From Candidatus Micropelagos thuwalensis (GTDB lineage: Bacteria > Pseudomonadota > Alphaproteobacteria > RS24): a stretch of DNA of 64,000 bases. The stretch's first letter is position 1; every line of letters starts with the position of its first letter. Of this stretch, positions 1-64,000 are shown one piece after another. The stretch lies in assembly GCF_000469155.1 (NCBI RefSeq), contig NZ_AWXE01000004.1, forward strand, positions 558,001 to 622,000, in the 5' to 3' direction. A program made the position numbers and the translations under genes. The notes beneath the pieces were generated by a model that was not told the DNA's origin, searched no databases, and saw nothing but the letters and a program-made list of their open reading frames with translations.

Positions 1-688
1 CACCATCTCTAAAAATAACCACACGGTGCATATTGTCGCCGTCTATCATTGAAGTCCACTCATATCCGGAAAAGGCTGAAAATTTACCAGGGTCATTGTG
101 CCTTTCTGCGGTCTCAACCATTTCAGCCCATACGCCTTTAAAGAAAGCCTCATCCGGATACTCAATTTTTGGTTTAGAGTCTGAGGACGATGTATCAGCA
201 TCAAATGAGCCTACCCATTCTTGAATAATACTTTGTAGATCATCATCGTCGAGCCAATTTTTCCAACGCTTACCTAATTCGGTTTTTTCAATGCCATGCT
301 TTTGGTCCATGATACTTGCAATAACCCCCAAAAATTCTGCATGGTCAGACACCAACAAAAAATCGAGAGGTTTTTTTAATTGCGCGATGTCGCCCGTATG
401 CGCTTCAACGGGCTCTCCCTTTGCAAACTTAAATGCGTCATCCGCGGTCATCATCCGATTGCCAAACGAAAATGAGTCCATTGATAATCTTGAGTGAACA
501 TGCAGGTCACCCCAATATACTCCATCAGGTGATGACCCTGACGTTAACCGCTCATTTGAAAGAGAAGAAACGCCACCATTATCTTTTTTTTGAGTTTCTT
601 GCTGGTCACCGCAACCAATCAAAATGACACTCAGAAAAAAGACAAAAATAAGAGTTAGGCCGTGGCGACCAAAGTGAGACATTGTCAT
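1..688 (-). CDS. DUF3604 lipoprotein, C-terminal part beyond window
   Basis: The minus strand reads open from an ATG at 688 to the left edge, giving the first 229 residues. A GGAGGG lies just upstream of the ATG. The N-terminus is a lipoprotein signal: a hydrophobic stretch followed by LIGC with Cys24. It then shows the DUF3604 landmarks GDLHVHSRLS, FKFAKGE, LLVSDHAEFLG and SGYEWT. All four have counterparts in the full-length protein at 3392-5449. The HxH and DH pairs look like PHP-type metal ligands. Family function is unknown; a secreted or membrane-anchored metallohydrolase is inference. It is divergent from the oxidoreductase at 812. Confidence 0.85.
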   Translation of the reverse strand, partial: MTMSHFGRHGLTLIFVFFLSVILIGCGDQQETQKKDNGGVSSLSNERLTSGSSPDGVYWGDLHVHSRLSMDSFSFGNRMMTADDAFKFAKGEPVEAHTGDIAQLKKPLDFLLVSDHAEFLGVIASIMDQKHGIEKTELGKRWKNWLDDDDLQSIIQEWVGSFDADTSSSDSKPKIEYPDEAFFKGVWAEMVETAERHNDPGKFSAFSGYEWTSMIDGDNMHRVVIFRDG

Positions 689-811
689 ATTATTACCCTC
701 CATTTAATGGTTATTTTAACCATTAAAAAACTTTTTTAATCCTATCGAAAAAGCTTGTTTTAATCATCTATCCTATTGATAAGGTCATAGAGAATTTTTG
801 GGGGGTATGGC

Positions 812-1822
812 ATGAAAAATCGCAGCATTATTCTAGCGAAACGACCTATAGGCAATCCTAAGTCCGATGACTTCGCTTTGCACGAGGGAGAGTTGCCGGA
901 TATTCAAGACAATGAAATTCTTGTCAAAAATTTTGCCATTTCTCTTGATGCTGGATTTCGCAATTGGATGAATGAAGACGCTGGCGATGAAATTCTCCCC
1001 GCCATGCCTTTGGGTGAGCCTGTAATGGGGCTTTCGCTTTGTGAAGTAATTGAAACAAAAAACTCAGAATATGCAGTCGGTGATAAATTAATGGCCCGTT
1101 TTGCGTGGCAGGAATACTCAATCGGCAAGCCAGGAGATTTTATTGCCAAACTGCCCAGAGACCTATCCTTCCCATATAGTTATTATCTTGGAGTTCTTGG
1201 TGATACCGGTATGTCTGCTTACTTCGCGCTCACTGAAATTGCGCCTCCTAAAGAAGGACAAACTGTTCTCATAAGTGCGGCAGGTGGGGCGGTAGGGTCT
1301 ATTGCCGGGCAAATCGCTAAAATTTATGGCGCTCGTACTGTTGGTATTTCTAGTAGCCCTGAAAAATGTAACTTTCTTATCAATGACCTTGGCTATGATG
1401 CAGCCGTAAACCGCAAAGCGCCAGAGGGTCAAGCAGAAGCGATTAAGGCGGTCTGCCCTGACGGGGTTGATGTTTTTCTTGATAATGTCGGTGGTGAAAC
1501 GTTACAAGCCGCCATCACAAATATGAACCATCGCGGTAGGATTGTAATGATTGGCGCTGTGACGCATTACACATCTGAAGGCCCGCCCACTGCTCCAAAT
1601 AATTTGTTTGAGCTATCTTCTAAAGAAATCACAGCACAAGGTTTAATGACGCATTTCAGGCATGACAAATATGACACCGTCCGCCAGCAACTTGAAACAT
1701 GGCTCTCCGAAGGCAAGCTTAAAAGCTTTGAGCACAAACTTAACGGTATCGAAAATGTTGGAGTGGCTTTTTGCCAAATGTTTGATGGCAAAAATTTCGG
1801 TAAGACAGTTGTGGATCTATAG
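812..1822 (+). CDS. NADP-dependent oxidoreductase, MDR/PGR family
   Basis: A 336-residue zinc-free medium-chain dehydrogenase/reductase of the leukotriene B4 dehydrogenase / curcumin reductase type. These enzymes reduce the C=C bond of enones with NADPH. The N-terminal GroES-like half contains the family pattern around FAISLDAGFRNWM. The Rossmann half has SAAGGAVGS at about 155-163, and SSPEK at about 181-185 is the usual NADPH-phosphate contact. No structural-zinc cysteine cluster is visible. A G-rich ribosome site (GGGGGG) precedes the ATG. A MaoC-like gene follows after 20 bases, so the two are probably cotranscribed. Physiological substrate unknown. Confidence 0.88.
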   Translation: MKNRSIILAKRPIGNPKSDDFALHEGELPDIQDNEILVKNFAISLDAGFRNWMNEDAGDEILPAMPLGEPVMGLSLCEVIETKNSEYAVGDKLMARFAWQEYSIGKPGDFIAKLPRDLSFPYSYYLGVLGDTGMSAYFALTEIAPPKEGQTVLISAAGGAVGSIAGQIAKIYGARTVGISSSPEKCNFLINDLGYDAAVNRKAPEGQAEAIKAVCPDGVDVFLDNVGGETLQAAITNMNHRGRIVMIGAVTHYTSEGPPTAPNNLFELSSKEITAQGLMTHFRHDKYDTVRQQLETWLSEGKLKSFEHKLNGIENVGVAFCQMFDGKNFGKTVVDL

Positions 1823-1842
1823 AATTCTCATGGTCAGTTAAA

Positions 1843-2295
1843 ATGGAAAATATGCGCTGCTATGAGGATATTGAGGTTGGTGAATATCTAGCCTCTTCTG
1901 AATTGGTTGTTGACGGTGAAGACATGATTGCCTTTGCCAAAAATTATGACCCGCAATGGTTTCATTTAGAAGTTCAAGATTCTAATTCCATGCGATTTGG
2001 CGAGGTCATTGCCAGTGGTATTTATGTTGCCGCATTATGGCGCAAACTTGATCATGAGATAAATGGCGATGTTGACTATATTTGTGGTGTCTGTTGGGAA
2101 AAAGCTGAGTGGAAGCTTGCCGTCCGAGCAGGAGACACACTCCGCGCCACAAGTGAGGTGGTTGAAAAAAGGCCTTCATCCTCTGACCCTACGCGAGGTG
2201 TCATTACCTATATATGCAGACTTGAAAAACCCTGCAGCACAACAGTCTTCGAATTCCGAAGCATCGCCCTGATAAATCGCCGACCGGATAACTAA
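1843..2295 (+). CDS. MaoC-like hot-dog dehydratase
   Basis: A 150-residue single hot-dog domain of the MaoC / (R)-enoyl-CoA hydratase type. The hydratase-2 signature is visible: Asp36 in YDPQWFH, His41, then FGEVIASG at about 52-59, where family members hold the catalytic Asp/His pair and the substrate loop. Such enzymes hydrate trans-2-enoyl-CoA thioesters. It follows the NADP oxidoreductase by 20 bases and is convergent with the crotonase-fold gene at 2305, which fits a small acyl-CoA or enone pathway. The first ATG (1843) is used here, but the ATG at 1852 is equally plausible because neither has a clear ribosome site. Confidence 0.8.
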   Translation: MENMRCYEDIEVGEYLASSELVVDGEDMIAFAKNYDPQWFHLEVQDSNSMRFGEVIASGIYVAALWRKLDHEINGDVDYICGVCWEKAEWKLAVRAGDTLRATSEVVEKRPSSSDPTRGVITYICRLEKPCSTTVFEFRSIALINRRPDN

Positions 2296-2304
2296 AAATC
2301 AAGG

Positions 2305-3204
2305 TTAGCCATAGTCCGGCTCATCCCACCACGGATAAAATTCCGGCATATGTTCGCTAGGCTTATCAGTATACACGGCAGCGCGCTTTTCTAGGAAAGA
2401 GTCAATCCCTTCCTTGGCATCACGCTGCTGTCCCTGCGCATAAACCGCACGGCTGTCAATTTTATGTGCTTCCATCGGGTGGTCTGCCCCCAGCATTTTC
2501 CACATCATCTGACGCGTGAGCGCAATTGAAACTTGAGCGGTTTCTTGTGTAAAGGAGCGTGCAATTTCCTTTGCACGATTAAGTAGCTGTTCTTGCGGTA
2601 CAACTTCGTTAACCAAACCGCCATCGAGGGCTTCTTGTGCTAGAAAAACATCACCCTTATAGCACCACTCAAGCGCTTTTGATATGCCAACCAATCTTGG
2701 CAGAAACCAAGACGAACACCCTTCCGGCACGATGCCCCGCCTACTGAAGACAAAGCCGAACCGAGCATTATCTGATGCTATTCGAATGTCCATCGGCAGG
2801 GTCATTGTGACACCGACGCCAACAGCAACGCCATTTATCGCGCAGATATATGGCTTTACTGAATTATAAACTTTTAGATTAAATAAACCTGCCGTATCTC
2901 TAATGCCAGGGTGCCCCCAATTTATGGTGCCGTCATCATTGTTGAGGCCATCTGTGTCTTCTATCAGTGCAGACTGAAATGTATCCACACCGCTGGACAA
3001 ATCTGCCCCCGCGCAAAATGCCCGCTCTCCCGAACCAGTGACGACCACTGCCCGAACGTCATCATTTGCGTCGGCCTTTTCGACCATATCGACTAACTCC
3101 TTAGTCATAGTCATTGTCCAGGCATTCATGGCCTCTGGACGGTGAAGCGTCACAGTCAAAATTCCATCATTATCCAAATCAGTTAAAATATGCTCGTAGC
3201 TCAC
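2305..3204 (-). CDS. Enoyl-CoA hydratase/isomerase (crotonase) family protein
   Basis: A 299-residue crotonase-fold protein. I start it at the GTG at 3204 because a GGGGGAGGG ribosome site sits six bases upstream. The open frame extends to an ATG at 3231 with no such site. Landmarks are MNAW near the N-terminus, AFCAGADL (CoA-binding and oxyanion loop), INGVAVGVGVT and RRGIVPEGCSSWFLPRLVG. Aligned by hand to mitochondrial enoyl-CoA hydratase, both catalytic glutamates are replaced (by Thr and Phe). A Glu in PEGCSSW sits where delta3,delta2-enoyl-CoA isomerases carry theirs. An isomerase is therefore as likely as a hydratase. Convergent with the MaoC gene, nine bases between stops. Confidence 0.85.
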   Translation of the reverse strand: MSYEHILTDLDNDGILTVTLHRPEAMNAWTMTMTKELVDMVEKADANDDVRAVVVTGSGERAFCAGADLSSGVDTFQSALIEDTDGLNNDDGTINWGHPGIRDTAGLFNLKVYNSVKPYICAINGVAVGVGVTMTLPMDIRIASDNARFGFVFSRRGIVPEGCSSWFLPRLVGISKALEWCYKGDVFLAQEALDGGLVNEVVPQEQLLNRAKEIARSFTQETAQVSIALTRQMMWKMLGADHPMEAHKIDSRAVYAQGQQRDAKEGIDSFLEKRAAVYTDKPSEHMPEFYPWWDEPDYG

Positions 3205-3391
3205 GCGACACCCTCCCCCGCTAAACATCAACTCAATATCTACATACTAGCATAGATGCAGATGTTAACAATTTTAAGAGTCCTTAAAAAAACTTGTTTA
3301 GAACAGGCCATATTAATGGTTAAATTTTGTTAACTTTACTCAGTCCATAATGAATGCGACGAGTATGAGGTGAGGGGTATCGGGAGAGATT

Positions 3392-5449
3392 ATGCTTAAA
3401 ATCATAGGGCGTATCTTCGCAATCATAATAGCGCTACTTGTCTTGCTTTTTATAGCGTACAAAATTCTATCCAGCATTCCGGATTACGAGATTGACGCTA
3501 GTACGGTAATTATCCCACCACAATCAGCCAAATCCAAACCCGAAACATATGCCTTCGGATATGACCCGTTACCTGAATATACAGAGCCCATTAAGAATTG
3601 CGTCAATAACAACCGGCTGAAAAACCCCTATTATGGCGACCTTCATATCCATACAGCCTTGTCCGCAGATGCCTTTCCCGAAGGCACACGAACATTCCCT
3701 GATGCGGCTTATCGATTTGCCAAAGGCGAGGCGATAGACCTTCCGGACCCGCCGGCTGATGCACCGCAAAAATTTCAACTTTTACGGCCACTAGATTTCG
3801 CGGCTGTTACCGATCATGCAGAAGCACTGGGTGAGGGCTATATCTGCCGCAATCCCGGCGCTTTTGCCGGGCATGATAGCCGCGCATGTGATACTTTTCG
3901 TGGCGGTGGCTTTGAGGGCGTTCGTGTATTTAATCAGATTAATGCCGATTTAACTCCCGAAAGACGCGAAGCTGTTTGCGGGGCTGGCAATAAAGATTGT
4001 ATCGCGGCAGATAAAATTGTCTGGCAACAGATTATTCAGGCAGCAGAAACAGCCAACGACAAAACTGAGGCCTGTCGCTTTTCATCTTTTGTTGGTCTAG
4101 AATACACACGAAGTCCTGACGCCAAGCATACCCACCGTAATCTGATTTTCCGGAATACAAACGTGCCGGATCTCCCGCCGTCACACCATATGTTCCCATT
4201 CCCTTATCAACTTTTTGATCATCTTGAGGAGGCGTGTAGGAGCGGTCGTGATACCTGTGACGTCATTGTTATTCCGCATAACGCAAATATCTCAGGGGGA
4301 AATATGTTTAACCCTCGTGAAATTGAAAATATGTCTGACACTTCCCGCTACGCTGCCTATGCGCTCAGAAGAAGCTATGAAAGGCTCTATGAGATTGCCC
4401 AGCACAAAGGGTTTTCGGAGTGTCTAAACAGGGTAACGGATATTCTTGGAGACGTTGACGAGCTCTGTGATATTGAAAAACGCCGCGAATTTGGCAATCA
4501 AGAACTTGATTTTGCGCTAAATAGGCTCGTCCCTAAAATCGGTATGACAAACACGCCAGAATGCAACGAAGATCATCGTGACCCTAAAACAGGTTTCTAT
4601 TATGGCGGCTGCCTGTCAAGCCGAGATTTTGCGCGCGGCGCTCTTCTTGAAGGCATCCGAGTAAAAAATAAACATGGCGTGAACCCATATGAATTCGGAT
4701 TTATCGCCAGCACTGATACACATATATCCACCTCTGGCAGCACAGAAGAGGCGCGCTGGCCAGGGCATAAAAAGACTGAGCTTGGCCTTTCTGGACGTTT
4801 CAGCACTGCGGATGTTGGGCACACGGATGCTATTCGAACAAATCCAGGCGGTTTGGCAGGTGTCTGGGCGGTTGAAAATTCCCGCGACGCCCTGTTTCAC
4901 TCTATGAAGCGGCGCGAAACGTTTGGCACTTCTGGCTCGCGCATCGCACCGCGTTTTTTTGCCGGACGGTATGATGAAAATATATGTAGCCAATCCGACT
5001 GGCTCGATCAGGCATATGCAAACGGCACACCTATGGGCGCCCATTTGCCGCCGCAAGACGCACCCTTTAACTTTATACTCGAAGCCAAAGCTGACCCAAT
5101 GTCTAAACCGCTAGAGCGCCTACAGCTTGTAAAAGGCTGGGTTGATGCATCGGGACAAAAACATAACCGCGTCATTGATGTAATGACCGCCAAAACCCCA
5201 GATGGTGCAAACAGATTGTGCACCGTATTTTCAGACCCGAATTATATGCCCAACACAGACAGCTATTATTACCTTCGTGTTGTTGAACAAATGTCACCGC
5301 GTTGGCACAAAACTTACTGCGATAGTTTGCCCAGTAATGTACGGGAAGAAAAATGTAAGAACCTACCTGTTAGGGATTACATTCACGAAATGGCATGGAC
5401 ATCGCCTATATGGTTTTCACCCCATCACAAAATAATCTCAGTTAAATAG
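3392..5449 (+). CDS. DUF3604 domain protein, membrane-anchored
   Basis: A 685-residue protein with an N-terminal hydrophobic segment at about 4-24 that probably anchors it in the inner membrane, the rest being periplasmic. DUF3604 landmarks: GDLHIHTALS (His85, His87), RFAKGE, AAVTDHAEALGEG (Asp141, His142), VGLEYT, VIPHNANISGG and STDTHIS. The repeated His/Asp motifs look like a PHP-like multinuclear metal site; this is inference, since the family has no settled function. A partial, clearly related protein occurs at 1-688. The SDR gene follows after 32 bases on the same strand, so this gene, the SDR and the VOC gene may form one unit. Confidence 0.88.
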   Translation: MLKIIGRIFAIIIALLVLLFIAYKILSSIPDYEIDASTVIIPPQSAKSKPETYAFGYDPLPEYTEPIKNCVNNNRLKNPYYGDLHIHTALSADAFPEGTRTFPDAAYRFAKGEAIDLPDPPADAPQKFQLLRPLDFAAVTDHAEALGEGYICRNPGAFAGHDSRACDTFRGGGFEGVRVFNQINADLTPERREAVCGAGNKDCIAADKIVWQQIIQAAETANDKTEACRFSSFVGLEYTRSPDAKHTHRNLIFRNTNVPDLPPSHHMFPFPYQLFDHLEEACRSGRDTCDVIVIPHNANISGGNMFNPREIENMSDTSRYAAYALRRSYERLYEIAQHKGFSECLNRVTDILGDVDELCDIEKRREFGNQELDFALNRLVPKIGMTNTPECNEDHRDPKTGFYYGGCLSSRDFARGALLEGIRVKNKHGVNPYEFGFIASTDTHISTSGSTEEARWPGHKKTELGLSGRFSTADVGHTDAIRTNPGGLAGVWAVENSRDALFHSMKRRETFGTSGSRIAPRFFAGRYDENICSQSDWLDQAYANGTPMGAHLPPQDAPFNFILEAKADPMSKPLERLQLVKGWVDASGQKHNRVIDVMTAKTPDGANRLCTVFSDPNYMPNTDSYYYLRVVEQMSPRWHKTYCDSLPSNVREEKCKNLPVRDYIHEMAWTSPIWFSPHHKIISVK

Positions 5450-5481
5450 AGCTTCAAGAACTCGACAAATATGGAGAAATT

Positions 5482-6234
5482 ATGAATAGGTTTAAAGGAA
5501 AAAAGGTTTTAGTTACAGGAGCGGCATCCGGCATTGGGCAAGCAACAGCTATTCGCTTCGCCGCAGAAGGGGCTCATGTCATTATCGCTGATGTTAATGA
5601 GGCCGGTCTTCAGGCGACAGCTGAACTCATGGCGCAAGCACCAACAGTCAAACCCTATAATGCCCTCGACAATGCCTCTTCTCAGAGACTTGTAAATGAG
5701 TCTGCTGAAGGCGGGCTTGATGTTGTTTGCAATATTTCAGGTACATTTGGGTGGGGGCCTTCAGAGAATTTCTCCCTCGACGAATTTGAACGAATTATGC
5801 AAATAAACACGACAAGTGTTTTTGCGATTTGTCAGGCCGCGCTACCACATCTTGAAAAGACAAAAGGCACGATTATCAATACGGCCTCGACTGCGGCACT
5901 ACAGGGCATTGCTTATACGATTGCATATTCAGCATCCAAACACGCCGTCGCCGCAATCACCAAAGGTCTTGCTCTGGAATATGGCGCAAAGGGCGTGCGC
6001 GTTAATGGGATTTGCCCTGGTCACGTGGACACACCTATGGCAGCCCAAATACAGGAAAATATCCCAGATGGCGATATTGATTTTAATTTGATTATGCGAA
6101 ACGCGCCTAAGCTTCTCGACGGCACGTGTCAGCCATCAGATATTGCCAGCCTATTCGCCTATCTTGCCAGTCAGGAAGCCAGCAAAGTCACAGGGTCACT
6201 CTTCACTATGGATGGCGGGCAACTTGCAGGTTAA
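5482..6234 (+). CDS. Short-chain dehydrogenase/reductase (SDR)
   Basis: A 250-residue classical SDR, the usual length. It has the cofactor motif TGAASGIG (12-19), Asp37 after the second beta strand (NAD(H) preference), CNISG at 83-87 where NNAG is usual, catalytic Ser136, and Tyr149 and Lys153 in YSASK. The C-terminal MDGGQ is typical. These enzymes oxidise alcohols or reduce ketones; the substrate cannot be read from the sequence. GGAG precedes the ATG. It lies between the DUF3604 gene and the VOC gene on the same strand, matching a catabolic role. Confidence 0.9.
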   Translation: MNRFKGKKVLVTGAASGIGQATAIRFAAEGAHVIIADVNEAGLQATAELMAQAPTVKPYNALDNASSQRLVNESAEGGLDVVCNISGTFGWGPSENFSLDEFERIMQINTTSVFAICQAALPHLEKTKGTIINTASTAALQGIAYTIAYSASKHAVAAITKGLALEYGAKGVRVNGICPGHVDTPMAAQIQENIPDGDIDFNLIMRNAPKLLDGTCQPSDIASLFAYLASQEASKVTGSLFTMDGGQLAG

Positions 6235-6271
6235 TAATATAATTATTGCTTAATACATTTAGGGGGGAGTG

Positions 6272-6685
6272 ATGAAAATCCTTAGACTTCATAGAGTGGA
6301 ATATTTCGTTAATGATGTTGAAGAAGCCGAGGCTAACTTCTCAAAACTGCTTAATACAAAATTTATCGACCACAGAGAGCAAACGCGCCCATTTGGCTCT
6401 CTGTCACTAATGAATATTGACCTTGGCACGGAATTGGTTGCGCCGGTTCCTGGCGGTGTGCTGGATCCAGTTCTAGCGGCAAATGGTCAGGGCATTTTGA
6501 CTATTGTGTATGAAGTGGAAGATATTAACGAAACCCGAGACTATCTTCTTGAGAATGGTTTCGAGATTTTGAACGACGCTGTTATTCCCGTGGCTGGCGG
6601 AGAGGTGTATCACCAGATTTCACTGACTGCCAGCGAGCAGACGGCCAATATAGTGATTACCTATCTACAAATAACACAAGGTTAA
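6272..6685 (+). CDS. VOC (glyoxalase-fold) family protein
   Basis: A 137-residue protein of the vicinal-oxygen-chelate fold, starting LRLHRVEYFVNDVEEAEANF, which is the typical first beta-alpha-beta unit. An internal stretch, TIVYEVEDINETRDYLLENGFE, is the second. The fold is shared by glyoxalases, extradiol dioxygenases and methylmalonyl-CoA epimerases. I see no full set of metal ligands that would pick one. I start at the ATG at 6272 behind AGGGGGGAG; an in-frame GTG at 6269 adds one residue. Last gene of the rightward cluster that begins at 3392. Confidence 0.75.
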   Translation: MKILRLHRVEYFVNDVEEAEANFSKLLNTKFIDHREQTRPFGSLSLMNIDLGTELVAPVPGGVLDPVLAANGQGILTIVYEVEDINETRDYLLENGFEILNDAVIPVAGGEVYHQISLTASEQTANIVITYLQITQG

Positions 6686-6784
6686 AAGCGCTTTCAAAAT
6701 TCCAAAGACAAATATACCTGCACGTGGTTATGCACATATTTAAACCGCAAACATAAAAAAATGCTTGCTGTCATTAAGTGTTTT

Positions 6785-6803
6785 TGATAATCATTAGCAA
6801 CTA
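6785..6803. promoter_or_regulatory. Fur/Irr-like operator upstream of bfd
   Basis: The 12-mer TGATAATCATTA at 6785-6796, followed by GCAACTA, lies 18 bases before the bfd start codon. Bases 6786-6798 match 12 of the last 13 positions of the enterobacterial Fur consensus. A near copy, TGATAAGCATTA, lies upstream of bfr. Alphaproteobacteria often use Irr or Fur/Mur variants, so which regulator binds is open. Confidence 0.5.
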
Positions 6804-6814
6804 ATGGAGCTACT

Positions 6815-7003
6815 ATGTACATCTGTGTTTGCAACGCCTTAACTGATAAACAAGTCGAAACCGCCATCACCAGCGGGTGCAGACGACCTGATGACATTTA
6901 CTCCCAATGCGGCACAAAGCCCCAATGCGGGCGATGTGCAGAACGGATGTTAGAGTTGCTGGAATCGACTGACGCCCCGGTCTCGGCTGCCGCACACGCT
7001 TAA
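6815..7003 (+). CDS. bfd: Bacterioferritin-associated ferredoxin
   Basis: A 62-residue BFD-like [2Fe-2S] protein. Cys4, Cys6, Cys38 and Cys41 (CVC ... CGTKPQCGRC) are at the same positions as the cluster ligands of E. coli Bfd. In studied bacteria Bfd binds bacterioferritin and passes electrons to its haem so that stored iron is released as Fe(II). The gene converges on bacterioferritin at 7023, with 19 bases between the stops, which supports the pairing. GGAG precedes the ATG. The upstream Fur/Irr-like motif suggests induction under iron limitation. Confidence 0.93.
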   Translation: MYICVCNALTDKQVETAITSGCRRPDDIYSQCGTKPQCGRCAERMLELLESTDAPVSAAAHA

Positions 7004-7022
7004 AACCGAAACTTCAAAATAT

Positions 7023-7499
7023 TTACGCCTCAGTACCAATCTGTTCTTGCAGGTAGTTTTGGATGCCGGTTTTTTTAATCAAGCCCTGCTGTGTTTCAAT
7101 CCAATCAATATGCTCTTCCGTGTCGTCTAGGATATTCTGAAAAATTTCACGCGTCACATAATCACGTTCGTTTTCACACAAAAGAATAGCTTCTTTGAGA
7201 CAACCTTGATTAAGCATTTCGACGGAAAGGTCGGCAGAAAATATTTCCTCAACATTCTGTCCAATCTTTAACAGCCCCAGATCTTGCAGATTTGGCAATC
7301 CTTCAAGCATAAGAACGCGACCAATTATCATATCTGCATGCTTCATTTCGCCAATACTTTCGTGATAAATCTTATCACCCAGAACATTAAAGCCCCAATC
7401 CTTGAGCATGCGCGCATGTAAGAAGTACTGATTAATTGCTGTCAGCTCATTTTTTAAAATAGTATTGAGGTGCTTAATTACCTCTTGACTGCCCTTCAT
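7023..7499 (-). CDS. bfr: Bacterioferritin
   Basis: A 158-residue, full-length bacterioferritin. The ferroxidase ligands Glu18, Glu51 and His54 and the haem-binding Met52 (GEMKH) are all in canonical positions, and ENERDYVTREIF plus DTEEHIDW supply the second-helix pair. Twenty-four subunits form a cytoplasmic shell that oxidises and stores iron, with one haem per dimer. It faces its partner ferredoxin gene bfd across 19 bases. A Fur/Irr-like motif about 100 bases upstream (7602-7613) suggests iron-responsive control. Confidence 0.97.
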   Translation of the reverse strand: MKGSQEVIKHLNTILKNELTAINQYFLHARMLKDWGFNVLGDKIYHESIGEMKHADMIIGRVLMLEGLPNLQDLGLLKIGQNVEEIFSADLSVEMLNQGCLKEAILLCENERDYVTREIFQNILDDTEEHIDWIETQQGLIKKTGIQNYLQEQIGTEA

Positions 7500-7601
7500 A
7501 ATGCTTTCCTTTTCAGAACATAGATTTAAATTATACTTATATATATAATCCTTATTCGCAAAAAGGAAAGAAAAAATTGTTTAAAAACAATGGCTTGCAA
7601 C

Positions 7602-7626
7602 TGATAAGCATTACTATTCGCAACTA
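7602..7626. promoter_or_regulatory. Fur/Irr-like operator upstream of bfr
   Basis: TGATAAGCATTA at 7602-7613 differs by one base from the motif before bfd, and both are followed by GCAACTA on the same strand (here at 7620-7626). It lies about 100 bases upstream of the bfr start, within the bfr/csp gap. An operator role is inferred from the repeat and the functional pairing. Confidence 0.4.
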
Positions 7627-7660
7627 GATCTACGTTGCCCATACATTTGGCTCAGAACGA

Positions 7661-7691
7661 AAAAACACGCCCCGGTAAAAAGGCGTGTTTT
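7661..7691 (-). terminator. Rho-independent terminator downstream of csp
   Basis: AAACACGCC pairs with GGCGTGTTT around a loop of about ten bases. Read on the minus strand the hairpin is followed by TTTTT. It lies about 100 bases past the cold-shock gene and before the bfr promoter region, so it insulates bfr from csp transcription. Confidence 0.7.
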
Positions 7692-7767
7692 AAATTATTC
7701 GAGGTATAAAATCAGCCAAAATCAACAAGACCCCATTAAACGGTACGCATTAATAAGGGGCAAGTCT

Positions 7768-7787
7768 TAAAAAGCCTGATTAGAGGC
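7768..7787 (-). terminator. Short hairpin-T terminator just after csp
   Basis: On the minus strand, GCCT and AGGC form a small stem followed by TTTTTAAG, starting two bases after the csp stop codon. The stem is only 4-5 bp, so it is weak; the stronger hairpin at 7661-7691 probably finishes termination. Confidence 0.4.
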
Positions 7788-7789
7788 GA

Positions 7790-7993
7790 CTATTCAGCAA
7801 GCGCTAGATTACAAGCTGATTGCTTACCGTTGTTACCAACCTGCTTCTCGAAAGTAACAACGGCACCTTCTTCAAGAGTAATACCACATTTTTGTACTTC
7901 TGAGATATGCACAAATACGTCATCTTCACCTTCAACGGCGATAAATCCGTATCCCTTTGTGGCGTTAAACCACTTACAAGTTCCTTTGATCAT
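7790..7993 (-). CDS. Cold-shock domain protein (CspA family)
   Basis: A 67-residue single cold-shock domain with RNP1 (KGYGFIAV) and RNP2 (DVFVHI), binding single-stranded RNA or DNA as an RNA chaperone. Length is normal. The gene stands alone, with a small hairpin right after its stop and a stronger terminator 100 bases further on. The gap of about 240 bases to the divergent SMR gene leaves room for the long 5' leader typical of cold-shock mRNAs, though I see no defined cold-shock box. Confidence 0.95.
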
Positions 7994-8231
7994 CTTAAAT
8001 CCAAGTTAGGCAAAATTTGTCAGTTTACCAAAAACTTGAAAAACAAGAGTTGGGATCGGGCTAAAACATGCCTTAAACTACCCGTCACAATATTGCTAAC
8101 AGGCGTGGAGCAAAATTGCTACTGAAAATATAGATATTGGAGATTAAATTTTATCAAAAATATCCAAATATCACTCATAAACAACACTATAAACTTGGCA
8201 ATAATACTGAGCAATCATGTAGACTGAACAT

Positions 8232-8573
8232 ATGAATTTATATTTTCTATTATTTGCCGCCATCAGCTTTGAAGTGATAGGGACGATGCTACTTCCCGCC
8301 ACGCAAAATTTTACGAAGCTTATACCAAGTACTATCACACTCGTTTCGTATGGAATCTCTTTTTATCTACTTGCCTATCTCTCTCAGAAATTGCCCCTGT
8401 CTATTGTCTATGCATCTTGGGCTGGGCTTGGCGTTTTTTCGGTGACACTTCTCAGCTATTTTTTTTACAAACAAAGCCTCAACTGGCAGGTTATTTTTGG
8501 ATTAAGCCTGATTGTGCTTGGCGTTATTATTGTGAATATATTTAAAACACCCACGACTTTCTTTGACGCTTAA
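8232..8573 (+). CDS. SMR family multidrug efflux protein (EmrE-like)
   Basis: A 113-residue small multidrug resistance protein with four predicted membrane helices. The essential membrane-embedded Glu14 is present (ISFEVIG), as is Trp63 in the YASWAGLG motif of helix 3; both match EmrE numbering. It would work as a dimer in the inner membrane, exchanging protons for cationic lipophilic compounds, or guanidinium in the Gdx branch. I cannot separate the branches with certainty. No second SMR gene is adjacent, so a homodimer is likely. Probably monocistronic. Confidence 0.9.
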   Translation: MNLYFLLFAAISFEVIGTMLLPATQNFTKLIPSTITLVSYGISFYLLAYLSQKLPLSIVYASWAGLGVFSVTLLSYFFYKQSLNWQVIFGLSLIVLGVIIVNIFKTPTTFFDA

Positions 8574-8600
8574 AACAATTCCTTAAATGCCCAAAACATA

Positions 8601-8626
8601 AAAAAAGCCCCGCCAAAAGGCGGGGC
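8601..8626 (-). terminator. Strong rho-independent terminator
   Basis: GCCCCGCC (8607-8614) and GGCGGGGC (8619-8626) form an 8-bp GC stem with an AAAA loop. On the minus strand it is followed by TTTTTT. It ends the small secreted-protein gene at 8654-8878 and lies between it and the convergent SMR gene. Confidence 0.85.
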
Positions 8627-8653
8627 ATAAAATTAGGTCATCATTATTTGGTT

Positions 8654-8878
8654 TTATGACGTATAGGTTGTTCCGGCGTTACTGGTTTCACCCCCTTCTG
8701 TCTCTTCTTCATCGCCATGATCGCCATCGCCGTGATCGCCATTGCAATGCCCGGCAAGCATCAATGATCCCGTGGAAGTTTCAAGATTTGAGGTAGTGGT
8801 ATATCCATTAACTGATGGTGCATAAATCAAGCCCATCATCAAAAACGCTAGAACAAATGGTGTAAGGGATTTAAGCAT
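8654..8878 (-). CDS. Small secreted His/Asp/Glu-rich protein, unknown
   Basis: A 74-residue predicted exported peptide. The ATG at 8878 is chosen because GGAGG lies five bases upstream; the frame extends 12 bases further without a site. A hydrophobic N-terminus (LTPFVLAFLMMGLIYAPSV) acts as signal peptide. The mature part has HCNGDHGDGDHGDEEE, an acidic His-rich tract with one Cys, then a Gly/Thr/Ser tail. The tract suggests metal binding, but I recognise no family. It has its own strong terminator, which supports it being a real gene. Confidence 0.6.
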   Translation of the reverse strand: MLKSLTPFVLAFLMMGLIYAPSVNGYTTTSNLETSTGSLMLAGHCNGDHGDGDHGDEEETEGGETSNAGTTYTS

Positions 8879-8959
8879 TTGAGCCTCCAATATTTACATC
8901 TATAATTACATAGATTTTTCTTCTGAGGCATCAACAAAATTTTTATTTTGCGCGCGAAA

Positions 8960-9760
8960 CTAAACCTCAAAAGATCTATTTTTAAGGCTGACCCATTTAA
9001 TAGCATTTGCAATAAGCCGTCGATAAAACGGATTTACATAGGCCGAAGGGCCATCACCAAACTGTAGATAGACAATGCGACTATTACCGATTTCTTTTGT
9101 CCAGCCAACGAGAGAACTTCCCGGTTTATGCTGCCAACCGCTATTATCATTTAATCTGCCATCACGAACTGCAGCGGAGGCTGAGTAAAAATTATCTGCC
9201 GTGAAACTGAAATCGCTGCGTAATAACGGGTTAACATCATCCTCAAACACCTCGTAAAGATATAGCTCATCTGTAATCTCAAATTTCGGCGGCAGGCCTT
9301 CAGTAACAGGGTGGTCGGCAAGCACCTCCACCTGATGCGTCACATCATGGCGATATCCGCTATCTTGGCGCAGCTCGCCGCGTAATTCGCGAGGCAGATA
9401 GAAGAATCGCCCCCCAATAATCTCGCTATAGGCCTCCCAGTCTTGCCAACCGGCAATTGCATGGTGCAAAAAAACAAACCCGTGTCCTGCATCAACAAGC
9501 TGTTGGAAATCCTTTTGATAGGCTTCAGATGGAGATATAATATCTGGGTGCGCATTTTCATGGAAAGAAATGCCCGGCATATCATATAGCACCAGAGCAT
9601 CATAAACCTCGGCTTGTTTGACATTAAACAAAGCCTGAGAAGCAGGCTGCTCAACTAGTGTCCAGTCTAGATTATCCATGTTGTCAAAAATATCGTAGAA
9701 CGCCTGACGCTCATAAGGGTGGCCTTTGACAGATAGAAGAATGCGATGAGTTTCAGACAT
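8960..9760 (-). CDS. ThuA domain-containing protein
   Basis: A 266-residue protein of the ThuA (trehalose utilisation) family, a class I glutamine amidotransferase-like fold. Family landmarks: LVLYDMPG after the first Rossmann unit, GFVFLHHAIAGWQDWEAYSEIIGGRFFY in the middle, and HPVTEGLPPKFEITDELY followed by VGWTKEIGNSRIVYLQFGDG near the C-terminus. Biochemical function of bacterial ThuA proteins is largely unsettled; sugar metabolism is usually assumed. No signal peptide. GAGGG precedes the ATG. It stands apart from sugar genes here, so its pathway cannot be inferred from neighbours. Confidence 0.85.
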   Translation of the reverse strand: MSETHRILLSVKGHPYERQAFYDIFDNMDNLDWTLVEQPASQALFNVKQAEVYDALVLYDMPGISFHENAHPDIISPSEAYQKDFQQLVDAGHGFVFLHHAIAGWQDWEAYSEIIGGRFFYLPRELRGELRQDSGYRHDVTHQVEVLADHPVTEGLPPKFEITDELYLYEVFEDDVNPLLRSDFSFTADNFYSASAAVRDGRLNDNSGWQHKPGSSLVGWTKEIGNSRIVYLQFGDGPSAYVNPFYRRLIANAIKWVSLKNRSFEV

Positions 9761-9893
9761 GTTACCCTCATGTTGGTTCTAGATAATTTTCTGAAGACAA
9801 AAATCCACATTTGAGGCCACTAAACACTAAAGACCCTCACACACGACCCATGCAAGCGTTGAAAAAGAATTGCTAAAGTGAGCAGAAGTGGTT

Positions 9894-10520
9894 TCATTTT
9901 GCTTTATTTCCTCCAGGATTTTCAATATTTTGTTGATTTAATTTAACCGGCAGCAAAATTTCGTTATCCCTCAAAAACCAGGGAATGAATGGCGGGTCAT
10001 AAAAAGCATAAATTGGTCGACCAGAAGCCTCATATCCATTTTGAGCAATAAACGCCTTAAGCTTGGCTGTGTTTTCTTCAATCTTCTTATCACTTTGCGA
10101 TCCCCGAAAGGACACACTGGCGAATCGTTGGGCCTTTAGCTTTGAAACTGTAACGCCCTTTTCACTTGGTAAAGGTATATTTTCTTCAGCCATATTTCTT
10201 GGAAGAAAAAAACGAACGATCCATCTCTCTGCCGAGTCATCATAATTCTGATTGGCTAATGTTTGTGCTACAGGTGACGTCATCGATATTTCTAAATTAT
10301 CTTCATTTTCGCCACTGATGTATCTGAACAATCTGCGGAACGCATCACTGGCGGCCTCTTTCCGAGAAGAAAAAACTTCAGTTTCTACAGCCATCACAGA
10401 AGTGTAATCTCTGATTGCAAATATACCCTTTTCAAGAATAACCTTATAATTTGGCTGCTCAATTTCAGCCCAAGCTGGCAATGAGAAGAGCATTGCAATG
10501 GTGAGGATTATTAGTTTCAT
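9894..10520 (-). CDS. SOUL family haem-binding protein, exported
   Basis: A 208-residue SOUL/HBP protein. Residues 1-18 are a signal peptide with a clear AWA cleavage site. The family pattern follows: YKVILEKGIFAIRDY at the start, AFRRLFRYISGEN, ISMTSPVAQ, then WIVRFFLPRNM and a C-terminal FYDPPFIPWFLRDNEILLPV. SOUL proteins bind haem or related tetrapyrroles; an export signal places this one in the periplasm. It heads a run of small minus-strand genes for exported or membrane proteins, spaced too widely to be one obvious operon. Confidence 0.88.
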   Translation of the reverse strand: MKLIILTIAMLFSLPAWAEIEQPNYKVILEKGIFAIRDYTSVMAVETEVFSSRKEAASDAFRRLFRYISGENEDNLEISMTSPVAQTLANQNYDDSAERWIVRFFLPRNMAEENIPLPSEKGVTVSKLKAQRFASVSFRGSQSDKKIEENTAKLKAFIAQNGYEASGRPIYAFYDPPFIPWFLRDNEILLPVKLNQQNIENPGGNKAK

Positions 10521-10566
10521 TTTTTACATCTCAAGTATTCTATTAATTTTTCATTAGCGCCATGTC

Positions 10567-10983
10567 TCAATGATGAGCCCAAGCTAAGGCAACAATAGAA
10601 ATTATCATTTGTACCATAAAAATACTTACTGAGAGGCGATGCAATAAATCAAAACTCCTGCTGGAAGCATTAGGCTCTTGAAGCAATGCATCTCTTTTTT
10701 CATTGATTAATGGAGTTAAATAAAAGGAGTTAAATCCAAAACCGAAGGTTGAAACCATAGTCAGTATCACTAAATCACCTCTTCCAGCCTGATATGCGAA
10801 AACACTTGCTAATAGTGTGAGCACCAGGCCATATATGAACATTCTAGGGAATAATTTCCGAAGCAGCTTGCCTGCATTAGTTTCATCAAGTGCTGCAAAA
10901 ACAGATGGGGCTATTACAGTCAGAAAAAGCAACATAAAGCCCAGAACCATAGCATTTAAAATTAGAAACAAACCAATATACAT
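10567..10983 (-). CDS. DUF4149-type integral membrane protein
   Basis: A 138-residue protein with four predicted membrane helices (about 2-25, 46-64, 72-88 and 113-134). The layout and the sequence VIAPSVFAALDETNAGKLLRKLFPRMF match the DUF4149 / TMEM205-like pattern. Function of the family is unknown. It lies 46 bases downstream of nothing on its own strand and precedes the SOUL gene by 46 bases, so the two could be cotranscribed. Confidence 0.7.
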   Translation of the reverse strand: MYIGLFLILNAMVLGFMLLFLTVIAPSVFAALDETNAGKLLRKLFPRMFIYGLVLTLLASVFAYQAGRGDLVILTMVSTFGFGFNSFYLTPLINEKRDALLQEPNASSRSFDLLHRLSVSIFMVQMIISIVALAWAHH

Positions 10984-11060
10984 TTTATGCCCATAGAAAA
11001 GTTAAGCTATAATTTTTACTTAGTTTAAGTAATCAGGAGTTGGATGACACATAATACTTG

Positions 11061-11504
11061 CTACTGACTGCTCAAATATTTAGATATTGCAATATCTAAA
11101 TCTGTAAGCTCATCACAGCCTTCAGGGCATAGCATTCTCAATTTTACAAGATTAGATTGAGCGGAACCCACATCATCAAGTTTTAAAAATAACTCACCCT
11201 GATATTCTAGGGCTAATTTATGGTCAGGCTTAATAGATAGAGCTTCTTCATAATAAATTTTACTTTTGTCATAATCACCAATTTTGCGATGAGCAAAACC
11301 GAGATAATTGTAAATATCGGAATTATCAGGCTCTTCTTGAATTGCTTTTTTTAACTTTTTAATTGCACGCACATATTTATCATTTTTTATTAATTTCTTT
11401 GCGTCATTGATAAGTTTGCTAACACTTGGTTCATAACCATAACCTCCAGCAGCCCAAACTGGCGTCGAGAAAAGCAGTGCGGTGGCGAGGAGGAGTGGTT
11501 TCAT
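11061..11504 (-). CDS. Exported TPR-repeat protein
   Basis: A 147-residue protein with a signal peptide (cleavage after VWA, residue 18) and about three tetratricopeptide repeats covering residues 38-130. The clearest are SDIYNYLGFAHRKIGDYDKSKIYYEEAL and the unit before it. Two cysteines (LCPEGC) lie near the C-terminus. TPR proteins are scaffolds for protein contacts; location would be periplasmic. GAGG precedes the ATG. No partner is identifiable from the neighbours. Confidence 0.8.
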   Translation of the reverse strand: MKPLLLATALLFSTPVWAAGGYGYEPSVSKLINDAKKLIKNDKYVRAIKKLKKAIQEEPDNSDIYNYLGFAHRKIGDYDKSKIYYEEALSIKPDHKLALEYQGELFLKLDDVGSAQSNLVKLRMLCPEGCDELTDLDIAISKYLSSQ

Positions 11505-11582
11505 TATTTAACGCCTCATTAATTTTTTATGCATAAATTGTGTCTGCAAAAATTCTAATTCCGCAAAAAATTAATACTAATA

Positions 11583-12051
11583 CTATTCCAATGAACTCAA
11601 AATTCTTTCTGGCCATACAAAATTAATCGCTGATTTAGATATTTTCCATTCCTGGTCAACTTTCACATAAGTTTCATCATAAAAGGCCAACCAAATAAGG
11701 GGGTTTTCTTTCGGGCTTTTTCTGGCGTCAATGTTTAAAAGATAACATGTTCCCCGCGCGCTGTGATCATCAATTAAATCCACCAAGTGATTAGTATTAT
11801 AATGCATAGAGCTGAATTTATGCATCCAATTATCCTCAAAAAACCTCAAAATAGTTTTTATATATCTCTCCTCTTCCCTTCCATGACCCATATGGGCCAA
11901 ACTCACAGATACCATCAGGAGTGAATAAATTGACCAGCTGGTTTAAATCGCGGGAGTCAATCAATTGATTATATTTCATTCTCAGGAAGCGGATTTTTTC
12001 AACCTCTAGAAGTTGCTTTAGATTTTTGATTTCTTCTTTCGAAAAGCTCAT
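11583..12051 (-). pseudogene. SnoaL/NTF2-like protein gene with frameshift
   Basis: Two overlapping frames on the minus strand together make one SnoaL-like (NTF2-fold) protein of about 155 residues. The first frame, from ATG 12051, runs FLRMKYNQLIDSRDLNQLV, FTPDGICEFGPYGSWKGR and then stops at 11836. The second continues with EDNWMHKFSSMHYNTNHLV, CYLLNIDAR and a C-terminal IWLAFYDETYVKVDQEWKI. The shift is at a run of six T (about 11842-11847 region): five T would restore a single frame. Members bind or isomerise small polyketide-like substrates. A sequencing error is possible. Confidence 0.75.
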
Positions 12052-12146
12052 CCCAGAAAATCCTATCTATTATAAAACTATTATATTAAGGAGTGTTGGA
12101 TAAATTTTTTCAAGTTCTAATATTAAATATCTATTAAGAGGCAGTT

Positions 12147-12515
12147 ATGAGAATTTTGATTTTAATTTTTTCATTAATCTTTGGCGGCTCAGGCATTGCT
12201 AAAGATTTTCGTGAATATGGTTTTGCCATGATGACAGATAGTAAATGTGATAATCATGAGGAAGCCATGAAATATCTTAAAAAGGTTGTAGCTTATGTTG
12301 AAGCTAATGCGCCAAATAGCACATATGTAAGGTGTGGAAAAGATTTAGAAGGCAGGCAGGGCTGCCTCGTTATGACTGAAAATTACGAAGCCTTTGAAGC
12401 AAATCAATCATTTTGGGAAACAGATGAAGAATGGAATCGGTTAATGCGTCTGGCTTGGAAAGAATGCGGCATTGATGAATTTGGGTTTGGTCGCAAAGCA
12501 TTAACTTTTGAATAA
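12147..12515 (+). CDS. Secreted Cys4 protein, unknown family (copy 1)
   Basis: A 122-residue protein with a signal peptide (about residues 1-18, ending SGIA). The mature part has exactly four cysteines at 34, 63, 73 and 107, consistent with two disulfides in the periplasm. A second gene at 28060-28428 encodes a protein of the same length with cysteines at the same four positions and about 36 identical residues of 104 after the signal. Best conserved are the segments around GC at 72-73, SFxExDxxWN and CGxxxFGF. I recognise no known family. GAGG precedes the ATG. Confidence 0.7.
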   Translation: MRILILIFSLIFGGSGIAKDFREYGFAMMTDSKCDNHEEAMKYLKKVVAYVEANAPNSTYVRCGKDLEGRQGCLVMTENYEAFEANQSFWETDEEWNRLMRLAWKECGIDEFGFGRKALTFE

Positions 12516-12530
12516 TCTTTAAACATTTTC

Positions 12531-12818
12531 TTACTTACAAAATGTTTCATAATAAACAGAATAACTAGCAGCTATATCAGTCAGCCATTTGATTTTAGCA
12601 GCAGGTTCGAGCGTGTCGGCAGAATTTTCAGGAATACTTCTGAGTTCATCCCAAAATTTGTCAGCTTCAATTAGCAATGCACCGGCACCCATGGCCAATT
12701 CTTGGCAGTCCTGCCTAGTCGGCCCTATGTTTTCAGATAACCTATTAGAGGGACTGTTATACGCCGCCAGCATAAGCGAAGATAAAACCAAAGTAACAAT
12801 GATTATAAGTGGCTTCAC
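12531..12818 (-). CDS. Small exported protein, unknown
   Basis: A 95-residue protein with an N-terminal hydrophobic signal (about residues 3-19, ending LAA). The rest is alpha-helical looking, with two cysteines (CQEL and a C-terminal FCK) that may pair. No family recognised. It converges on the Cys4 gene at 12147-12515, 15 bases between stops. Its N-terminus resembles that of other small secreted proteins in this patch (MKPL...), which may reflect only signal-peptide composition. Confidence 0.55.
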   Translation of the reverse strand: MKPLIIIVTLVLSSLMLAAYNSPSNRLSENIGPTRQDCQELAMGAGALLIEADKFWDELRSIPENSADTLEPAAKIKWLTDIAASYSVYYETFCK

Positions 12819-12890
12819 TTCAATACCCCTAATAATTTTTATCTCCGAACTCTCTCACCGCTTATTATGATTTGAAGAATTCCAAAAAAA

Positions 12891-12965
12891 TGGAGCGGGC
12901 GATGAGATTCGAACTCACGACATCAACCTTGGCAAGGTTGCGCTCTACCCCTGAGCTACGCCCGC
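12891..12965 (-). tRNA. tRNA-Gly (anticodon GCC)
   Basis: The minus strand folds into a complete cloverleaf: a 7-bp acceptor stem GCGGGCG/CGCCCGC, D arm GCTCAGGGGTAGAGC, anticodon stem CAACC/GGTTG around TTGCCAA, and T arm with GTTCGAATC. The anticodon is GCC. The discriminator T and the terminal CCA are encoded. It is isolated, between the small-protein patch and the MFS transporter. Confidence 0.97.
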
Positions 12966-13026
12966 AACTATTTTAGATATCATAGCGGGTTATGCCCCAA
13001 AGCAAAAATGATTGCAACCTCTTTGA

Positions 13027-14301
13027 CTACCCTCTTGTTGAGTCAGCTGAAGTTTTAGTGCGAAAATTCATCGCATAAATAAAGAAAACAGACATCACGA
13101 CTGTCACCATAAACCCTTGAAATGCAGCATCATAAGCGCCTGTCTGACTATGCATCACTCCAATAAAACTTACAAAAATTATTGAAAGACCCTGCATAAC
13201 CGGGGCCATAAACCCCAGAACCGAGCCTATGCTGGCTGGGCCAAATGCAGAAGCCGTTAGCGATGACCAGACCGGGTAAATGCCGCCGACAGCAGCTCCA
13301 AAAATCGAAACAAAAATCAGCAAACTCCAGTAATCAGGCCGCATTAAAAAAACAACCAAAAGAAGAAAATGAAACAAAGCAACCAAAGCAAACAAATGCC
13401 TGACATCAAAATAATCAGCCATAAAGCCAATAATGAGTTTTCCAGCGACTGCGGAAATCGTCATAGCAGAAATAATCGTCGTGGCCTGCAAAACTGTAAA
13501 CCCACTATCTACCAGAAACGGGAATTTTGATGTGAGAACTGCTTGATCACTGGCAAGCAAAAGGCCACACCCCATAGCTACTAGCCAATAATTACGGGTT
13601 GTCACAATCTGCTTTAGGCTCAGAGTTTTGTCACCTGTCGGCGCCTCTTTCCGTGACACATCCTCTTGCGTATCAAATTCATCAAAGTCGTTAATGTCTG
13701 CCGGTGCTGGACGCCCCCTAACAAAAAGTCCGACAAGGACAAATATAATAATCGCCACTGACCAGCCTGTGAGGAGCATCGCCATTCGCCAGCCATAAGA
13801 GGTTATAAAAAAAGATATAACTGGCACCATGAGCGCGCCGCCAACAGACGACGTCACAGACATGAGCCCTAATGCGCGCCCTCGGCGTTTTTGAAACCAG
13901 CGCACTGTGACAGCATTGCCTGCAAGCCCGCCACAAGAACACACCGAAATACTGAGCATCACAAAAATACCAACCATCATCACCATTAAGCTTTGCGCCA
14001 TAGCAACAAGCGTGAATGCACCTCCAAAACTAAGCGACCCAAACATGATCACATATTTCGCATCAAATTTATCCAACAGTCGACCAACCAGTGGCGACCA
14101 AATAGCAAGTCCGACCAGCATTGAAATATAGGCATTATTAGCGGTAGCACGCGATATACCAAACTCTTCAGTGACGGGGATGACAAAAAGCTGGAAGCTG
14201 TAAATTGTAGAGCCAACAATCAGCATAGCAGATACAAAACAGGCAGATAAAACAATCCAACCAGAATAAATCGTTCCCAAGCGGGGCGGGGTTCCTATCA
14301 C
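13027..14301 (-). CDS. MFS transporter
   Basis: A 424-residue major facilitator protein with about twelve membrane helices and a charged central loop (about 205-235, DINDFDEFDTQEDV). The helix 2-3 loop holds GRLLDKFDAKYV, a recognisable motif A. The overall look is that of the oxalate/formate-antiporter or monocarboxylate branch. Substrate unknown; an organic acid would fit the divergent AtuA operon 122 bases away. The start is a GTG at 14301 with only a weak ribosome site, so the N-terminus may be a few residues off. Confidence 0.88.
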   Translation of the reverse strand: MIGTPPRLGTIYSGWIVLSACFVSAMLIVGSTIYSFQLFVIPVTEEFGISRATANNAYISMLVGLAIWSPLVGRLLDKFDAKYVIMFGSLSFGGAFTLVAMAQSLMVMMVGIFVMLSISVCSCGGLAGNAVTVRWFQKRRGRALGLMSVTSSVGGALMVPVISFFITSYGWRMAMLLTGWSVAIIIFVLVGLFVRGRPAPADINDFDEFDTQEDVSRKEAPTGDKTLSLKQIVTTRNYWLVAMGCGLLLASDQAVLTSKFPFLVDSGFTVLQATTIISAMTISAVAGKLIIGFMADYFDVRHLFALVALFHFLLLVVFLMRPDYWSLLIFVSIFGAAVGGIYPVWSSLTASAFGPASIGSVLGFMAPVMQGLSIIFVSFIGVMHSQTGAYDAAFQGFMVTVVMSVFFIYAMNFRTKTSADSTRG

Positions 14302-14423
14302 TTTTTATTTCCGTTCAACGATTAAATAAGAAAGACAACCTACTTTAAAAACACTCCCACGTCTCAGTAAACTTATAATTGACATTAAGGGGCGGGCTTT
14401 TAAATTGAGGGCTGGAGGCATCA

Positions 14424-15797
14424 GTGAATACACCTAAAAAAATGATAAGAGTAGCAAATGCTCAAGGATTCTGGGGAGACAGTCTGCTCGGCCCCAAAAG
14501 GCTGGTTGAAGAAGGACCGGTAGATTACCTGACTTTCGACTATCTCTCCGAAATTACAATGAGCATCATGCAAAAACAAAGAATGCGCGACCCAGAGTCA
14601 GGTTACGCGCGTGATTTCATTAAAATGCTTAAAATTATAATGCCGCAATGCAAAGATAAAGGCATCAAATTAATTGCCAATGCGGCGGGCGTAAATGCAC
14701 CGGCCTGCCTTGCCGCTACAAAACAAGCGCTTTCAGAGATTGGTCTAGAGGGTATCCGCATCGGCATTGTTGAGGGTGACGACATTCTCGACAAACTAGA
14801 TGTGCTGACAAATGCAGGCGAAGAGCTGGTAAACATGGATACCGGCGCAGCTTTGGCTTCTGTTAAAAACGATATTATCAGCGCCAATGTGTATATCGGT
14901 GCGGCATCAATTGTTGAAGCGCTTCAGCAAGGGGCAGATATTGTTATTACCGGACGAGCCAGCGATCCCTCTCTTGCCGTAGCCCCGCTAGTCTATGAGT
15001 TTGGCTGGTCCTTTGAAGATTTCGACAAAATCGCATCCGCCACCGTGCTCGGACATATCATTGAATGTGGCCCCCAATGCACCGGCGGCAATTATACTGA
15101 TTGGCGGGATGTTCAAGATTTTGCACATATCGGCTTTCCGGTTGTCGAGGCATATGAGGACGGCTCATTTGTCGTCACAAAACATGACGGCACAGGTGGA
15201 TTGATAAATGTGGAAAGCGTCACCTCGCAGCTACTTTATGAGCTTGGTGATCCGGCGCGTTACCTCAGTCCCGATTGCATTGCAGATTTTACTTCAATCC
15301 ATATGGCACAAGATGGGCCCAACCGAGTGAAGGTTCATGGTGTCAAAGGCCTTCCACCAACAGACAGTTTCAAGGTCTCCATGTCCTTCTCAAAAGGCTA
15401 TAAAATCCTCACCACACTTTGCATTAGTGGCCCTGACGCAATTGAAAAAGCCCATATTGTCTCTGACATGGTGTTTACACGCATGAAAATGCTCGGCGCA
15501 GATATCCCAGAACATGACCGCTTCTTGGAGTTATTCGGCAGTAACGTTCTTTATAAGGGCATCGTGGAAAGCCCCGACCAACCACATGAAATTCTGATGC
15601 GGCTAGGCGCAAAGGGTATGGATGCGGACAAGCTTAATGTGATGTCGAGCGAAATTGCGCCGGTTTTAACCTCCGGCCCGCCGGGCATTACCGGATTTGC
15701 GGCGGGAAGATCGCGCGCATCGGAGGTTGTCGGCTATTGGCCCGCGCTTATTAACAAGGATAAAATTGAAACAACTGTCAAAGTTGAGGAGGTTTAA
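14424..15797 (+). CDS. AtuA-family protein (DUF1446)
   Basis: A 457-residue acyclic-terpene-utilisation AtuA family protein. Family landmarks: VANAQGFWGDS at the N-terminus, NAAGVNAPACL, VYIGAASIVEALQQGADIVITGRASDPSLAVAPL in the middle, and HIIECGPQCTGGNYTDW. In Pseudomonas, atu genes serve citronellol/geraniol breakdown, but AtuA's own reaction is not established. Start is a GTG at 14424 with GGAGG five bases upstream. Two bases separate its stop from the next gene's start, indicating translational coupling with the AtuA-related protein. Confidence 0.88.
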   Translation: MNTPKKMIRVANAQGFWGDSLLGPKRLVEEGPVDYLTFDYLSEITMSIMQKQRMRDPESGYARDFIKMLKIIMPQCKDKGIKLIANAAGVNAPACLAATKQALSEIGLEGIRIGIVEGDDILDKLDVLTNAGEELVNMDTGAALASVKNDIISANVYIGAASIVEALQQGADIVITGRASDPSLAVAPLVYEFGWSFEDFDKIASATVLGHIIECGPQCTGGNYTDWRDVQDFAHIGFPVVEAYEDGSFVVTKHDGTGGLINVESVTSQLLYELGDPARYLSPDCIADFTSIHMAQDGPNRVKVHGVKGLPPTDSFKVSMSFSKGYKILTTLCISGPDAIEKAHIVSDMVFTRMKMLGADIPEHDRFLELFGSNVLYKGIVESPDQPHEILMRLGAKGMDADKLNVMSSEIAPVLTSGPPGITGFAAGRSRASEVVGYWPALINKDKIETTVKVEEV

Positions 15798-15799
15798 GG

Positions 15800-16153
15800 G
15801 TGGAACAAAAGCAGGTAAAACTGATGGATATCGCCCTTGCGCGCTCTGGCGACAAAGGGAATGGAAGTAATGTCGGGGTCATCGCCAGATCACCCGAAAT
15901 TTATGCCTTTCTTGATAAAGAGCTAACCGCCGCGCGTGTCGCTGACCATTTTAGCGAAATAGCACTCGGTGGCGTGACGCGTTATGATTTGCCGAATTTA
16001 AATGCTTTTAATTTTTTACTTGAGGAATCGCTAGGCGGAGGTGGCACTGAAACACTCATAACCGACGCCCAGGGCAAAGTGCATGGGCTTGCACTTTTGC
16101 ATATGGAAGTAAACATTGATGAAAGCCTTCTTTCGACAATAAAACATGACTGA
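15800..16153 (+). CDS. AtuA-related small protein (ferredoxin-like fold)
   Basis: A 117-residue protein matching the C-terminal domain that follows AtuA in fused versions: VKLMDIALARSGDKGNGSNVGVIARSPE and LPNLNAFNFLLEESLGGGGTETL are the diagnostic stretches. It probably forms a complex with the AtuA protein encoded immediately upstream. GTG start at 15800 with GAGGAGG seven bases before it, inside the end of the AtuA gene. It overlaps the phosphate acetyltransferase gene by 8 bases. Confidence 0.85.
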   Translation: MEQKQVKLMDIALARSGDKGNGSNVGVIARSPEIYAFLDKELTAARVADHFSEIALGGVTRYDLPNLNAFNFLLEESLGGGGTETLITDAQGKVHGLALLHMEVNIDESLLSTIKHD

Positions 16154-17102
16154 CATCATTCATAATCTTTATCGCCGCGCTCAAAAAAATAAGAAGCGCA
16201 TTTTATTTCCAGAAACATCCGACCCACGCATTCAAGAAGCTATAAAGCTCATACAAAAAGGCGGCGAAGTTATACCCGTCGCGCTTAGTGCTGATGCCGG
16301 ACTGCCAGTTGATACGGAGATTTTTTACGACCATCCCGATAAAAATCTCTGGCTGAACAGAATTTATGAGCATGTGCAAAACAAAAGAGGGCTTGAGCGT
16401 GCTAAAGTCGAACAATCCTTGTCCAACCCGCTATTGTTGAGTTGTTATTTGCTTGCCGTGGGTTATGTGGATGGCGGCGTAGCTGGGTCAATTACAACAA
16501 CAGCCAATGTTTTAAAAGCGGGCTTTAAAAGCCTTGGCGTCAAGGACGGTACCAAAACTATTTCCAGCATGTTTTTAATGGCTTTACCGGACGGAGGGGT
16601 TTTGAGCTATGGCGATTGTGCAGTTGTCCCCAATCCAACTGCCGCGCAATTAGCTGATATCGCCATTTTCACATCCGAAACACATCAGCGCCTGACCGGA
16701 GAGATACCTCATGTCGCGATGCTTTCCTTTTCAACAAAAGGCTCGGCTAATCACGCCGATGTTAACAAAGTCACCGAAGCCATGGCGCTCGTATCACAAA
16801 AAGCCCCTCACCTAAATATTGATGGTGAGTTGCAATTTGATGCTGCAATTAACCCAAAAATAGGTATCCGAAAGGCGCGTGATTCCGCGGTAGCGGGCAA
16901 AGCCAATGTGTTTATTTTTCCTGACCTCGATGCAGGGAATATTGGCTATAAAATTACGCAGGAACTGGGCGGCGCACGCGCCATCGGACCTATTCTGGGG
17001 GGATTCCCCAAACCATGGATGGATCTGTCCCGTGGCTGTGGTGTCCAAGATATTATAGATGTCGCGGTTGTTTCTGCCTTGCTGGGCGATACAACATCTT
17101 GA
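16146..17102 (+). CDS. pta: Phosphate acetyltransferase (short PTA/PTB form)
   Basis: A 318-residue enzyme of the phosphate acetyl/butyryltransferase family, the size of the stand-alone catalytic domain. It interconverts acetyl-CoA and acetyl phosphate. Landmarks: RILFPETSDPRIQEA at the N-terminus, NPLLLSCYLLAVGYVDGGVAGS, AVVPNPTAAQLADIAI, MLSFSTKGSA, and the C-terminal FPDLDAGNIGYKITQ and GPILGGFPKP. It overlaps the AtuA-related gene by 8 bases, so it is part of that operon. No acetate kinase gene is nearby. A related acyl-CoA substrate cannot be excluded. Confidence 0.9.
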   Translation: MTDIIHNLYRRAQKNKKRILFPETSDPRIQEAIKLIQKGGEVIPVALSADAGLPVDTEIFYDHPDKNLWLNRIYEHVQNKRGLERAKVEQSLSNPLLLSCYLLAVGYVDGGVAGSITTTANVLKAGFKSLGVKDGTKTISSMFLMALPDGGVLSYGDCAVVPNPTAAQLADIAIFTSETHQRLTGEIPHVAMLSFSTKGSANHADVNKVTEAMALVSQKAPHLNIDGELQFDAAINPKIGIRKARDSAVAGKANVFIFPDLDAGNIGYKITQELGGARAIGPILGGFPKPWMDLSRGCGVQDIIDVAVVSALLGDTTS

Positions 17103-17231
17103 AGCTGGAATGTTTAAAGTGTCAGAAAAACAGGAAAATCATCAACAGCACTTGGCAAAACCATCAAAAGACCCCACTTTAGTAACATAAGGATATGAAC
17201 TTCCTGCAAGGAAGCAAAAACGGGACAAATT

Positions 17232-18191
17232 ATGGACAAAACACCGGAAATTCAACAAAACCCATCAGCTATGGGCGCGATTGGCGGACAGACAACGGAA
17301 AGTGTTGTCGAAACAACCACGCAAAACTTTATGGTCGATGTTATTGAGGCCTCACAGCATATGTTGGTTCTGCTTGATTTCTGGGCCCCATGGTGCGGCC
17401 CCTGCAAGCAACTAACGCCGCTTCTTGAAAAGCTTGCCACACAAAGTAATGGCGCCGTACGCTTGGCAAAAATGAATATTGATGAGCACCCGCAGATAGC
17501 CCAACAATTGCAGGTGCAATCTATTCCAGCTGTTTTTGCCTTTAAGAATGGTCAACCTGTAGACGGTTTCGCAGGCGCCTTGCCCGAGAGCCAGCTCAAA
17601 GCTTTCATCGAAAAAAACCTTGGCGAAGACCTCGCGCCAGACCCCATTGAGGAAATGCTGGCCGCCGGTAAAGCAGCGTTGGAGCAAGATGATTTCACCA
17701 ACGCCATGCAAATTTTTGGCGCAATCGCCCAGCAAGACAACACCAATACAGCTGCGCTTGGTGGGCTGGCACAGTGCTATCTGGCGGCAGGCAACACAGA
17801 TGCTGCAGAGCAAACTCTTGCTCTGATTGAAAACCCCACGGCCCCGGACTCGCTTTACAGTGCCGCACTGGCAAGCCTTGAATTGGCAAAAAAATCAGCC
17901 GCACTCGGCGAAACTGCCGACCAAAAAGAGGAAGCGATTGGCTCCCTCGTTACAACCCTCGACAGCAACGCCGATGACCACCAGTCACGCTATGATCTGG
18001 CGCTGGCCTATCACGCTGCCGGTCAAAAAGAAAATGCGATAGATGCTCTGCTGGAGATTATTCAACGCAACCGCCAATGGCAGGATGATGCTGCGCGCAA
18101 ACAATTACTCGAGCTTTTTGAAGCTTATGGACCCACGGATGAGGTAACGGTTGAGGGGCGACGCAAATTGTCTTCCCTGCTGTTCAGTTAA
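17232..18191 (+). CDS. Thioredoxin-TPR protein (CnoX/YbbN-like)
   Basis: A 319-residue protein with an N-terminal thioredoxin domain (about 25-130) and a C-terminal tetratricopeptide part (about 140-319). The active site is WCGPC with Cys55 and Cys58, so it is redox-competent, unlike E. coli CnoX, which has lost the pair. By homology it is a cytoplasmic co-chaperone or holdase linked to GroEL/DnaK under oxidative stress. One base separates it from the Lon-N domain gene; with Trm112 these form one operon. Confidence 0.9.
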   Translation: MDKTPEIQQNPSAMGAIGGQTTESVVETTTQNFMVDVIEASQHMLVLLDFWAPWCGPCKQLTPLLEKLATQSNGAVRLAKMNIDEHPQIAQQLQVQSIPAVFAFKNGQPVDGFAGALPESQLKAFIEKNLGEDLAPDPIEEMLAAGKAALEQDDFTNAMQIFGAIAQQDNTNTAALGGLAQCYLAAGNTDAAEQTLALIENPTAPDSLYSAALASLELAKKSAALGETADQKEEAIGSLVTTLDSNADDHQSRYDLALAYHAAGQKENAIDALLEIIQRNRQWQDDAARKQLLELFEAYGPTDEVTVEGRRKLSSLLFS

Positions 18192-18192
18192 T

Positions 18193-18849
18193 ATGCTTGT
18201 TGATTATAAACTTCCGGCAGATTTGCCCAGTGTTATTCCTGTTTTCCCGTTATCCGGCGCTTTATTGTTGCCGCGTGTTTTACTGCCACTCAACATTTTT
18301 GAGCCACGCTATCTATCTATGATCAATGATGCTATGAGCAGTTCACGCATTATCGGGATTATCCAACCACGCAACAGCAGCCAATCGGGGCCTTACGGCC
18401 TATACGATGCTGGATGCGTCGGCAGACTCACAACATATAATGAAACCGAGGACGGCCGGATACTGGTGACCTTGACTGGTCTTTGCCGGTTTCAGGTGCT
18501 TGAAGAATTAGATGTCACCACCGCTTACCGACAAGTCAAAGCTGATTATGAACCCTTTTCACATGACCTAGTTAAAGATTACGGCGTTGACGATGTAGAC
18601 CGCACAGGGCTTCTTGAGGTGCTTAAAAATTATCTGGATGCCAATCAGCTACAAGGAGATTGGCCATCTATTGAGGGCTCGCCCACTGAAGAGCTTGTGA
18701 ATTCTTTGAGTGTCGTTAGCCCTTATGGGCCGCCTGAAAAACAGGCCCTTTTAGAAGCAGATACGCTCGCCAGTCGCGCCGATATGCTCATTGCCATGAC
18801 CGAGGTTGTTCTTGCGCAGGGAAATGATAAAGAAACGCCGCTTCAATAG
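18193..18849 (+). CDS. Lon N-terminal (substrate-binding) domain protein
   Basis: A 218-residue stand-alone LON_substr_bdg domain: VIPVFPLSGALLLPRVLLPLNIFEPRYLSMI is the diagnostic start, followed by IGIIQPR and GCVGRLTTYNETEDGRILVTLTG. No ATPase or protease domain follows, so it is not Lon itself. Role uncertain; it may help recognise substrates. The ATG at 18193 is chosen because it begins right after the stop of the thioredoxin gene and gives the family N-terminus. The frame is open further upstream inside that gene. Confidence 0.9.
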   Translation: MLVDYKLPADLPSVIPVFPLSGALLLPRVLLPLNIFEPRYLSMINDAMSSSRIIGIIQPRNSSQSGPYGLYDAGCVGRLTTYNETEDGRILVTLTGLCRFQVLEELDVTTAYRQVKADYEPFSHDLVKDYGVDDVDRTGLLEVLKNYLDANQLQGDWPSIEGSPTEELVNSLSVVSPYGPPEKQALLEADTLASRADMLIAMTEVVLAQGNDKETPLQ

Positions 18850-18858
18850 GTTGAGTTA

Positions 18859-19068
18859 ATGACAAAAGAAAATAATGAAAACTTCGATGCCGCTACCCCT
18901 GACCCGAGCCTGTTAGAAATTCTCGTCTGTCCGATATCTCGACGGCCTTTATCTTATGACCGCGACAATCAGGAACTGATTAGCAAAGAGCCCGGATTGG
19001 CGTATCCGGTTAGGCAGGGTATTCCGGTAATGCTGGAAAGCGAAGCCCGCAAGATTTCCAAAGACTAA
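18859..19068 (+). CDS. Trm112 family protein
   Basis: A 69-residue Trm112/UPF0434 protein with the core [34 protein letters not shown]. Only one cysteine of the possible zinc-binding set remains, as in many proteobacterial members. In other organisms Trm112 partners with and activates methyltransferases. It ends the thioredoxin / Lon-N / Trm112 operon, nine bases after the previous stop, and converges on the hydroxylase gene at 19100. Confidence 0.9.
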
Positions 19069-19099
19069 AGCTTAAAGCGACTAATGGTTAAAAACGCGT

Positions 19100-20359
19100 T
19101 TAACCATTCAATCGATGGCCTCTCAATAAACGTGGCGGAGGAGATGTGCCTCTGTCCGCATAAATTTGCGCTGCAGCTTTTGCTTGGTTGGGGAGGGCAT
19201 GATTAACAAGCGCAAGACCTGCGTGGCGCAACCATGAGAGGGGCAGAAAAGAACTGCCAAACATTGTATTGAGGCCATCTGTCAAACCTGCCATGGCGAA
19301 AGCATCGGCCCGTCGATTAAGTTGATACCCCTCTGTGACACTCATATCGCAAACTTTCAGCCCCAAAATTTTGGCCTCAAAAACGTGTTCTGCAAGCGTG
19401 GCGGCATCGCGAAGAGTGAGGTTGTAACCTTGTCCGGCAAGTGGATGGATAACATGCGCCGCGTCCCCTAACAGCACTGCATGAGGGGCGGTATAATTCT
19501 CTGCCAGCATCAGGGCCAAAGGAAAACAATGCGGCCTGTCGGAGATCTCTATGTCGCCTAAAGCACCATCAAGCTGTTCTGACAAAGCATGGGAAAATCT
19601 CTCAGGCGATAGTGCATAAAGGCTTTCAGCTGTTTTTGTTTTTTCTACCCAGACAAGACTACTGACATATTCACCGCTTAGGTTTTTACCAAGAGGCAAG
19701 CAGGCCAAGGGGCCGTCGGCTCTAAAAATCTGGAGAGCAATATTATCATGTGGCAAGCTATGGGAAAAATCCGCCACCAAAGCGGCGCGGCGATAATCGC
19801 GTTTTATAATACGCGTGCCAAGGAAATTTCTGATAAGCGATTGACGACCGTCACAAGCGACAACAAGGTCGCAAATTATTTCGGTGTTATTGACAGCGAG
19901 CCGCATCCCGTTTGGTGTCTGCTCGATATCGGTCACTGCTTGACCTTTACGCATTGAAATATTCGGTATGTCCTTGCTGACTTTTGCAAAGGCGGCATGC
20001 AAATCATGATTGCGGACCATATAGGCCAGCACATCATCACTTTCAGCATCTCCAAAGTCTAACGAGCCGCCCGGCCATCTGAGCACAGTCTCAGCTTCGG
20101 TAATTTTCATCGCGGCAATGGGTGTGGGCGCATCCTGACAAGCGGACAACACATCAAGACAGCTTAGCATTTTAAAAGATGATGGCGACAAGGCCGTTGT
20201 TCGTGGATCAGAATGACCGGCGGCACCCAAACCCTCCGGTGCACGGTCTAGCATAGTAATATTTGCCCCCGTCCCTGCTAAAGCCACTGCTGCCGCATAT
20301 CCCGCAAGACCGGCGCCTACAATCACAATTTCACTTTTTTCAGGTGACGGAGAAATCAT
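19100..20359 (-). CDS. UbiH/UbiF-type FAD-dependent hydroxylase
   Basis: A 419-residue flavoprotein monooxygenase of the ubiquinone-biosynthesis hydroxylase group. The N-terminal GAGLAG (15-20) binds ADP of FAD, VVACDGRQSLIR is the DG motif, and GDAAHVIHPLAGQGYNLTLRDA is the second FAD motif typical of UbiH/F/I. These hydroxylate the benzoquinone ring during ubiquinone synthesis; which carbon is unclear. The ATG at 20359 is chosen to give the family N-terminus. The frame is open to 20434 without a ribosome site. A small overlapping frame precedes it (20356-20412). Confidence 0.85.
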   Translation of the reverse strand: MISPSPEKSEIVIVGAGLAGYAAAVALAGTGANITMLDRAPEGLGAAGHSDPRTTALSPSSFKMLSCLDVLSACQDAPTPIAAMKITEAETVLRWPGGSLDFGDAESDDVLAYMVRNHDLHAAFAKVSKDIPNISMRKGQAVTDIEQTPNGMRLAVNNTEIICDLVVACDGRQSLIRNFLGTRIIKRDYRRAALVADFSHSLPHDNIALQIFRADGPLACLPLGKNLSGEYVSSLVWVEKTKTAESLYALSPERFSHALSEQLDGALGDIEISDRPHCFPLALMLAENYTAPHAVLLGDAAHVIHPLAGQGYNLTLRDAATLAEHVFEAKILGLKVCDMSVTEGYQLNRRADAFAMAGLTDGLNTMFGSSFLPLSWLRHAGLALVNHALPNQAKAAAQIYADRGTSPPPRLLRGHRLNG

Positions 20360-20550
20360 GCCTCTAAATTGGCTGACATGAAGGCCAAAGTCCAGCCCAA
20401 CAGATGAGACATATAACCCCCTCAAAACGACCATTATTTAGGCATCTGCACACGAATAACCTGAAGATGATTAAATTTTAAGCAAATGCGAGAATTGGAA
20501 AAATAAACGAGAAAATATATCAATAATATCAATGATTTACATATTTTTTC

Positions 20551-20566
20551 TGGCACACATCTTGCT
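20551..20566 (+). promoter_or_regulatory. Sigma-54 (-24/-12) promoter of amt
   Basis: TGGCACACATCTTGCT matches the sigma-54 consensus TGGCAC-N5-TTGC with exact GG-to-GC spacing. It lies 36 bases before the amt ribosome site region and start, predicting transcription from about 20577. RpoN with NtrC control of ammonium transporters is well established. I could not find a clear upstream NtrC site. Confidence 0.85.
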
Positions 20567-20602
20567 TGTGATTAGATCAAGTTAATTATAATGGAGGGGA
20601 GC

Positions 20603-21817
20603 ATGTCTCAATCGCAATTAGGTGGTGACGTCTTCTTTTTGCTTATCGGTGCTATTTTGGTTTTTGCCATGCATGGTGGATTTGCATTTTTAGAAGTTGG
20701 AACTGTTCGCAAGAAAAACCAGGTTAACGCCCTGGTCAAAATCATATCAGACTTTGCTATTTCAACTGTGGCCTATTTCTTAATTGGTTACGGCGTTGCA
20801 TATGGCATTAACTTTTTCGCGAGTGCGGCAACCATTCAAGGCGGTGAAGGTAGTAGCTTTGATGGGCAAGGCCTTTCATTGGTTAAATTTTTCTTCTTGT
20901 TAACATTTGCCGCCGCCATTCCGGCGATTATTTCCGGCGGCATTGCCGAGCGCGCTAAATTTGGATCACAACTGGCAGCGTCGGCGATAATCGTCGCGCT
21001 GATATACCCATTTTTTGAAGGCATTATCTGGAATGGACAATTTGGTTTCCAGTCCTGGCTCGAAGCAACCTTTGGCTATGCCTTTAATGATTTTGCCGGT
21101 TCGGTTGTCGTCCATGGTGTCGGCGGGTGGCTGGCGCTGGGCGCTGTTTTAATGTTGGGCGCACGCCACGGCAGATATGGCGATAGAGGTCGGGCCTTTC
21201 CGCCCTCATCCATACCATGGCTGGCGCTCGGGTCTTGGATGCTTTGCGTCGGCTGGTTCGGCTTTAACGTCATGTCTGCTCAGTCGCTTGAAGGGGTGAC
21301 GGGTCTGGTCGCCATGAACTCACTGCTTGCCATGACCGGCGGCATTCTTGCTGCACTTGTTATTGGACGCGGTGATCCAGGCTTTGTCCATAATGGCGCT
21401 CTCGCCGGACTGGTCGCCGTGTGTGCAGGTTCAAATATCATGCACCCTATCGGCTCATTCATCACAGGCGGTATTGGCGGCTTTCTATTTGTGCATTTTT
21501 TCAACCTATGTCAGGAAAAATGGCAAATTGACGATGTCTTAGGCGTTTGGCCATTGCATGGCCTTGCCGGCGCATGGGGCGGAATAGCGGCCGGTATTTT
21601 CGGCCTCGAAATGCTCGGTGGTCTTGGCGGTGTTAGTTTCATATCTCAACTCATCGGGACAGTTGTTGGTTGCGGCTATGCACTTATTTGCGGTCTCGTC
21701 GTTTATGGTGTGCTCAAACAAACCATTGGCATCCGACTTAGCGAAGATGAAGAAATTATGGGCGCAGACCTTGCTGTCCATAACATTCAATCCGAGCCAG
21801 AAAGCGGCATCAACTAG
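20603..21817 (+). CDS. amt: Ammonium transporter
   Basis: A 404-residue Amt/Rh-family channel with about eleven membrane helices. DFAGSVVVHGVGG carries the first conserved pore histidine, and WPLHGLAGAWGGIAAGIFG the second. It imports ammonium across the inner membrane. The ATG at 20603 is chosen because GGAGGGG sits four bases before it; the ATG at 20591 lies upstream of that site. No glnK/glnB gene is adjacent, which is unusual for amt. A sigma-54 promoter precedes it and a terminator follows. Confidence 0.95.
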   Translation: MSQSQLGGDVFFLLIGAILVFAMHGGFAFLEVGTVRKKNQVNALVKIISDFAISTVAYFLIGYGVAYGINFFASAATIQGGEGSSFDGQGLSLVKFFFLLTFAAAIPAIISGGIAERAKFGSQLAASAIIVALIYPFFEGIIWNGQFGFQSWLEATFGYAFNDFAGSVVVHGVGGWLALGAVLMLGARHGRYGDRGRAFPPSSIPWLALGSWMLCVGWFGFNVMSAQSLEGVTGLVAMNSLLAMTGGILAALVIGRGDPGFVHNGALAGLVAVCAGSNIMHPIGSFITGGIGGFLFVHFFNLCQEKWQIDDVLGVWPLHGLAGAWGGIAAGIFGLEMLGGLGGVSFISQLIGTVVGCGYALICGLVVYGVLKQTIGIRLSEDEEIMGADLAVHNIQSEPESGIN

Positions 21818-21888
21818 GGCAGAAACTCTTGAACAAATTCTTGAGGTTGGCTTAGTTAGCACATTGCAATTGGTTTTGACCAAATCAG

Positions 21889-21919
21889 CCGGGGCAGGTT
21901 ATGCTTGCCTCGGTTTTTT
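21889..21919 (+). terminator. Rho-independent terminator of amt
   Basis: CCGGGGCA (21889-21896) and TGCCTCGG (21906-21913) form an 8-bp stem with one G-T pair, followed by TTTTTT. It lies 72 bases after the amt stop codon and separates amt from the aminotransferase gene. Confidence 0.85.
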
Positions 21920-21969
21920 GTGGGTTCTTGTAAGAGTCTGTTTGTGGAGAAAACGTGAAAGGAGATGAC

Positions 21970-23193
21970 ATGAAGCCAGAAGAAGCGGCCCAAAACGCCG
22001 TTCTCGCCGGGCTGTCAGAGTCCCCCTTTGCGCGTCTTCGCGCCTTGCTGGACACCCCATCCCCTCAGACCGAACCTACCATATCCCTTGCTGTTGGCTC
22101 CCCAAGGCATCAACCCCCGCAATTTGCACTTGATTGCCTTACAGAAAATCTTGCTACTTATGGCGACTATCCGCCCATTAACGGCATTGAATCATGGCAA
22201 GCCTCTGCGCGTGATTGGCTCGCAAGGCGCTTTCACATTACGCCCGAAATTTATGGTGCGCTGCATCAAGTTCTCCCAGCTACAGGCACTCGTGAAGCTT
22301 TGTTTCTCGCCGCCCAGATTGCCCCCGACGGGCCAAACAAAAAATTTATGGCGATGCCAAACCCGTTTTACCAGCTTTATGCCGCCGCCGCACTTTCAGC
22401 TGGGGCGACGCCTGTTTATATGAACGCTGTTGCTGAAAATGGTTTTCTTCCTGACCCGTCTGGCCTGTCAGATGAAACACTCGATCAAATGCGCGCTGTT
22501 TTTATGTGTAGTCCTGCAAACCCGCAAGGTGCTGTCGCCGAGTGGGATTATCTCGATCAGTGGTTGGCGCGCGCAGAAAAGCATAATTTTTTATTAATAA
22601 TGGACGAATGCTACATTGATATTTTTGACCGTCGCCGTGAAGCATCACCGCCCATATCGGCCTTAAATGTTGCAGCCCAAAGGCCTGAAGGCCTGAAAAA
22701 CCTTATGGTGTTTCACTCACTTTCAAAACGCTCTAGCCTGCCCGGTCTGCGCTCAGGCTTAGGGGTGGGGGGTGATGAGGTGATGAAGCAATTCCTCAAA
22801 CTCAGAATGCTTGCCGCGCCGCAAAGCCCGATTGCAGCTCAAAAAGCAGCAGCACTCTGCTGGGCAAACGACGCACATGTGCAGGAAAACCGTAGCCTCT
22901 ATCAGGATAAAATAGATTTGGCTGAGAGTGTATTCGGCACAAATTATAATTTTTACAGACCTGAAGGCGGATTCTTTCTCTGGCTAAATGTTGGAGACAG
23001 TGAAGCCATCACAAAACTGCTTTGGGAAAAAGGCGGTATCCGAGTCTTGCCGGGCGCCTATCTGGGAGCCGAGGTGAACGGAGAAAACCCGGGCGCTGCA
23101 TATATTCGTGTCGCGCTTGTCGACGATATGGCAGAGATGAAATTGGCTTTACCCAGAATGAATGATATTTTGTCGGCGGAAGGCATAAAATAA
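21970..23193 (+). CDS. dapC: Class I/II aminotransferase, DapC-like
   Basis: A 407-residue PLP-dependent fold-type I aminotransferase. The PLP lysine is in SLSKRSSLPGLRSG, the form seen in proteobacterial succinyldiaminopimelate aminotransferases (DapC), which act in lysine and peptidoglycan precursor synthesis. Other landmarks: YGDYPPINGIESWQ, NPFYQLYAAAAL and CSPANPQGAV. The ATG at 21970 is preceded by AAGGAG; an in-frame GTG at 21955 lies before that site. One base separates it from ftsK. The DapC assignment rests on motif similarity only; another substrate is possible. Confidence 0.8.
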   Translation: MKPEEAAQNAVLAGLSESPFARLRALLDTPSPQTEPTISLAVGSPRHQPPQFALDCLTENLATYGDYPPINGIESWQASARDWLARRFHITPEIYGALHQVLPATGTREALFLAAQIAPDGPNKKFMAMPNPFYQLYAAAALSAGATPVYMNAVAENGFLPDPSGLSDETLDQMRAVFMCSPANPQGAVAEWDYLDQWLARAEKHNFLLIMDECYIDIFDRRREASPPISALNVAAQRPEGLKNLMVFHSLSKRSSLPGLRSGLGVGGDEVMKQFLKLRMLAAPQSPIAAQKAAALCWANDAHVQENRSLYQDKIDLAESVFGTNYNFYRPEGGFFLWLNVGDSEAITKLLWEKGGIRVLPGAYLGAEVNGENPGAAYIRVALVDDMAEMKLALPRMNDILSAEGIK

Positions 23194-23194
23194 T

Positions 23195-25651
23195 ATGGCA
23201 AGAATAATGAGTACCTTAAGCGAACTCCGTGGAAGATTAGGCAACTTCCTGATTTTTCGCGGGCAAGAGGTTATCGGCATCATCTTAATGGTTGCCGGCC
23301 TGTCTTTGGCGCTCACTTTATTCAGCTATCACGCGTCTGACCCCAGCCTTAACCGCGTCGGCAATATAGATATTGAAAACTGGTTCGGGGCCTATGGAGC
23401 TGTCATCGCAGATTTACTTTATCAATTTGCCGGATACGGCGCTTGGGGCATCATTCCCGGGCTGACGGCACTAGGGTGGCGCTATATGCGGCATGCATCC
23501 GTGGCGCGCCCGATACTGAAATTTTTCTTCTGGGTTGGCGGCATTATTTTATTATCTATGGCAGCAACTATTGCACCCCTTCATTCGGACTCCTTTACCC
23601 CACATGCGGGCGGTGTTTTGGGACAGGCACTTGTCGCGCCGCTTGGCGGCTGGCTTAATTTATTGCTAGGAGACACCCTAACGAGTTTGACAAATTCAAT
23701 CACACTCTGGCTCTGGGCGGCGGCAGTAACAATTGGCGCTTTTGGTATCGCCCTTGCGTTAATGTCCGCGGGTTGGTTCGGTCTTTTTGTCAAAACAACA
23801 CTTTACGTCCTCGTCACTATTTTCCGCTTCATAAGAAGCCTGCTAACCAACAAGAAGCCAGAAACATCAATAACGGGTGAGACTTCAGCCCCAGTAGCCG
23901 CACTGGAATTTTCCAAAAATTTTGTTCGGCGCATACAGGCGCGCTTGGGTAATTTTAAGCTTAGGCTCAAAAGTCAAAATGCCGAGGCCTTTTCTTCAGC
24001 GCGGTCTTCAGCTGACCATGACGCGGCATCTAAAATAGGCGCGATGAAAACAGCTAAACCAACATCACGCAAACCTATACCTGTTGAGAAAAAAAGTGCG
24101 CCACGTCAAGGCCGTCGGGCATCCCAAGAAGCGCAGAGCAATTTACCCCTCGAGCCTGAAAGCAACTTCACACTGCCGCCGCTAAGGTTGTTATCCGAGC
24201 CACGCGGACGCGCGCCGCAAAAAGTCAGCATGGACGCGTTGGAGTCTAACGCCCGCCTGTTGGAAACAGTGTTGCAGGATTTTGGCATTAAAGGCGAGAT
24301 AGGGCGCGTGCGTCCGGGCCCCGTTGTCACGCTTTATGAGTTGGAGCCAGCCGCCGGCATCCGATCATCCCGCGTTGTGGGGTTAGCGGATGACATTGCA
24401 CGCGCGATGAGTGCGATTTCTTGCCGTGTTGCAACGGTTCCGGGGCACAACGTGATTGGTATTGAACTGCCAAACAGCAATCGGGAAACCGTTTTTCTTC
24501 GTGAAATATTGTCCAGCGAGGCATTTGAAAAGAGCAACGCCAAACTACCCCTCACCCTCGGCAAAGATATTGGTGGCGAGCCGGTGCTGAGCGATTTGAC
24601 AAAAATGCCCCACTTGCTTGTCGCGGGCACCACCGGCTCCGGCAAATCTGTGGGCATTAACACCATGATTTTATCAATCTTATATCGCCTGACCCCCGAA
24701 GAGTGCCGCATGATCCTTGTGGACCCAAAAATGCTGGAATTATCGGTCTATGACGGCATCCCACATTTGCTCGCCCCTGTTGTAACAGAGCCCAAAAAGG
24801 CTGTCGCTGCCCTTAAATGGGCTGTTCAAGAAATGGAAAACAGATACCGGAAAATGTCCAAAATCAAGGTGCGCAATATTGAAGGTTACAATGCGCGCAT
24901 GGCCGAGGCGTTAAAAAAAGGTGAAACACTGACCCGCGAGATTCAGACAGGGTTTGACCCCGAGAGTGGCGAGGCCATATTCGAGACTGAAGAAATTAAG
25001 ATCGAGAAACTTCCTTACATCGTTGTTGTCATTGACGAGATGGCAGACTTAATGCTCGTCGCCGGAAAGGAAATCGAAGCAGCTGTTCAGCGATTGGCGC
25101 AGATGGCCCGTGCCGCAGGCGTGCACCTTATCACCGCGACCCAGCGCCCTTCAGTTGATGTTATCACGGGTACGATTAAGGCAAATTTCCCAAGCCGGAT
25201 TGCTTTCCAGGTCACGTCAAAAATTGACAGTCGAACCGTGCTTGGTGATATGGGTGCTGAACAACTTCTCGGCATGGGTGACATGCTGTTCATGGAAGGC
25301 GGTGGCCGCATCCAGCGTGTGCACGCCCCCTTTGTTTCGGATAATGAAGTTGAGGGCCTCGTTTCGTTTCTGAAAAAACAGGGTCAGCCGGTTTATGTTG
25401 ATGCCGTCACCGAAGACAGCGACCCTGTTGAGATGGGCAGCATGGAGGGCGGCGCTTCAGGTGACAGCCTTTATGATCAGGCGGTGGCAATTGTCACCCG
25501 CGATAACCGCGCCTCGACGAGTTATGTCCAGCGGCGCTTACAAATTGGTTATAATCGAGCCGCAAGCCTGATTGAAAAAATGGAAGAAGAAGGCGTCATC
25601 AGCCCGCCCAATCACGCCGGTAAACGCGAAGTCCTTGCAGGAAAACATTAA
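23195..25651 (+). CDS. ftsK: DNA translocase FtsK
   Basis: An 818-residue FtsK/SpoIIIE protein: four predicted membrane helices in residues 25-200, a linker of about 200 residues, then the motor. The alpha part is near 335-420 (LLETVLQDFGIKGEIGRVRPGP). Walker A is GTTGSGKSVGIN and Walker B is VVVIDEMADLM. The C-terminal gamma winged-helix (YDQAVAIVTRDNRASTSYVQ, IGYNRAASLI) reads KOPS sites. It pumps chromosome termini at the septum. Its stop overlaps the lolA start by one base, so the two are coupled. Confidence 0.97.
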   Translation: MARIMSTLSELRGRLGNFLIFRGQEVIGIILMVAGLSLALTLFSYHASDPSLNRVGNIDIENWFGAYGAVIADLLYQFAGYGAWGIIPGLTALGWRYMRHASVARPILKFFFWVGGIILLSMAATIAPLHSDSFTPHAGGVLGQALVAPLGGWLNLLLGDTLTSLTNSITLWLWAAAVTIGAFGIALALMSAGWFGLFVKTTLYVLVTIFRFIRSLLTNKKPETSITGETSAPVAALEFSKNFVRRIQARLGNFKLRLKSQNAEAFSSARSSADHDAASKIGAMKTAKPTSRKPIPVEKKSAPRQGRRASQEAQSNLPLEPESNFTLPPLRLLSEPRGRAPQKVSMDALESNARLLETVLQDFGIKGEIGRVRPGPVVTLYELEPAAGIRSSRVVGLADDIARAMSAISCRVATVPGHNVIGIELPNSNRETVFLREILSSEAFEKSNAKLPLTLGKDIGGEPVLSDLTKMPHLLVAGTTGSGKSVGINTMILSILYRLTPEECRMILVDPKMLELSVYDGIPHLLAPVVTEPKKAVAALKWAVQEMENRYRKMSKIKVRNIEGYNARMAEALKKGETLTREIQTGFDPESGEAIFETEEIKIEKLPYIVVVIDEMADLMLVAGKEIEAAVQRLAQMARAAGVHLITATQRPSVDVITGTIKANFPSRIAFQVTSKIDSRTVLGDMGAEQLLGMGDMLFMEGGGRIQRVHAPFVSDNEVEGLVSFLKKQGQPVYVDAVTEDSDPVEMGSMEGGASGDSLYDQAVAIVTRDNRASTSYVQRRLQIGYNRAASLIEKMEEEGVISPPNHAGKREVLAGKH

Positions 25652-26289
25652 TGAAAATGCTCAGAATACTCTTGTCGGTTTGCTTTGTTTTCTTGCTGAC
25701 CCAGCAAAAAGCAACAGCTCAGAACAACCAAAAGGCCAATGCAGACGCCCTTGAGCACATATCAACCTATCTGGATAAACTAGACAATATGGCTGGCACT
25801 TTTCTGCAAATTGACCAGCAGGGCAACACGTCCACGGGTCAGTTCCTTATGAAGCGACCCGGCATGATGCGGTTTGATTATGACCCGCCGCAAAAATTAA
25901 AAGTCGTCGCTGACGGAAAATGGCTGGCGGTTCAAGAAGCCCCGGGCGAAAAGGCCGACAGGTATCCATTGAGCCAAACACCCCTGCCGATTTTCTGGGG
26001 CAAAGGGTCTCTGACCGATAAGGCGCAGTACATTTCTAAGCTGGACGTGTTTGACTCCGCCGCCGAGATACTGTTGCAAGATCCAGCGGGAGATTTTCCG
26101 GGCTATACGCGCATGACATTTAATTATCAAGGTACGTCGGAGACGACTCTCTTAAGAAGTTGGCATGTGGTCGATGCACAAGGACAGGCGATTACAATTG
26201 TTCTGAACGACTTACAAAAGCGTGAAAATATTGATAGAAAAGACTTCAAGCTCGATGAGCGCCACCGTCGCCCCCATGGAAAGTTTTAA
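25651..26289 (+). CDS. lolA: Outer-membrane lipoprotein carrier protein LolA
   Basis: A 212-residue periplasmic chaperone that shuttles lipoproteins from LolCDE to the outer membrane. A signal peptide ends near ATA-Q (about residue 23). LolA landmarks: LDNMAGTFLQIDQQGNTSTGQFLMKRPGMMRFDYDPPQKLKVVADGKWL and a C-terminal DLQKRENIDRKDFKL. Start overlaps the ftsK stop (TAATG). This ftsK-lolA pairing is common in alphaproteobacteria. The lipoproteins predicted in this window would be its clients. Confidence 0.93.
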   Translation: MKMLRILLSVCFVFLLTQQKATAQNNQKANADALEHISTYLDKLDNMAGTFLQIDQQGNTSTGQFLMKRPGMMRFDYDPPQKLKVVADGKWLAVQEAPGEKADRYPLSQTPLPIFWGKGSLTDKAQYISKLDVFDSAAEILLQDPAGDFPGYTRMTFNYQGTSETTLLRSWHVVDAQGQAITIVLNDLQKRENIDRKDFKLDERHRRPHGKF

Positions 26290-26310
26290 TTTCACTCATC
26301 AGGAGTCCCC

Positions 26311-27003
26311 TTGATTGCATCAGAAACCCCGCTTGAAACAGAAGCCCCCGACGAAGAGGCAATATCAGATATAGCGCTTGAGGCGCTGGAAGCAGAATTA
26401 CCTGCTCTGACAGTTTTGCGTGACTTTGCCAATCGCGCCAGCCGAGTAAGCTGGTTCACCGAACTCGGCGAACCACTGGATGACGACTGCCTCGACGTGG
26501 TAACACTCTATCTCGAAGGGCTAGGCTTACCTGAAGCATCCCCCGCACCTCTGCTTGATTGGCGCGATGCCGCCGATGCCGCCCAAAGCATGGACATTAA
26601 TAGCGAGGCTTGGGAAATTGAAGAACAATTCCGCGCCGCGGCCACCGTAGAAGCGCTTACCCTCATCAGCGAAGAAGGGCTTGGCATTATGTTGACGCAT
26701 CTCGCCTCCAGCCTGTCTGAAGATGTGGCAAATTGCGTGGAAGAGGCGCTTTATATGGCTGACGAGGCGTCCTCGGAAGTTCTGACCAATCTAGCTGCAG
26801 GCGCGGCCCAACAAGCGGTTCATGGTGCGGCGCTGAGCTTAGCCGCCTATGCTGCTCATGTTTTAAAGTCCGATCCGCATATAGAGGCAATTGAATTAGA
26901 CAATGACGACATTGCCAACCACCCACTCATGCTTAGATTCAGACTTTTCGAGATGGGTCGCTGGCCTGTCTCTCTCATCGGCAACAGTCTAAATCTATTT
27001 TGA
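26311..27003 (+). CDS. Conserved unknown, Ala/Glu-rich helical protein
   Basis: A 230-residue acidic protein with no signal peptide or clear membrane segment. It is rich in Ala, Leu, Glu and Asp and looks mostly helical. Start is a TTG at 26311 with AGGAG five bases upstream. I recognise no domain. It lies between lolA (21 bases) and xthA (28 bases) on the same strand, so it is probably cotranscribed with them. It contains a GAAQQAVHGAALSLAAYAA stretch that could be a buried helix. Function unknown. Confidence 0.7.
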   Translation: MIASETPLETEAPDEEAISDIALEALEAELPALTVLRDFANRASRVSWFTELGEPLDDDCLDVVTLYLEGLGLPEASPAPLLDWRDAADAAQSMDINSEAWEIEEQFRAAATVEALTLISEEGLGIMLTHLASSLSEDVANCVEEALYMADEASSEVLTNLAAGAAQQAVHGAALSLAAYAAHVLKSDPHIEAIELDNDDIANHPLMLRFRLFEMGRWPVSLIGNSLNLF

Positions 27004-27031
27004 TTAATCCTTTTAAAGCGAGACATAAATC

Positions 27032-27832
27032 ATGCGCATCGTGACGTGGAACATCAACTCTGTAAGACTCAGAATTGAACTTCTGGCCAAAATGGCAAAA
27101 AAACTGAAACCAGATATTATCTGTTTACAAGAAACGAAGTGCCCGAATGACAGCTTCCCAACCAAGGCCATCAATAAAATGGGGTTCGAGCATATCGCGG
27201 TTAACGGGATTAAGGGTTATCACGGCGTCGCAACCCTAAGCAAAATCCCTTTTGCCAAAACAAGCATCATTAATTATTGCGGTCAAAAAGACGGGCGACA
27301 TATTGAGACCGTTCTCGACTATGAAGGCGCACCCTTATCACTGCATAACTTTTATGTCCCCGCCGGTGGGGATGAGCCTGACCGTAAAATCAATGAAAAA
27401 TTCGGTCATAAACTCGATTTTCTTGGAGAAATGCAAAGCCGTTTCGTCAAAGCTAAGCAAAAAACCACCGCCCAGCGCATCCTTGTAGGTGATTTAAACA
27501 TCGCCCCATATGAGCATGATGTATGGTCGCACAAGCAACTCCTGAATGTCGTCAGCCATACCCCCCAAGAGGTGGCATTGCTGGAAAAGGTTAGAAAATC
27601 TCATAACTGGATTGACGTGGCACGCGCCTTTGTACCTTTTGAGGAGAAGCTTTATTCTTGGTGGAGTTATCGCGCCAGGGATTGGGATGTTTCCAATCGG
27701 GGGCGTCGACTTGACCATATTTGGGTCACACCTGCACTTGAGTCAAAAGTAAACAGCTATAAAATTCTCAAAGAAGCGCGGGGGTGGGAAAGACCCTCAG
27801 ATCATGTGCCCGTAATGATCGATTTAATCTAA
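27032..27832 (+). CDS. xthA: Exodeoxyribonuclease III
   Basis: A 266-residue AP endonuclease of the ExoIII/EEP fold. It cuts DNA at abasic sites and has 3'-5' exonuclease activity in base-excision repair. Catalytic landmarks in order: WNINSVR (Asn), CLQETK (Glu), NFYVPAGGDE (Tyr), GDLNIAP (Asp, Asn), DWDVSNRGRRLDHIW (Asp) and SDHVPVM (Asp-His). All expected residues are present. Length is normal. Last gene of the ftsK-lolA-unknown-xthA run. Confidence 0.96.
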   Translation: MRIVTWNINSVRLRIELLAKMAKKLKPDIICLQETKCPNDSFPTKAINKMGFEHIAVNGIKGYHGVATLSKIPFAKTSIINYCGQKDGRHIETVLDYEGAPLSLHNFYVPAGGDEPDRKINEKFGHKLDFLGEMQSRFVKAKQKTTAQRILVGDLNIAPYEHDVWSHKQLLNVVSHTPQEVALLEKVRKSHNWIDVARAFVPFEEKLYSWWSYRARDWDVSNRGRRLDHIWVTPALESKVNSYKILKEARGWERPSDHVPVMIDLI

Positions 27833-28059
27833 GCCCCGGCTTTAGATGTTCAACATAAAGGTTTCAGATTAGTGAGTTGTAATCATTATATTTTTTAGAC
27901 CTGAGTTTTTTGTGTCAATAATTTGTCAATATAAGGTCGTAGAGTTTTTTATCTATTTTATAGACACACATACACAAATATAATCGAACACCTATTGGAG
28001 CTCACATATGAGTCTTTGATGGTGGTTCTTCATAATAAGTTCTTATGTTGTTTTGCTTT
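27833..28059. other. AT-rich spacer
   Basis: Between the convergent xthA and Cys4-copy-2 genes lies AT-rich sequence with many T runs. I see no gene and no convincing hairpin terminator apart from a short TAAGCC/GGCTTTA palindrome right after xthA. Confidence 0.5.
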
Positions 28060-28428
28060 TTATTCAAATGATATTGACTCACGCTCAAAACCGAAATATT
28101 CGACACCACAATCATTCCACATAGCAGTGGCTATACTGTTCCACTTAGGGTCATTCTCGAAAAAAGAAATATTTTCTTCTAATGCCTCGGAACTTTCGGT
28201 TATTGATATACAACCAAGCTTTCCATCATATCTTATTCCACATTTATTATGTTGTTTATTTGGCGCTTTTAAATTTTCATATTCCCTTAACATTTCAAAT
28301 TTTTCTATTGCAGAGACTATGTTTTCACATTCGTTTTCAGTAATTATTACATATTTATATTTTTCAAAATCAATTGCATAACTAGGATATGCAAATACAA
28401 GTGTTATGACAAATAATAATGGTTTCAT
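28060..28428 (-). CDS. Secreted Cys4 protein, unknown family (copy 2)
   Basis: A 122-residue exported protein. The ATG at 28428 is chosen because GGGAG sits five bases upstream and it gives a clean signal peptide (cleavage near SYA, residue 18). The open frame extends 51 bases further. Cysteines are at 34, 63, 73 and 107, identical to the protein at 12147-12515, and the two align without a gap. Shared C-terminal features are SFFE/SFWE, WN, CGxxxFGF and a final FE. Base composition is AT-rich compared with the neighbouring xthA. Function unknown. Confidence 0.7.
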   Translation of the reverse strand: MKPLLFVITLVFAYPSYAIDFEKYKYVIITENECENIVSAIEKFEMLREYENLKAPNKQHNKCGIRYDGKLGCISITESSEALEENISFFENDPKWNSIATAMWNDCGVEYFGFERESISFE

Positions 28429-28603
28429 AACAACTCCCATAAAATTAATGATAACGATATTATCTCTCCAATAAGTCATTCAACTCTTCAGGGTTTCTCT
28501 TAACAATTAAATCCAAAAATAATTTTTATACCAATCTAATTCCTATCGCATGCGTAAGATACATATACATGCATACCAATATCAATATTTAGGAAACTTC
28601 ACA

Positions 28604-29515
28604 ATGTTAAGAATCCTTTCAATTTTTTTGATTTCATTGGCACTCTCTGCTTGTGGCGGCGGCGGTGGTGGGGGTGGATATGGAGGTAATTCATTAACTC
28701 AAAATAATGCTGACACATCCAACCCAGGGGCGGGCCCTACAACAACGGAAAGTTCAGGTATTACATTGTATACCAGCGATGGCGAACAATATTCAGGTGA
28801 GTATCATCAAATGGAAGATGGAACTTATCATTCCGGGCCTACCCACGATGCAACCTTGCCGGAGGGTCATCAAATACTTACACAAACACCACCAGCAAAC
28901 CCGACTGAGGTTCCCAATACAACTATGACACAATCAGGCGGATATTCGAATAACTCAGGCTCAGGTTACGGATTAGCCCAATCACAGTTTGATATTTTCA
29001 ATAATGTTTATGAGTCAGAAGGCATAACCTTTGTAACCAGCCTTCCTCAGATTTTTCAATTACCCTATGATGGTACAAACCTGTCGGTATTTACAACCTC
29101 AAATATTTCAAGAATGAATGAACTCCTCAGCAGCATTGAGAGATACACAACCGGTCTGACTTTTGAGCTGAACAATATTAGTGATTATAAGTTTTTGAGT
29201 TCCGTAGGTGTTTCTCATATTTCCGGTTACGGTGATTTTGAAGACGCAATAGGATCTGTCCTTGAATTACAGATGAAATCTACAAGTCGAGATCCAAGCA
29301 GCATTACTTTTAGATTTTCAAATTTTGTTCATCCGATCAAAGGATCTTTTTATAATTTTGATCGTGAGGACGAAACGTATGAGGTGCGTTATGAGAAACA
29401 ATTCTACTTAGCAAACCACAAGTTGGGTGTTGAGTTGAATTTTAAAGACAAATCTTCGTCTGTTAATACTTATGATTTTGATATGCTGAAAGTCAAACTC
29501 AAGGCTGATTTTTAA
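28604..29515 (+). CDS. Gly-rich lipoprotein, unknown
   Basis: A 303-residue lipoprotein. The ATG at 28604 follows AGGA and gives a short signal with lipobox LSAC; the Cys is followed by eight glycines, YGG and a Ser/Thr/Asn-rich tether of about 100 residues. This layout is common in surface-exposed lipoproteins, including transferrin-binding-protein-like ones. The C-terminal half has alternating hydrophobic residues, suggesting beta structure, and ends in Phe (KVKLKADF). I recognise no named domain. It is flanked by AT-rich gaps and has no operon partner. Confidence 0.65.
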   Translation: MLRILSIFLISLALSACGGGGGGGGYGGNSLTQNNADTSNPGAGPTTTESSGITLYTSDGEQYSGEYHQMEDGTYHSGPTHDATLPEGHQILTQTPPANPTEVPNTTMTQSGGYSNNSGSGYGLAQSQFDIFNNVYESEGITFVTSLPQIFQLPYDGTNLSVFTTSNISRMNELLSSIERYTTGLTFELNNISDYKFLSSVGVSHISGYGDFEDAIGSVLELQMKSTSRDPSSITFRFSNFVHPIKGSFYNFDREDETYEVRYEKQFYLANHKLGVELNFKDKSSSVNTYDFDMLKVKLKADF

Positions 29516-29614
29516 TCCGCTAAAAGTGTTGTTTTTATGCCTTTGGGTGTATCACAGAATTTGACAGGGCATCTTTTGTTCTTTGGTTTTCATAAAAAAA
29601 TAGATGTAAAGCGC

Positions 29615-30301
29615 CTATATGTTCAATCTGTAGCCGCCAGCCTCGGTAATAAGCAATTCAGAATTTGAGGGGTCGTCTTCAATCTTCTGGCGAAGGCGAT
29701 AAACATGGGTTTCAAGCGTGTGTGTTGTCACCTGTGCGTTATAGCCCCACACCTCTTCAAGCAGCTTATCACGCGCCACAGTTTCCCCTCCGGCACGCAA
29801 TAGCAACCTGAGAATATTAGTTTCTTTTTCAGTAAGCCTGATCTTACTTTGATCATCACGCACAAGGGTTTTGACTGATGGCTTAAACTGATAGCCACCC
29901 AAATTAAACTGCGCGGATTCAGTCATCTCATATTGTCGGAACCGTGTGCGGATGCGTGCCAGCAAGACCCCAAACCTAAAGGGCTTCGTGACGTAATCGC
30001 TCGCCCCGGCCTCAAGACCCAGAATCGTATCTGCATCAGAGTCCGCACCGGTTAAAATGATAATCGGGGTTGTTATGCCGGCTTTGCGCATAAGCCTGCA
30101 GGTTTCGCGACCATCCTGATCGGGCAGGCCAATATCCAGCAAGATAAGGTCAGGCGCCTCGCTCTTGGCGGCGGCCAGCCCGGCGCTTGCCGTTTCAGCA
30201 GATATGACATCAAACTCCTCATGCATAAGGAGTTGTTCGCTTAGTTCTTCAACAAGAAGCGTGTCATCTTCAATAATTAATATTTTTCTGTTTTGACTCA
30301 T
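29615..30301 (-). CDS. OmpR-family response regulator (orphan)
   Basis: A 228-residue two-domain regulator. The receiver (1-120) has Asp11/Asp12, phospho-acceptor Asp56 in LLDIGLP, Thr84 region ILTGA and Lys105 in TKPF. The C-terminal winged helix (about 132-226) has RLTEKETNILRLLL and THTLETHVYRLRQKIE. It would bind promoters when phosphorylated. No histidine kinase gene is adjacent, so its kinase lies elsewhere. It is divergent from the L,D-transpeptidase gene across 132 bases, which could be a target. Confidence 0.93.
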   Translation of the reverse strand: MSQNRKILIIEDDTLLVEELSEQLLMHEEFDVISAETASAGLAAAKSEAPDLILLDIGLPDQDGRETCRLMRKAGITTPIIILTGADSDADTILGLEAGASDYVTKPFRFGVLLARIRTRFRQYEMTESAQFNLGGYQFKPSVKTLVRDDQSKIRLTEKETNILRLLLRAGGETVARDKLLEEVWGYNAQVTTHTLETHVYRLRQKIEDDPSNSELLITEAGGYRLNI

Positions 30302-30433
30302 TACTCAACTCTTAACAAAATTATCATGCGTTTTCATGCTCAAAATGACAGCTTTTTATTAACACATAACGAAAATGTTAACTCGCGTGATATTTATCTC
30401 GACAAATAAGAAGATGTTCACCACTCTCACACA

Positions 30434-30949
30434 ATGGATATCACTGTCAAACAGCACGGCCCCGACATTCATAATGGGCGCCTTAGCCTTGGTAAAGACC
30501 GCTTTCCCTGCGCGCTTGGTCGAGCCGGCATTCTAGCCAACAAGAAAGAAGGCGATGGCAGCACGCCTGCCGGTATCTGGAAAATACAGGATTGCTGGTT
30601 TCGTTCTGATAAATGGTTGAACCCGCCGTTACATCTACCTTCCCACGTAATTACGGAAACAAGCGGCTGGTCAGATGATCCGAATGACCCGGACTATAAT
30701 TGCCCTGTCACGCTACCACACGTCTATTCTCATGAAAAACTTTGGCGCTCAGATGATCAATATGATGTTGTCATCACACTTAACCATAATACCATGCCAG
30801 CAATACCAGGGGCCGGAAGTGCTATTTTTTTCCATCTCGCCAAGCCAGATTATAGCCCAACAGAAGGGTGCGTTGCGATTTCGCATCAGCACATGCGGGA
30901 AATTTTGCCGCTACTGACACCTGAAACAAACATGATTATTGAAGCCTGA
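30434..30949 (+). CDS. L,D-transpeptidase (YkuD) family protein
   Basis: A 171-residue catalytic YkuD domain. The signature is IFFHLAKPDYSPTEGCVAIS, with His134 and nucleophile Cys146. An Asp/Gly-rich GDGSTPAGIWKI near the N-terminus is the usual substrate loop. These enzymes make 3-3 crosslinks or attach proteins to peptidoglycan. No signal peptide is evident, as in the YafK/ErfK-like short members of alphaproteobacteria. It converges with yggS and is divergent from the response regulator. Confidence 0.87.
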   Translation: MDITVKQHGPDIHNGRLSLGKDRFPCALGRAGILANKKEGDGSTPAGIWKIQDCWFRSDKWLNPPLHLPSHVITETSGWSDDPNDPDYNCPVTLPHVYSHEKLWRSDDQYDVVITLNHNTMPAIPGAGSAIFFHLAKPDYSPTEGCVAISHQHMREILPLLTPETNMIIEA

Positions 30950-30956
30950 AAACACT

Positions 30957-31652
30957 CTAAAGCTTTTGAGTCCGGGGGCCGAAAATCGCCGTCCCAAGCC
31001 GAATATGCGTCGCCCCAAATTTTATAGCTTCTTCATAATCACCACTCATCCCCATGCTGAGCAGCGGGGCATCACATTGTTGAGATAATTTTTGTAACAG
31101 CGCAAAGTGAGGGCCAGCGACATCCTGCTGGGGTGGCAGGCACATCAAGCCATCAATATTGAGGCCTAATTCAGCGCGACAAGTTCTGACAAATTCTTCT
31201 GTTTCTTCGGGCGGTATGCCAGACTTTTGATCTTCTTTGCCGGTGTTAACCTGCACAAGAATTTTGAGTTGCCGATTTTGTTGCTTCATTTCCGCCGCCA
31301 GCACACGTGCCAACTTGATGCGGTCAAGGCTGTGTATGACATCAAAGAGCGCCACCGCCTGCGCGGCCTTATTGCTTTGCAACGCGCCAATGAGATGTAG
31401 CTCAACATCGGGATAAGACGCCTTTAGATCTGGCCACTTTTCAGCGACCTCCTGAACGCGGTTTTCACCAAAAACGCGATGACCCGCCGCCAACACAGGC
31501 GCGATAGCTTCGGGAGAAAATGTTTTTGAAACAGCGATAATATTCACTTGCTCTGACAATGCCGCTATGTCTTGACTAATTTTCATCAGTCTTTGCGGGG
31601 CTGTCATGCTATCATTTTTTTGGTTATCTTGAGGTCGTGTCGTGGTCATCAT
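30957..31652 (-). CDS. YggS-family PLP homeostasis protein
   Basis: A protein of about 231 residues of the YggS/PROSC family, a monomeric TIM-barrel PLP carrier without known catalysis. The PLP lysine lies in IIAVSKTF. Other landmarks: GENRVQEVAEKW, LHLIGALQSNKA, VQVNTGKEDQKSGI, and the C-terminal LSMGMSGDYEEAIKFGATHIRLGTAIFG. It maintains vitamin B6 balance in the cytoplasm. The start is uncertain: ATG 31652 or 31649, an upstream TTG at 31664, or ATG 31607 are possible, none with a good ribosome site. Confidence 0.93.
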   Translation of the reverse strand: MMTTTRPQDNQKNDSMTAPQRLMKISQDIAALSEQVNIIAVSKTFSPEAIAPVLAAGHRVFGENRVQEVAEKWPDLKASYPDVELHLIGALQSNKAAQAVALFDVIHSLDRIKLARVLAAEMKQQNRQLKILVQVNTGKEDQKSGIPPEETEEFVRTCRAELGLNIDGLMCLPPQQDVAGPHFALLQKLSQQCDAPLLSMGMSGDYEEAIKFGATHIRLGTAIFGPRTQKL

Positions 31653-31809
31653 AATAGGGGTCAAGCGTTATGCAGGTTATCGGATTGGCTTATCGTATCA
31701 CAAGCAAATGCGCTTAGCACAAACTAGATGCACCAATCGAGATTGCGAAGAATGAGCGACAAACCAACTGACAAGATTTATTTCAAACAGATTTTTACAA
31801 TTAAACCCT

Positions 31810-32364
31810 ATGCTTCCGCCTAAAATTTTCATGACCGACCGCCACCGCCTCCCTAACTGGAAAGAGGTGCTTTTAACCCTGCCAGAGGGAACGGGTGTTA
31901 TTCTTCGCGATTATGATGCCCCTGATCGCAAGAAAATGGCAGAACAGGTAGCTGATATCTGTGCCGCACGGGGTCTTGTTCTGAGCATTGGCGGAGACCC
32001 GGAGCTTGCCCTTGCACTTGGTGCAGGCTTGCACATGCCCGAAAAACAAGGACCAACTCTTTTTCGCCATCTGTCACGCATACCTGCCAACGCGCTTGTG
32101 ACGCTTTCAGTGCACAGCGCGAGAGGTGTGATTTCAGCACGTCAGGTTTCGGTTGATGCGGTTTTGATATCGCCTGTTTTCCCAACCAACAGTCATCCAA
32201 ATGCCGCGACGCTCGGGCCTATGCGGTTTGCATCTCTTGTTAAAGACTGCCCGTGTCCAGTCTACGCACTCGGCGGGATGTCCGAAACACGGCTCAAACG
32301 ACTTGGCACTTTTCGCGCACATAATGTTGTCGGTTATGCCGCGATAGAGGCTTTTGCAGTTTAA
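31810..32364 (+). CDS. Thiamine phosphate synthase-like (ThiE/TenI) protein
   Basis: A 184-residue TIM-barrel protein of the thiamine-phosphate synthase superfamily, somewhat shorter than typical ThiE (about 210). It shows FMTDRHRLP, LSIGGDPELALALGAGLHMPE, TLSVHSARGV, DAVLISPVFPTNSHPNA and PVYALGGM, corresponding to successive barrel strands. VSVHS in place of the ThiE pattern (IGVS) and weak phosphate loops point rather to a TenI- or MutT-associated type. A true thiE role is possible but not certain. It begins 158 bases from the divergent yggS start. Confidence 0.75.
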   Translation: MLPPKIFMTDRHRLPNWKEVLLTLPEGTGVILRDYDAPDRKKMAEQVADICAARGLVLSIGGDPELALALGAGLHMPEKQGPTLFRHLSRIPANALVTLSVHSARGVISARQVSVDAVLISPVFPTNSHPNAATLGPMRFASLVKDCPCPVYALGGMSETRLKRLGTFRAHNVVGYAAIEAFAV

Positions 32365-32473
32365 GCTCTGATGAAAACCCTTTGACCTTATTTAAGTGAA
32401 AGAAATTTAAGGTTTAAGTCATTGGCGGATATGTTATTGTCTTTAAAATTTGATGAGGCAATACAGGTTTTAA

Positions 32474-33025
32474 ATGACACGAAAAGCATTCCTTTCCAAG
32501 AACACACCCATCCCAACAACCTCTAGCCTTTTTAAACAAGCGCTTCTCGTGATGCTCATAACGGGTTTTGTTGCGGGGTGTGGCACTTTCAAGTTCGAAA
32601 AAGACGCTGAAAACGTCAAAGAAAGAGGTGGGTTTTCTAGCGGTTTTGGGCTTTTCAGTGGCCGAGATGAGACACAAACCCTAAATTCAGAGCAAGAACT
32701 CGGTGTAAACGGCTTTATATGGCAGGCAACACTTGATGCATTGTCCTTTATGCCTATGACCTCAGCCGATCCAATTGGCGGTATTGTGATTACTGACTGG
32801 TATCAAAGCAAGGGCGCACCAAAAGAACGGTTTAAAGTCACTGTATATATCTTGGACAAAAACCTGCGCGCCGACGGCATTCGGGTATCAGCGTTCAAAC
32901 AAGAGCTGACATCAAGTGGCTGGCAAGACGTCACAATGAGTCCTCAAGTAGCGATCAAACTTGAAAATGCCATCCTATCTCGTGCTCGTGAGCTTCATAT
33001 TTTGACCCTCGAAACGCAAAATTAG
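32474..33025 (+). CDS. DUF3576 lipoprotein
   Basis: A 183-residue lipoprotein with a long N-region and lipobox VAGC (Cys36). The DUF3576 core is visible: [57 protein letters not shown]. Function unknown; it sits directly upstream of leuS in many alphaproteobacteria, as here (26 bases). It is likely placed in the outer membrane through the Lol system. Confidence 0.88.
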
Positions 33026-33051
33026 CCTCCTCTATAAACAGAACGGGTATT

Positions 33052-35640
33052 ATGTCTTCATACGAACCTCAGACACACGAGCCTAATTGGCAAAAAATCT
33101 GGGAGACCGAAAACTGTTTTGCAGCAGGCCCGGCTGACGACACGCGTGAGAAATATTATGTGCTTGAGATGTTTCCCTACCCCTCCGGTCGGATTCATAT
33201 GGGACATGTCAGAAATTACACAATGGGCGATGTTATCGCCCGTTTTCGCATGGCACAAGGTTACAATGTCTTGCACCCAATGGGCTGGGACGCATTCGGC
33301 ATGCCCGCCGAAAATGCTGCCATGGAAAAAAATGTGCACCCGCGTGATTGGACTTACAAAAATATAGACACGATGCGCGAACAGCTAAAATCCATGGGGC
33401 TTGCCATTGACTGGTCTCGCGAATTCGCCACCTGTGATCCGTCTTATTATAAGCATGAGCAGGCCATGTTTCTTGGCTTTCTGGAGGCAGGGCTAGTCGA
33501 ACGCCGCGAAAGCATCGTTAACTGGGACCCGGTTGACCAAACCGTACTCGCAAATGAGCAAGTAATTGACGGGTTGGGATGGCGCTCAGGCGCGCCGGTT
33601 GAGCAAAAAAGCCTAACCCAGTGGTTTTTGAAAATTTCGGATTTTTCGGAAGAATTGCTCAACGATCTTGAGGGGCTTACACGCTGGCCAGAAAATGTGC
33701 GGCTCATGCAGAAAAACTGGATTGGTCGTTCCGAGGGTCTGGAGCTTAGCTTTGACCTTACAGGTTCACCGGACGGTTTTGACAAGCTTGATATTTATAC
33801 CACGCGTCCGGACACACTTTACGGGGCAAGCTTTTGCGCAATTTCACCCGATCACCCGCTGGCGCGAAAGGTGGCGGAAACCAACGATGAAATGGCCGAG
33901 TTTCTGGCCGAATGTGCACAGCGCGGCACAAGCGAAGCCGACATCGAAGCTGCTGAAAAGAAAGGTGTTCTGACGGATATTCAAGCTGCACACCCTCTTG
34001 ACTCAAGCTGGATGCTGCCCGTCTATGTCGCAAATTTCGTATTGATGGATTACGGAACAGGTGCGGTTTTTGCCTGCCCGGCACATGACCAACGTGATCT
34101 GGATTTTGCACGTAAATATAATCTACCTGTTACGCCCGTCGTTTTGCCACCTGGGGAAACTGCCGAAAACTATGAAATCGAAAACGACGCCTATATAGGT
34201 GACGGGATAATGATTAATTCAGACTTCATGAATAACATGACCCAGACAGATGCTTTTCAGGCGGTTGCAGAAAAGTTGGAGGCGCTTGGACGCGGCAAGC
34301 GAAAAACCAATTACCGTCTGCGCGACTGGGGCGTCTCCCGCCAAAGATATTGGGGTTGCCCGATACCTGTGGTGCATTGCAAAACATGCGGCGTGGTGCC
34401 GGTAGCAAAATCTGAGCTACCTGTGACGCTTCCTTCGGAAGTCAATTTTGATAAGCCTGGCAACCCGCTTGACAGGGATGAAGAATGGAAAACCACTCCT
34501 TGCCCATCTTGTGGTGCGGACGCGCAACGCGAAACAGACACATTCGATACATTTATCGATAGCTCATGGTACTATGCCCGATTTACGGGCTTACTCGAAG
34601 ACCGGCCTACGGATTCAAAATCCGTTGCCTATTGGCTACCTGTGGATCAGTATATTGGCGGCATTGAACACGCCATTCTACATTTACTGTATTCGCGCTT
34701 CTACGCCCGCGCTATGGAAAAAACCGGACATTTAAATCTCAAAGAACCATTTGCAGGGCTTTTTACGCAAGGCATGGTTATACACGAAACCTTCAGCACG
34801 CCGGATAAGACCTTTGTGACACCTGACGAAGTTACCCAAACCGATCAGGGTCAATATGTATTAACTTCTGACCCATCCGTTATGATCAATGTTGGGCCAG
34901 TTGAAAAAATGTCAAAGTCCAAAAAGAACGTCGTCGACCCGACGAACATCATTGCCCAATATGGTGCGGATACAGCGCGCTGGTTTATGTTGTCTGATAG
35001 CCCGCCCGAGCGAGATGTCCATTGGACAGATGCGGGGGTTGAGGGCGCTTACAGATTCATTCAAAGACTTTGGCGCCTCATAGACAGTCACGCCGACCGG
35101 CTTTGTGACCATGTCACCGCACATGGCGGAGAAACTCAGCCAAAAAGCGATGCTGACAAAGCTCTTTATAAAACCGTTCATCAGGCACTTGCCGCGACGA
35201 CTGATGATTTAAATCGACTGGCCTTCAATAAGGCTGTGGCTCGGATTTACGAGCTAAGCAACGCCTTATCCTCTGCCGCCACAAAAGAAGACATTGACAA
35301 ATCTGTTTTATTTCAGGGCCTCAGCTACCTCGTCATTATGGCTGGCCCGATGATACCGCACCTTGCAGAAACCTGTTGGCAACGCCTCGGGCATCCAGAA
35401 ATTCTCGCCAAAACCAAATGGCCGGTTGCAGATGACACCGTTCTTAAGGATGATGTAATTAGATTGCCGATTCAAGTTAATGGCAAAAAGCGCGCAGAGA
35501 TTGAAGCGCCTGTTGGTGCAGGTGAAGAAGAAATCAGAGCGCTGGCGCTTGCCGATGAACGGATTGTCAAAGCAATCGCAGATAACGATATTAGGAAATT
35601 TATTTTTGTCCCTGGAAAAATTATTAATTTTGTTGTTTAG
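33052..35640 (+). CDS. leuS: Leucyl-tRNA synthetase
   Basis: An 862-residue class Ia aminoacyl-tRNA synthetase of normal length. HIGH is present as HMGH (49-52) in [23 protein letters not shown] is in [15 protein letters not shown]. The CP1 editing domain holds the T-rich [12 protein letters not shown] motif and [12 protein letters not shown] zinc-type insert (CKTCGVV ... CPSCGAD) is present. It charges tRNA-Leu. It is followed directly by lptE and holA, forming an operon with DUF3576. Confidence 0.98.
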
Positions 35641-35656
35641 GCCCGTGCAAAAATAT

Positions 35657-36166
35657 ATGCGCGCCATTCTTATTGTATGTGCTGTCAATCTCGGCGGGTT
35701 TGGCTTATCCGGTTGTGGCTTCGAACCATTATACGCTGAGCGCAACGCCCCCGGACCCTCAACTCTTTTCACAACAATACAGATACAACAACCTAACAAT
35801 TCACCGGACAACGACACAAATAGAGCCGTATATAGCGCCCTCTCGAAAACTTTAAGGCCTGAAGGTAAACCAGCGTATCGGCTCGATATCTGGGCAGAGG
35901 AAAACAAAACTGGAGCACTTATGGACAATAATAGCCGTGAGGCGCGAACACGTTTCACGCTTAGGGTCCGCTATAGCCTCTATGATATCGCAAAAGGTGT
36001 TGTTGTAACGAACGGCACAGCATCCGCATCAACATCTTTTAATGTTGATATCAGCGAACATGCGAATTTGATTGCGGTTGAAAGCGCCCAATCTAGAACC
36101 GCCAACGCCGTGTCCGAAAAGATCGTCCTGAAGCTGGCCAACTGGCACAAAACTCAGGTGCAATAA
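35657..36166 (+). CDS. lptE: LPS assembly lipoprotein LptE
   Basis: A 169-residue lipoprotein: signal MRAILIVCAVNLGGFGLSGC with lipobox Cys, then GFEPLYAE, the hallmark start of alphaproteobacterial LptE. It plugs the LptD barrel that inserts lipopolysaccharide in the outer membrane. Position between leuS and holA is the conserved one. The ATG at 35657 gives the best signal peptide; the GTG at 35645 is the alternative. Stop overlaps the holA start by one base. Confidence 0.88.
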   Translation: MRAILIVCAVNLGGFGLSGCGFEPLYAERNAPGPSTLFTTIQIQQPNNSPDNDTNRAVYSALSKTLRPEGKPAYRLDIWAEENKTGALMDNNSREARTRFTLRVRYSLYDIAKGVVVTNGTASASTSFNVDISEHANLIAVESAQSRTANAVSEKIVLKLANWHKTQVQ

Positions 36167-37242
36167 TGAAATTAAAAGCACATCAGGTCGATGGGTTTAT
36201 AAAGTCACCGGACCCCAATATCTTGCTGGTTCTGGTCTATGGGAGTGACCTCGGCATGATCCGTGAACACGCCAGAGTGCTTGCAAATTTTGCCTTAGGC
36301 GGCGGGAGGCAGGATGGCGACACAATGGAACGTGTTGACGTTGACGCCGCCACACTCACGCGTAACCCGGGACTTTTACACGACGAGGCAGCCTCTCTCT
36401 CTATGTTTGCGGACCCTGACAACAAAAGCCGTCGTGTTGTTATGGTGCGCACGACTGGTGACCAGATTGCACAAATTATTAAGGACTATCTCGCCGACCC
36501 AGTCCCAGAGGCACTCGTAATTATTGAGGCTGGCAAACTGACGCCCGCTTCTAAGCTTCGTAAAATCGTGGAGAGCGACAAAAAAGCTATGGCCCTACCG
36601 TGCTTTGAAGATGACCCAGGAACCATTCAACGGTTGGCGCGCGAATGGCTAGAAGCCGAGGGATTTCGTATAGAGGCCGCCGCGATGGATCGTCTCAGCC
36701 AAAGGCTAGGCGCTGATCGAGGTGTCACAAGGCAGGAGCTTGAAAGGCTTGCCCTTTATGCAGGCCCCCGTGGTTCTGAAAAAAGAGACGGACGCGACAT
36801 TGTTATGATTACACTGGATGATGTGGAGCAAATGATTGGGGATGGGGCTGTTGCATCTTTGGAAAATGTGATTGATGCCATTGCCTGCGGGGTGTTGGAT
36901 GATGCCGACCAAGCTCTGACCCGCTTATCTTTAGCGGGAACCCCTGCAACTGCGGTGCTTAACCGGTTGCGCGCACATTTTCAAAATCTACATCTGACAC
37001 AGGGTCATATAGAAAATGGCATGTCACGAAAGGAGGCATTAAGGTTAGCCTTTCGCCCCCCCCTTCATTTTAAAAGAGTGTCGGTAGTTGAACGCCAAGT
37101 CAATCTTTGGTCAAAAGCGAAAGTTTCTACGGCGTTAAGTATAATCCACGAAACAGAAGCAAATTGCCGAGAAACAGGAAGTCCAGATGTGACTTTGGCG
37201 GCCTATACGATGTTAAGGCTCGCACGGGCGGCAAAAAGATAA
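36166..37242 (+). CDS. holA: DNA polymerase III subunit delta
   Basis: A 358-residue clamp-loader delta subunit, normal length. It begins MKLKAHQVDGFIKSPDPNILLVLVYGSDLGMIREHA, typical of alphaproteobacterial HolA, and has the C-terminal collar-type helices (AGTPATAVLNRLRAHFQ). Delta opens the sliding clamp during loading. Coupled to lptE by TAATG overlap. It converges with parB; the two stops are six bases apart and lie beside a shared hairpin. Confidence 0.93.
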   Translation: MKLKAHQVDGFIKSPDPNILLVLVYGSDLGMIREHARVLANFALGGGRQDGDTMERVDVDAATLTRNPGLLHDEAASLSMFADPDNKSRRVVMVRTTGDQIAQIIKDYLADPVPEALVIIEAGKLTPASKLRKIVESDKKAMALPCFEDDPGTIQRLAREWLEAEGFRIEAAAMDRLSQRLGADRGVTRQELERLALYAGPRGSEKRDGRDIVMITLDDVEQMIGDGAVASLENVIDAIACGVLDDADQALTRLSLAGTPATAVLNRLRAHFQNLHLTQGHIENGMSRKEALRLAFRPPLHFKRVSVVERQVNLWSKAKVSTALSIIHETEANCRETGSPDVTLAAYTMLRLARAAKR

Positions 37243-37243
37243 A

Positions 37244-37259
37244 CATCCTCAAGAGGATG
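37244..37259 (-). terminator. Hairpin between holA and parB ends
   Basis: CATCCTCAAGAGGATG is a perfect palindrome covering the parB stop codon. On the minus strand it is followed by TTTATCTTTTT, so it may terminate the parA-parB transcript. The stem is short and the loop small. Confidence 0.45.
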
Positions 37260-38184
37260 CCATGAGACGCCTTACAACCTCATCAAGTTGTTCGAGGGTT
37301 TTGTATGAAACACGAACATGACCCCCGTCTTTTTCATGCTGAATTGCAACGCTTAGGCCCAGATTGTCAGCAATTGACTTCTCCAGCGCCCGCGTATCTG
37401 TATCTTTTTCAGCAGGTTTCTTTGACTTAGACCCACCTTTGCTGGGCTTTTTATCTGCGACAAGCTTCTCAACGTCGCGCACACTGAGGCCTTGCTTGAC
37501 AATATCAGAGGCCAAGCGGTCAGCACTTGGATGCCCCAAAAGTGCCCGGGCATGCCCGGCAGAGAGTTGCCCGGCTACCAGATATTCGCGCACCTTATTG
37601 GTCGCACCAACTAACCGGAGCGTATTGGCAATGTGACTTCTGCTTTTGCCGAGCGTTTTTGCCAGCACCTCTTGCGTGTAACTAAATTCATCAATCAATC
37701 TCTGAAAGCCTTCGGCCTCTTCAATCGGACTTAAATCAGACCGTTGAACATTTTCAATAATACCTATTTGCAGAGCTTCGTTATCGGTCATATCCCGCAC
37801 GATAACGGGAACATCGTGAAGCTGCGCAATTTGCGCGGCACGCCAGCGTCGTTCACCAGCAACAATCTCATATGGGGATTTTGCGCCACCGTCGGGATTA
37901 GGGCGGGCCAAAATTGGCTGCAATATGCCCTTTTCACGAATAGAGTTGGCCAGTTCCCTTAAGGCCCCTTTATCAAATTCGCGCCGCGGTTGGAATTTAC
38001 CCGGGACAAGCTTTTCGACACCTAGAGTACGAAGCCCCTGAGAAGAAGACTCTTCAGATGAAAGGGTGGAGGTTTTTTTGGATTTTTCTTTGGTGGGCGC
38101 TTTGGCATCTGCCGACAGCCCGATATCCACATCACCGATAAGCGCTGACAAGCCACGCCCAAGACCTCTCTTTTTATCCGCCAT
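37249..38184 (-). CDS. parB: Chromosome partitioning protein ParB
   Basis: A 311-residue ParB/Spo0J protein. The N-terminal KKRGLGRGLSALIGD interacts with ParA. The CTP-binding/hydrolysis region holds PRREFDKGALRELANSI and GERRWRAAQIAQ. The helix-turn-helix is SYTQEVLAKTLGKSRSHIANTLRL, followed by GHARALLGH and a C-terminal dimer domain. It loads on parS and spreads as a CTP clamp. The ATG at 38184 is preceded by GGGGAG and overlaps the end of parA by 11 bases. Confidence 0.97.
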   Translation of the reverse strand: MADKKRGLGRGLSALIGDVDIGLSADAKAPTKEKSKKTSTLSSEESSSQGLRTLGVEKLVPGKFQPRREFDKGALRELANSIREKGILQPILARPNPDGGAKSPYEIVAGERRWRAAQIAQLHDVPVIVRDMTDNEALQIGIIENVQRSDLSPIEEAEGFQRLIDEFSYTQEVLAKTLGKSRSHIANTLRLVGATNKVREYLVAGQLSAGHARALLGHPSADRLASDIVKQGLSVRDVEKLVADKKPSKGGSKSKKPAEKDTDTRALEKSIADNLGLSVAIQHEKDGGHVRVSYKTLEQLDEVVRRLMASS

Positions 38185-39058
38185 GATTTTCTCCCCTTTC
38201 AATCGCCCCTTCAGCAGCTATTAACTCATCATTAAGCTGTCTTTCGCGCTGAATAAGCTCGGAAGCCAGTCGCATATAGGCCTGGCTTCCTGCACATTTA
38301 TGATCGTAAAGAAGCGCCGGCTGCCCGAAGGAAGGCGCCTCTGAAATACGCACATTTCTGGGTATTACAGTCTTATAGACACGTTCACCGAGATGCGTGC
38401 GCACATCTTCCTCAACCTGGCCGGAAAGATTGTTGCGCGGATCATACATGGTCAGAACCACGCCTTGAATCTCTAAGCCAGGATTTAGCGCTGTGCGCAC
38501 CTGTTCAATTGTTTTGAGTAGCTGGCTCAGCCCCTCAAGCGCAAAAAACTCACATTGCATCGGCACTAACACGGCATTTGCCGCGGTCATAGCGTTGAGC
38601 GTTAACATGTTAAGCGATGGGGGGCAGTCAATCAGCACATAATTATAGCCAACCGTGCAAGCCTCAAGCGCCTCTTTCAAACGGTGCAAACGCCGCGGAT
38701 TGTCCGCTAAAGCCACCTCAATCCCCAACAAATCCATGCTGGATGCGATAAGGTCACAATTCGGGACAACGGTTTTCGCAACAGCATTACCTAAATCCGT
38801 TTCGTCAAGCAACAGTTCATAGGCCGAGGCCTCGCGGTCTGTCGGATTTACACCCAATCCGGTGCTCGCATTGCCCTGCGGATCAAGGTCTATTAATAAA
38901 ACGCGCTCACCAATTGCGGCCAAAGCCGTGCCGAGGTTAATCGTTGTGGTTGTCTTGCCGACACCCCCCTTTTGGTTCGCCACCGCCAAAATGCGCGGCG
39001 AGGAAGATGCGGCTGGATCTGAAGCTATGGATTGTGAAGAAACCGGCTGAGCTGACAA
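38174..39058 (-). CDS. parA: Chromosome partitioning ATPase ParA
   Basis: A 294-residue deviant-Walker ATPase. NQKGGVGKTTTTINL (28-42) is the deviant P-loop with signature Lys30, LLIDLDPQGNASTG is the A' motif, and VLIDCPPSLN is Walker B. It binds DNA nonspecifically and drives ParB/parS segregation after replication. An extra N-terminal tail of about 20 Ser/Ala-rich residues precedes the fold. Coupled to parB by overlap; rsmG lies 80 bases upstream. Confidence 0.97.
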   Translation of the reverse strand: MSAQPVSSQSIASDPAASSSPRILAVANQKGGVGKTTTTINLGTALAAIGERVLLIDLDPQGNASTGLGVNPTDREASAYELLLDETDLGNAVAKTVVPNCDLIASSMDLLGIEVALADNPRRLHRLKEALEACTVGYNYVLIDCPPSLNMLTLNAMTAANAVLVPMQCEFFALEGLSQLLKTIEQVRTALNPGLEIQGVVLTMYDPRNNLSGQVEEDVRTHLGERVYKTVIPRNVRISEAPSFGQPALLYDHKCAGSQAYMRLASELIQRERQLNDELIAAEGAIERGENHGG

Positions 39059-39138
39059 AATTTATTCCTCGTTATTGAATCTATTTATATACTGACTAAA
39101 TCAACAAAACTGCGTCTTAGAAACGAAAATGCGGCAAA

Positions 39139-39819
39139 CTAACGCAAACCAGATTGTCGCAATTTAGGTTGACGACAAATCAAGATTTTAGCCTCCTCAT
39201 CCGTCTTACTGGGGACAACCTCAACATCCATATTCCACGAAACCTCGCTCGCCGTCAATTCCTCTTGCCACCCGCGCCCCTTCATAAAGAGGCCTATTGT
39301 GTGGATATCAAAGTATGGCAGAGACATTAAAAGGAGCCTATCCAGCGGCGCAAGTGCGCGGGCGCTAATCACATCTATCTCGGCAAAGATGTCGGGGTTT
39401 TGCTGGCTAATTTCTTCAATTCGACCCTCATGCACCACGGCCGGCGCACCCGTCTCCCTAATAACGGTTTTCAGAAACTCACACTTCCTGCCATCACTTT
39501 CAAGTAAATGCACGGCCCCGCCATCTGTCGCAGGCCGCGACGCCCATATCAGAGCAATCACAAGGCCAGGGAATCCGCCGCCGCTCCCGAGATCCACCCA
39601 CCTCCGCGCCAAAGGGGGTGCAAGGGCCACAAGCTGAGCCGAGTCCGCCACATGCCGCGTCCAAAACTGATGAAGCGTGGCAGGCCCAACAAGGTTAATG
39701 GAACTCTGCCATTTCCCTAAAAGAGACTGATATATCTCTAACCGGTCAATTGTTTCACGTGAAACACCAAAGGCCTGGATGAGATTTTCAATATCCGGGT
39801 TGATATCGGCCTCACGCAT
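39139..39819 (-). CDS. rsmG: 16S rRNA (guanine-N7) methyltransferase RsmG
   Basis: A 226-residue GidB/RsmG enzyme that methylates G527 of 16S rRNA with AdoMet. The SAM-binding loop is [24 protein letters not shown] and [12 protein letters not shown] are the family's RNA-side motifs. The ATG at 39819 is chosen because GGAGGAGG lies three bases upstream and it overlaps the mnmG stop by 8 bases. Codons 18-23 (GVSRET) contain a perfect parS site. Confidence 0.95.
39751..39766. other. parS site inside rsmG
   Basis: TGTTTCACGTGAAACA, the exact 16-base palindromic bacterial parS consensus, within the rsmG coding sequence, 0.7 kb from parA. It is the ParB loading site for chromosome segregation. Confidence 0.95.
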
Positions 39820-41713
39820 CCGCCTCCTCCGGCGCATGCTTAGGTTTAGAGGTCGCTGTGTCGCGCTTGGCAAGGTGCAACAAAAGCGTTAGGGCAGCTG
39901 GGGTTATCCCATCAACACGCGCCGCCTGCCCCAGAGTGGCTGGGCGGGCCGCGGCAAGTTTTTGCCGCACCTCGTTGGACATTCCCTCAAGGGACAAGAA
40001 ATCCATATTGTCAGGAAGGCGGAGCCTTTCATCGCGCCTAAAGGCTGCGATGTCGGCCTTCTGCCTATCAAGATAACCGGCATATTGCGCGTCAGTTTCA
40101 ATTTGCTGACGTATGGCGGGCGCCCAGCCGGACATTTCCGGCCATATCGCCTGCAGTTGCGCCCACTCAATATCCGGATGTGCCAGCAAATCCGTTATGC
40201 TTCGGCGAATACCGTCCGCATTCACCGGCAGCCCATGCTTCTGAGCCTCACTGGGGGTCATGTTTGTTTCCGCCGCAAAGTTTCTCGCGGAGGCCAGGGC
40301 GTCCCTCTTTTCTTCCCAAGCCGCCTGTCTATTAGCGCCGACACAGCCAAGGGCAATGCCCACCGGCGTAAGCCTTTGGTCAGCATTATCCGCACGTAAA
40401 GAAAGTCTGTACTCTGCGCGCGCTGTAAACATGCGATATGGCTCGCTGACGCCCTTGGTGACGAGATCATCAATCATCACGCCAATATAAGCATCGGCAC
40501 GATCCAGGACGAAAGTATCGCCACCCCCGGCCTTCCGCGCAGCGTTCAACCCAGCAACAAGACCTTGGCCCGCAGCCTCCTCATAGCCGGTTGTCCCGTT
40601 AATCTGTCCGGCAAGATACAGGCCGGGAAGGCTTTTTGTTTCTAGGCTAGGGAGCAACTCGCGTGGATCAATATAGTCATATTCAATGGCATAGCCCGGG
40701 CGGATAATAGCGACATCCTCCAGCCCCGGAATGGTTCGCACAAACGCCTCTTGAACATTTTCTGGCAGGGCTGTCGAAATCCCGTTCGGATAAACCGTGT
40801 GATCATCAAGACCCTCTGGCTCAAGAAAAATCTGATGTCTGCCACGATCTGCAAAGCGATGAATCTTGTCCTCCAGAGAAGGGCAATATCGCGGCCCGAC
40901 TCCATCAATCTGACCAGAGAAAACCGGCGACTTTTTTAAATTATCGGCGACAATCTGATGTGTTTCAGGTGTCGTGCCAGTAATATGGCAGATGGTTTGG
41001 GGTGTCGTTATACGTTCCGTTAGAAATGAAAAAGGCTCGGGCGGCATATCACCCGGCTGAGGCTCACACTTATCATAGTTGATTGTTCTACCATCCAATC
41101 GGGCGGGCGTGCCGGTTTTCAGGCGCCCCATTTTAAACCCATGAGCATAAAGACGCTCGGAAAGTTTCTTTGCCGGAGCCTCGTCATGTCGACCCGCTGG
41201 AATACGCTTCTCACCAATATGAATGAGGCCGTCTAAAAAAGTTCCCGTGGTCAGCACGACAGCAGGGGCCAAAAAGCGTCGCCCATCCTCACACACAACA
41301 CCACCAACATGACCGTTCACCGCAATGATGTCAGCGGCGGCGGCGGCCACAACCTCAAGCCCGTCAATCAACGCCAGCTCAGCTTGCATTGCCTCTCTGT
41401 AAAGCTTTCTGTCGGCCTGCGCGCGTGGGCCACGCACTGCAGGCCCCTTTCGACGATTCAACACACGAAACTGAATACCCCCACGGTCAGCAACGCGGGC
41501 CATTAAACCATCCATCGCATCAATCTCGCGCACTAAATGCCCCTTGCCCACGCCCCCTATGGCAGGGTTACAAGACATCTCCCCAATGGTTTCAAGCTTA
41601 TGCGTGACAAGAAGTGTTTGTGCGCCCAGACGTGCAGACGCAGCCGCAGCCTCGCAGCCCGCATGACCGCCGCCGATCACAATAACATCGTATTTTTCCT
41701 GAACCATGTTCAT
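39812..41713 (-). CDS. mnmG: tRNA uridine-5-carboxymethylaminomethyl synthase MnmG
   Basis: A 633-residue FAD enzyme. [12 protein letters not shown] is the dinucleotide fold, followed by [26 protein letters not shown] and [12 protein letters not shown], both GidA signatures. The C-terminal [17 protein letters not shown] binds MnmE. With MnmE it modifies the wobble uridine of several tRNAs. All landmarks are intact and the length is normal. Its stop overlaps rsmG; a parS site lies between it and mnmE. Confidence 0.97.
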
Positions 41714-41750
41714 GCGCCGTTTTTATACAAACCCAAGCCCCTCGGCAAGA

Positions 41751-41766
41751 TGTTTCACGTGAAACA
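41751..41766. other. parS site between mnmG and mnmE
   Basis: A second perfect copy of TGTTTCACGTGAAACA, 38 bases upstream of the mnmG start in the gap to mnmE. Exactly 2.0 kb separates it from the copy in rsmG. Confidence 0.95.
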
Positions 41767-41790
41767 ATCCAAGCCAAACGGAGGAGCCAT

Positions 41791-43131
41791 CTACTTTCCT
41801 ATGCAAAAATCCCGAAAAACAACATCCAAAAGACTTTCAACATCCACTGCGCCAGTTATGCGCCCAATTTCGCGCATAGCGAGCCTCAAGTCCTCAGCCA
41901 CCAGCTCTAGCTCCATGCCTGACTCGGCGCGCTCAAGGCCACGACTCAGAGCAACACTTGCCGCCTGAAGTGCTATTCGATGACGCGTTCGTGTTAACGC
42001 TGGTCGCTCTGCCAGTCCAAAGTTTTGCTGAACTCTTGCATTAAGAGCTTGTATAAAGGCCGGCATGCCAGCACCAGTTTCTGCAGAAACGCCGAAAAAA
42101 TCATCTTCATGAATATTTGGGGGGCGTGTGGTTTCACCAATATCCTGCTTATTGGCAACATATATATCTCCAGCCTGAAAACTTGCCTTATCAGTATTAA
42201 CCCCATCAGAGCGAGGGGAATCGCCAAAGGCTGTAACATGAAGACGAATATCCGCCTCCGAAGCTCTTTTTAGTGCGCGGCGAACACCTTCCCTCTCAAT
42301 CTCGTCCCCAGCCTCACGAATACCGGCTGTGTCTGCGAGCACGGCTGGCACACCCCCAAGTGTTAAAGACACCTCAACTATATCTCTGGTTGTGCCAGCG
42401 CGCGCAGACACAATCGCCGCCTCGCGCCCCACCAGATAATTAAGCAGGCTGGACTTGCCAACATTCGGGGCGCCAATAATGGCAATCTCCACACCATGGC
42501 GAAGCGAGCGCCCCCTATCATCCCGAATATGGCTGGCAATCTCATCGTTAAGGGTTGCAACGTCGGCAAGTACCGCCTGACCAATACCGCCCGGCAAATC
42601 TTCATCAGCAAATTCAATATCAGCCTCCAAATGCGCCAGTGATGATGCCAGCTTTTGCCTCCAATTCTCATAAAGCGTGCCGAGAGCGCCCTGCATTTGT
42701 CGAAAAGCCTGCTTTTGTTGCGCCATTGTCTCGGAGTCAACCATATCTGCAACAGCCTCAGCTTGCGTGAGGTCCATACGTCCATTGAGAACAGCAAGTC
42801 GCGTAAACTCTCCGGGCTCTGCCGGCCTTAACCCCTCAAGCTGAGACAAAACCCCGAGCAAGCGGTCAACAATCGCAATGCCGCCATGAATATGCAGCTC
42901 AGCCATGTCTTCGCTCGTATAAGAGTGCGGCGCCTGAAAAAACAACACGAGGCCAGAGTCAATCGGATCGCCTGTCCCGGGGTCCGACAGAACTCTGAGC
43001 GCCGCTTGACGCGGCTGTGGCGCGAGCCTTCCCGTCAGCTTTTCTAGCGTGGCGGCGGTATGACTACCAGTGATGCGTATAATGGCAATCGCACCGCGCC
43101 CCGGCGGGGTGGATAAAGCATAAACAGTCAT
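41791..43131 (-). CDS. mnmE: tRNA modification GTPase MnmE
   Basis: A 446-residue GTPase: an N-terminal tetrahydrofolate-binding domain (ALSTPPGRGAIAIIRITG), helical domain, and inserted G domain with GAPNVGKSSLLN (G1), DTAGI (G3) and NKQD (G4). The C-terminal FCIGK carries the catalytic Cys motif (CIGK). It partners MnmG in wobble-uridine modification. Normal length. Confidence 0.97.
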   Translation of the reverse strand: MTVYALSTPPGRGAIAIIRITGSHTAATLEKLTGRLAPQPRQAALRVLSDPGTGDPIDSGLVLFFQAPHSYTSEDMAELHIHGGIAIVDRLLGVLSQLEGLRPAEPGEFTRLAVLNGRMDLTQAEAVADMVDSETMAQQKQAFRQMQGALGTLYENWRQKLASSLAHLEADIEFADEDLPGGIGQAVLADVATLNDEIASHIRDDRGRSLRHGVEIAIIGAPNVGKSSLLNYLVGREAAIVSARAGTTRDIVEVSLTLGGVPAVLADTAGIREAGDEIEREGVRRALKRASEADIRLHVTAFGDSPRSDGVNTDKASFQAGDIYVANKQDIGETTRPPNIHEDDFFGVSAETGAGMPAFIQALNARVQQNFGLAERPALTRTRHRIALQAASVALSRGLERAESGMELELVAEDLRLAMREIGRITGAVDVESLLDVVFRDFCIGK

Positions 43132-43217
43132 TCTTCACCCCCTTCATCTTATAAGGCGCGCGCTTGCTGAATCATCATGGGCGTATATGATGGTATTTCC
43201 TTCGTCAATAGATTTCA

Positions 43218-45416
43218 ATGAGCGTAGCCATGGCACAAGATCAGACACCCCCCAAGAAAGGTCTTGAAAACAGATTGGCAAACGAAACCAGCCCTTATTT
43301 ACTGCAACATAAAGACAATCCGGTGCATTGGCAGCCATGGGATGCCCAAGCACTGAAAATTGCAGAGGATTTGAAGAAGCCCATTTTGCTGTCTATCGGC
43401 TATTCAGCATGCCACTGGTGTCACGTTATGGCACATGAAAGCTTTGAAAATGAAAGCATCGCAGCTGTCATGAATGAACTCTTTGTCAACATTAAGGTGG
43501 ACAGAGAGGAGCGCCCCGATATTGATGATATCTATATGTCAGCCCTGCATATGATGGGCGAGCAGGGCGGCTGGCCCTTAACCATGTTTTTATTGCCAGA
43601 TGGCAGGCCATTTTGGGGGGGAACATATTTCCCGCCTACTGCAAAATATGGTCGAGCGGGCTTCCCTGACATCTGCCGGGAAATCGCCAGAATATGCCAA
43701 GACGAGTCTGAAAAGGTTCTGGATAATGCAAAAAAACTAACCGAAGCCCTGAACAACCAAAATAATGCCTCCTTCAAAACCGCGGGATTGGAGCAGCTTT
43801 CCCCTGATGTCCCGCTTGGGGTGCCGGAGGATTTGGCAAGCGAAGCCTCAGAGAATCTGGCCCGGCAAATTGACTTAACCTATGGGGGCATGCGGGGTGC
43901 GCCCAAATTTCCACAACCCCTCATATATGATCTGCTCTGGCAAGACTGGTTACGTAACGGGCGGGATGTTAGCCGAGAAGCCGTGTTAATAACCCTCAGC
44001 GGACTATGTCATGGTGGCATTTTCGATCATGTGCGCGGCGGGTTTTGTCGTTACTCCGTTGATGCCGAGTGGCTTGTGCCGCATTTTGAAAAAATGATTT
44101 ACGATAACGCCCTTTTACTGGACTTGATGGGGGGCGTTTGGAAATCAACGCATGACGAGGTGCCAAAAGATCGCATTGAAAAAACGGTCGGATGGCTTTT
44201 TAACGAAATGCTCATCACCACAACCAACAAAGCGCAGGGTAACAACATTGCTTTTGCCGCCAGCCTTGACGCCGACAGCGAAGGCGAAGAAGGCAAATAC
44301 TATGTTTGGACAACTACTGAGCTGGCATCTCTCTTAGGAGATAATTTTTCTGCCTTTGCCCGTGACTACCGCGTCACCGATGCAGGTAACTTTCCCGAAG
44401 GTGGTGACGTAAACATCCTAAATCGCTTGCCGCCCTCGCTTAACAATGACAATTTCGAAGAGGAAGCTCAGCATGCACAATCACTTGATATTTTGGCGCG
44501 TGCACAAAACCTTCGAACCCCACCCGGGCGCGATGATAAAATCTTGGCCGATTGGAACGGATTGGTGATTGCTGCACTGGCGCGGCTGGCGCCTATTTTT
44601 CAAAACAAAAACTGGCTGGACAAAGCTGAAGAGGCTTTTGAGGGCATCCTTCATATCATGTCTTACGAAGATGCAGGATTTATAAAGCTTGCCCACGCCG
44701 CCCGCAAGGACAGCCGGCTTAATGTAAGCATGGCAGAAGATTATGCCAATATGGCGGATGCCGCGCTGGCTCTTTTCAGCGCCACAGGCCGGGCAGATTA
44801 TTTATCAACCGCCGAAACCTTAATTAAAACACTTGAACATTTTTATGCAGATGGGCTTGGGGGCTTCTATATGACCGCATCGGGTGCTGAGGCGCTTATC
44901 GCCCGCCCCCATAATAGTTATGACGGCGCAACACCAAATGCTAACGGGACCATGGTTGATATATATCGGCGGCTTTCCATTTTTACCGGCGAGCAGGAAT
45001 ATCGCAACAAGCTGGAAGCTCTCATCAAAACCCAAGCGATTACAGCCATCAAGCATTATCCTCAAATGCCGCGCTATCTCACCGAAACAGAAAACACGCG
45101 CCACCAAGCCAGCTGTGTCATCATAGGTGACCCATCGGATGGTGGTTTTAAGCTGTTAATGGAAGCAGCGCACGCACACCCATGTCCGGGGCTGGTTGTA
45201 CATCCTGTTATACCGGGACAAAATCCACCATCTCATATTCCTTTGGATGGCACGACAAACATAAACAGCGCATCAAATAAAATGTCATTTGCCTTTGACC
45301 AACCCACAGCATATGTTTGTACGCATAATGCATGCTTACCGCCTGCTAAATCTGTTGAGGATTTAACAACACGATTGAACGGTTTTTTGCATGTAGCTGT
45401 TTTAAATATTGAGTAG
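43218..45416 (+). CDS. DUF255 thioredoxin-domain protein (YyaL/SPATA20-like)
   Basis: A 732-residue protein. The N-terminal thioredoxin-like DUF255 domain contains NETSPYLLQHKDNPVHWQPW, ACHWCHVMAHESFE (Cys65, Cys68) and VDREERPDID. The rest is an alpha/alpha barrel of the six-hairpin glycosidase or N-acylglucosamine epimerase type (for example GGIFDHVRGGFCRYSVDAEWLVPHFEKM). Function unknown; a cytoplasmic protein. It lies on the opposite strand to mnmE and rho, with the dienelactone hydrolase gene 20 bases downstream. Confidence 0.93.
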   Translation: MSVAMAQDQTPPKKGLENRLANETSPYLLQHKDNPVHWQPWDAQALKIAEDLKKPILLSIGYSACHWCHVMAHESFENESIAAVMNELFVNIKVDREERPDIDDIYMSALHMMGEQGGWPLTMFLLPDGRPFWGGTYFPPTAKYGRAGFPDICREIARICQDESEKVLDNAKKLTEALNNQNNASFKTAGLEQLSPDVPLGVPEDLASEASENLARQIDLTYGGMRGAPKFPQPLIYDLLWQDWLRNGRDVSREAVLITLSGLCHGGIFDHVRGGFCRYSVDAEWLVPHFEKMIYDNALLLDLMGGVWKSTHDEVPKDRIEKTVGWLFNEMLITTTNKAQGNNIAFAASLDADSEGEEGKYYVWTTTELASLLGDNFSAFARDYRVTDAGNFPEGGDVNILNRLPPSLNNDNFEEEAQHAQSLDILARAQNLRTPPGRDDKILADWNGLVIAALARLAPIFQNKNWLDKAEEAFEGILHIMSYEDAGFIKLAHAARKDSRLNVSMAEDYANMADAALALFSATGRADYLSTAETLIKTLEHFYADGLGGFYMTASGAEALIARPHNSYDGATPNANGTMVDIYRRLSIFTGEQEYRNKLEALIKTQAITAIKHYPQMPRYLTETENTRHQASCVIIGDPSDGGFKLLMEAAHAHPCPGLVVHPVIPGQNPPSHIPLDGTTNINSASNKMSFAFDQPTAYVCTHNACLPPAKSVEDLTTRLNGFLHVAVLNIE

Positions 45417-45436
45417 CACTGATAGGGGGAACACAA

Positions 45437-46135
45437 ATGACCGGAAACATGATTTCAGTTGAAACGTCTGGCGCATCAGGACAAATGGGTGCCTATATGG
45501 CAACACCTGATGGAGAGGGCGCACCCGGACTCGTGATTATTCAAGAGGTCTTTGGTGTTAATGATTTTATTCGCGCCACAGTTGAGGCATATGCCGCTAA
45601 AAGTTTTGTAACAGCGGCGCCCGACATTTTCTGGCGTCTCGAGCCGGGTGTCCAACTCAACCCCAATAAGGAAGAAGAGTTTAATCGCGGCATTGAGCTT
45701 ATGGGTCAGTTTGATCAACCAACCGGTATTGACGATATACAAGCCACCATCACCACACTTCGCAACCACCCCGCCTGTAACGGCAAGGTCGGTGTGCTGG
45801 GCTTTTGCCTTGGAGGTCGTCTGGCCTACATGGCCGCACTCGGCACAGACGCTGATGTTGCTGTCAGTTATTATGGCGTCGGCATTGAAACGATGCTCGA
45901 CCAAGCTGGAAATATAAAAATCCCAACACTTCTACACATTGCCGAAGATGATGGTTTTGTTCCACCAGAGGCCCAAGCGGCGATTAAAGACGGGCTAACA
46001 GCCGATAATTTTGATGTTCATATTTATCCGGGCGTTGACCACGGTTTTGCGCGCTTCACCGGCATGCATTATGACGAAGCGGCAGCCAATCTAGCCAATG
46101 AACGCTCACTGGCGCTGTTGAACAGCGCGCTTTAA
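45437..46135 (+). CDS. Dienelactone hydrolase family protein
   Basis: A 232-residue alpha/beta hydrolase of the DLH family. The Cys-His-Asp triad is visible: Cys124 in GFCLGG, Asp171/172 in AEDDGF and His202 in GVDHGFAR, with Glu37 in QEVFGV that orients the Cys. The positions match canonical DLH within one residue. Family members hydrolyse dienelactone in chloroaromatic breakdown, but many have other ester substrates; nothing nearby indicates which. Follows the DUF255 gene by 20 bases, with GGGGG before its ATG. Confidence 0.9.
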   Translation: MTGNMISVETSGASGQMGAYMATPDGEGAPGLVIIQEVFGVNDFIRATVEAYAAKSFVTAAPDIFWRLEPGVQLNPNKEEEFNRGIELMGQFDQPTGIDDIQATITTLRNHPACNGKVGVLGFCLGGRLAYMAALGTDADVAVSYYGVGIETMLDQAGNIKIPTLLHIAEDDGFVPPEAQAAIKDGLTADNFDVHIYPGVDHGFARFTGMHYDEAAANLANERSLALLNSAL

Positions 46136-46171
46136 ATTTCAGTTTATAAAGCTGGGTTTTGGGCCCAGTAA

Positions 46172-47437
46172 TTAGGTGTTCATTGAGTCGAAGAACTCGT
46201 CATTGGTTTTGGTTTGCTTGAGTTTATCGAGCAAGAACTCAATGGCATCTACCGTACCCATAGGATTAAGAATCCGACGTAACACGTAGATTTTCGAAAG
46301 CGTTTCTTTGTCAATGAGAAGCTCTTCTTTCCGTGTGCCGGATTTCATAATATCGATAGATGGGAAGACGCGCTTATCAGAAATTTTACGGTCCAGCACA
46401 ATCTCTGAGTTACCTGTACCTTTAAATTCTTCAAAAATGACTTCGTCCATCCGGCTACCAGTATCGATGAGTGCGGTTGAAATAATCGTCAGTGAACCAC
46501 CCTGTTCGATATTTCTAGCAGCACCGAAAAATCTTTTTGGTCTTTGCAGAGCATTCGCATCTACGCCGCCAGTTAAAACCTTACCTGAGGAGGGGACAAC
46601 CGTATTGTAAGCCCGACCAAGGCGGGTAATGCTATCAAGCAAAATAACAACATCACGCCCATGTTCAACGAGCCGTTTGGCTTTTTCGATAACCATTTCT
46701 GCCACCTGAACGTGGCGCGCCGCAGGCTCATCAAATGTCGAGGAGACCACCTCACCACTTACCGAACGTTGCATATCTGTCACTTCTTCCGGTCGTTCAT
46801 CAATCAGAAGTACAATGAGATAACACTCAGGGTGATTAGCGGCGATAGATTTGGCAATATTTTGAAGTAGAACTGTCTTACCGGTTCTCGGTGGCGCAAC
46901 GATAAGGGCTCGTTGGCCCTTTCCAAGGGGTGCGACAATGTCAATAATACGAGAGGAGCGGTCTTTTTCGGTGGGGTTGTCAAACTCCATTAAAATTCGC
47001 TCTTCAGGATATAGCGGGGTTAGATTGTCAAAATTAACTTTGTGACGAATTTTATCGGGGTCTTCAAAATTAATACTATTGACCTTTAATAAGGCAAAAT
47101 ATCTTTCCCCATCTTTAGGGCTGCGAATGTCACCTTCAACTGTATCGCCTGTGCGAAGAGAAAAACGCCTTATTTGAGATGGGCTTACATAAATGTCATC
47201 CGGACCGGGCAAATAATTCGCATCTGGCGAACGCAAGAACCCGAAACCATCTGGTAAAACCTCCACAACCCCCTCACCAATAATAAAAACACCTTGTTCT
47301 GCAAGTTCTTTCAGAATGGCAAACATCATGTCCTGTTTGCGCATTGTAGAAGCATTTTCAATATCGTTTTCTTCAGCCAATGCTAAAAGTTCTGTCGGGG
47401 ATTTAGACTTTAAGTCCTGAAGCTTAATTTGTTCCAT
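46172..47437 (-). CDS. rho: Transcription termination factor Rho
   Basis: A 421-residue hexameric RNA helicase, normal length. N-terminal RNA-binding OB domain ([20 protein letters not shown]), Walker A in [12 protein letters not shown], Walker B region [16 protein letters not shown], the Q-loop, and R-loop [13 protein letters not shown]. It ends transcripts at C-rich sites. Origin-proximal position next to hemJ and hemE is usual in the class. An inverted repeat lies in its leader (47476-47496). Confidence 0.98.
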
Positions 47438-47475
47438 AAGTTAACTCATTGTCGGGGGATTCTGTCGCCTATAAA

Positions 47476-47496
47476 ATTACCGATTAACCCGGTAAT
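47476..47496 (-). promoter_or_regulatory. Inverted repeat in the rho leader
   Basis: ATTACCG and CGGTAAT, separated by 7 bases, form a 7-bp stem about 40 bases upstream of the rho start codon. No T run follows. Rho is autoregulated by attenuation in E. coli; a similar role here is inference only. Confidence 0.25.
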
Positions 47497-47596
47497 GCTA
47501 TGCATCTGAAAACACACTGAGGGAACAGAAAAGAAGGTACATATTTATCATGCGCTTAAAACTTTAACAGTTCAAGCCTAAAGTGATCTCTAAACA

Positions 47597-48046
47597 TTAA
47601 AACGGTTTAACAATTACCATAATCACAATCAAAATCGTCAAAATTGGCGGTATCTCATTAATCATGCGAAAAAATTTACTGCTTTTAGGGGGAGTCTCGA
47701 GAAGAAACTTTTTACGCCATGACGACAACATACCGTGATAGGCAGATAAAACGACAACAGCAAATAATTTAATAGGTAACCAATAACCGGCACTCTCAAT
47801 TTGACCTGGAGAAAATAAAAGTAAAAGACCAAATATCCATGCGGCAATCATAGCCGGGTTTATGATTATGCGTATAAGATTGTACTCCATGCGCTCAAAA
47901 ACCTTAAAGGGTTCGTTATTTTCGATCGCTTCCGCGTGATAAACAAACAACCTCGGTAAATAATACATTCCCGCCATCCAGAACATGACAGAAATAAGGT
48001 GTAAAGAAAGTAACCATGTATATGAACCTGTTAGAATGTCAGCCAT
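47597..48046 (-). CDS. hemJ: Protoporphyrinogen oxidase HemJ
   Basis: A 149-residue membrane protein (UPF0093/HemJ) with four helices. SLHLISVMFWMAGMYYLPRLFVYHAEA contains the conserved histidine, and FERMEYNLIRIIINPAMIAAWIFG the lysine/arginine region of the family. HemJ oxidises protoporphyrinogen IX to protoporphyrin IX, a late haem step in many bacteria without HemG/HemY. Four bases downstream of hemE, so one haem operon. Confidence 0.9.
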   Translation of the reverse strand: MADILTGSYTWLLSLHLISVMFWMAGMYYLPRLFVYHAEAIENNEPFKVFERMEYNLIRIIINPAMIAAWIFGLLLLFSPGQIESAGYWLPIKLFAVVVLSAYHGMLSSWRKKFLLETPPKSSKFFRMINEIPPILTILIVIMVIVKPF

Positions 48047-48050
48047 ATAA

Positions 48051-49073
48051 TCATCCCTTATTTCGAATATAATCCACCAGTTCAGAAATATGATGCGGTG
48101 GTGTATATTGTTTTATCCCATGACCAAGATTGAAAATATGTCGCCGTCCTTTGGTCACTTCAATTATATCGTCAATTTGTGAAAACATATTTTGTCCACC
48201 ATCAATAAGACATAGCGGATCAAGGTTGCCTTGGCTCACAACTGTATCGGGTAAATCAGCTATGACAGATGAAAGGCGGATATCTTGATCAATACTTATC
48301 GCTTGAACACCAGTTTCAATGGCAAAATCAATATATCTATCTTTTGCACCCCTTGGAAATCCGATAATCGGAGTGGTTATTCCACGCGCACGCAAACCAT
48401 CAATGATTGATTTATTTGGTGCAATACAAAAACGATCAAAATCTTCTCCAATAAGACTGCCGGCCCAACTATCAAAAAGCTGAAGAACTTCTGCACCATG
48501 TTCGACCTGGGACGCTAGATAATCAATCGTAGCTTCAACAATCACATCCAATAAACCTTGAAAAGCAATAATATCATTTTGTTTTAAAGCATGAGCAGGC
48601 CCTTGGTCAGGAGTTCCCCTTCCGGCAATCATATATGTTGCAACTGTCCACGGTGATCCGGCAAAGCCGATAAGTGTTGTTTCCTCAGGGAGGCGTTGTT
48701 TCAGTAAAGAAACTGTTTCGTAAACTGGCTGCATTTGGTGTGATAGATTATCTAAAGACAATGTGTCGGGTGAACTTACTGGTTCAAGACGTGGACCTTC
48801 ACCTTCAACAAACCAGACCTTTTGACCCAGCGCATCAGGAATAAGAAGAATATCTGCAAAGAGAATAGATGCATCAAAAGCGTATTTACGAATAGGTTGA
48901 AGTGTCACTTCACAAGCAAGTTCTGGTGAATAGCAAAGATCTAAAAAACTCCCTGCTTGTTTCCTAACTTTTTTATATTCTGGTAAATATCGACCCGCTT
49001 GGCGCATAAGCCAGATTGGTGGCGACTTAGGACACTCTATATTATTAAAAACTGATAGGATTGTTTTTTGCAT
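48051..49073 (-). CDS. hemE: Uroporphyrinogen decarboxylase
   Basis: A 340-residue HemE, normal length. PPIWLMRQAGRYLPEYKKVR is the N-terminal signature with the substrate-binding Arg pair, and FAGSPWTVATYM and GFPRGAKDRY follow. It removes four carboxyls from uroporphyrinogen III to give coproporphyrinogen III in haem synthesis. Its start faces the predicted origin, the same arrangement as in Caulobacter. Confidence 0.97.
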   Translation of the reverse strand: MQKTILSVFNNIECPKSPPIWLMRQAGRYLPEYKKVRKQAGSFLDLCYSPELACEVTLQPIRKYAFDASILFADILLIPDALGQKVWFVEGEGPRLEPVSSPDTLSLDNLSHQMQPVYETVSLLKQRLPEETTLIGFAGSPWTVATYMIAGRGTPDQGPAHALKQNDIIAFQGLLDVIVEATIDYLASQVEHGAEVLQLFDSWAGSLIGEDFDRFCIAPNKSIIDGLRARGITTPIIGFPRGAKDRYIDFAIETGVQAISIDQDIRLSSVIADLPDTVVSQGNLDPLCLIDGGQNMFSQIDDIIEVTKGRRHIFNLGHGIKQYTPPHHISELVDYIRNKG

Positions 49074-49130
49074 ATTTGAGAACTTGTCGTGTTTTTACTG
49101 AAATTTAGCTCGGCGCTAATGTTATTTCCT

Positions 49131-49150
49131 TTTACTATATATATATAAAA
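49131..49150. other. AT-rich tract, possible DNA unwinding element
   Basis: A twenty-base tract with a single C, including alternating TA, 33 bases from the perfect DnaA box. Role as unwinding element is inference. Confidence 0.4.
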
Positions 49151-49182
49151 AGAAAGTAGATGTATTAGTGTCCCTGTTCTGC

Positions 49183-49191
49183 TGTGGATAA
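49183..49191 (-). other. DnaA box (perfect)
   Basis: TGTGGATAA, the reverse complement of the consensus TTATCCACA, inside the predicted origin. Confidence 0.8.
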
Positions 49192-49346
49192 TATGTTTTA
49201 CACATACTTATCAAGAGGGACGCGCTGCGCATAAATATTTCTTGAAAATTGGATGAGTGAGCAAGATATACACATTTTGTTCAGGCTTTTAATTTTATCT
49301 GCATAAACTCTGCTTAATTTTGACGTTTTAGGCGATATTAGGTGTG

Positions 49347-49355
49347 TGTGAATAA
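49347..49355 (-). other. DnaA box (one mismatch)
   Basis: TGTGAATAA, reverse complement of TTATTCACA, a frequent functional variant. Confidence 0.6.
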
Positions 49356-49518
49356 TGATAAAAACGGGGATAAATAAATCTGACAATAGTTCTATCAGTT
49401 TTCCCACTTATTCAGATTAGTTTAAGACGATTTATTAAACCATGCATAAATCATCCAACAAAATATCAAACATGGGTATAAAATTTCTTGGGTTTGTAAA
49501 ATAAGCCCCTTATCCTTG

Positions 49519-49527
49519 TTATTCACA
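49519..49527 (+). other. DnaA box (one mismatch)
   Basis: TTATTCACA on the plus strand, near the right end of the predicted origin. Confidence 0.6.
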
Positions 49528-49615
49528 TGATTCACAATTCCATTGAGGCGTGAACGGCATATGTCATTCTCAATTTTGGCGTTTAAGATGAGATATAAAT
49601 GAGAGAGAAAAAAGA

Positions 49616-50455
49616 ATGAATGAGTCCGAAAAGCTATTTCACTTATACTTGATATCTGACAGTACGGGCGAGACCATTAACGCTGTTGCCAAAGCAGTGT
49701 GCGCGCGTTTTGAGGGCGCGCGTGCGATTGAACATAGCTATGGGCTTATTCGTTCAAGCAAGCAGTTGGATAGAGCCCTGAAAGCTATAGAGTCCGCCCC
49801 GGGGCCAGTCTTATATAGTATTGTTCAACCGGAACTATCGTCTCGTCTTGAAGAGGCCTGCCAAAGTTTTGATATTCCCTGTATCTCAGTACTGGATCCG
49901 TTTGTGACTATTTTGGGGTCTTATTTAGGTGTTGGCTTGAGGGGTCAACCGGGGCGCCAAAACCCAATGAATAAGGAATATTTTGAGCGTATCGCGGCTT
50001 TAAATTATACAGTGTCGCATGATGATGGTCAGAACCAGCATGATTTAGAAGAGGCTGACATTGTCCTTGTTGGGGTCAGTCGTACATCTAAAACTCCGAC
50101 ATGTATGTATCTGGCTAATCGGGGTATCAAAGCGGCAAATGTGCCATTAGTGCCTGGCGTGAGCCCCACGGATGATTTGATGTCTCTGACCAAGCCGCTG
50201 GTTATTGGTTTGACGGCAAGCCCGGACCGTCTGGTGCAAATTAGAAAAAACCGACTTTTGTCTCTCAATGAAACTGGAGAGACAGACTATATCGACCCGA
50301 GCTATGTTAAAGAAGAAACAACTGAAGCAAGAAGGTTATTTGCGCGAAAAAACTGGCATGTCATAGATGTGACCCGACGCTCGATTGAAGAAACATCAGC
50401 AGAAATATTGAATATTTTTCAAAGCCGTGATGAGCAGGAAAAGGGCGCATTGTGA
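49616..50455 (+). CDS. PPDK/PEP synthase regulatory protein (DUF299)
   Basis: A 279-residue bifunctional kinase/pyrophosphorylase of the DUF299 family (RP001 homologue). LYLISDSTGETINAVAKA is the N-terminal signature, NYTVSHDDGQN follows, and GVSRTSKTPTCMYLANRGIKAANVPLVPG holds the P-loop-like segment. It switches pyruvate phosphate dikinase or PEP synthase by ADP-dependent phosphorylation of a threonine. First gene right of the origin; overlaps maf. Confidence 0.94.
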   Translation: MNESEKLFHLYLISDSTGETINAVAKAVCARFEGARAIEHSYGLIRSSKQLDRALKAIESAPGPVLYSIVQPELSSRLEEACQSFDIPCISVLDPFVTILGSYLGVGLRGQPGRQNPMNKEYFERIAALNYTVSHDDGQNQHDLEEADIVLVGVSRTSKTPTCMYLANRGIKAANVPLVPGVSPTDDLMSLTKPLVIGLTASPDRLVQIRKNRLLSLNETGETDYIDPSYVKEETTEARRLFARKNWHVIDVTRRSIEETSAEILNIFQSRDEQEKGAL

Positions 50456-51051
50456 TGGAGCGCAAGACACCAAAACTGGTGTTGGCTTCTGCAAGTGAAG
50501 TGCGCGCAACTATTCTTGGTGGTGCGGGCATAAATTTTGATATTTGCCCAAGCCAGGTTGATGAGGGCTTATTAAAAGGAACGCTCACCAGTGGCCCAGA
50601 CCTCGCGCTTGCTCTTGCTGCCGAAAAGGCCCGCGCCGTCGCAGCGAAATACCCTGACCATTTAGTGTTGGGCGCAGATCAAATATTGTCATGTGATGGC
50701 AAGTTGTTTGACAAGCCGCACGATATGGATGAGGCGCGCGGTAATCTATTATTTTTGCGTGGCAAGACGCACCAGCTAATCAACGGGATGGTGTTGGCAT
50801 TAAATGATGAGCTGATTTGGCAAAATACAACGACCGCGTCCTTAACGATGCGTAAATTCTCGGACGCTTTTTTGGACATGTATTTGTCGCGTGCCGGGTC
50901 AAGCATTTTATCATCTGTTGGCTGTTACCGTCTTGAGGCGGAGGGCAGTCAGTTGTTTGAAAAAATTGTCGGTGATTATTTCACCATATTAGGCCTTCCT
51001 CTTATACCTCTTTTGGGGGCTTTACGTGAGCACGGGGTGGCTGTGGTATGA
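50455..51051 (+). CDS. maf: Maf-like nucleotide pyrophosphatase
   Basis: A 198-residue Maf/YceF-type protein that hydrolyses noncanonical or modified NTPs. LVLASASEVRATIL is the N-terminal loop (family usually SxSPRR; here SEVR). The DQVDEG-like SQVDEG, AEKARAVA, LGADQIL (catalytic Asp) and KPHDMDEAR motifs are present. The ATG at 50455 overlaps the previous stop (TGATG); a GTG at 50452 is the alternative. Overlaps aroE at its end. Confidence 0.9.
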   Translation: MERKTPKLVLASASEVRATILGGAGINFDICPSQVDEGLLKGTLTSGPDLALALAAEKARAVAAKYPDHLVLGADQILSCDGKLFDKPHDMDEARGNLLFLRGKTHQLINGMVLALNDELIWQNTTTASLTMRKFSDAFLDMYLSRAGSSILSSVGCYRLEAEGSQLFEKIVGDYFTILGLPLIPLLGALREHGVAVV

Positions 51052-51938
51052 TGTCCGGTAAACTCGCTAATAGCGTTCAAGGCCCAGCAAAGGCGGGTAT
51101 TCTCGGTTGGCCTGTTACGCATTCGCGCTCTCCTTTAATTCATGGTTATTGGCTCAAAATGCACAACCTTGAGGGCAGTTATGAGAAATTGCTAGCCTCA
51201 CCTGAGGACTTTCAGGATGTTGTGATGGGTCTTATGGAGGCGGGTTATGCAGGAGCCAATGTTACTGTGCCCCATAAGGAGGCAGCTTATGCTCTGGCTG
51301 ATGTTGTTGATCCAAGTGCGTCACGATTAAGCGCTGCCAATTTATTGGTTTTTAAAGAAGGTGAGATACATGCCGCCAATACCGATGGCTATGGTTTTTT
51401 GCAGAGCTTGCATGAGGGGGCTGAAGACACAAATATCGAAAAAAAATGGTTGTCAAAACCTGCCGCCCTGTTGGGTGCGGGCGGTGCATCGCGCGCCATA
51501 ATTGGGGCGCTTGTTGATGCAGGTGTGCCCGAATTGCGGATTAGCAATCGGACGATGGAAAAAATCGAAAGCTTGGGTTTTCTTTGCGAGGGAACACAAA
51601 CCAAGATGACTGCTGTTCCATGGAACGACCGGGCGGCAATGTTGGATGGGTGCGGACTTTTGGTTAACACTACCACCCTCGGTATGTCAGGGCAGCCCTC
51701 GCTTGATATCTCGTTGGATAAGCTGCCGGATTTTGCGGCGGTGGTCGATATTGTCTATGCGCCGCTGGAAACATCTTTATTAAAGGTTGCCGCACAAAAA
51801 GGCCTGCGGACTGTTGACGGTCTTGGCATGCTCTTGCATCAGGCGGCGCCGAGCTTTGCCGCATGGTTTGGGGTTACGCCTGAAGTGACACCGGAATTGA
51901 GACAGCTTGTTATAAATAATCTCGAGGAGAAAAGCTGA
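51048..51938 (+). CDS. aroE: Shikimate dehydrogenase
   Basis: A 296-residue AroE. GWPVTHSRSPLIHGYW binds shikimate, NVTVPHKEAA carries the catalytic Lys, LGAGGASRAI binds NADP, and INRTMEK-like SNRTMEK follows. LVNTTTLGMSG and GLGMLLHQAAPSF complete the family set. It reduces 3-dehydroshikimate in aromatic amino-acid synthesis. Overlaps maf by four bases and coaE by one. Confidence 0.96.
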   Translation: MMSGKLANSVQGPAKAGILGWPVTHSRSPLIHGYWLKMHNLEGSYEKLLASPEDFQDVVMGLMEAGYAGANVTVPHKEAAYALADVVDPSASRLSAANLLVFKEGEIHAANTDGYGFLQSLHEGAEDTNIEKKWLSKPAALLGAGGASRAIIGALVDAGVPELRISNRTMEKIESLGFLCEGTQTKMTAVPWNDRAAMLDGCGLLVNTTTLGMSGQPSLDISLDKLPDFAAVVDIVYAPLETSLLKVAAQKGLRTVDGLGMLLHQAAPSFAAWFGVTPEVTPELRQLVINNLEEKS

Positions 51939-52567
51939 TGTTGCTGGTCGGCCTGACGGGCTCTATTGGGATGGGTAAATCTAAATCTGCTGAACTTTTC
52001 GAAGCTGAGGGTCTGCCAGTTTATGATGCTGATGCGTCGGTACATGCACTTTACGAAAAAGGCGGCGCGGCTGTTGCCCCTCTTTCTGAGCACTTTCCGG
52101 AAGCCATAAAAGATGGTGCCGTGGATCGGACGATATTGGGAAAGTTAGTGTTAAATGATGGTGAGATGTTGCAAAAACTTGAAAGTATTGTTCATCCGCT
52201 TGCGGGTAAAATGCAAAAAGATTTTCTTGAGACACAGGAAGCTGCCGGTAAAAAAGCAGTCATTCTAGATATTCCACTTTTACTTGAAAAAAAAGCTGAG
52301 GGTCTTGTTGACGTTGTGGTTGTTGTTAGCACGTCCCCCGAGGTGCAAAAACAACGTGTGCTTGACCGCCCGGGTATGACAGAAGAAAAGTTTCATTCCA
52401 TTTTAAGCAAGCAAATGCCGGATTCCGAGAAGCGTGAGAAGGCTGATTTTGTTGTGGATAGCACAATTTCTGTGGCAGACGCCCATAGGCAAATCAGGGA
52501 TATAATAAGCAGGCTTGATGATATACCAGCGCGGGCGTTGGCGGTCAGAAAGGCGCTAACGACATAG
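51938..52567 (+). CDS. coaE: Dephospho-CoA kinase
   Basis: A 209-residue P-loop kinase. GLTGSIGMGKS is Walker A, VYDADASVHALYEKGG the substrate loop, LESIVHPL and DIPLLLEKKAEGLVD follow, then the R-rich lid (QRVLDRPGM). It phosphorylates the ribose of dephospho-CoA in the last step of CoA synthesis. Coupled to aroE by one-base overlap. coaA lies 6.4 kb away in the same block. Confidence 0.96.
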   Translation: MLLVGLTGSIGMGKSKSAELFEAEGLPVYDADASVHALYEKGGAAVAPLSEHFPEAIKDGAVDRTILGKLVLNDGEMLQKLESIVHPLAGKMQKDFLETQEAAGKKAVILDIPLLLEKKAEGLVDVVVVVSTSPEVQKQRVLDRPGMTEEKFHSILSKQMPDSEKREKADFVVDSTISVADAHRQIRDIISRLDDIPARALAVRKALTT

Positions 52568-52594
52568 GCTTGCTAGTTTAACAGAACGGGTCAG

Positions 52595-53293
52595 ATGAGA
52601 GAAATTATCCTCGATACAGAAACCACCGGCATAAGCCCGGATGATGGTGATCGAATTGTCGAAATCGGCTGTCTTGAAGTTGAGCACCAAATGCCCACCG
52701 GAAGAACTTTTCAATGTTATCTCAATCCTGAGCGCCCAATGTCTCAGGGGGCGACGAACATAACAGGCATAAGTGATGCGTTTTTGCGTGATAAGCCAAA
52801 ATTTGCCGAGAAGGTTGATGATTTTCTCGCCTTCATCGGTGACAGCAAGTTGGTTATGCATAATGCCCCATTTGATATGGGGTTCTTAAATCATGAATTA
52901 GCCCTAATTGGCCGACCGGCGCTGGGTTATGATCGTGTTGTTGATACGTTGGAAATTGCGCGCACAAAATTTGCGGGTGCGAAAAACGATTTGAATTCAC
53001 TTTGCCGTAGATTTGGGGTCGACAATTCAGGGCGGGAAAAGCACGGCGCCTTACTGGATAGTGAACTGCTTGCCGAGGTTTATCTTGAGCTGAAGGGCGG
53101 TCGTCAGCCCGGGCTAATTTTTAAACAGGATCGGCTTGATTGCAATGATCAGGAAATAAAACAGCATACCGACACAGCGCGCCCGCGACGCCCGGAACCG
53201 CTTCCGTCTCGCCTCACGCAGGCGGAGGAAAGCGCGCATCAGGAATTTATAAAAAACCTGTCAGCGCCCTCAAAATGGCAGGCTACTGAATAA
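52595..53293 (+). CDS. dnaQ: DNA polymerase III subunit epsilon
   Basis: A 232-residue DEDDh proofreading exonuclease: ILDTETTGI (Exo I, Asp7 and Glu9), HNAPFDMGFLNHEL (Exo II) and HGALLDSELLAEVYLEL (Exo III, His and Asp). A C-terminal tail would bind the alpha subunit. The coaE-dnaQ-secB order is common in alphaproteobacteria. The ATG is 27 bases after coaE. Confidence 0.95.
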   Translation: MREIILDTETTGISPDDGDRIVEIGCLEVEHQMPTGRTFQCYLNPERPMSQGATNITGISDAFLRDKPKFAEKVDDFLAFIGDSKLVMHNAPFDMGFLNHELALIGRPALGYDRVVDTLEIARTKFAGAKNDLNSLCRRFGVDNSGREKHGALLDSELLAEVYLELKGGRQPGLIFKQDRLDCNDQEIKQHTDTARPRRPEPLPSRLTQAEESAHQEFIKNLSAPSKWQATE

Positions 53294-53304
53294 TTTAGAG
53301 CCGA

Positions 53305-53811
53305 CTAGTTTGGCTGAGTATTGGCCTCATTGCTCTCTTGCGCGCGCGCTTCACTCTGCTGATAAAGGCCGGCAAAATTAATCGGATCAAGCATGAGTGT
53401 TGGGTAGCCACTGTTTTGAGTGACATCGGCAATTATTTGGCGCGCAAAAGGAAACAGATGGCGCGGCGCTTCTATCAGGAGTGCCGGGCGCAATGCTTCT
53501 TGCGTGAGTCCGACGATTTTAAACACACCGGCATAAACTAGCTCGACAATAAAAAGTGTCGTCTCACCCGTTTTGGCCTCAACGCGAAAGTTCAATGTTA
53601 CTTCATGGGCGTCATCATGCAGGGGGGTTGTGCCGACATTTACCTGAACATCAATATTGGAACCTTCTTTGCTTTCAGCTGGCTTATTGGGGGCGTGGGG
53701 ATTCTCAAAAGATAAGTCTTTTACATATTGGCTGAGAACACTAAAGCTCGGCCCATCTGAGCTTGGATTTGCGGCAGGTTGGGGGGCGTCATTATTATCG
53801 TCGGCGGTCAT
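53305..53811 (-). CDS. secB: Protein-export chaperone SecB
   Basis: A 168-residue SecB. Landmarks: FSVLSQYVKDLSFENPHAP, VQVNVGT, VTLNFRVEAKTGETTLFIVELVYAGVFKI, LLIEAPRHLFPFARQIIADVTQNSGYPTLMLDPINFAGLY. The tetramer keeps preproteins unfolded for SecA. Normal length. Convergent with dnaQ, 11 bases between stops. Confidence 0.97.
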   Translation of the reverse strand: MTADDNNDAPQPAANPSSDGPSFSVLSQYVKDLSFENPHAPNKPAESKEGSNIDVQVNVGTTPLHDDAHEVTLNFRVEAKTGETTLFIVELVYAGVFKIVGLTQEALRPALLIEAPRHLFPFARQIIADVTQNSGYPTLMLDPINFAGLYQQSEARAQESNEANTQPN

Positions 53812-53859
53812 GGCGTCGTCCTTTAGTTTTAAAAATGCGCTTGAATATTTGAGTGATGC

Positions 53860-54354
53860 TTAACTTTCAGGGTCTTTTTTGTCAATCACGATATGTTGGG
53901 CGTCAATGACATCATCATCATTTGCTGGGGCGGGGTGAGCCCCACTATTTTGCGAGAATGCGCCGGAATAAAATTTTGCACTGAAATCCGAAGTGAATTC
54001 AGTCATTATGCTCCCGACAACGAAATCTAGAAGCAGAGACCTAACAGGCGGCAAGAGTAGCAGAAAACCAATACCGTCCGTAAAGAAGCCGGGGATAATG
54101 AGCATTAATCCTGCAAGTAAGACAAGAATGCCATGCGCCAACGCCTTAGCAGGGGGTTGGCCTTTGCTTATTTGAATTTGCGCATCTTTTAGAATAGATA
54201 AACCTTGATAGCGCACAAGCCCCACCCCGACCACTGCGGTGGCGATAATAAGTAGGATTGTTGCGCCGGCGCCGATATTGCTTCCGATGTCAATAAGAAG
54301 CGTAATTTCGACAATCGGTAATAAAATGAAAAAAACTAACAATAAAAAAGACAT
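53860..54354 (-). CDS. FxsA family membrane protein
   Basis: A 164-residue protein with three or four membrane helices: LVFFILLPIVEITLLIDIG (with the family's FxsA start), ATILLIIATAVVGVGLVRYQGL, and GILVLLAGLMLIIPGFFTDGIGFLLLLPPVR. In E. coli FxsA affects phage T7 exclusion; its normal role is unknown. Upstream of secB on the same strand, 48 bases apart, the usual order. Confidence 0.93.
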   Translation of the reverse strand: MSFLLLVFFILLPIVEITLLIDIGSNIGAGATILLIIATAVVGVGLVRYQGLSILKDAQIQISKGQPPAKALAHGILVLLAGLMLIIPGFFTDGIGFLLLLPPVRSLLLDFVVGSIMTEFTSDFSAKFYSGAFSQNSGAHPAPANDDDVIDAQHIVIDKKDPES

Positions 54355-54486
54355 AATTAACTTTTTCCTGTTTATTCAGAGATTAGCTTTACTATCTCTG
54401 CATGAGACAACTCACCACGGGTAAAATATCTCATTGTGTATGTTTTTCATGTAAGATGTCGAAATAAAGATTACAAGGAGTGTGTC

Positions 54487-55167
54487 ATAACTATCTTGAA
54501 CCTCATATTGCTGGTTTTTGTAATCGTCATTATCTGGCGGCTGAATGCTGTTTTGGGTACTGGCGGCGGCACCAACAATAAAAATAACGATACTTATGGT
54601 TTTGGTCTGGATGACAGGGATAAAAACCACAACAAAAACAGTCATAGCAGAGGCCAGCAGACAGAAGGCGGCCCTAGCCGCCCACCTTTGCGTGTGGTTG
54701 CCAATGGCGAGACTCCCAAAACTGCAGATGAACTAACAAAAATCCGCGGACTTGATCCGTCATTTGATGCGCGCTTATTTATAGAAAACGCGTCCACAGC
54801 CTATGAAATTATTCTCCGGTGCTTTTCTGAGCATGACCGCAAAACGCTCAAACCGCTTGTAAGTGCAGAGGTTTATCAAGGCTTTGATCAGGTTATGAAA
54901 TCGCGAGAGCAGGAGGGGCACACCCTGCGCACCGAAATTATTTCTGTGGATCGCGCTGAAATCGCTGATGTTGAGCTTGAAGGTAGCCTTGCCCGCATCA
55001 CAATCAATTTTGAGGTCTCGCTGGCTTCGGCGTTAACCGACAGTGCGGGAGAGCTGCTTGAGGGCGGACTGGAAAATATAAATAAAAATAATGATTTGTG
55101 GAGCTTTGAGCGCGATTTGAAGAAAAAAACCCCGATTTGGGTTTTGGTCGCCACCGAAAGTGTCTAG
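54487..55167 (+). CDS. Tim44/TimA-domain protein, possible AUA start
   Basis: A protein of about 226 residues with an N-terminal membrane helix (ILNLILLVFVIVIIWRLNAVLG) and a C-terminal Tim44-like domain (about 95-226: DELTKIRGLDPSFDARLFIENASTAYEIILRCF, DRKTLKPLVSAEVYQGFDQVM). Alphaproteobacterial homologues resemble mitochondrial Tim44 and face the periplasm or the membrane. An AAGGAG ribosome site lies six bases before an ATA codon where the family usually begins. The nearest conventional in-frame start is a GTG at 54436, which lacks a site and adds 17 residues. Confidence 0.85.
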   Translation: MTILNLILLVFVIVIIWRLNAVLGTGGGTNNKNNDTYGFGLDDRDKNHNKNSHSRGQQTEGGPSRPPLRVVANGETPKTADELTKIRGLDPSFDARLFIENASTAYEIILRCFSEHDRKTLKPLVSAEVYQGFDQVMKSREQEGHTLRTEIISVDRAEIADVELEGSLARITINFEVSLASALTDSAGELLEGGLENINKNNDLWSFERDLKKKTPIWVLVATESV

Positions 55168-55170
55168 ATT

Positions 55171-55815
55171 ATGCAGGGTTCTGAGAAGAATTCTGGAAAA
55201 AACAAATCCACTTCTTCTGAAGGTGATGACGAAGCGGACGTTTGGGCACGCGTTGCAAAATCAACCCGCAAGCTAAATAAAAAGCAAAAGGATTCTTATC
55301 AAGCCGAGCGGCTTAGCAAGCCAGCGCGTCCGGACACCAAAAAACCCGCAGTCGGGAAAATGAGTGTATTGAAACAATCCTCCCCCAAACCTGCTGCTAA
55401 ACATGAATCCTCAAGACCTACACCCCTTAAATCCGTCAAGAAGCTGGAGAGGCTGGACCGTAATGAGTTGCGCCGTGTACGCCGCGGACGCGATGCGATT
55501 GAACAGACGCTTGACTTGCATGGTTTAAGGGCGGCAATCGCCAAAAAAAGAGTTGAGACCTTTATCCATTCAGCCCACGCAAATGGGTGCAAGTGGGTGC
55601 TTATTATTACGGGCAAAGGTGAGCGGGGAGAAGGTGCATTAAAAAAAGAGACCCCGATCTGGTTAGGCATGCTGGCCGAAAAAGGCCTTGTTATGGGTTT
55701 TGATTTAGCCCCTCCAAATATGGGTGGTAGCGGCGCAGTTTGTGTGCGCTTGCGGAAAAAAAGACATAAGCCAAAATGTGCCAAATTATTGGCAAATCAC
55801 CCTGACACCTGTTAA
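55171..55815 (+). CDS. Smr domain protein
   Basis: A 214-residue protein with a charged, Lys/Ser-rich N-terminal half (about 1-105) and a C-terminal Smr domain. LDLHGLRAAIAKKRVETFI and VLIITGKGERGEGALKKETPIWL are the two Smr signatures. Smr domains nick or cleave nucleic acids. Three bases follow the Tim44 gene, so cotranscribed. In many alphaproteobacteria a murein transglycosylase gene (mltA) separates these two; here it is absent. Confidence 0.9.
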   Translation: MQGSEKNSGKNKSTSSEGDDEADVWARVAKSTRKLNKKQKDSYQAERLSKPARPDTKKPAVGKMSVLKQSSPKPAAKHESSRPTPLKSVKKLERLDRNELRRVRRGRDAIEQTLDLHGLRAAIAKKRVETFIHSAHANGCKWVLIITGKGERGEGALKKETPIWLGMLAEKGLVMGFDLAPPNMGGSGAVCVRLRKKRHKPKCAKLLANHPDTC

Positions 55816-55844
55816 AAAGGCCGTAACAAAATCTGGTAGGACAC

Positions 55845-56441
55845 ATGTCAAGAACAGCAGAAATTAAGCGTGAAACCAAAGAAACAGGGGTTACGGTCAA
55901 ACTGAACCTTGACGGCACCGGCGTTTATAACATCTCGACGGGCATCGGGTTTTTGGATCATATGCTTGAGCAACTCTCCCGGCACTCTCTGATTGACCTC
56001 GAAGTGATAGCCAAGGGTGACTTGCATATTGATTTTCACCACACAACAGAAGATACAGGCATCGTTATTGGCGAGGCGGTACGCCAGGCATTGGGTGATT
56101 TTAAAGGGCTTGTCAGGTATGGCAGCGCCATTATTCCGATGGACGAAACCTGTAGCCGCGTGTCGCTTGATGTTTCACAGCGGCCTTACCTTATCTGGAA
56201 AGTTGATTTCACCAAGCCTAAGCTGGGTGATATGGATACAGAGCTTTTTAAAGAGTGGTTCCAAGCCTTCGCGCAATCTGCCGGTATAACGTTACATGTT
56301 GAAAATATGTATGGTGAGAATAATCACCACATTATCGAAAGTTGTTTTAAGGGGCTGGCGCGTGCTTTGCGTCAGGCAATAGACATTGATCCACGTAAGG
56401 CAGATGACATTCCCTCCACAAAAGGCGTTCTCGGCAATTAA
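55845..56441 (+). CDS. hisB: Imidazoleglycerol-phosphate dehydratase
   Basis: A 198-residue stand-alone HisB dehydratase. The manganese-binding motifs are both present: [10 protein letters not shown] and [11 protein letters not shown], plus [12 protein letters not shown] near the N-terminus. It makes imidazole acetol phosphate in histidine synthesis. First gene of hisB-H-A-F-E; TAGGA precedes the ATG. No phosphatase domain, as expected outside enterobacteria. Confidence 0.97.
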
Positions 56442-56480
56442 CTTGGATCGGCCTACTTTGGATTTTGTGGGGATGAGGGT

Positions 56481-57119
56481 TTGACAATAGCAATAATCGA
56501 CTACGGCTTAGGCAATTTGCGTTCTGCGCAAAAAGCTTTTGAGCGTGTTGCATCCGAGCTCTCATTAACATCTGAGGTAATGCTGACTGCCAATGCCGCA
56601 GACGTCGCGGCGGCGGACCATATTGTTTTGCCTGGCGTTGGTGCTTTTGCGGATTGCGCGGCGGGACTTGATGCGCTTGACGGTATGACGGAAGCGTTGC
56701 GAGAGAGAGTGCTAATTGGCGGCAAGCCGTTTCTGGGTATTTGTGTGGGTATGCAATTGCTGGCCACCACAGGCCATGAACGCGAAGTAACAAATGGCCT
56801 CGATTGGTTGCCCGGGCACGTGCAAAAGCTTGAAGTTGACAGCACTGCTTATAAAATTCCGCATATGGGCTGGAACACGATTGATGTGTCGAAGGGCCAT
56901 AAGGTTCTGGAAGGGTTGGACGGAGAGTCTGTATATTTTGTCCACTCTTATGCTTTCCGCCCCGACGATATAAGTAATTGTCTGGCGACCACTACGCATG
57001 GGGCATCATTTGCATCGGTGGTTGGGCGCAACAATATTATCGGCACGCAATTTCATCCCGAAAAAAGCCAGCATGTTGGCCTGCGTCTCATCAAAAATTT
57101 TCTGGAGTGGCGACCATGA
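56481..57119 (+). CDS. hisH: Imidazole glycerol phosphate synthase, glutaminase subunit
   Basis: A 212-residue class I glutamine amidotransferase. [15 protein letters not shown] at the N-terminus, nucleophile Cys in [12 protein letters not shown], and the His-Glu pair in FHPEKSQ. It delivers ammonia to HisF. Start is a TTG at 56481 (no ATG available near) with GGGG eight bases upstream. Overlaps hisA by four bases (ATGA). Confidence 0.95.
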
Positions 57120-57844
57120 TTTTATTCCCTGCAATAGATTTAAAAAATGGCGCGTGCGTGCGACTTGAGCAAGGGGATATGGATCGTGCAACGGTCTTTA
57201 ATGATGACCCTGCGGCACAGGCTAAGGCTTTCCAATCTCAAGGGTTTTCGCATCTCCATCTTGTTGATCTGGATGGTGCTTTTGCAGGTGCGCCTGTCAA
57301 TGCTGATGCGGTTGACCAAATTCTTGCGGCTACAAAAGTTACAACCCAGCTTGGTGGCGGGATAAGAGATTTGCCAACAATAGAAAGCTGGCTCGCGCGT
57401 GGGGTCGGGCGGGTTATTCTTGGCACGGCGGCGGTGCGCCATCCTGAACTAGTTATTGAGGCTTGTCGCATCTTTCCGAATCGCATTGTTGTTGGCATAG
57501 ATGCGCGCAATGGCAACGTTGCCGTCGAAGGCTGGGCTGAGACCGGCAATATGGATGCTCAATTACTTGCCAAGAAATTTGAGGATGTGGGGGTTGCTAC
57601 CATTGTTTACACAGATATTGACCGCGATGGCATGCTGCGGGGTATTAATGTTGAGGCAACTGCGGCGCTGGCGCGGGGCATAAATATTCCTGTTATAGCC
57701 TCTGGCGGGTTGGCGGGGCTTGAGGATCTTGAAAAATTGCTGGCGGTTGAGAAAGACGGCGTGACGGGTGTCATATCGGGTCGCGCACTTTACGATGGTC
57801 GCCTGGATGCTACCAGCGCTTTGGCAATGGAGGGTATATGCTGA
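57116..57844 (+). CDS. hisA: Phosphoribosylformimino-5-aminoimidazole carboxamide ribotide isomerase
   Basis: A 242-residue TIM barrel. [18 protein letters not shown] holds catalytic Asp8-type residue, and [11 protein letters not shown] the second Asp; GGIRD and [12 protein letters not shown] are the phosphate loops. The ATG at 57116 overlaps the hisH stop and gives the family N-terminus; the frame is open far upstream inside hisH. Overlaps hisF by seven bases. Confidence 0.97.
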
Positions 57845-58596
57845 AGACCCGAATTATTCCGTGCCTTGACGTTAAAGATGGGCGTGTCGTTAAAGGAGTT
57901 AATTTCGTTGATCTGATTGATGCGGGTGATCCGGTTGAAGCAGCGCGTGCTTATGATGCTGCCGGGGCGGATGAGTTATGTTTTCTTGATATCACCGCCA
58001 GCCATGAGCGCAGAAGTATTTTGCTTGATGTTGTTCGTATGACAGCAGAGCAATGCTTCATGCCGTTGACAGTAGGTGGCGGCGTGCGCACGCCTCAAGA
58101 TGTTCGTGAATTATTGCTGGCGGGGGCTGATAAGGTTTCGTTTAACACGACGGCTGTTAAAGACCCGGATATAGTTGTGGAATCGGCGCGTAAATTTGGC
58201 TCCCAATGTATTGTTGTCGCCATTGATGCGAAACAGACTGATGAGGGTCGGTGGGAAATTTTTACCCACGGCGGACGCGAAGCGACAGGGATTGAGGCGG
58301 TTAACTTCGCTCAAGAAATGGTTGCACGTGGTGCGGGGGAAATTTTATTAACCTCTATGGATCGTGATGGAACGAGAGAGGGCTTTGATTTGGCCCTGAC
58401 CCGCAAGCTTGCAGATGCTGTGCCGGTGCCGGTTATCGCCTCGGGTGGCGTTGGGCATCCGGAACATTTTATTAGTGGTGTCGTTGAGGGGCATGCGAGC
58501 GCGGTGCTTGCGGCAAGTATTTTCCATTTCGGGAACTTTACAATTTCAGAAGCCAAGCAGATTATGCTGGCCGCAGGCATTGACGTCAGGCTTTAA
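57838..58596 (+). CDS. hisF: Imidazole glycerol phosphate synthase, cyclase subunit
   Basis: A 252-residue TIM barrel paralogous to His[20 protein letters not shown] and [15 protein letters not shown] hold the two catalytic Asp residues; GGGVRT and [12 protein letters not shown] bind phosphate. With HisH it forms IGP and AICAR. Overlaps hisA by seven bases. Confidence 0.98.
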
Positions 58597-58633
58597 GATA
58601 AGGCTCAAGGGAGAGCCTCAAGGGGAAGATTAA

Positions 58634-58993
58634 ATGGTGTCTCAAAAATCGGAAATTCTTGATGAGCTTTTCGAAATCATTGAAACACGCAAGCACGGCG
58701 ATGCTGAAGCTTCCTATACGGCAAAGCTTTTCTCAAAAGGGCCGGCGACTATCGGGCGAAAGCTCAATGAAGAATCTGTCGAGGCATTGATTGCCGCGGC
58801 ACAGGACAATCCTTCCGAATTGGCACTGGAAGCTGCGGATGTGATTTATCATCTGTTGGTTTTGTTGGCGTCGCTGGGTGTCAGCCTAGGTGAGGTTTTG
58901 GATATTCTCGCCAAGAGACAGGGCGTTTCCGGTCTGGAAGAAAAAGCATCAAGACAGGCGGCTGAACATAAAGGTGTCACAAAAGGGGATTAG
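58634..58993 (+). CDS. hisE: Phosphoribosyl-ATP pyrophosphatase
   Basis: A 119-residue HisE of the MazG-like all-alpha fold. SYTAKLFSKGPATIGRKLNEESVEALIAA and ELALEAADVIYHLLVLLASLGV are the signatures with the metal-binding Glu/Asp cluster. It hydrolyses phosphoribosyl-ATP in the second histidine step. GGGG lies before the ATG. It ends the his run; coaA starts three bases later. Confidence 0.96.
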   Translation: MVSQKSEILDELFEIIETRKHGDAEASYTAKLFSKGPATIGRKLNEESVEALIAAAQDNPSELALEAADVIYHLLVLLASLGVSLGEVLDILAKRQGVSGLEEKASRQAAEHKGVTKGD

Positions 58994-58996
58994 CGT

Positions 58997-59968
58997 ATGA
59001 AAAACCCTGAGGACAAGAGTGTAGAAAAAAACGGAAGCCCACCTTCCCCCTATCGACATTTCTCGGCCACCGCTTGGGGAAAGTTGCGCGATGATACGCC
59101 GCTGCCGCTTACAGAAGAAGAGGTTGTGGGTTTGCGTGGGCGCGGCGAAACGGTTTCTATTGCTGAGGTTGAGCAAATTTATCTGCCGTTATCGCGCCTT
59201 CTTAATCTTTATGCGGAGGGGGTGCAAACGTTGCACGGGGCGACCAATGCCTTTCTTGGGAACACTCAAAAAGTGCCTTACATTATTGGTGTCGCCGGAT
59301 CAGTGGCGGTTGGAAAAAGCACGACATCTCGTATTTTAAAGGAATTGCTGGCCCGTTGGCCCAGCCATCCTAAAGTTGAACTTGTTACCACGGACGGATT
59401 TTTGCATCCCAATAAGACGCTTGAAGAGCGCGGTCTTGCAGATAGAAAAGGCTTTCCTGAAAGCTTTGATTTGGCTGGTCTAAGAAAATTTCTAACCAAT
59501 GTTAAGTCAGGCGAAAAGGGTCTCCAAGCCCCAACATATTCACATATCATTTATGATGTTGTGCCGGATCAATATCTTGAGGTGGACCAGCCGGATATTC
59601 TGATTGTTGAGGGGTTGAATGTATTACAGCCTGCGCGCCCGGATGATGCGTCAGAGGGTATTCCATTTGTCTCGGATTTTTTTGATTTTTCAATCTTTAT
59701 TGATGCGGAACCTGCGGTCATTGAGGAATGGTATGTAGAGCGTTTTCTGGGACTGCGACAGACAGCATTTAGCCAGCCTGATGCTTATTTCTCGCGCTAT
59801 GCCGATTTGGATGATGTGGATGCTGACCGGGTGGCACGCGAAATCTGGAAGTTAATAAATTTACGCAATCTTGAAGAAAATATTCTCCCGACGCGCTGGC
59901 GCGCAGACCTCGTGTTGCACAAATCTGCCGATCATACGATTGATCAAGTGTCCCTCAGAAAAATTTAA
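58997..59968 (+). CDS. coaA: Pantothenate kinase, type I
   Basis: A 323-residue CoaA. Walker A is [25 protein letters not shown] the pantothenate loop, [20 protein letters not shown] and [12 protein letters not shown] follow. It phosphorylates pantothenate, the committed CoA step, usually with feedback by CoA. Three bases follow hisE. Converges with the ribokinase-family gene, overlapping four bases. Confidence 0.97.
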
Positions 59969-60960
59969 GCGAGATTAGCTGCCTTAATGAGGTCTTGCAG
60001 ATTAACTTGCGGGCGTGGGCCGACATGCTTTATGACTTCGGCTGCTGCGACAGCTCCGCGCCTCCCAGCGTTTTCCATCGGTTTACCTGAAGCGACCCCG
60101 GAAAGAAAGCCGGCGGCAAATTGATCGCCTGCTCCGGTAAGATCTACAGGCTGATCAACCTTCTCCGCGGCAATCTCAGTTACTTCATGAGACAACACAA
60201 TGATCGCGCCATCCGCGCTTCGGGTAATCACGCCATCAATATTTTTTTGCTTCATTGCGGCAATCCGATCCTGAATGGACGCTCCTCCGAACATGGCTTT
60301 GGCTTCGGCATCATTCGACATGAGCATATCAACTGGCCCGGCGAGCGCTTGGTTGAAAGTATTAAGGTGGCGCTCGACGCAAAAGCTGTCAGATAATGAT
60401 AAGACGACCTTGCCGCCGCCAGCATGCACCATGTCGCAGGCTTTGAAAAAAGTTTCTACCCCCTGAGGGCTGTCAAAAAGATAACCTTCGGCAAAAAAGA
60501 CTTTGGTTTGTTTCAACACTTCTGCATCAAGATCCTCCGGGGTAATAAAAGCAGCCGCGCCAATAAGAGTATTCATGGTTCTTTCTGCATCGGGGGTGAG
60601 CAGAACAATGCATTTGCCCGTTGGCGTATCATTATTGAGGGGCTGACCGAAAAGCTTGATATTCATTTTTGAAAGGTCGTTCGCAAATATGTCTCCAAAT
60701 GGATCATTGGCGACTTTGCCGATAAAGCCAGACGACATACCGAGTGATGCGGTGCCTGCGATGGTATTTGCGGCAGACCCTCCTGCGGTGCTGGTATGCA
60801 CATTAATCTGACCGAGCAAATCCTTGGAGGCGTCGGTGTCAATGAGGGTCATGGCCCCCTTAGGCATATTTAGTCTTCTTAAATCTTCATCTGTGATGTC
60901 AGCGAAAACATCTACAATCGCTGCGCCTATTCCGATAATATCCATTTGTTCATTTGACAT
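59965..60960 (-). CDS. PfkB-family kinase, adenosine kinase-like
   Basis: A 331-residue ribokinase-fold sugar kinase. [15 protein letters not shown] and [16 protein letters not shown] (with the catalytic Asp in GAGD) are both PfkB signatures. The overall sequence resembles alphaproteobacterial adenosine kinases (AdoK), which phosphorylate adenosine to AMP. Other nucleosides or sugars remain possible. GAGGAG before the ATG. Four-base tail overlap with coaA. Confidence 0.88.
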
Positions 60961-61108
60961 GCCACTCTCCTCATATTGGAACTAGTCGATACAGGAAGCC
61001 CAGATTGGGGTCAAGTAAATCGCACCTAGTTAAATTTTGTTTGTTTATTCTATTGTTCTGTTTGGCAATTTCTGGACATTTGTCTCAAATCGCTCTAAAT
61101 CGCTTTAT

Positions 61109-61561
61109 ATGAGAAAATTTCTGTGGATAAGTTTGTGTTTCACGCTTCTGGCTTCGTGCGCGGGTGAAGCTTATTATGCCGCTAATTCAGAGAATGGCGA
61201 ACTTGTCACACCTGCTTATAATCAGGAAAAAATGCAATCACAGCAGGCCGATGCTACTTTTGATAATATGCAAGCGCCTTCTAAATTAGCGTTACAAAAT
61301 ATTCAACTTGCTCGACTAGGGGAACCTTCATTGGTTTGGCGTGAAGGTAAGACGACGATACTGCAATTTGCAGGAATGCCCGAAGATAAAAGGGTGCCGG
61401 ATTGTACTCTGCTCGTTTTTCTGGATGCGCGCGGCCAGCCAACTGGACTTCATTCCAGAAACCCTGCGGGTTCCGATGTAAATAGAGTTGACGACTATGC
61501 TGATAATGCCGCTTGCTTCAAAGCATGGAGCAAATTTAAAAGGCGGAAATATCGCGGGTGA
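61109..61561 (+). CDS. Lipoprotein, unknown
   Basis: A 150-residue lipoprotein with signal MRKFLWISLCFTLLASC and lipobox LASC. The mature part has a SmpA/OmlA-like feel (LARLGEPSLVWREGKTTILQFAG) but no clear match, and two later cysteines (PDC, AAC) that could pair. The ATG at 61109 is chosen for the signal peptide; the frame is open 72 bases upstream. No ribosome site is obvious. It stands alone. Confidence 0.7.
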   Translation: MRKFLWISLCFTLLASCAGEAYYAANSENGELVTPAYNQEKMQSQQADATFDNMQAPSKLALQNIQLARLGEPSLVWREGKTTILQFAGMPEDKRVPDCTLLVFLDARGQPTGLHSRNPAGSDVNRVDDYADNAACFKAWSKFKRRKYRG

Positions 61562-61583
61562 AACATATTAAAGACGTGTTGCT

Positions 61584-62219
61584 TCAAGCCTTTGTTTTAT
61601 CCTTATATCGACATAAATCTTGCACAACGCAATTAGGGCAATCCGGCTTGCGGGCTTTGCATACATAGCGTCCATGTAAAATTAACCAATGGTGGGCATT
61701 TATTCGGTATGGATCCGGGACACGTCGGTCGAGTTTTTTCTCTACTTCAAGTTCATTCTTTCCGGGTGCAATCCCCGTTCTGTTGCCAAGCCTGAAAACA
61801 TGAGTATCCACAGCAAAGCGCGCTTCGCCGAAGCCTATATTAAGAACCACATTAGCCGTTTTGCGGCCAACACCTGGTAAAGCCATCAAGGCATCGCGAT
61901 CTTGAGGTACCTCACTGTTGTGTAGGTCGATGAGCTTTTGAGATAAGGCGTAAACATTTTTTGCTTTATTACGATACAAGCCAATGGTTTTCACTTTCTC
62001 GCGTATACCCTCTTCGCCGAGGGCAACCATTTTTTCCGGGGTGTCCGCCAGTTGGAACAGAGTCTTAGTGGCTTTATTCACGCCCTTATCCGTTGCTTGA
62101 GCAGACAATACGACGGCAACCAAAAGGGTGAACATATTTACATAATCCAGCTCACCCTCAGGGTTAGGCATGGACTCGGCTAGACGGGCAAAAAATTCGG
62201 GTATCTGAGAAACTTTCAT
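61584..62219 (-). CDS. nth: Endonuclease III
   Basis: A 211-residue base-excision glycosylase/AP lyase, exactly the E. coli length. The helix-hairpin-helix LPGVGRKTANVVL carries Lys120 and FAVDTHV carries Asp138, and the [4Fe-4S] ligands are Cys187, 194, 197 and 203; all four plus the active-site pair match E. coli numbering. It removes oxidised pyrimidines. Confidence 0.98.
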   Translation of the reverse strand: MKVSQIPEFFARLAESMPNPEGELDYVNMFTLLVAVVLSAQATDKGVNKATKTLFQLADTPEKMVALGEEGIREKVKTIGLYRNKAKNVYALSQKLIDLHNSEVPQDRDALMALPGVGRKTANVVLNIGFGEARFAVDTHVFRLGNRTGIAPGKNELEVEKKLDRRVPDPYRINAHHWLILHGRYVCKARKPDCPNCVVQDLCRYKDKTKA

Positions 62220-62318
62220 ATATATTTTGTCTTATAGATTGGTTTTCAACGAAATACTGCGAAATTAAGACGCACCTCGATTGCTTGAGGTAAGAGTTTT
62301 AAGACTTATTATAATTGC

Positions 62319-62789
62319 ATGTCTGATGAAAAGCCTTTTTTCAGTGCCGTATTGCGTCCTAATTGTTCTTTGAATAATCTGGGTTTCATTGTGTTGATGT
62401 CTTTGTTGTCAGCCATTTGCTTGATTTCGGGTATATTCTTTTTGCTGATTGGCGCGTGGCCTGTATTTGGTTTTTTCGGCCTTGATATTTTAATGCTTTA
62501 TCTTGCTTTTCGGCTTAATTACCGTGCGGCAAAGCGTTATGAGCTTGTAGAGATTTGCGATGATCGGTTGACCGTAACAACCGGCTGGGACGGGGTGGCA
62601 ACAGATCTCAAAGCGTTTGATCCATATTGGGTTCGGCTGCAGCTGTCTAAATCTGAACGCGCGGTAGGGCCGCTTCATCTTACATCTCATGGACAAAAGC
62701 TTGAAATAGCATCTTTTCTTGGCCCAGACGAGCGTTGCGATTTTGCTGATGCACTTGGCAACGCGCTACAAAACTACCGTACCGTTTAA
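62319..62789 (+). CDS. DUF2244 membrane protein
   Basis: A 156-residue protein with two adjacent membrane helices (about 22-70) and a soluble C-terminal part. FSAVLRPNCSLNNLGF and PYWVRLQLSKSERAVGPLHLTSHGQKLEIASFLGPDER are the DUF2244 signatures. Function unknown; in alphaproteobacteria it commonly lies next to nth, as here, divergent across 99 bases. Confidence 0.9.
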   Translation: MSDEKPFFSAVLRPNCSLNNLGFIVLMSLLSAICLISGIFFLLIGAWPVFGFFGLDILMLYLAFRLNYRAAKRYELVEICDDRLTVTTGWDGVATDLKAFDPYWVRLQLSKSERAVGPLHLTSHGQKLEIASFLGPDERCDFADALGNALQNYRTV

Positions 62790-62834
62790 AACTTCGTTGT
62801 TTGCATTAAATATTTTTGTGACTAAGCTGGAGAT

Positions 62835-63374
62835 ATGTCACAAAATAACAATAATTATGCGGCAGGATTTGACACCCCGTTGGGGCGTATGATTTTACTT
62901 GCTGAAGACACCTCAACAGAAAATAAGAAAGCCACTTCAATGCAGCTTATTGGGTTAGGCTTTGCCGGTATAAAAATGAATGATGAAGCGGTCATCGCCG
63001 ATTTGTCTCGTCAGCTTGGCTGTCAAAATGTGCTGTCCAACCCCGAAAAGCTCAGGCCTCTTGCCACCCAAATTCTTGATCAGCCACATAAAGTACCCGT
63101 GTCGTTGCGCGGTACGAATTTTCAGAAAAAAGTGTGGCGCAGGCTCATGGAAATTCCAACAGGCACTACAACCACATATGGAAAGATTTCTGATAATTTG
63201 CAAAGCGCGCCGCGCGCGGTCGGTACTGCTGTCGGCAAAAACCCTATTTCCCTGCTCGTTCCCTGTCACAGGGTTATCGGTTCAACAGGCCATCTGCATG
63301 GTTATAGATGGGGGTTGGATATTAAAAAATCCTTACTCGCAGCCGAGGGTGCGCCCGTTTCAGTTGCGCTTTAA
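62835..63374 (+). CDS. ogt: Methylated-DNA-protein-cysteine methyltransferase
   Basis: A 179-residue O6-alkylguanine DNA alkyltransferase. The acceptor is Cys144 in LVPCHRVIG. RAVGTAVGKNP provides the arginine finger and GTTTTYGKIS the DNA-binding helix. It takes the alkyl group onto its own cysteine. The length and the N-terminal domain match Ogt or the Ada C-terminal half; no AraC domain is present. GGAG precedes the ATG. Confidence 0.93.
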   Translation: MSQNNNNYAAGFDTPLGRMILLAEDTSTENKKATSMQLIGLGFAGIKMNDEAVIADLSRQLGCQNVLSNPEKLRPLATQILDQPHKVPVSLRGTNFQKKVWRRLMEIPTGTTTTYGKISDNLQSAPRAVGTAVGKNPISLLVPCHRVIGSTGHLHGYRWGLDIKKSLLAAEGAPVSVAL

Positions 63375-63392
63375 AATAACAGGACTTTGAAG

Positions 63393-64000
63393 TTAAAGTG
63401 TTTTGGGCGTCGCCGCGCCAGTGCTGGAAATATCATAAATTATAGGTTCGCCTGTGCCAATTTCCTTGGCAAGAATTTCTTCTTGGGACAGGTTCTCCAG
63501 CATCATAACAAGCGCGCGTAACGAATTGCCATGCGCCGCAACCAGAACATTTTCACCATCCAATAAGCGTGGCTTGATGCTGGCTTGATAATAAGGCAAC
63601 ACTCTGTCGGCGGTGTCCTTTAGGCTTTCACCGCCGGGTGGTGGAATATCATAGGAGCGACGCCATATATGCACCTGTTCGTCACCCCATTTTTCACGAG
63701 CGTCATCTTTGTTTAGGCCCGCAAGGTCGCCATAGTCGCGCTCATTCAGGGCTTGATCTCTGATGACGTCAAGGTCGCCCAACCCAAGAGCGTCAAGAAT
63801 AAGCGCGCAGGTTTTTTGGGCGCGCTGTAAATCAGATGTAAAGGCAACATCAAAATTATAACCGGCTTGCTTGAGTGTCTTGCCGGCTTGAACGGCCTCT
63901 TCAACACCTTTTTCTGTCAAATCCGGATCGCGCCAGCCCGTGAACAGATTTTTTGCATTCCATTCACTTTTCCCGTGACGCACAAGAACTAAACACCCCA
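63393..64000 (-). CDS. gpmA: 2,3-bisphosphoglycerate-dependent phosphoglycerate mutase, start at window edge
   Basis: The minus strand is open to the right edge. Read from there it begins with an incomplete xTG codon, then [31 protein letters not shown], the standard GpmA start, so only one base of the start codon appears to be missing. The catalytic His lies in VRHG and the second His in [13 protein letters not shown]; Glu in LNERDYG. It interconverts 3- and 2-phosphoglycerate in glycolysis. About 201 residues, near normal for alphaproteobacterial GpmA. Confidence 0.93.

Follow-up and report, generated by a model that had tools for sequence, protein, structure and literature searches.

A predicted chromosomal replication origin between hemE and a ppsR-like gene in a PS1-clade marine alphaproteobacterium

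The gap between hemE and an RP001-type gene (ppsR-like, here ppsR) is almost certainly the single site at which chromosome copying starts in a marine bacterium of the PS1 clade. The location is an ordinary one, the usual one for Alphaproteobacteria, since the same gene arrangement has been described for Caulobacter and Rickettsia (PMC1914354), and the gap is thus a further example of a known origin type. An initial annotation had predicted an origin here; the skew minimum, the parS sites, synteny and DnaA-box footprints all agree with it, and we assign oriC to this gap with very little doubt. We found no published replication origin for the PS1 clade in the literature. The DNA analyzed is a 64-kb stretch (the window; G000:C4:558001-622000) from a genome of 1.96 Mb in five contigs. 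The nearest named relatives of its RP001-type protein, with 94 to 95% identity, come from PS1-clade and "Rhodobiaceae" marine genomes including IMCC14465, and the window's organism is a PS1-clade alphaproteobacterium of the same genus as IMCC14465.

The gap measures exactly 542 bp, lies between divergent genes (hemE ends at 49073 on the minus strand and ppsR starts at 49616 on the plus strand), and is AT rich (67.9% AT versus 53.2% for the window), all as initially annotated. Since a search of positions 48900 to 49800 matched no Rfam family, this region holds no RNA known to Rfam. The claim that Caulobacter Cori and the Rickettsia origin have the same boundary genes also holds, and the arrangement is class-wide: divergent hemE was found beside ppsR in 76 of the 88 alphaproteobacterial loci checked, i.e., in 28/30 of a first set (which includes the window itself and in which the other two loci are contigs that end too early) and in 48/58 of a second, class-wide set. 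Genes to the right of the gap run mostly rightward, as had been proposed (15 [+] versus 5 [-], with long open reading frames [ORFs] as proxies). To the left, where a leftward majority had been claimed, the proxies number 25 (+) versus 19 (-) and the leftward lean is limited to the nearest 15 kb (8 [-] versus 4 [+]), so left-side orientation was dropped as evidence for an origin.

The initial annotation had proposed GC skew as a check, a minimum far from the gap speaking against an origin there. We computed skew from stretches totaling ∼1.26 of 1.96 Mb (∼64% of the genome). On the 882-kb contig C4, negative GC skew prevails up to the gap and positive skew after it; within the 760 kb of this contig that was sampled, cumulative GC skew reaches its minimum at window position 48651, which is ∼0.4 kb from the gap, and keto skew reaches its own at 48953. 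The GC-skew maximum lies on another contig, near 354 kb in the sampled part of C1, which is the likely replication terminus; with the three small contigs placed on the right arm, an inferred contig order, the replichores would measure about 0.97 and 0.99 Mb. A stretch of C1 with otherwise positive skew shows weak or negative values at ∼40 to 150 kb, possibly through an inversion or a misjoin. An origin at dnaA (C4, 687 kb) was rejected, as skew does not turn there. The dnaA gene (G000:C4:687595-687801; L097) has an apparent dnaN after it and is 80 kb from the origin, a distance that says little either way in Alphaproteobacteria. The 1.96-Mb genome has only two perfect parS sites. They are 7.3 and 9.3 kb distant from the gap, beside ORFs that read as parA and parB (Table 1).

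The gap contains five DnaA boxes. The perfect box and the two one-mismatch boxes of the initial annotation were recovered at their positions and on the strands listed in Table 1, and a slightly wider pattern yielded two further ones, at 49196-49204 (+) and 49528-49536 (+). Five boxes per 542 bp compares with a mean of 0.05, and any other 542-bp stretch of the 1.26 Mb sampled has at most 2. A second perfect TTATCCACA is found in isolation at window positions 61122 to 61130, 12 kb to the right of the gap. Alignment within the genus revealed near-identical blocks in an otherwise variable gap; the close-relative scan of genome contigs covered five genomes, and the broader sample came from a genome search.

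Table 1. Features of the predicted origin and its surroundings (window positions)
Feature	Position	Strand	Basis
parB homologue, named from sequence	37249..38202	-	ORF translation
parA homologue, named from sequence	38174..39058	-	ORF translation
parS, perfect TGTTTCACGTGAAACA	39751..39766 (G000:C4:597751-597766)		Genome-wide search
parS, perfect TGTTTCACGTGAAACA	41751..41766 (G000:C4:599751-599766)		Genome-wide search
hemE, uroporphyrinogen decarboxylase, left boundary	48051..49073	-	PF01208, E=2e-99
Predicted oriC, 542-bp intergenic region	49074..49615		GC-skew minimum, parS proximity, highest DnaA-box density sampled, class-wide synteny
Predicted duplex-unwinding element, contains AT tract 49130-49151	49117..49166		Nearest-neighbor energies; tract conserved in genus
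DnaA-trio-like repeats AAG TAG ATG TAT TAG, degenerate	49154..49168	+	Scan (five trios, spacer 14); family sequences
14-bp spacer, trios to DnaA box	49169..49182		Same length in 17/17 family members with a unit detected by the scan
DnaA box TTATCCACA, box of the unwinding unit	49183..49191	-	Pattern scan, genus alignment, unit scan
Weak DnaA box TTTTACACA	49196..49204	+	Wider pattern scan
DnaA box TTATTCACA, in 6/6 genus members, then GGGGATAA (49366-49373)	49347..49355	-	Scan, alignment
Weak DnaA box TTATTCAGA	49408..49416	+	Sequence, genus alignment
AT element GATTTATTAAACC, conserved and near-palindromic in relatives; left end of module	49429..49441		Family spacing
CTTGG element, 23 bp before DnaA-box array	49487..49491	+	Offset -23 in 23/23 family members
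Head-to-tail DnaA-box array, three abutting 9-mers TTATCCTTG / TTATTCACA / TGATTCACA (one-mismatch box TTATTCACA at 49519-49527)	49510..49536	+	Alignment, family comparison
Only GANTC (putative CcrM) site in gap, inside third array box	49529..49533		In 6/6 genus members
ppsR-like kinase/pyrophosphorylase gene (RP001/COG1806/DUF299 type), right boundary	49616..50455	+	PF03618, E=1e-89

The 50-mer at 49117-49166, on the hemE side of the gap, is the least stable of the 64-kb window by nearest-neighbor energy. It contains the near-pure AT tract already pointed out in the initial annotation, which we place at 49130-49151 and found to be all A/T save one C. Beyond the tract come trio-like repeats, a spacer and the perfect DnaA box; counted from the box, the trios read TAG, TAT, ATG, TAG and AAG, four of which fit the trio pattern 3'-NAN-5' while one interrupts the run. 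The repeats are cleaner in most sister genera (runs of TAG, TTG and TAA, e.g., TAA TAG TAG TTG TTG TAG in L079). Scanning for such units recovered one in 17 of 24 family gaps, each time with a spacer of 14 bp. Several of the seven gaps without a score keep the layout with a poorer box, TGTTGATTA, which the box filter of the scan left out; in at least L080 and L086 to L090, TTG repeats and this poorer box occupy the same place. The unit score exceeded the 95th percentile of shuffled sequences in 44/76 gaps. Because we devised the scoring scheme ourselves after seeing the family sequences, and because the family members are related, this result is supportive and does not constitute an independent test.

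On the ppsR side, all 23 family members examined carry a rigid module of ∼115 bp that ends in the DnaA-box array. A TTWATAA-type element precedes CTTGG by 55 or 54 bp in 22/22 members measured, and the 18 bases between CTTGG and the array vary in sequence while the distance is constant. Comparable arrays were found outside the family in L120, L129 and L140, 56 to 111 bp before ppsR, with scores above every shuffle. As the spacing between CTTGG and TATCCT is constant and promoter-like, the ppsR promoter may overlap the array; a sigma-70 scan of the gap called no site, so that the reading of CTTGG-N18-TTATCC as a promoter stays a conjecture.

This same constant, promoter-like spacing in all family members could suggest that the gap is a mere bidirectional hemE/ppsR promoter region, kept by gene order, and that replication begins elsewhere. 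We consider this extremely improbable: the skew minimum, the proximity of parS and the box density all point to the gap, the DnaA boxes rank among its most conserved elements, and the sigma-70 scan found nothing promoter-like in it. If the origin lies here, it might still open next to ppsR, inside the array module or immediately beyond it, the hemE-side tract being simply AT rich. DnaA arrays often adjoin the opening site, and the most rigidly conserved module of the family sits on that side; however, it is the hemE side that has both the least stable DNA and the box-spacer-trio arrangement, and the stretch beyond the array shows poor conservation within the genus, which makes opening next to ppsR rather unlikely. 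Unwinding on the hemE side, within the predicted element, is the probable course.

We then considered the regulators known from Caulobacter. The initial annotation had described the lack of a TTAA-N7-TTAA CtrA site as a difference from that organism. Our scan verified that the gap has no such site, and no full CtrA site was present in the gap of any PS1-family member scanned. The departure is smaller than implied, because CtrA sites are not a general feature of origins in Alphaproteobacteria, having been unseen except in Caulobacter and possibly Rickettsia (PMC4468827), and because no ctrA is detectable here. A search of this genome with an approximate C. crescentus CtrA sequence as the query gave no match at E≤1e-40. 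The query matches full-length proteins with 52 to 88% identity in most of the class and 45 to 54% in the PS1 family, and CtrA is strongly diverged in the PS1-family genomes that keep it (G000 to G017 searched). In IMCC14465, ctrA (L163:5150-5833) lies between hisN-like and mnmA-like genes; in our genome, these two genes are adjacent on one contig, 0.23 kb apart and with no ctrA match between them (L169:10051-12299; G000:C4, about 144.1 to 146.3 kb). The ctrA gene thus appears to have been lost from this genome, in which none is detectable. Two other genomes of the genus, G003 and G004, also lack a CtrA match, which may reflect assembly gaps as the neighboring gene is missing too. Since the absence of ctrA has been reported for Pelagibacter and Granulibacter (PMC2877005), the present loss is a further case and not the first. 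ChpT (PF10090) was not detected in 18 family genomes by a search that was positive in Caulobacter.

CtrA or another response regulator might still repress the origin through GATTTATTAAACC instead of TTAA-N7-TTAA. The position of this element is fixed across the family, TTAAACCATGCATAA (49435-49449) is one mismatch off the full CtrA motif, and the CtrA homologue retained by the genus-mate IMCC14465 keeps a CtrA-like DNA-binding segment. Against this, the element is retained in a genome without detectable ctrA, and the five OmpR-type regulators encoded there all fall short of the CtrA family cutoff, so that we regard such repression as distinctly unlikely and favor an origin without a CtrA brake. 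GcrA is present in the genome, together with a CcrM homologue that scores 615 bits, below the NCBI cutoff of 830. GANTC sites number 87 in the window versus 209 expected, a strong depletion consistent with avoidance of CcrM sites. Enrichment of GANTC at the origin was rejected, with one site in the gap versus a window density of 1.36 per kb. No IHF site (WATCAANNNNTTR) was found in the gap within one mismatch, and counts of this pattern in the window are at chance level.

Caulobacter crescentus Cori shares with this gap its place between hemE and the COG1806 gene, the AT-rich tract and five DnaA boxes (PMC1914354) and a nearby parS (≤8 kb from Cori in C. crescentus; PMC4468827). In its T-to-G change, the third array box, TGATTCACA, is similar to a Cori G-box. 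Cori differs in having five CtrA sites and one IHF site, neither of which was found here, and in using weak G- and W-boxes (PMC4468827), whereas our gap has one perfect and two one-mismatch boxes. The Rickettsia prowazekii origin has the same boundary genes and an AT-rich gap (384 bp, 82.6% AT; PMC1914354), but the CtrA and IHF sites proposed there were not seen here. The hemE side follows the order of the basal unwinding system (BUS) of Bacillus subtilis, with a box, a short spacer, DnaA-trios and an AT tract (PMC8287927); a BUS has been predicted in 85% of 2,070 bacterial origins, with trios ≤16 bp from the box (PMC8287927). Unlike in the BUS, only one recognizable box lies by the spacer here, and the trios are degenerate in the genus and often TTG for TAG in sister genera. 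The Sinorhizobium meliloti origin likewise has no CtrA motifs, and CtrA does not bind to it (PMC4433202); that species retains a CtrA that couples replication to division, whereas ctrA is not detectable here.

The position of the gap, the cluster of DnaA boxes, the weak AT tract and the conserved modules can be read directly from the sequence, and from them we infer hemE-side opening and control by DnaA only. We propose the following as the likely mechanism. DnaA-ATP would load onto the cluster of boxes, with the conserved three-box array next to ppsR and the mid-gap boxes as nucleation sites. On the hemE side, DnaA bound to the unwinding-unit box would form a filament that crosses the 14-bp spacer, engages the predicted trios on one strand and opens the AT tract, where the helicase would be loaded and from which two forks would depart in opposite directions. 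The copies would be segregated by parABS, 7 to 12 kb to the left of the gap. With no CtrA brake, timing would be set by DnaA itself, perhaps together with methylation by CcrM in the third array box. Control of this origin looks stripped down, since no gene is detectable for CtrA, which in Caulobacter acts as a block on the equivalent origin.

A wider proposal, speculative and on balance improbable, is that origin control in the PS1 family has been rebuilt to work without CtrA, as ChpT was undetected in the 18 genomes and CtrA is diverged or, in this species, deleted. The 115-bp module (AT element, CTTGG, three boxes and, in this genus, a CcrM site in the last box) would then be a switch timed by DnaA and methylation that also drives ppsR transcription.

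The conserved footprints supply a concrete candidate opening site and DnaA array. With ctrA apparently lost but GcrA and a CcrM homologue retained, this lineage would offer a natural experiment on what the Caulobacter-type cell cycle circuit needs. A fixed origin would give the direction of replication and the likely terminus for a marine clade, and its location would enable growth rates of the PS1 clade to be estimated from metagenome coverage.
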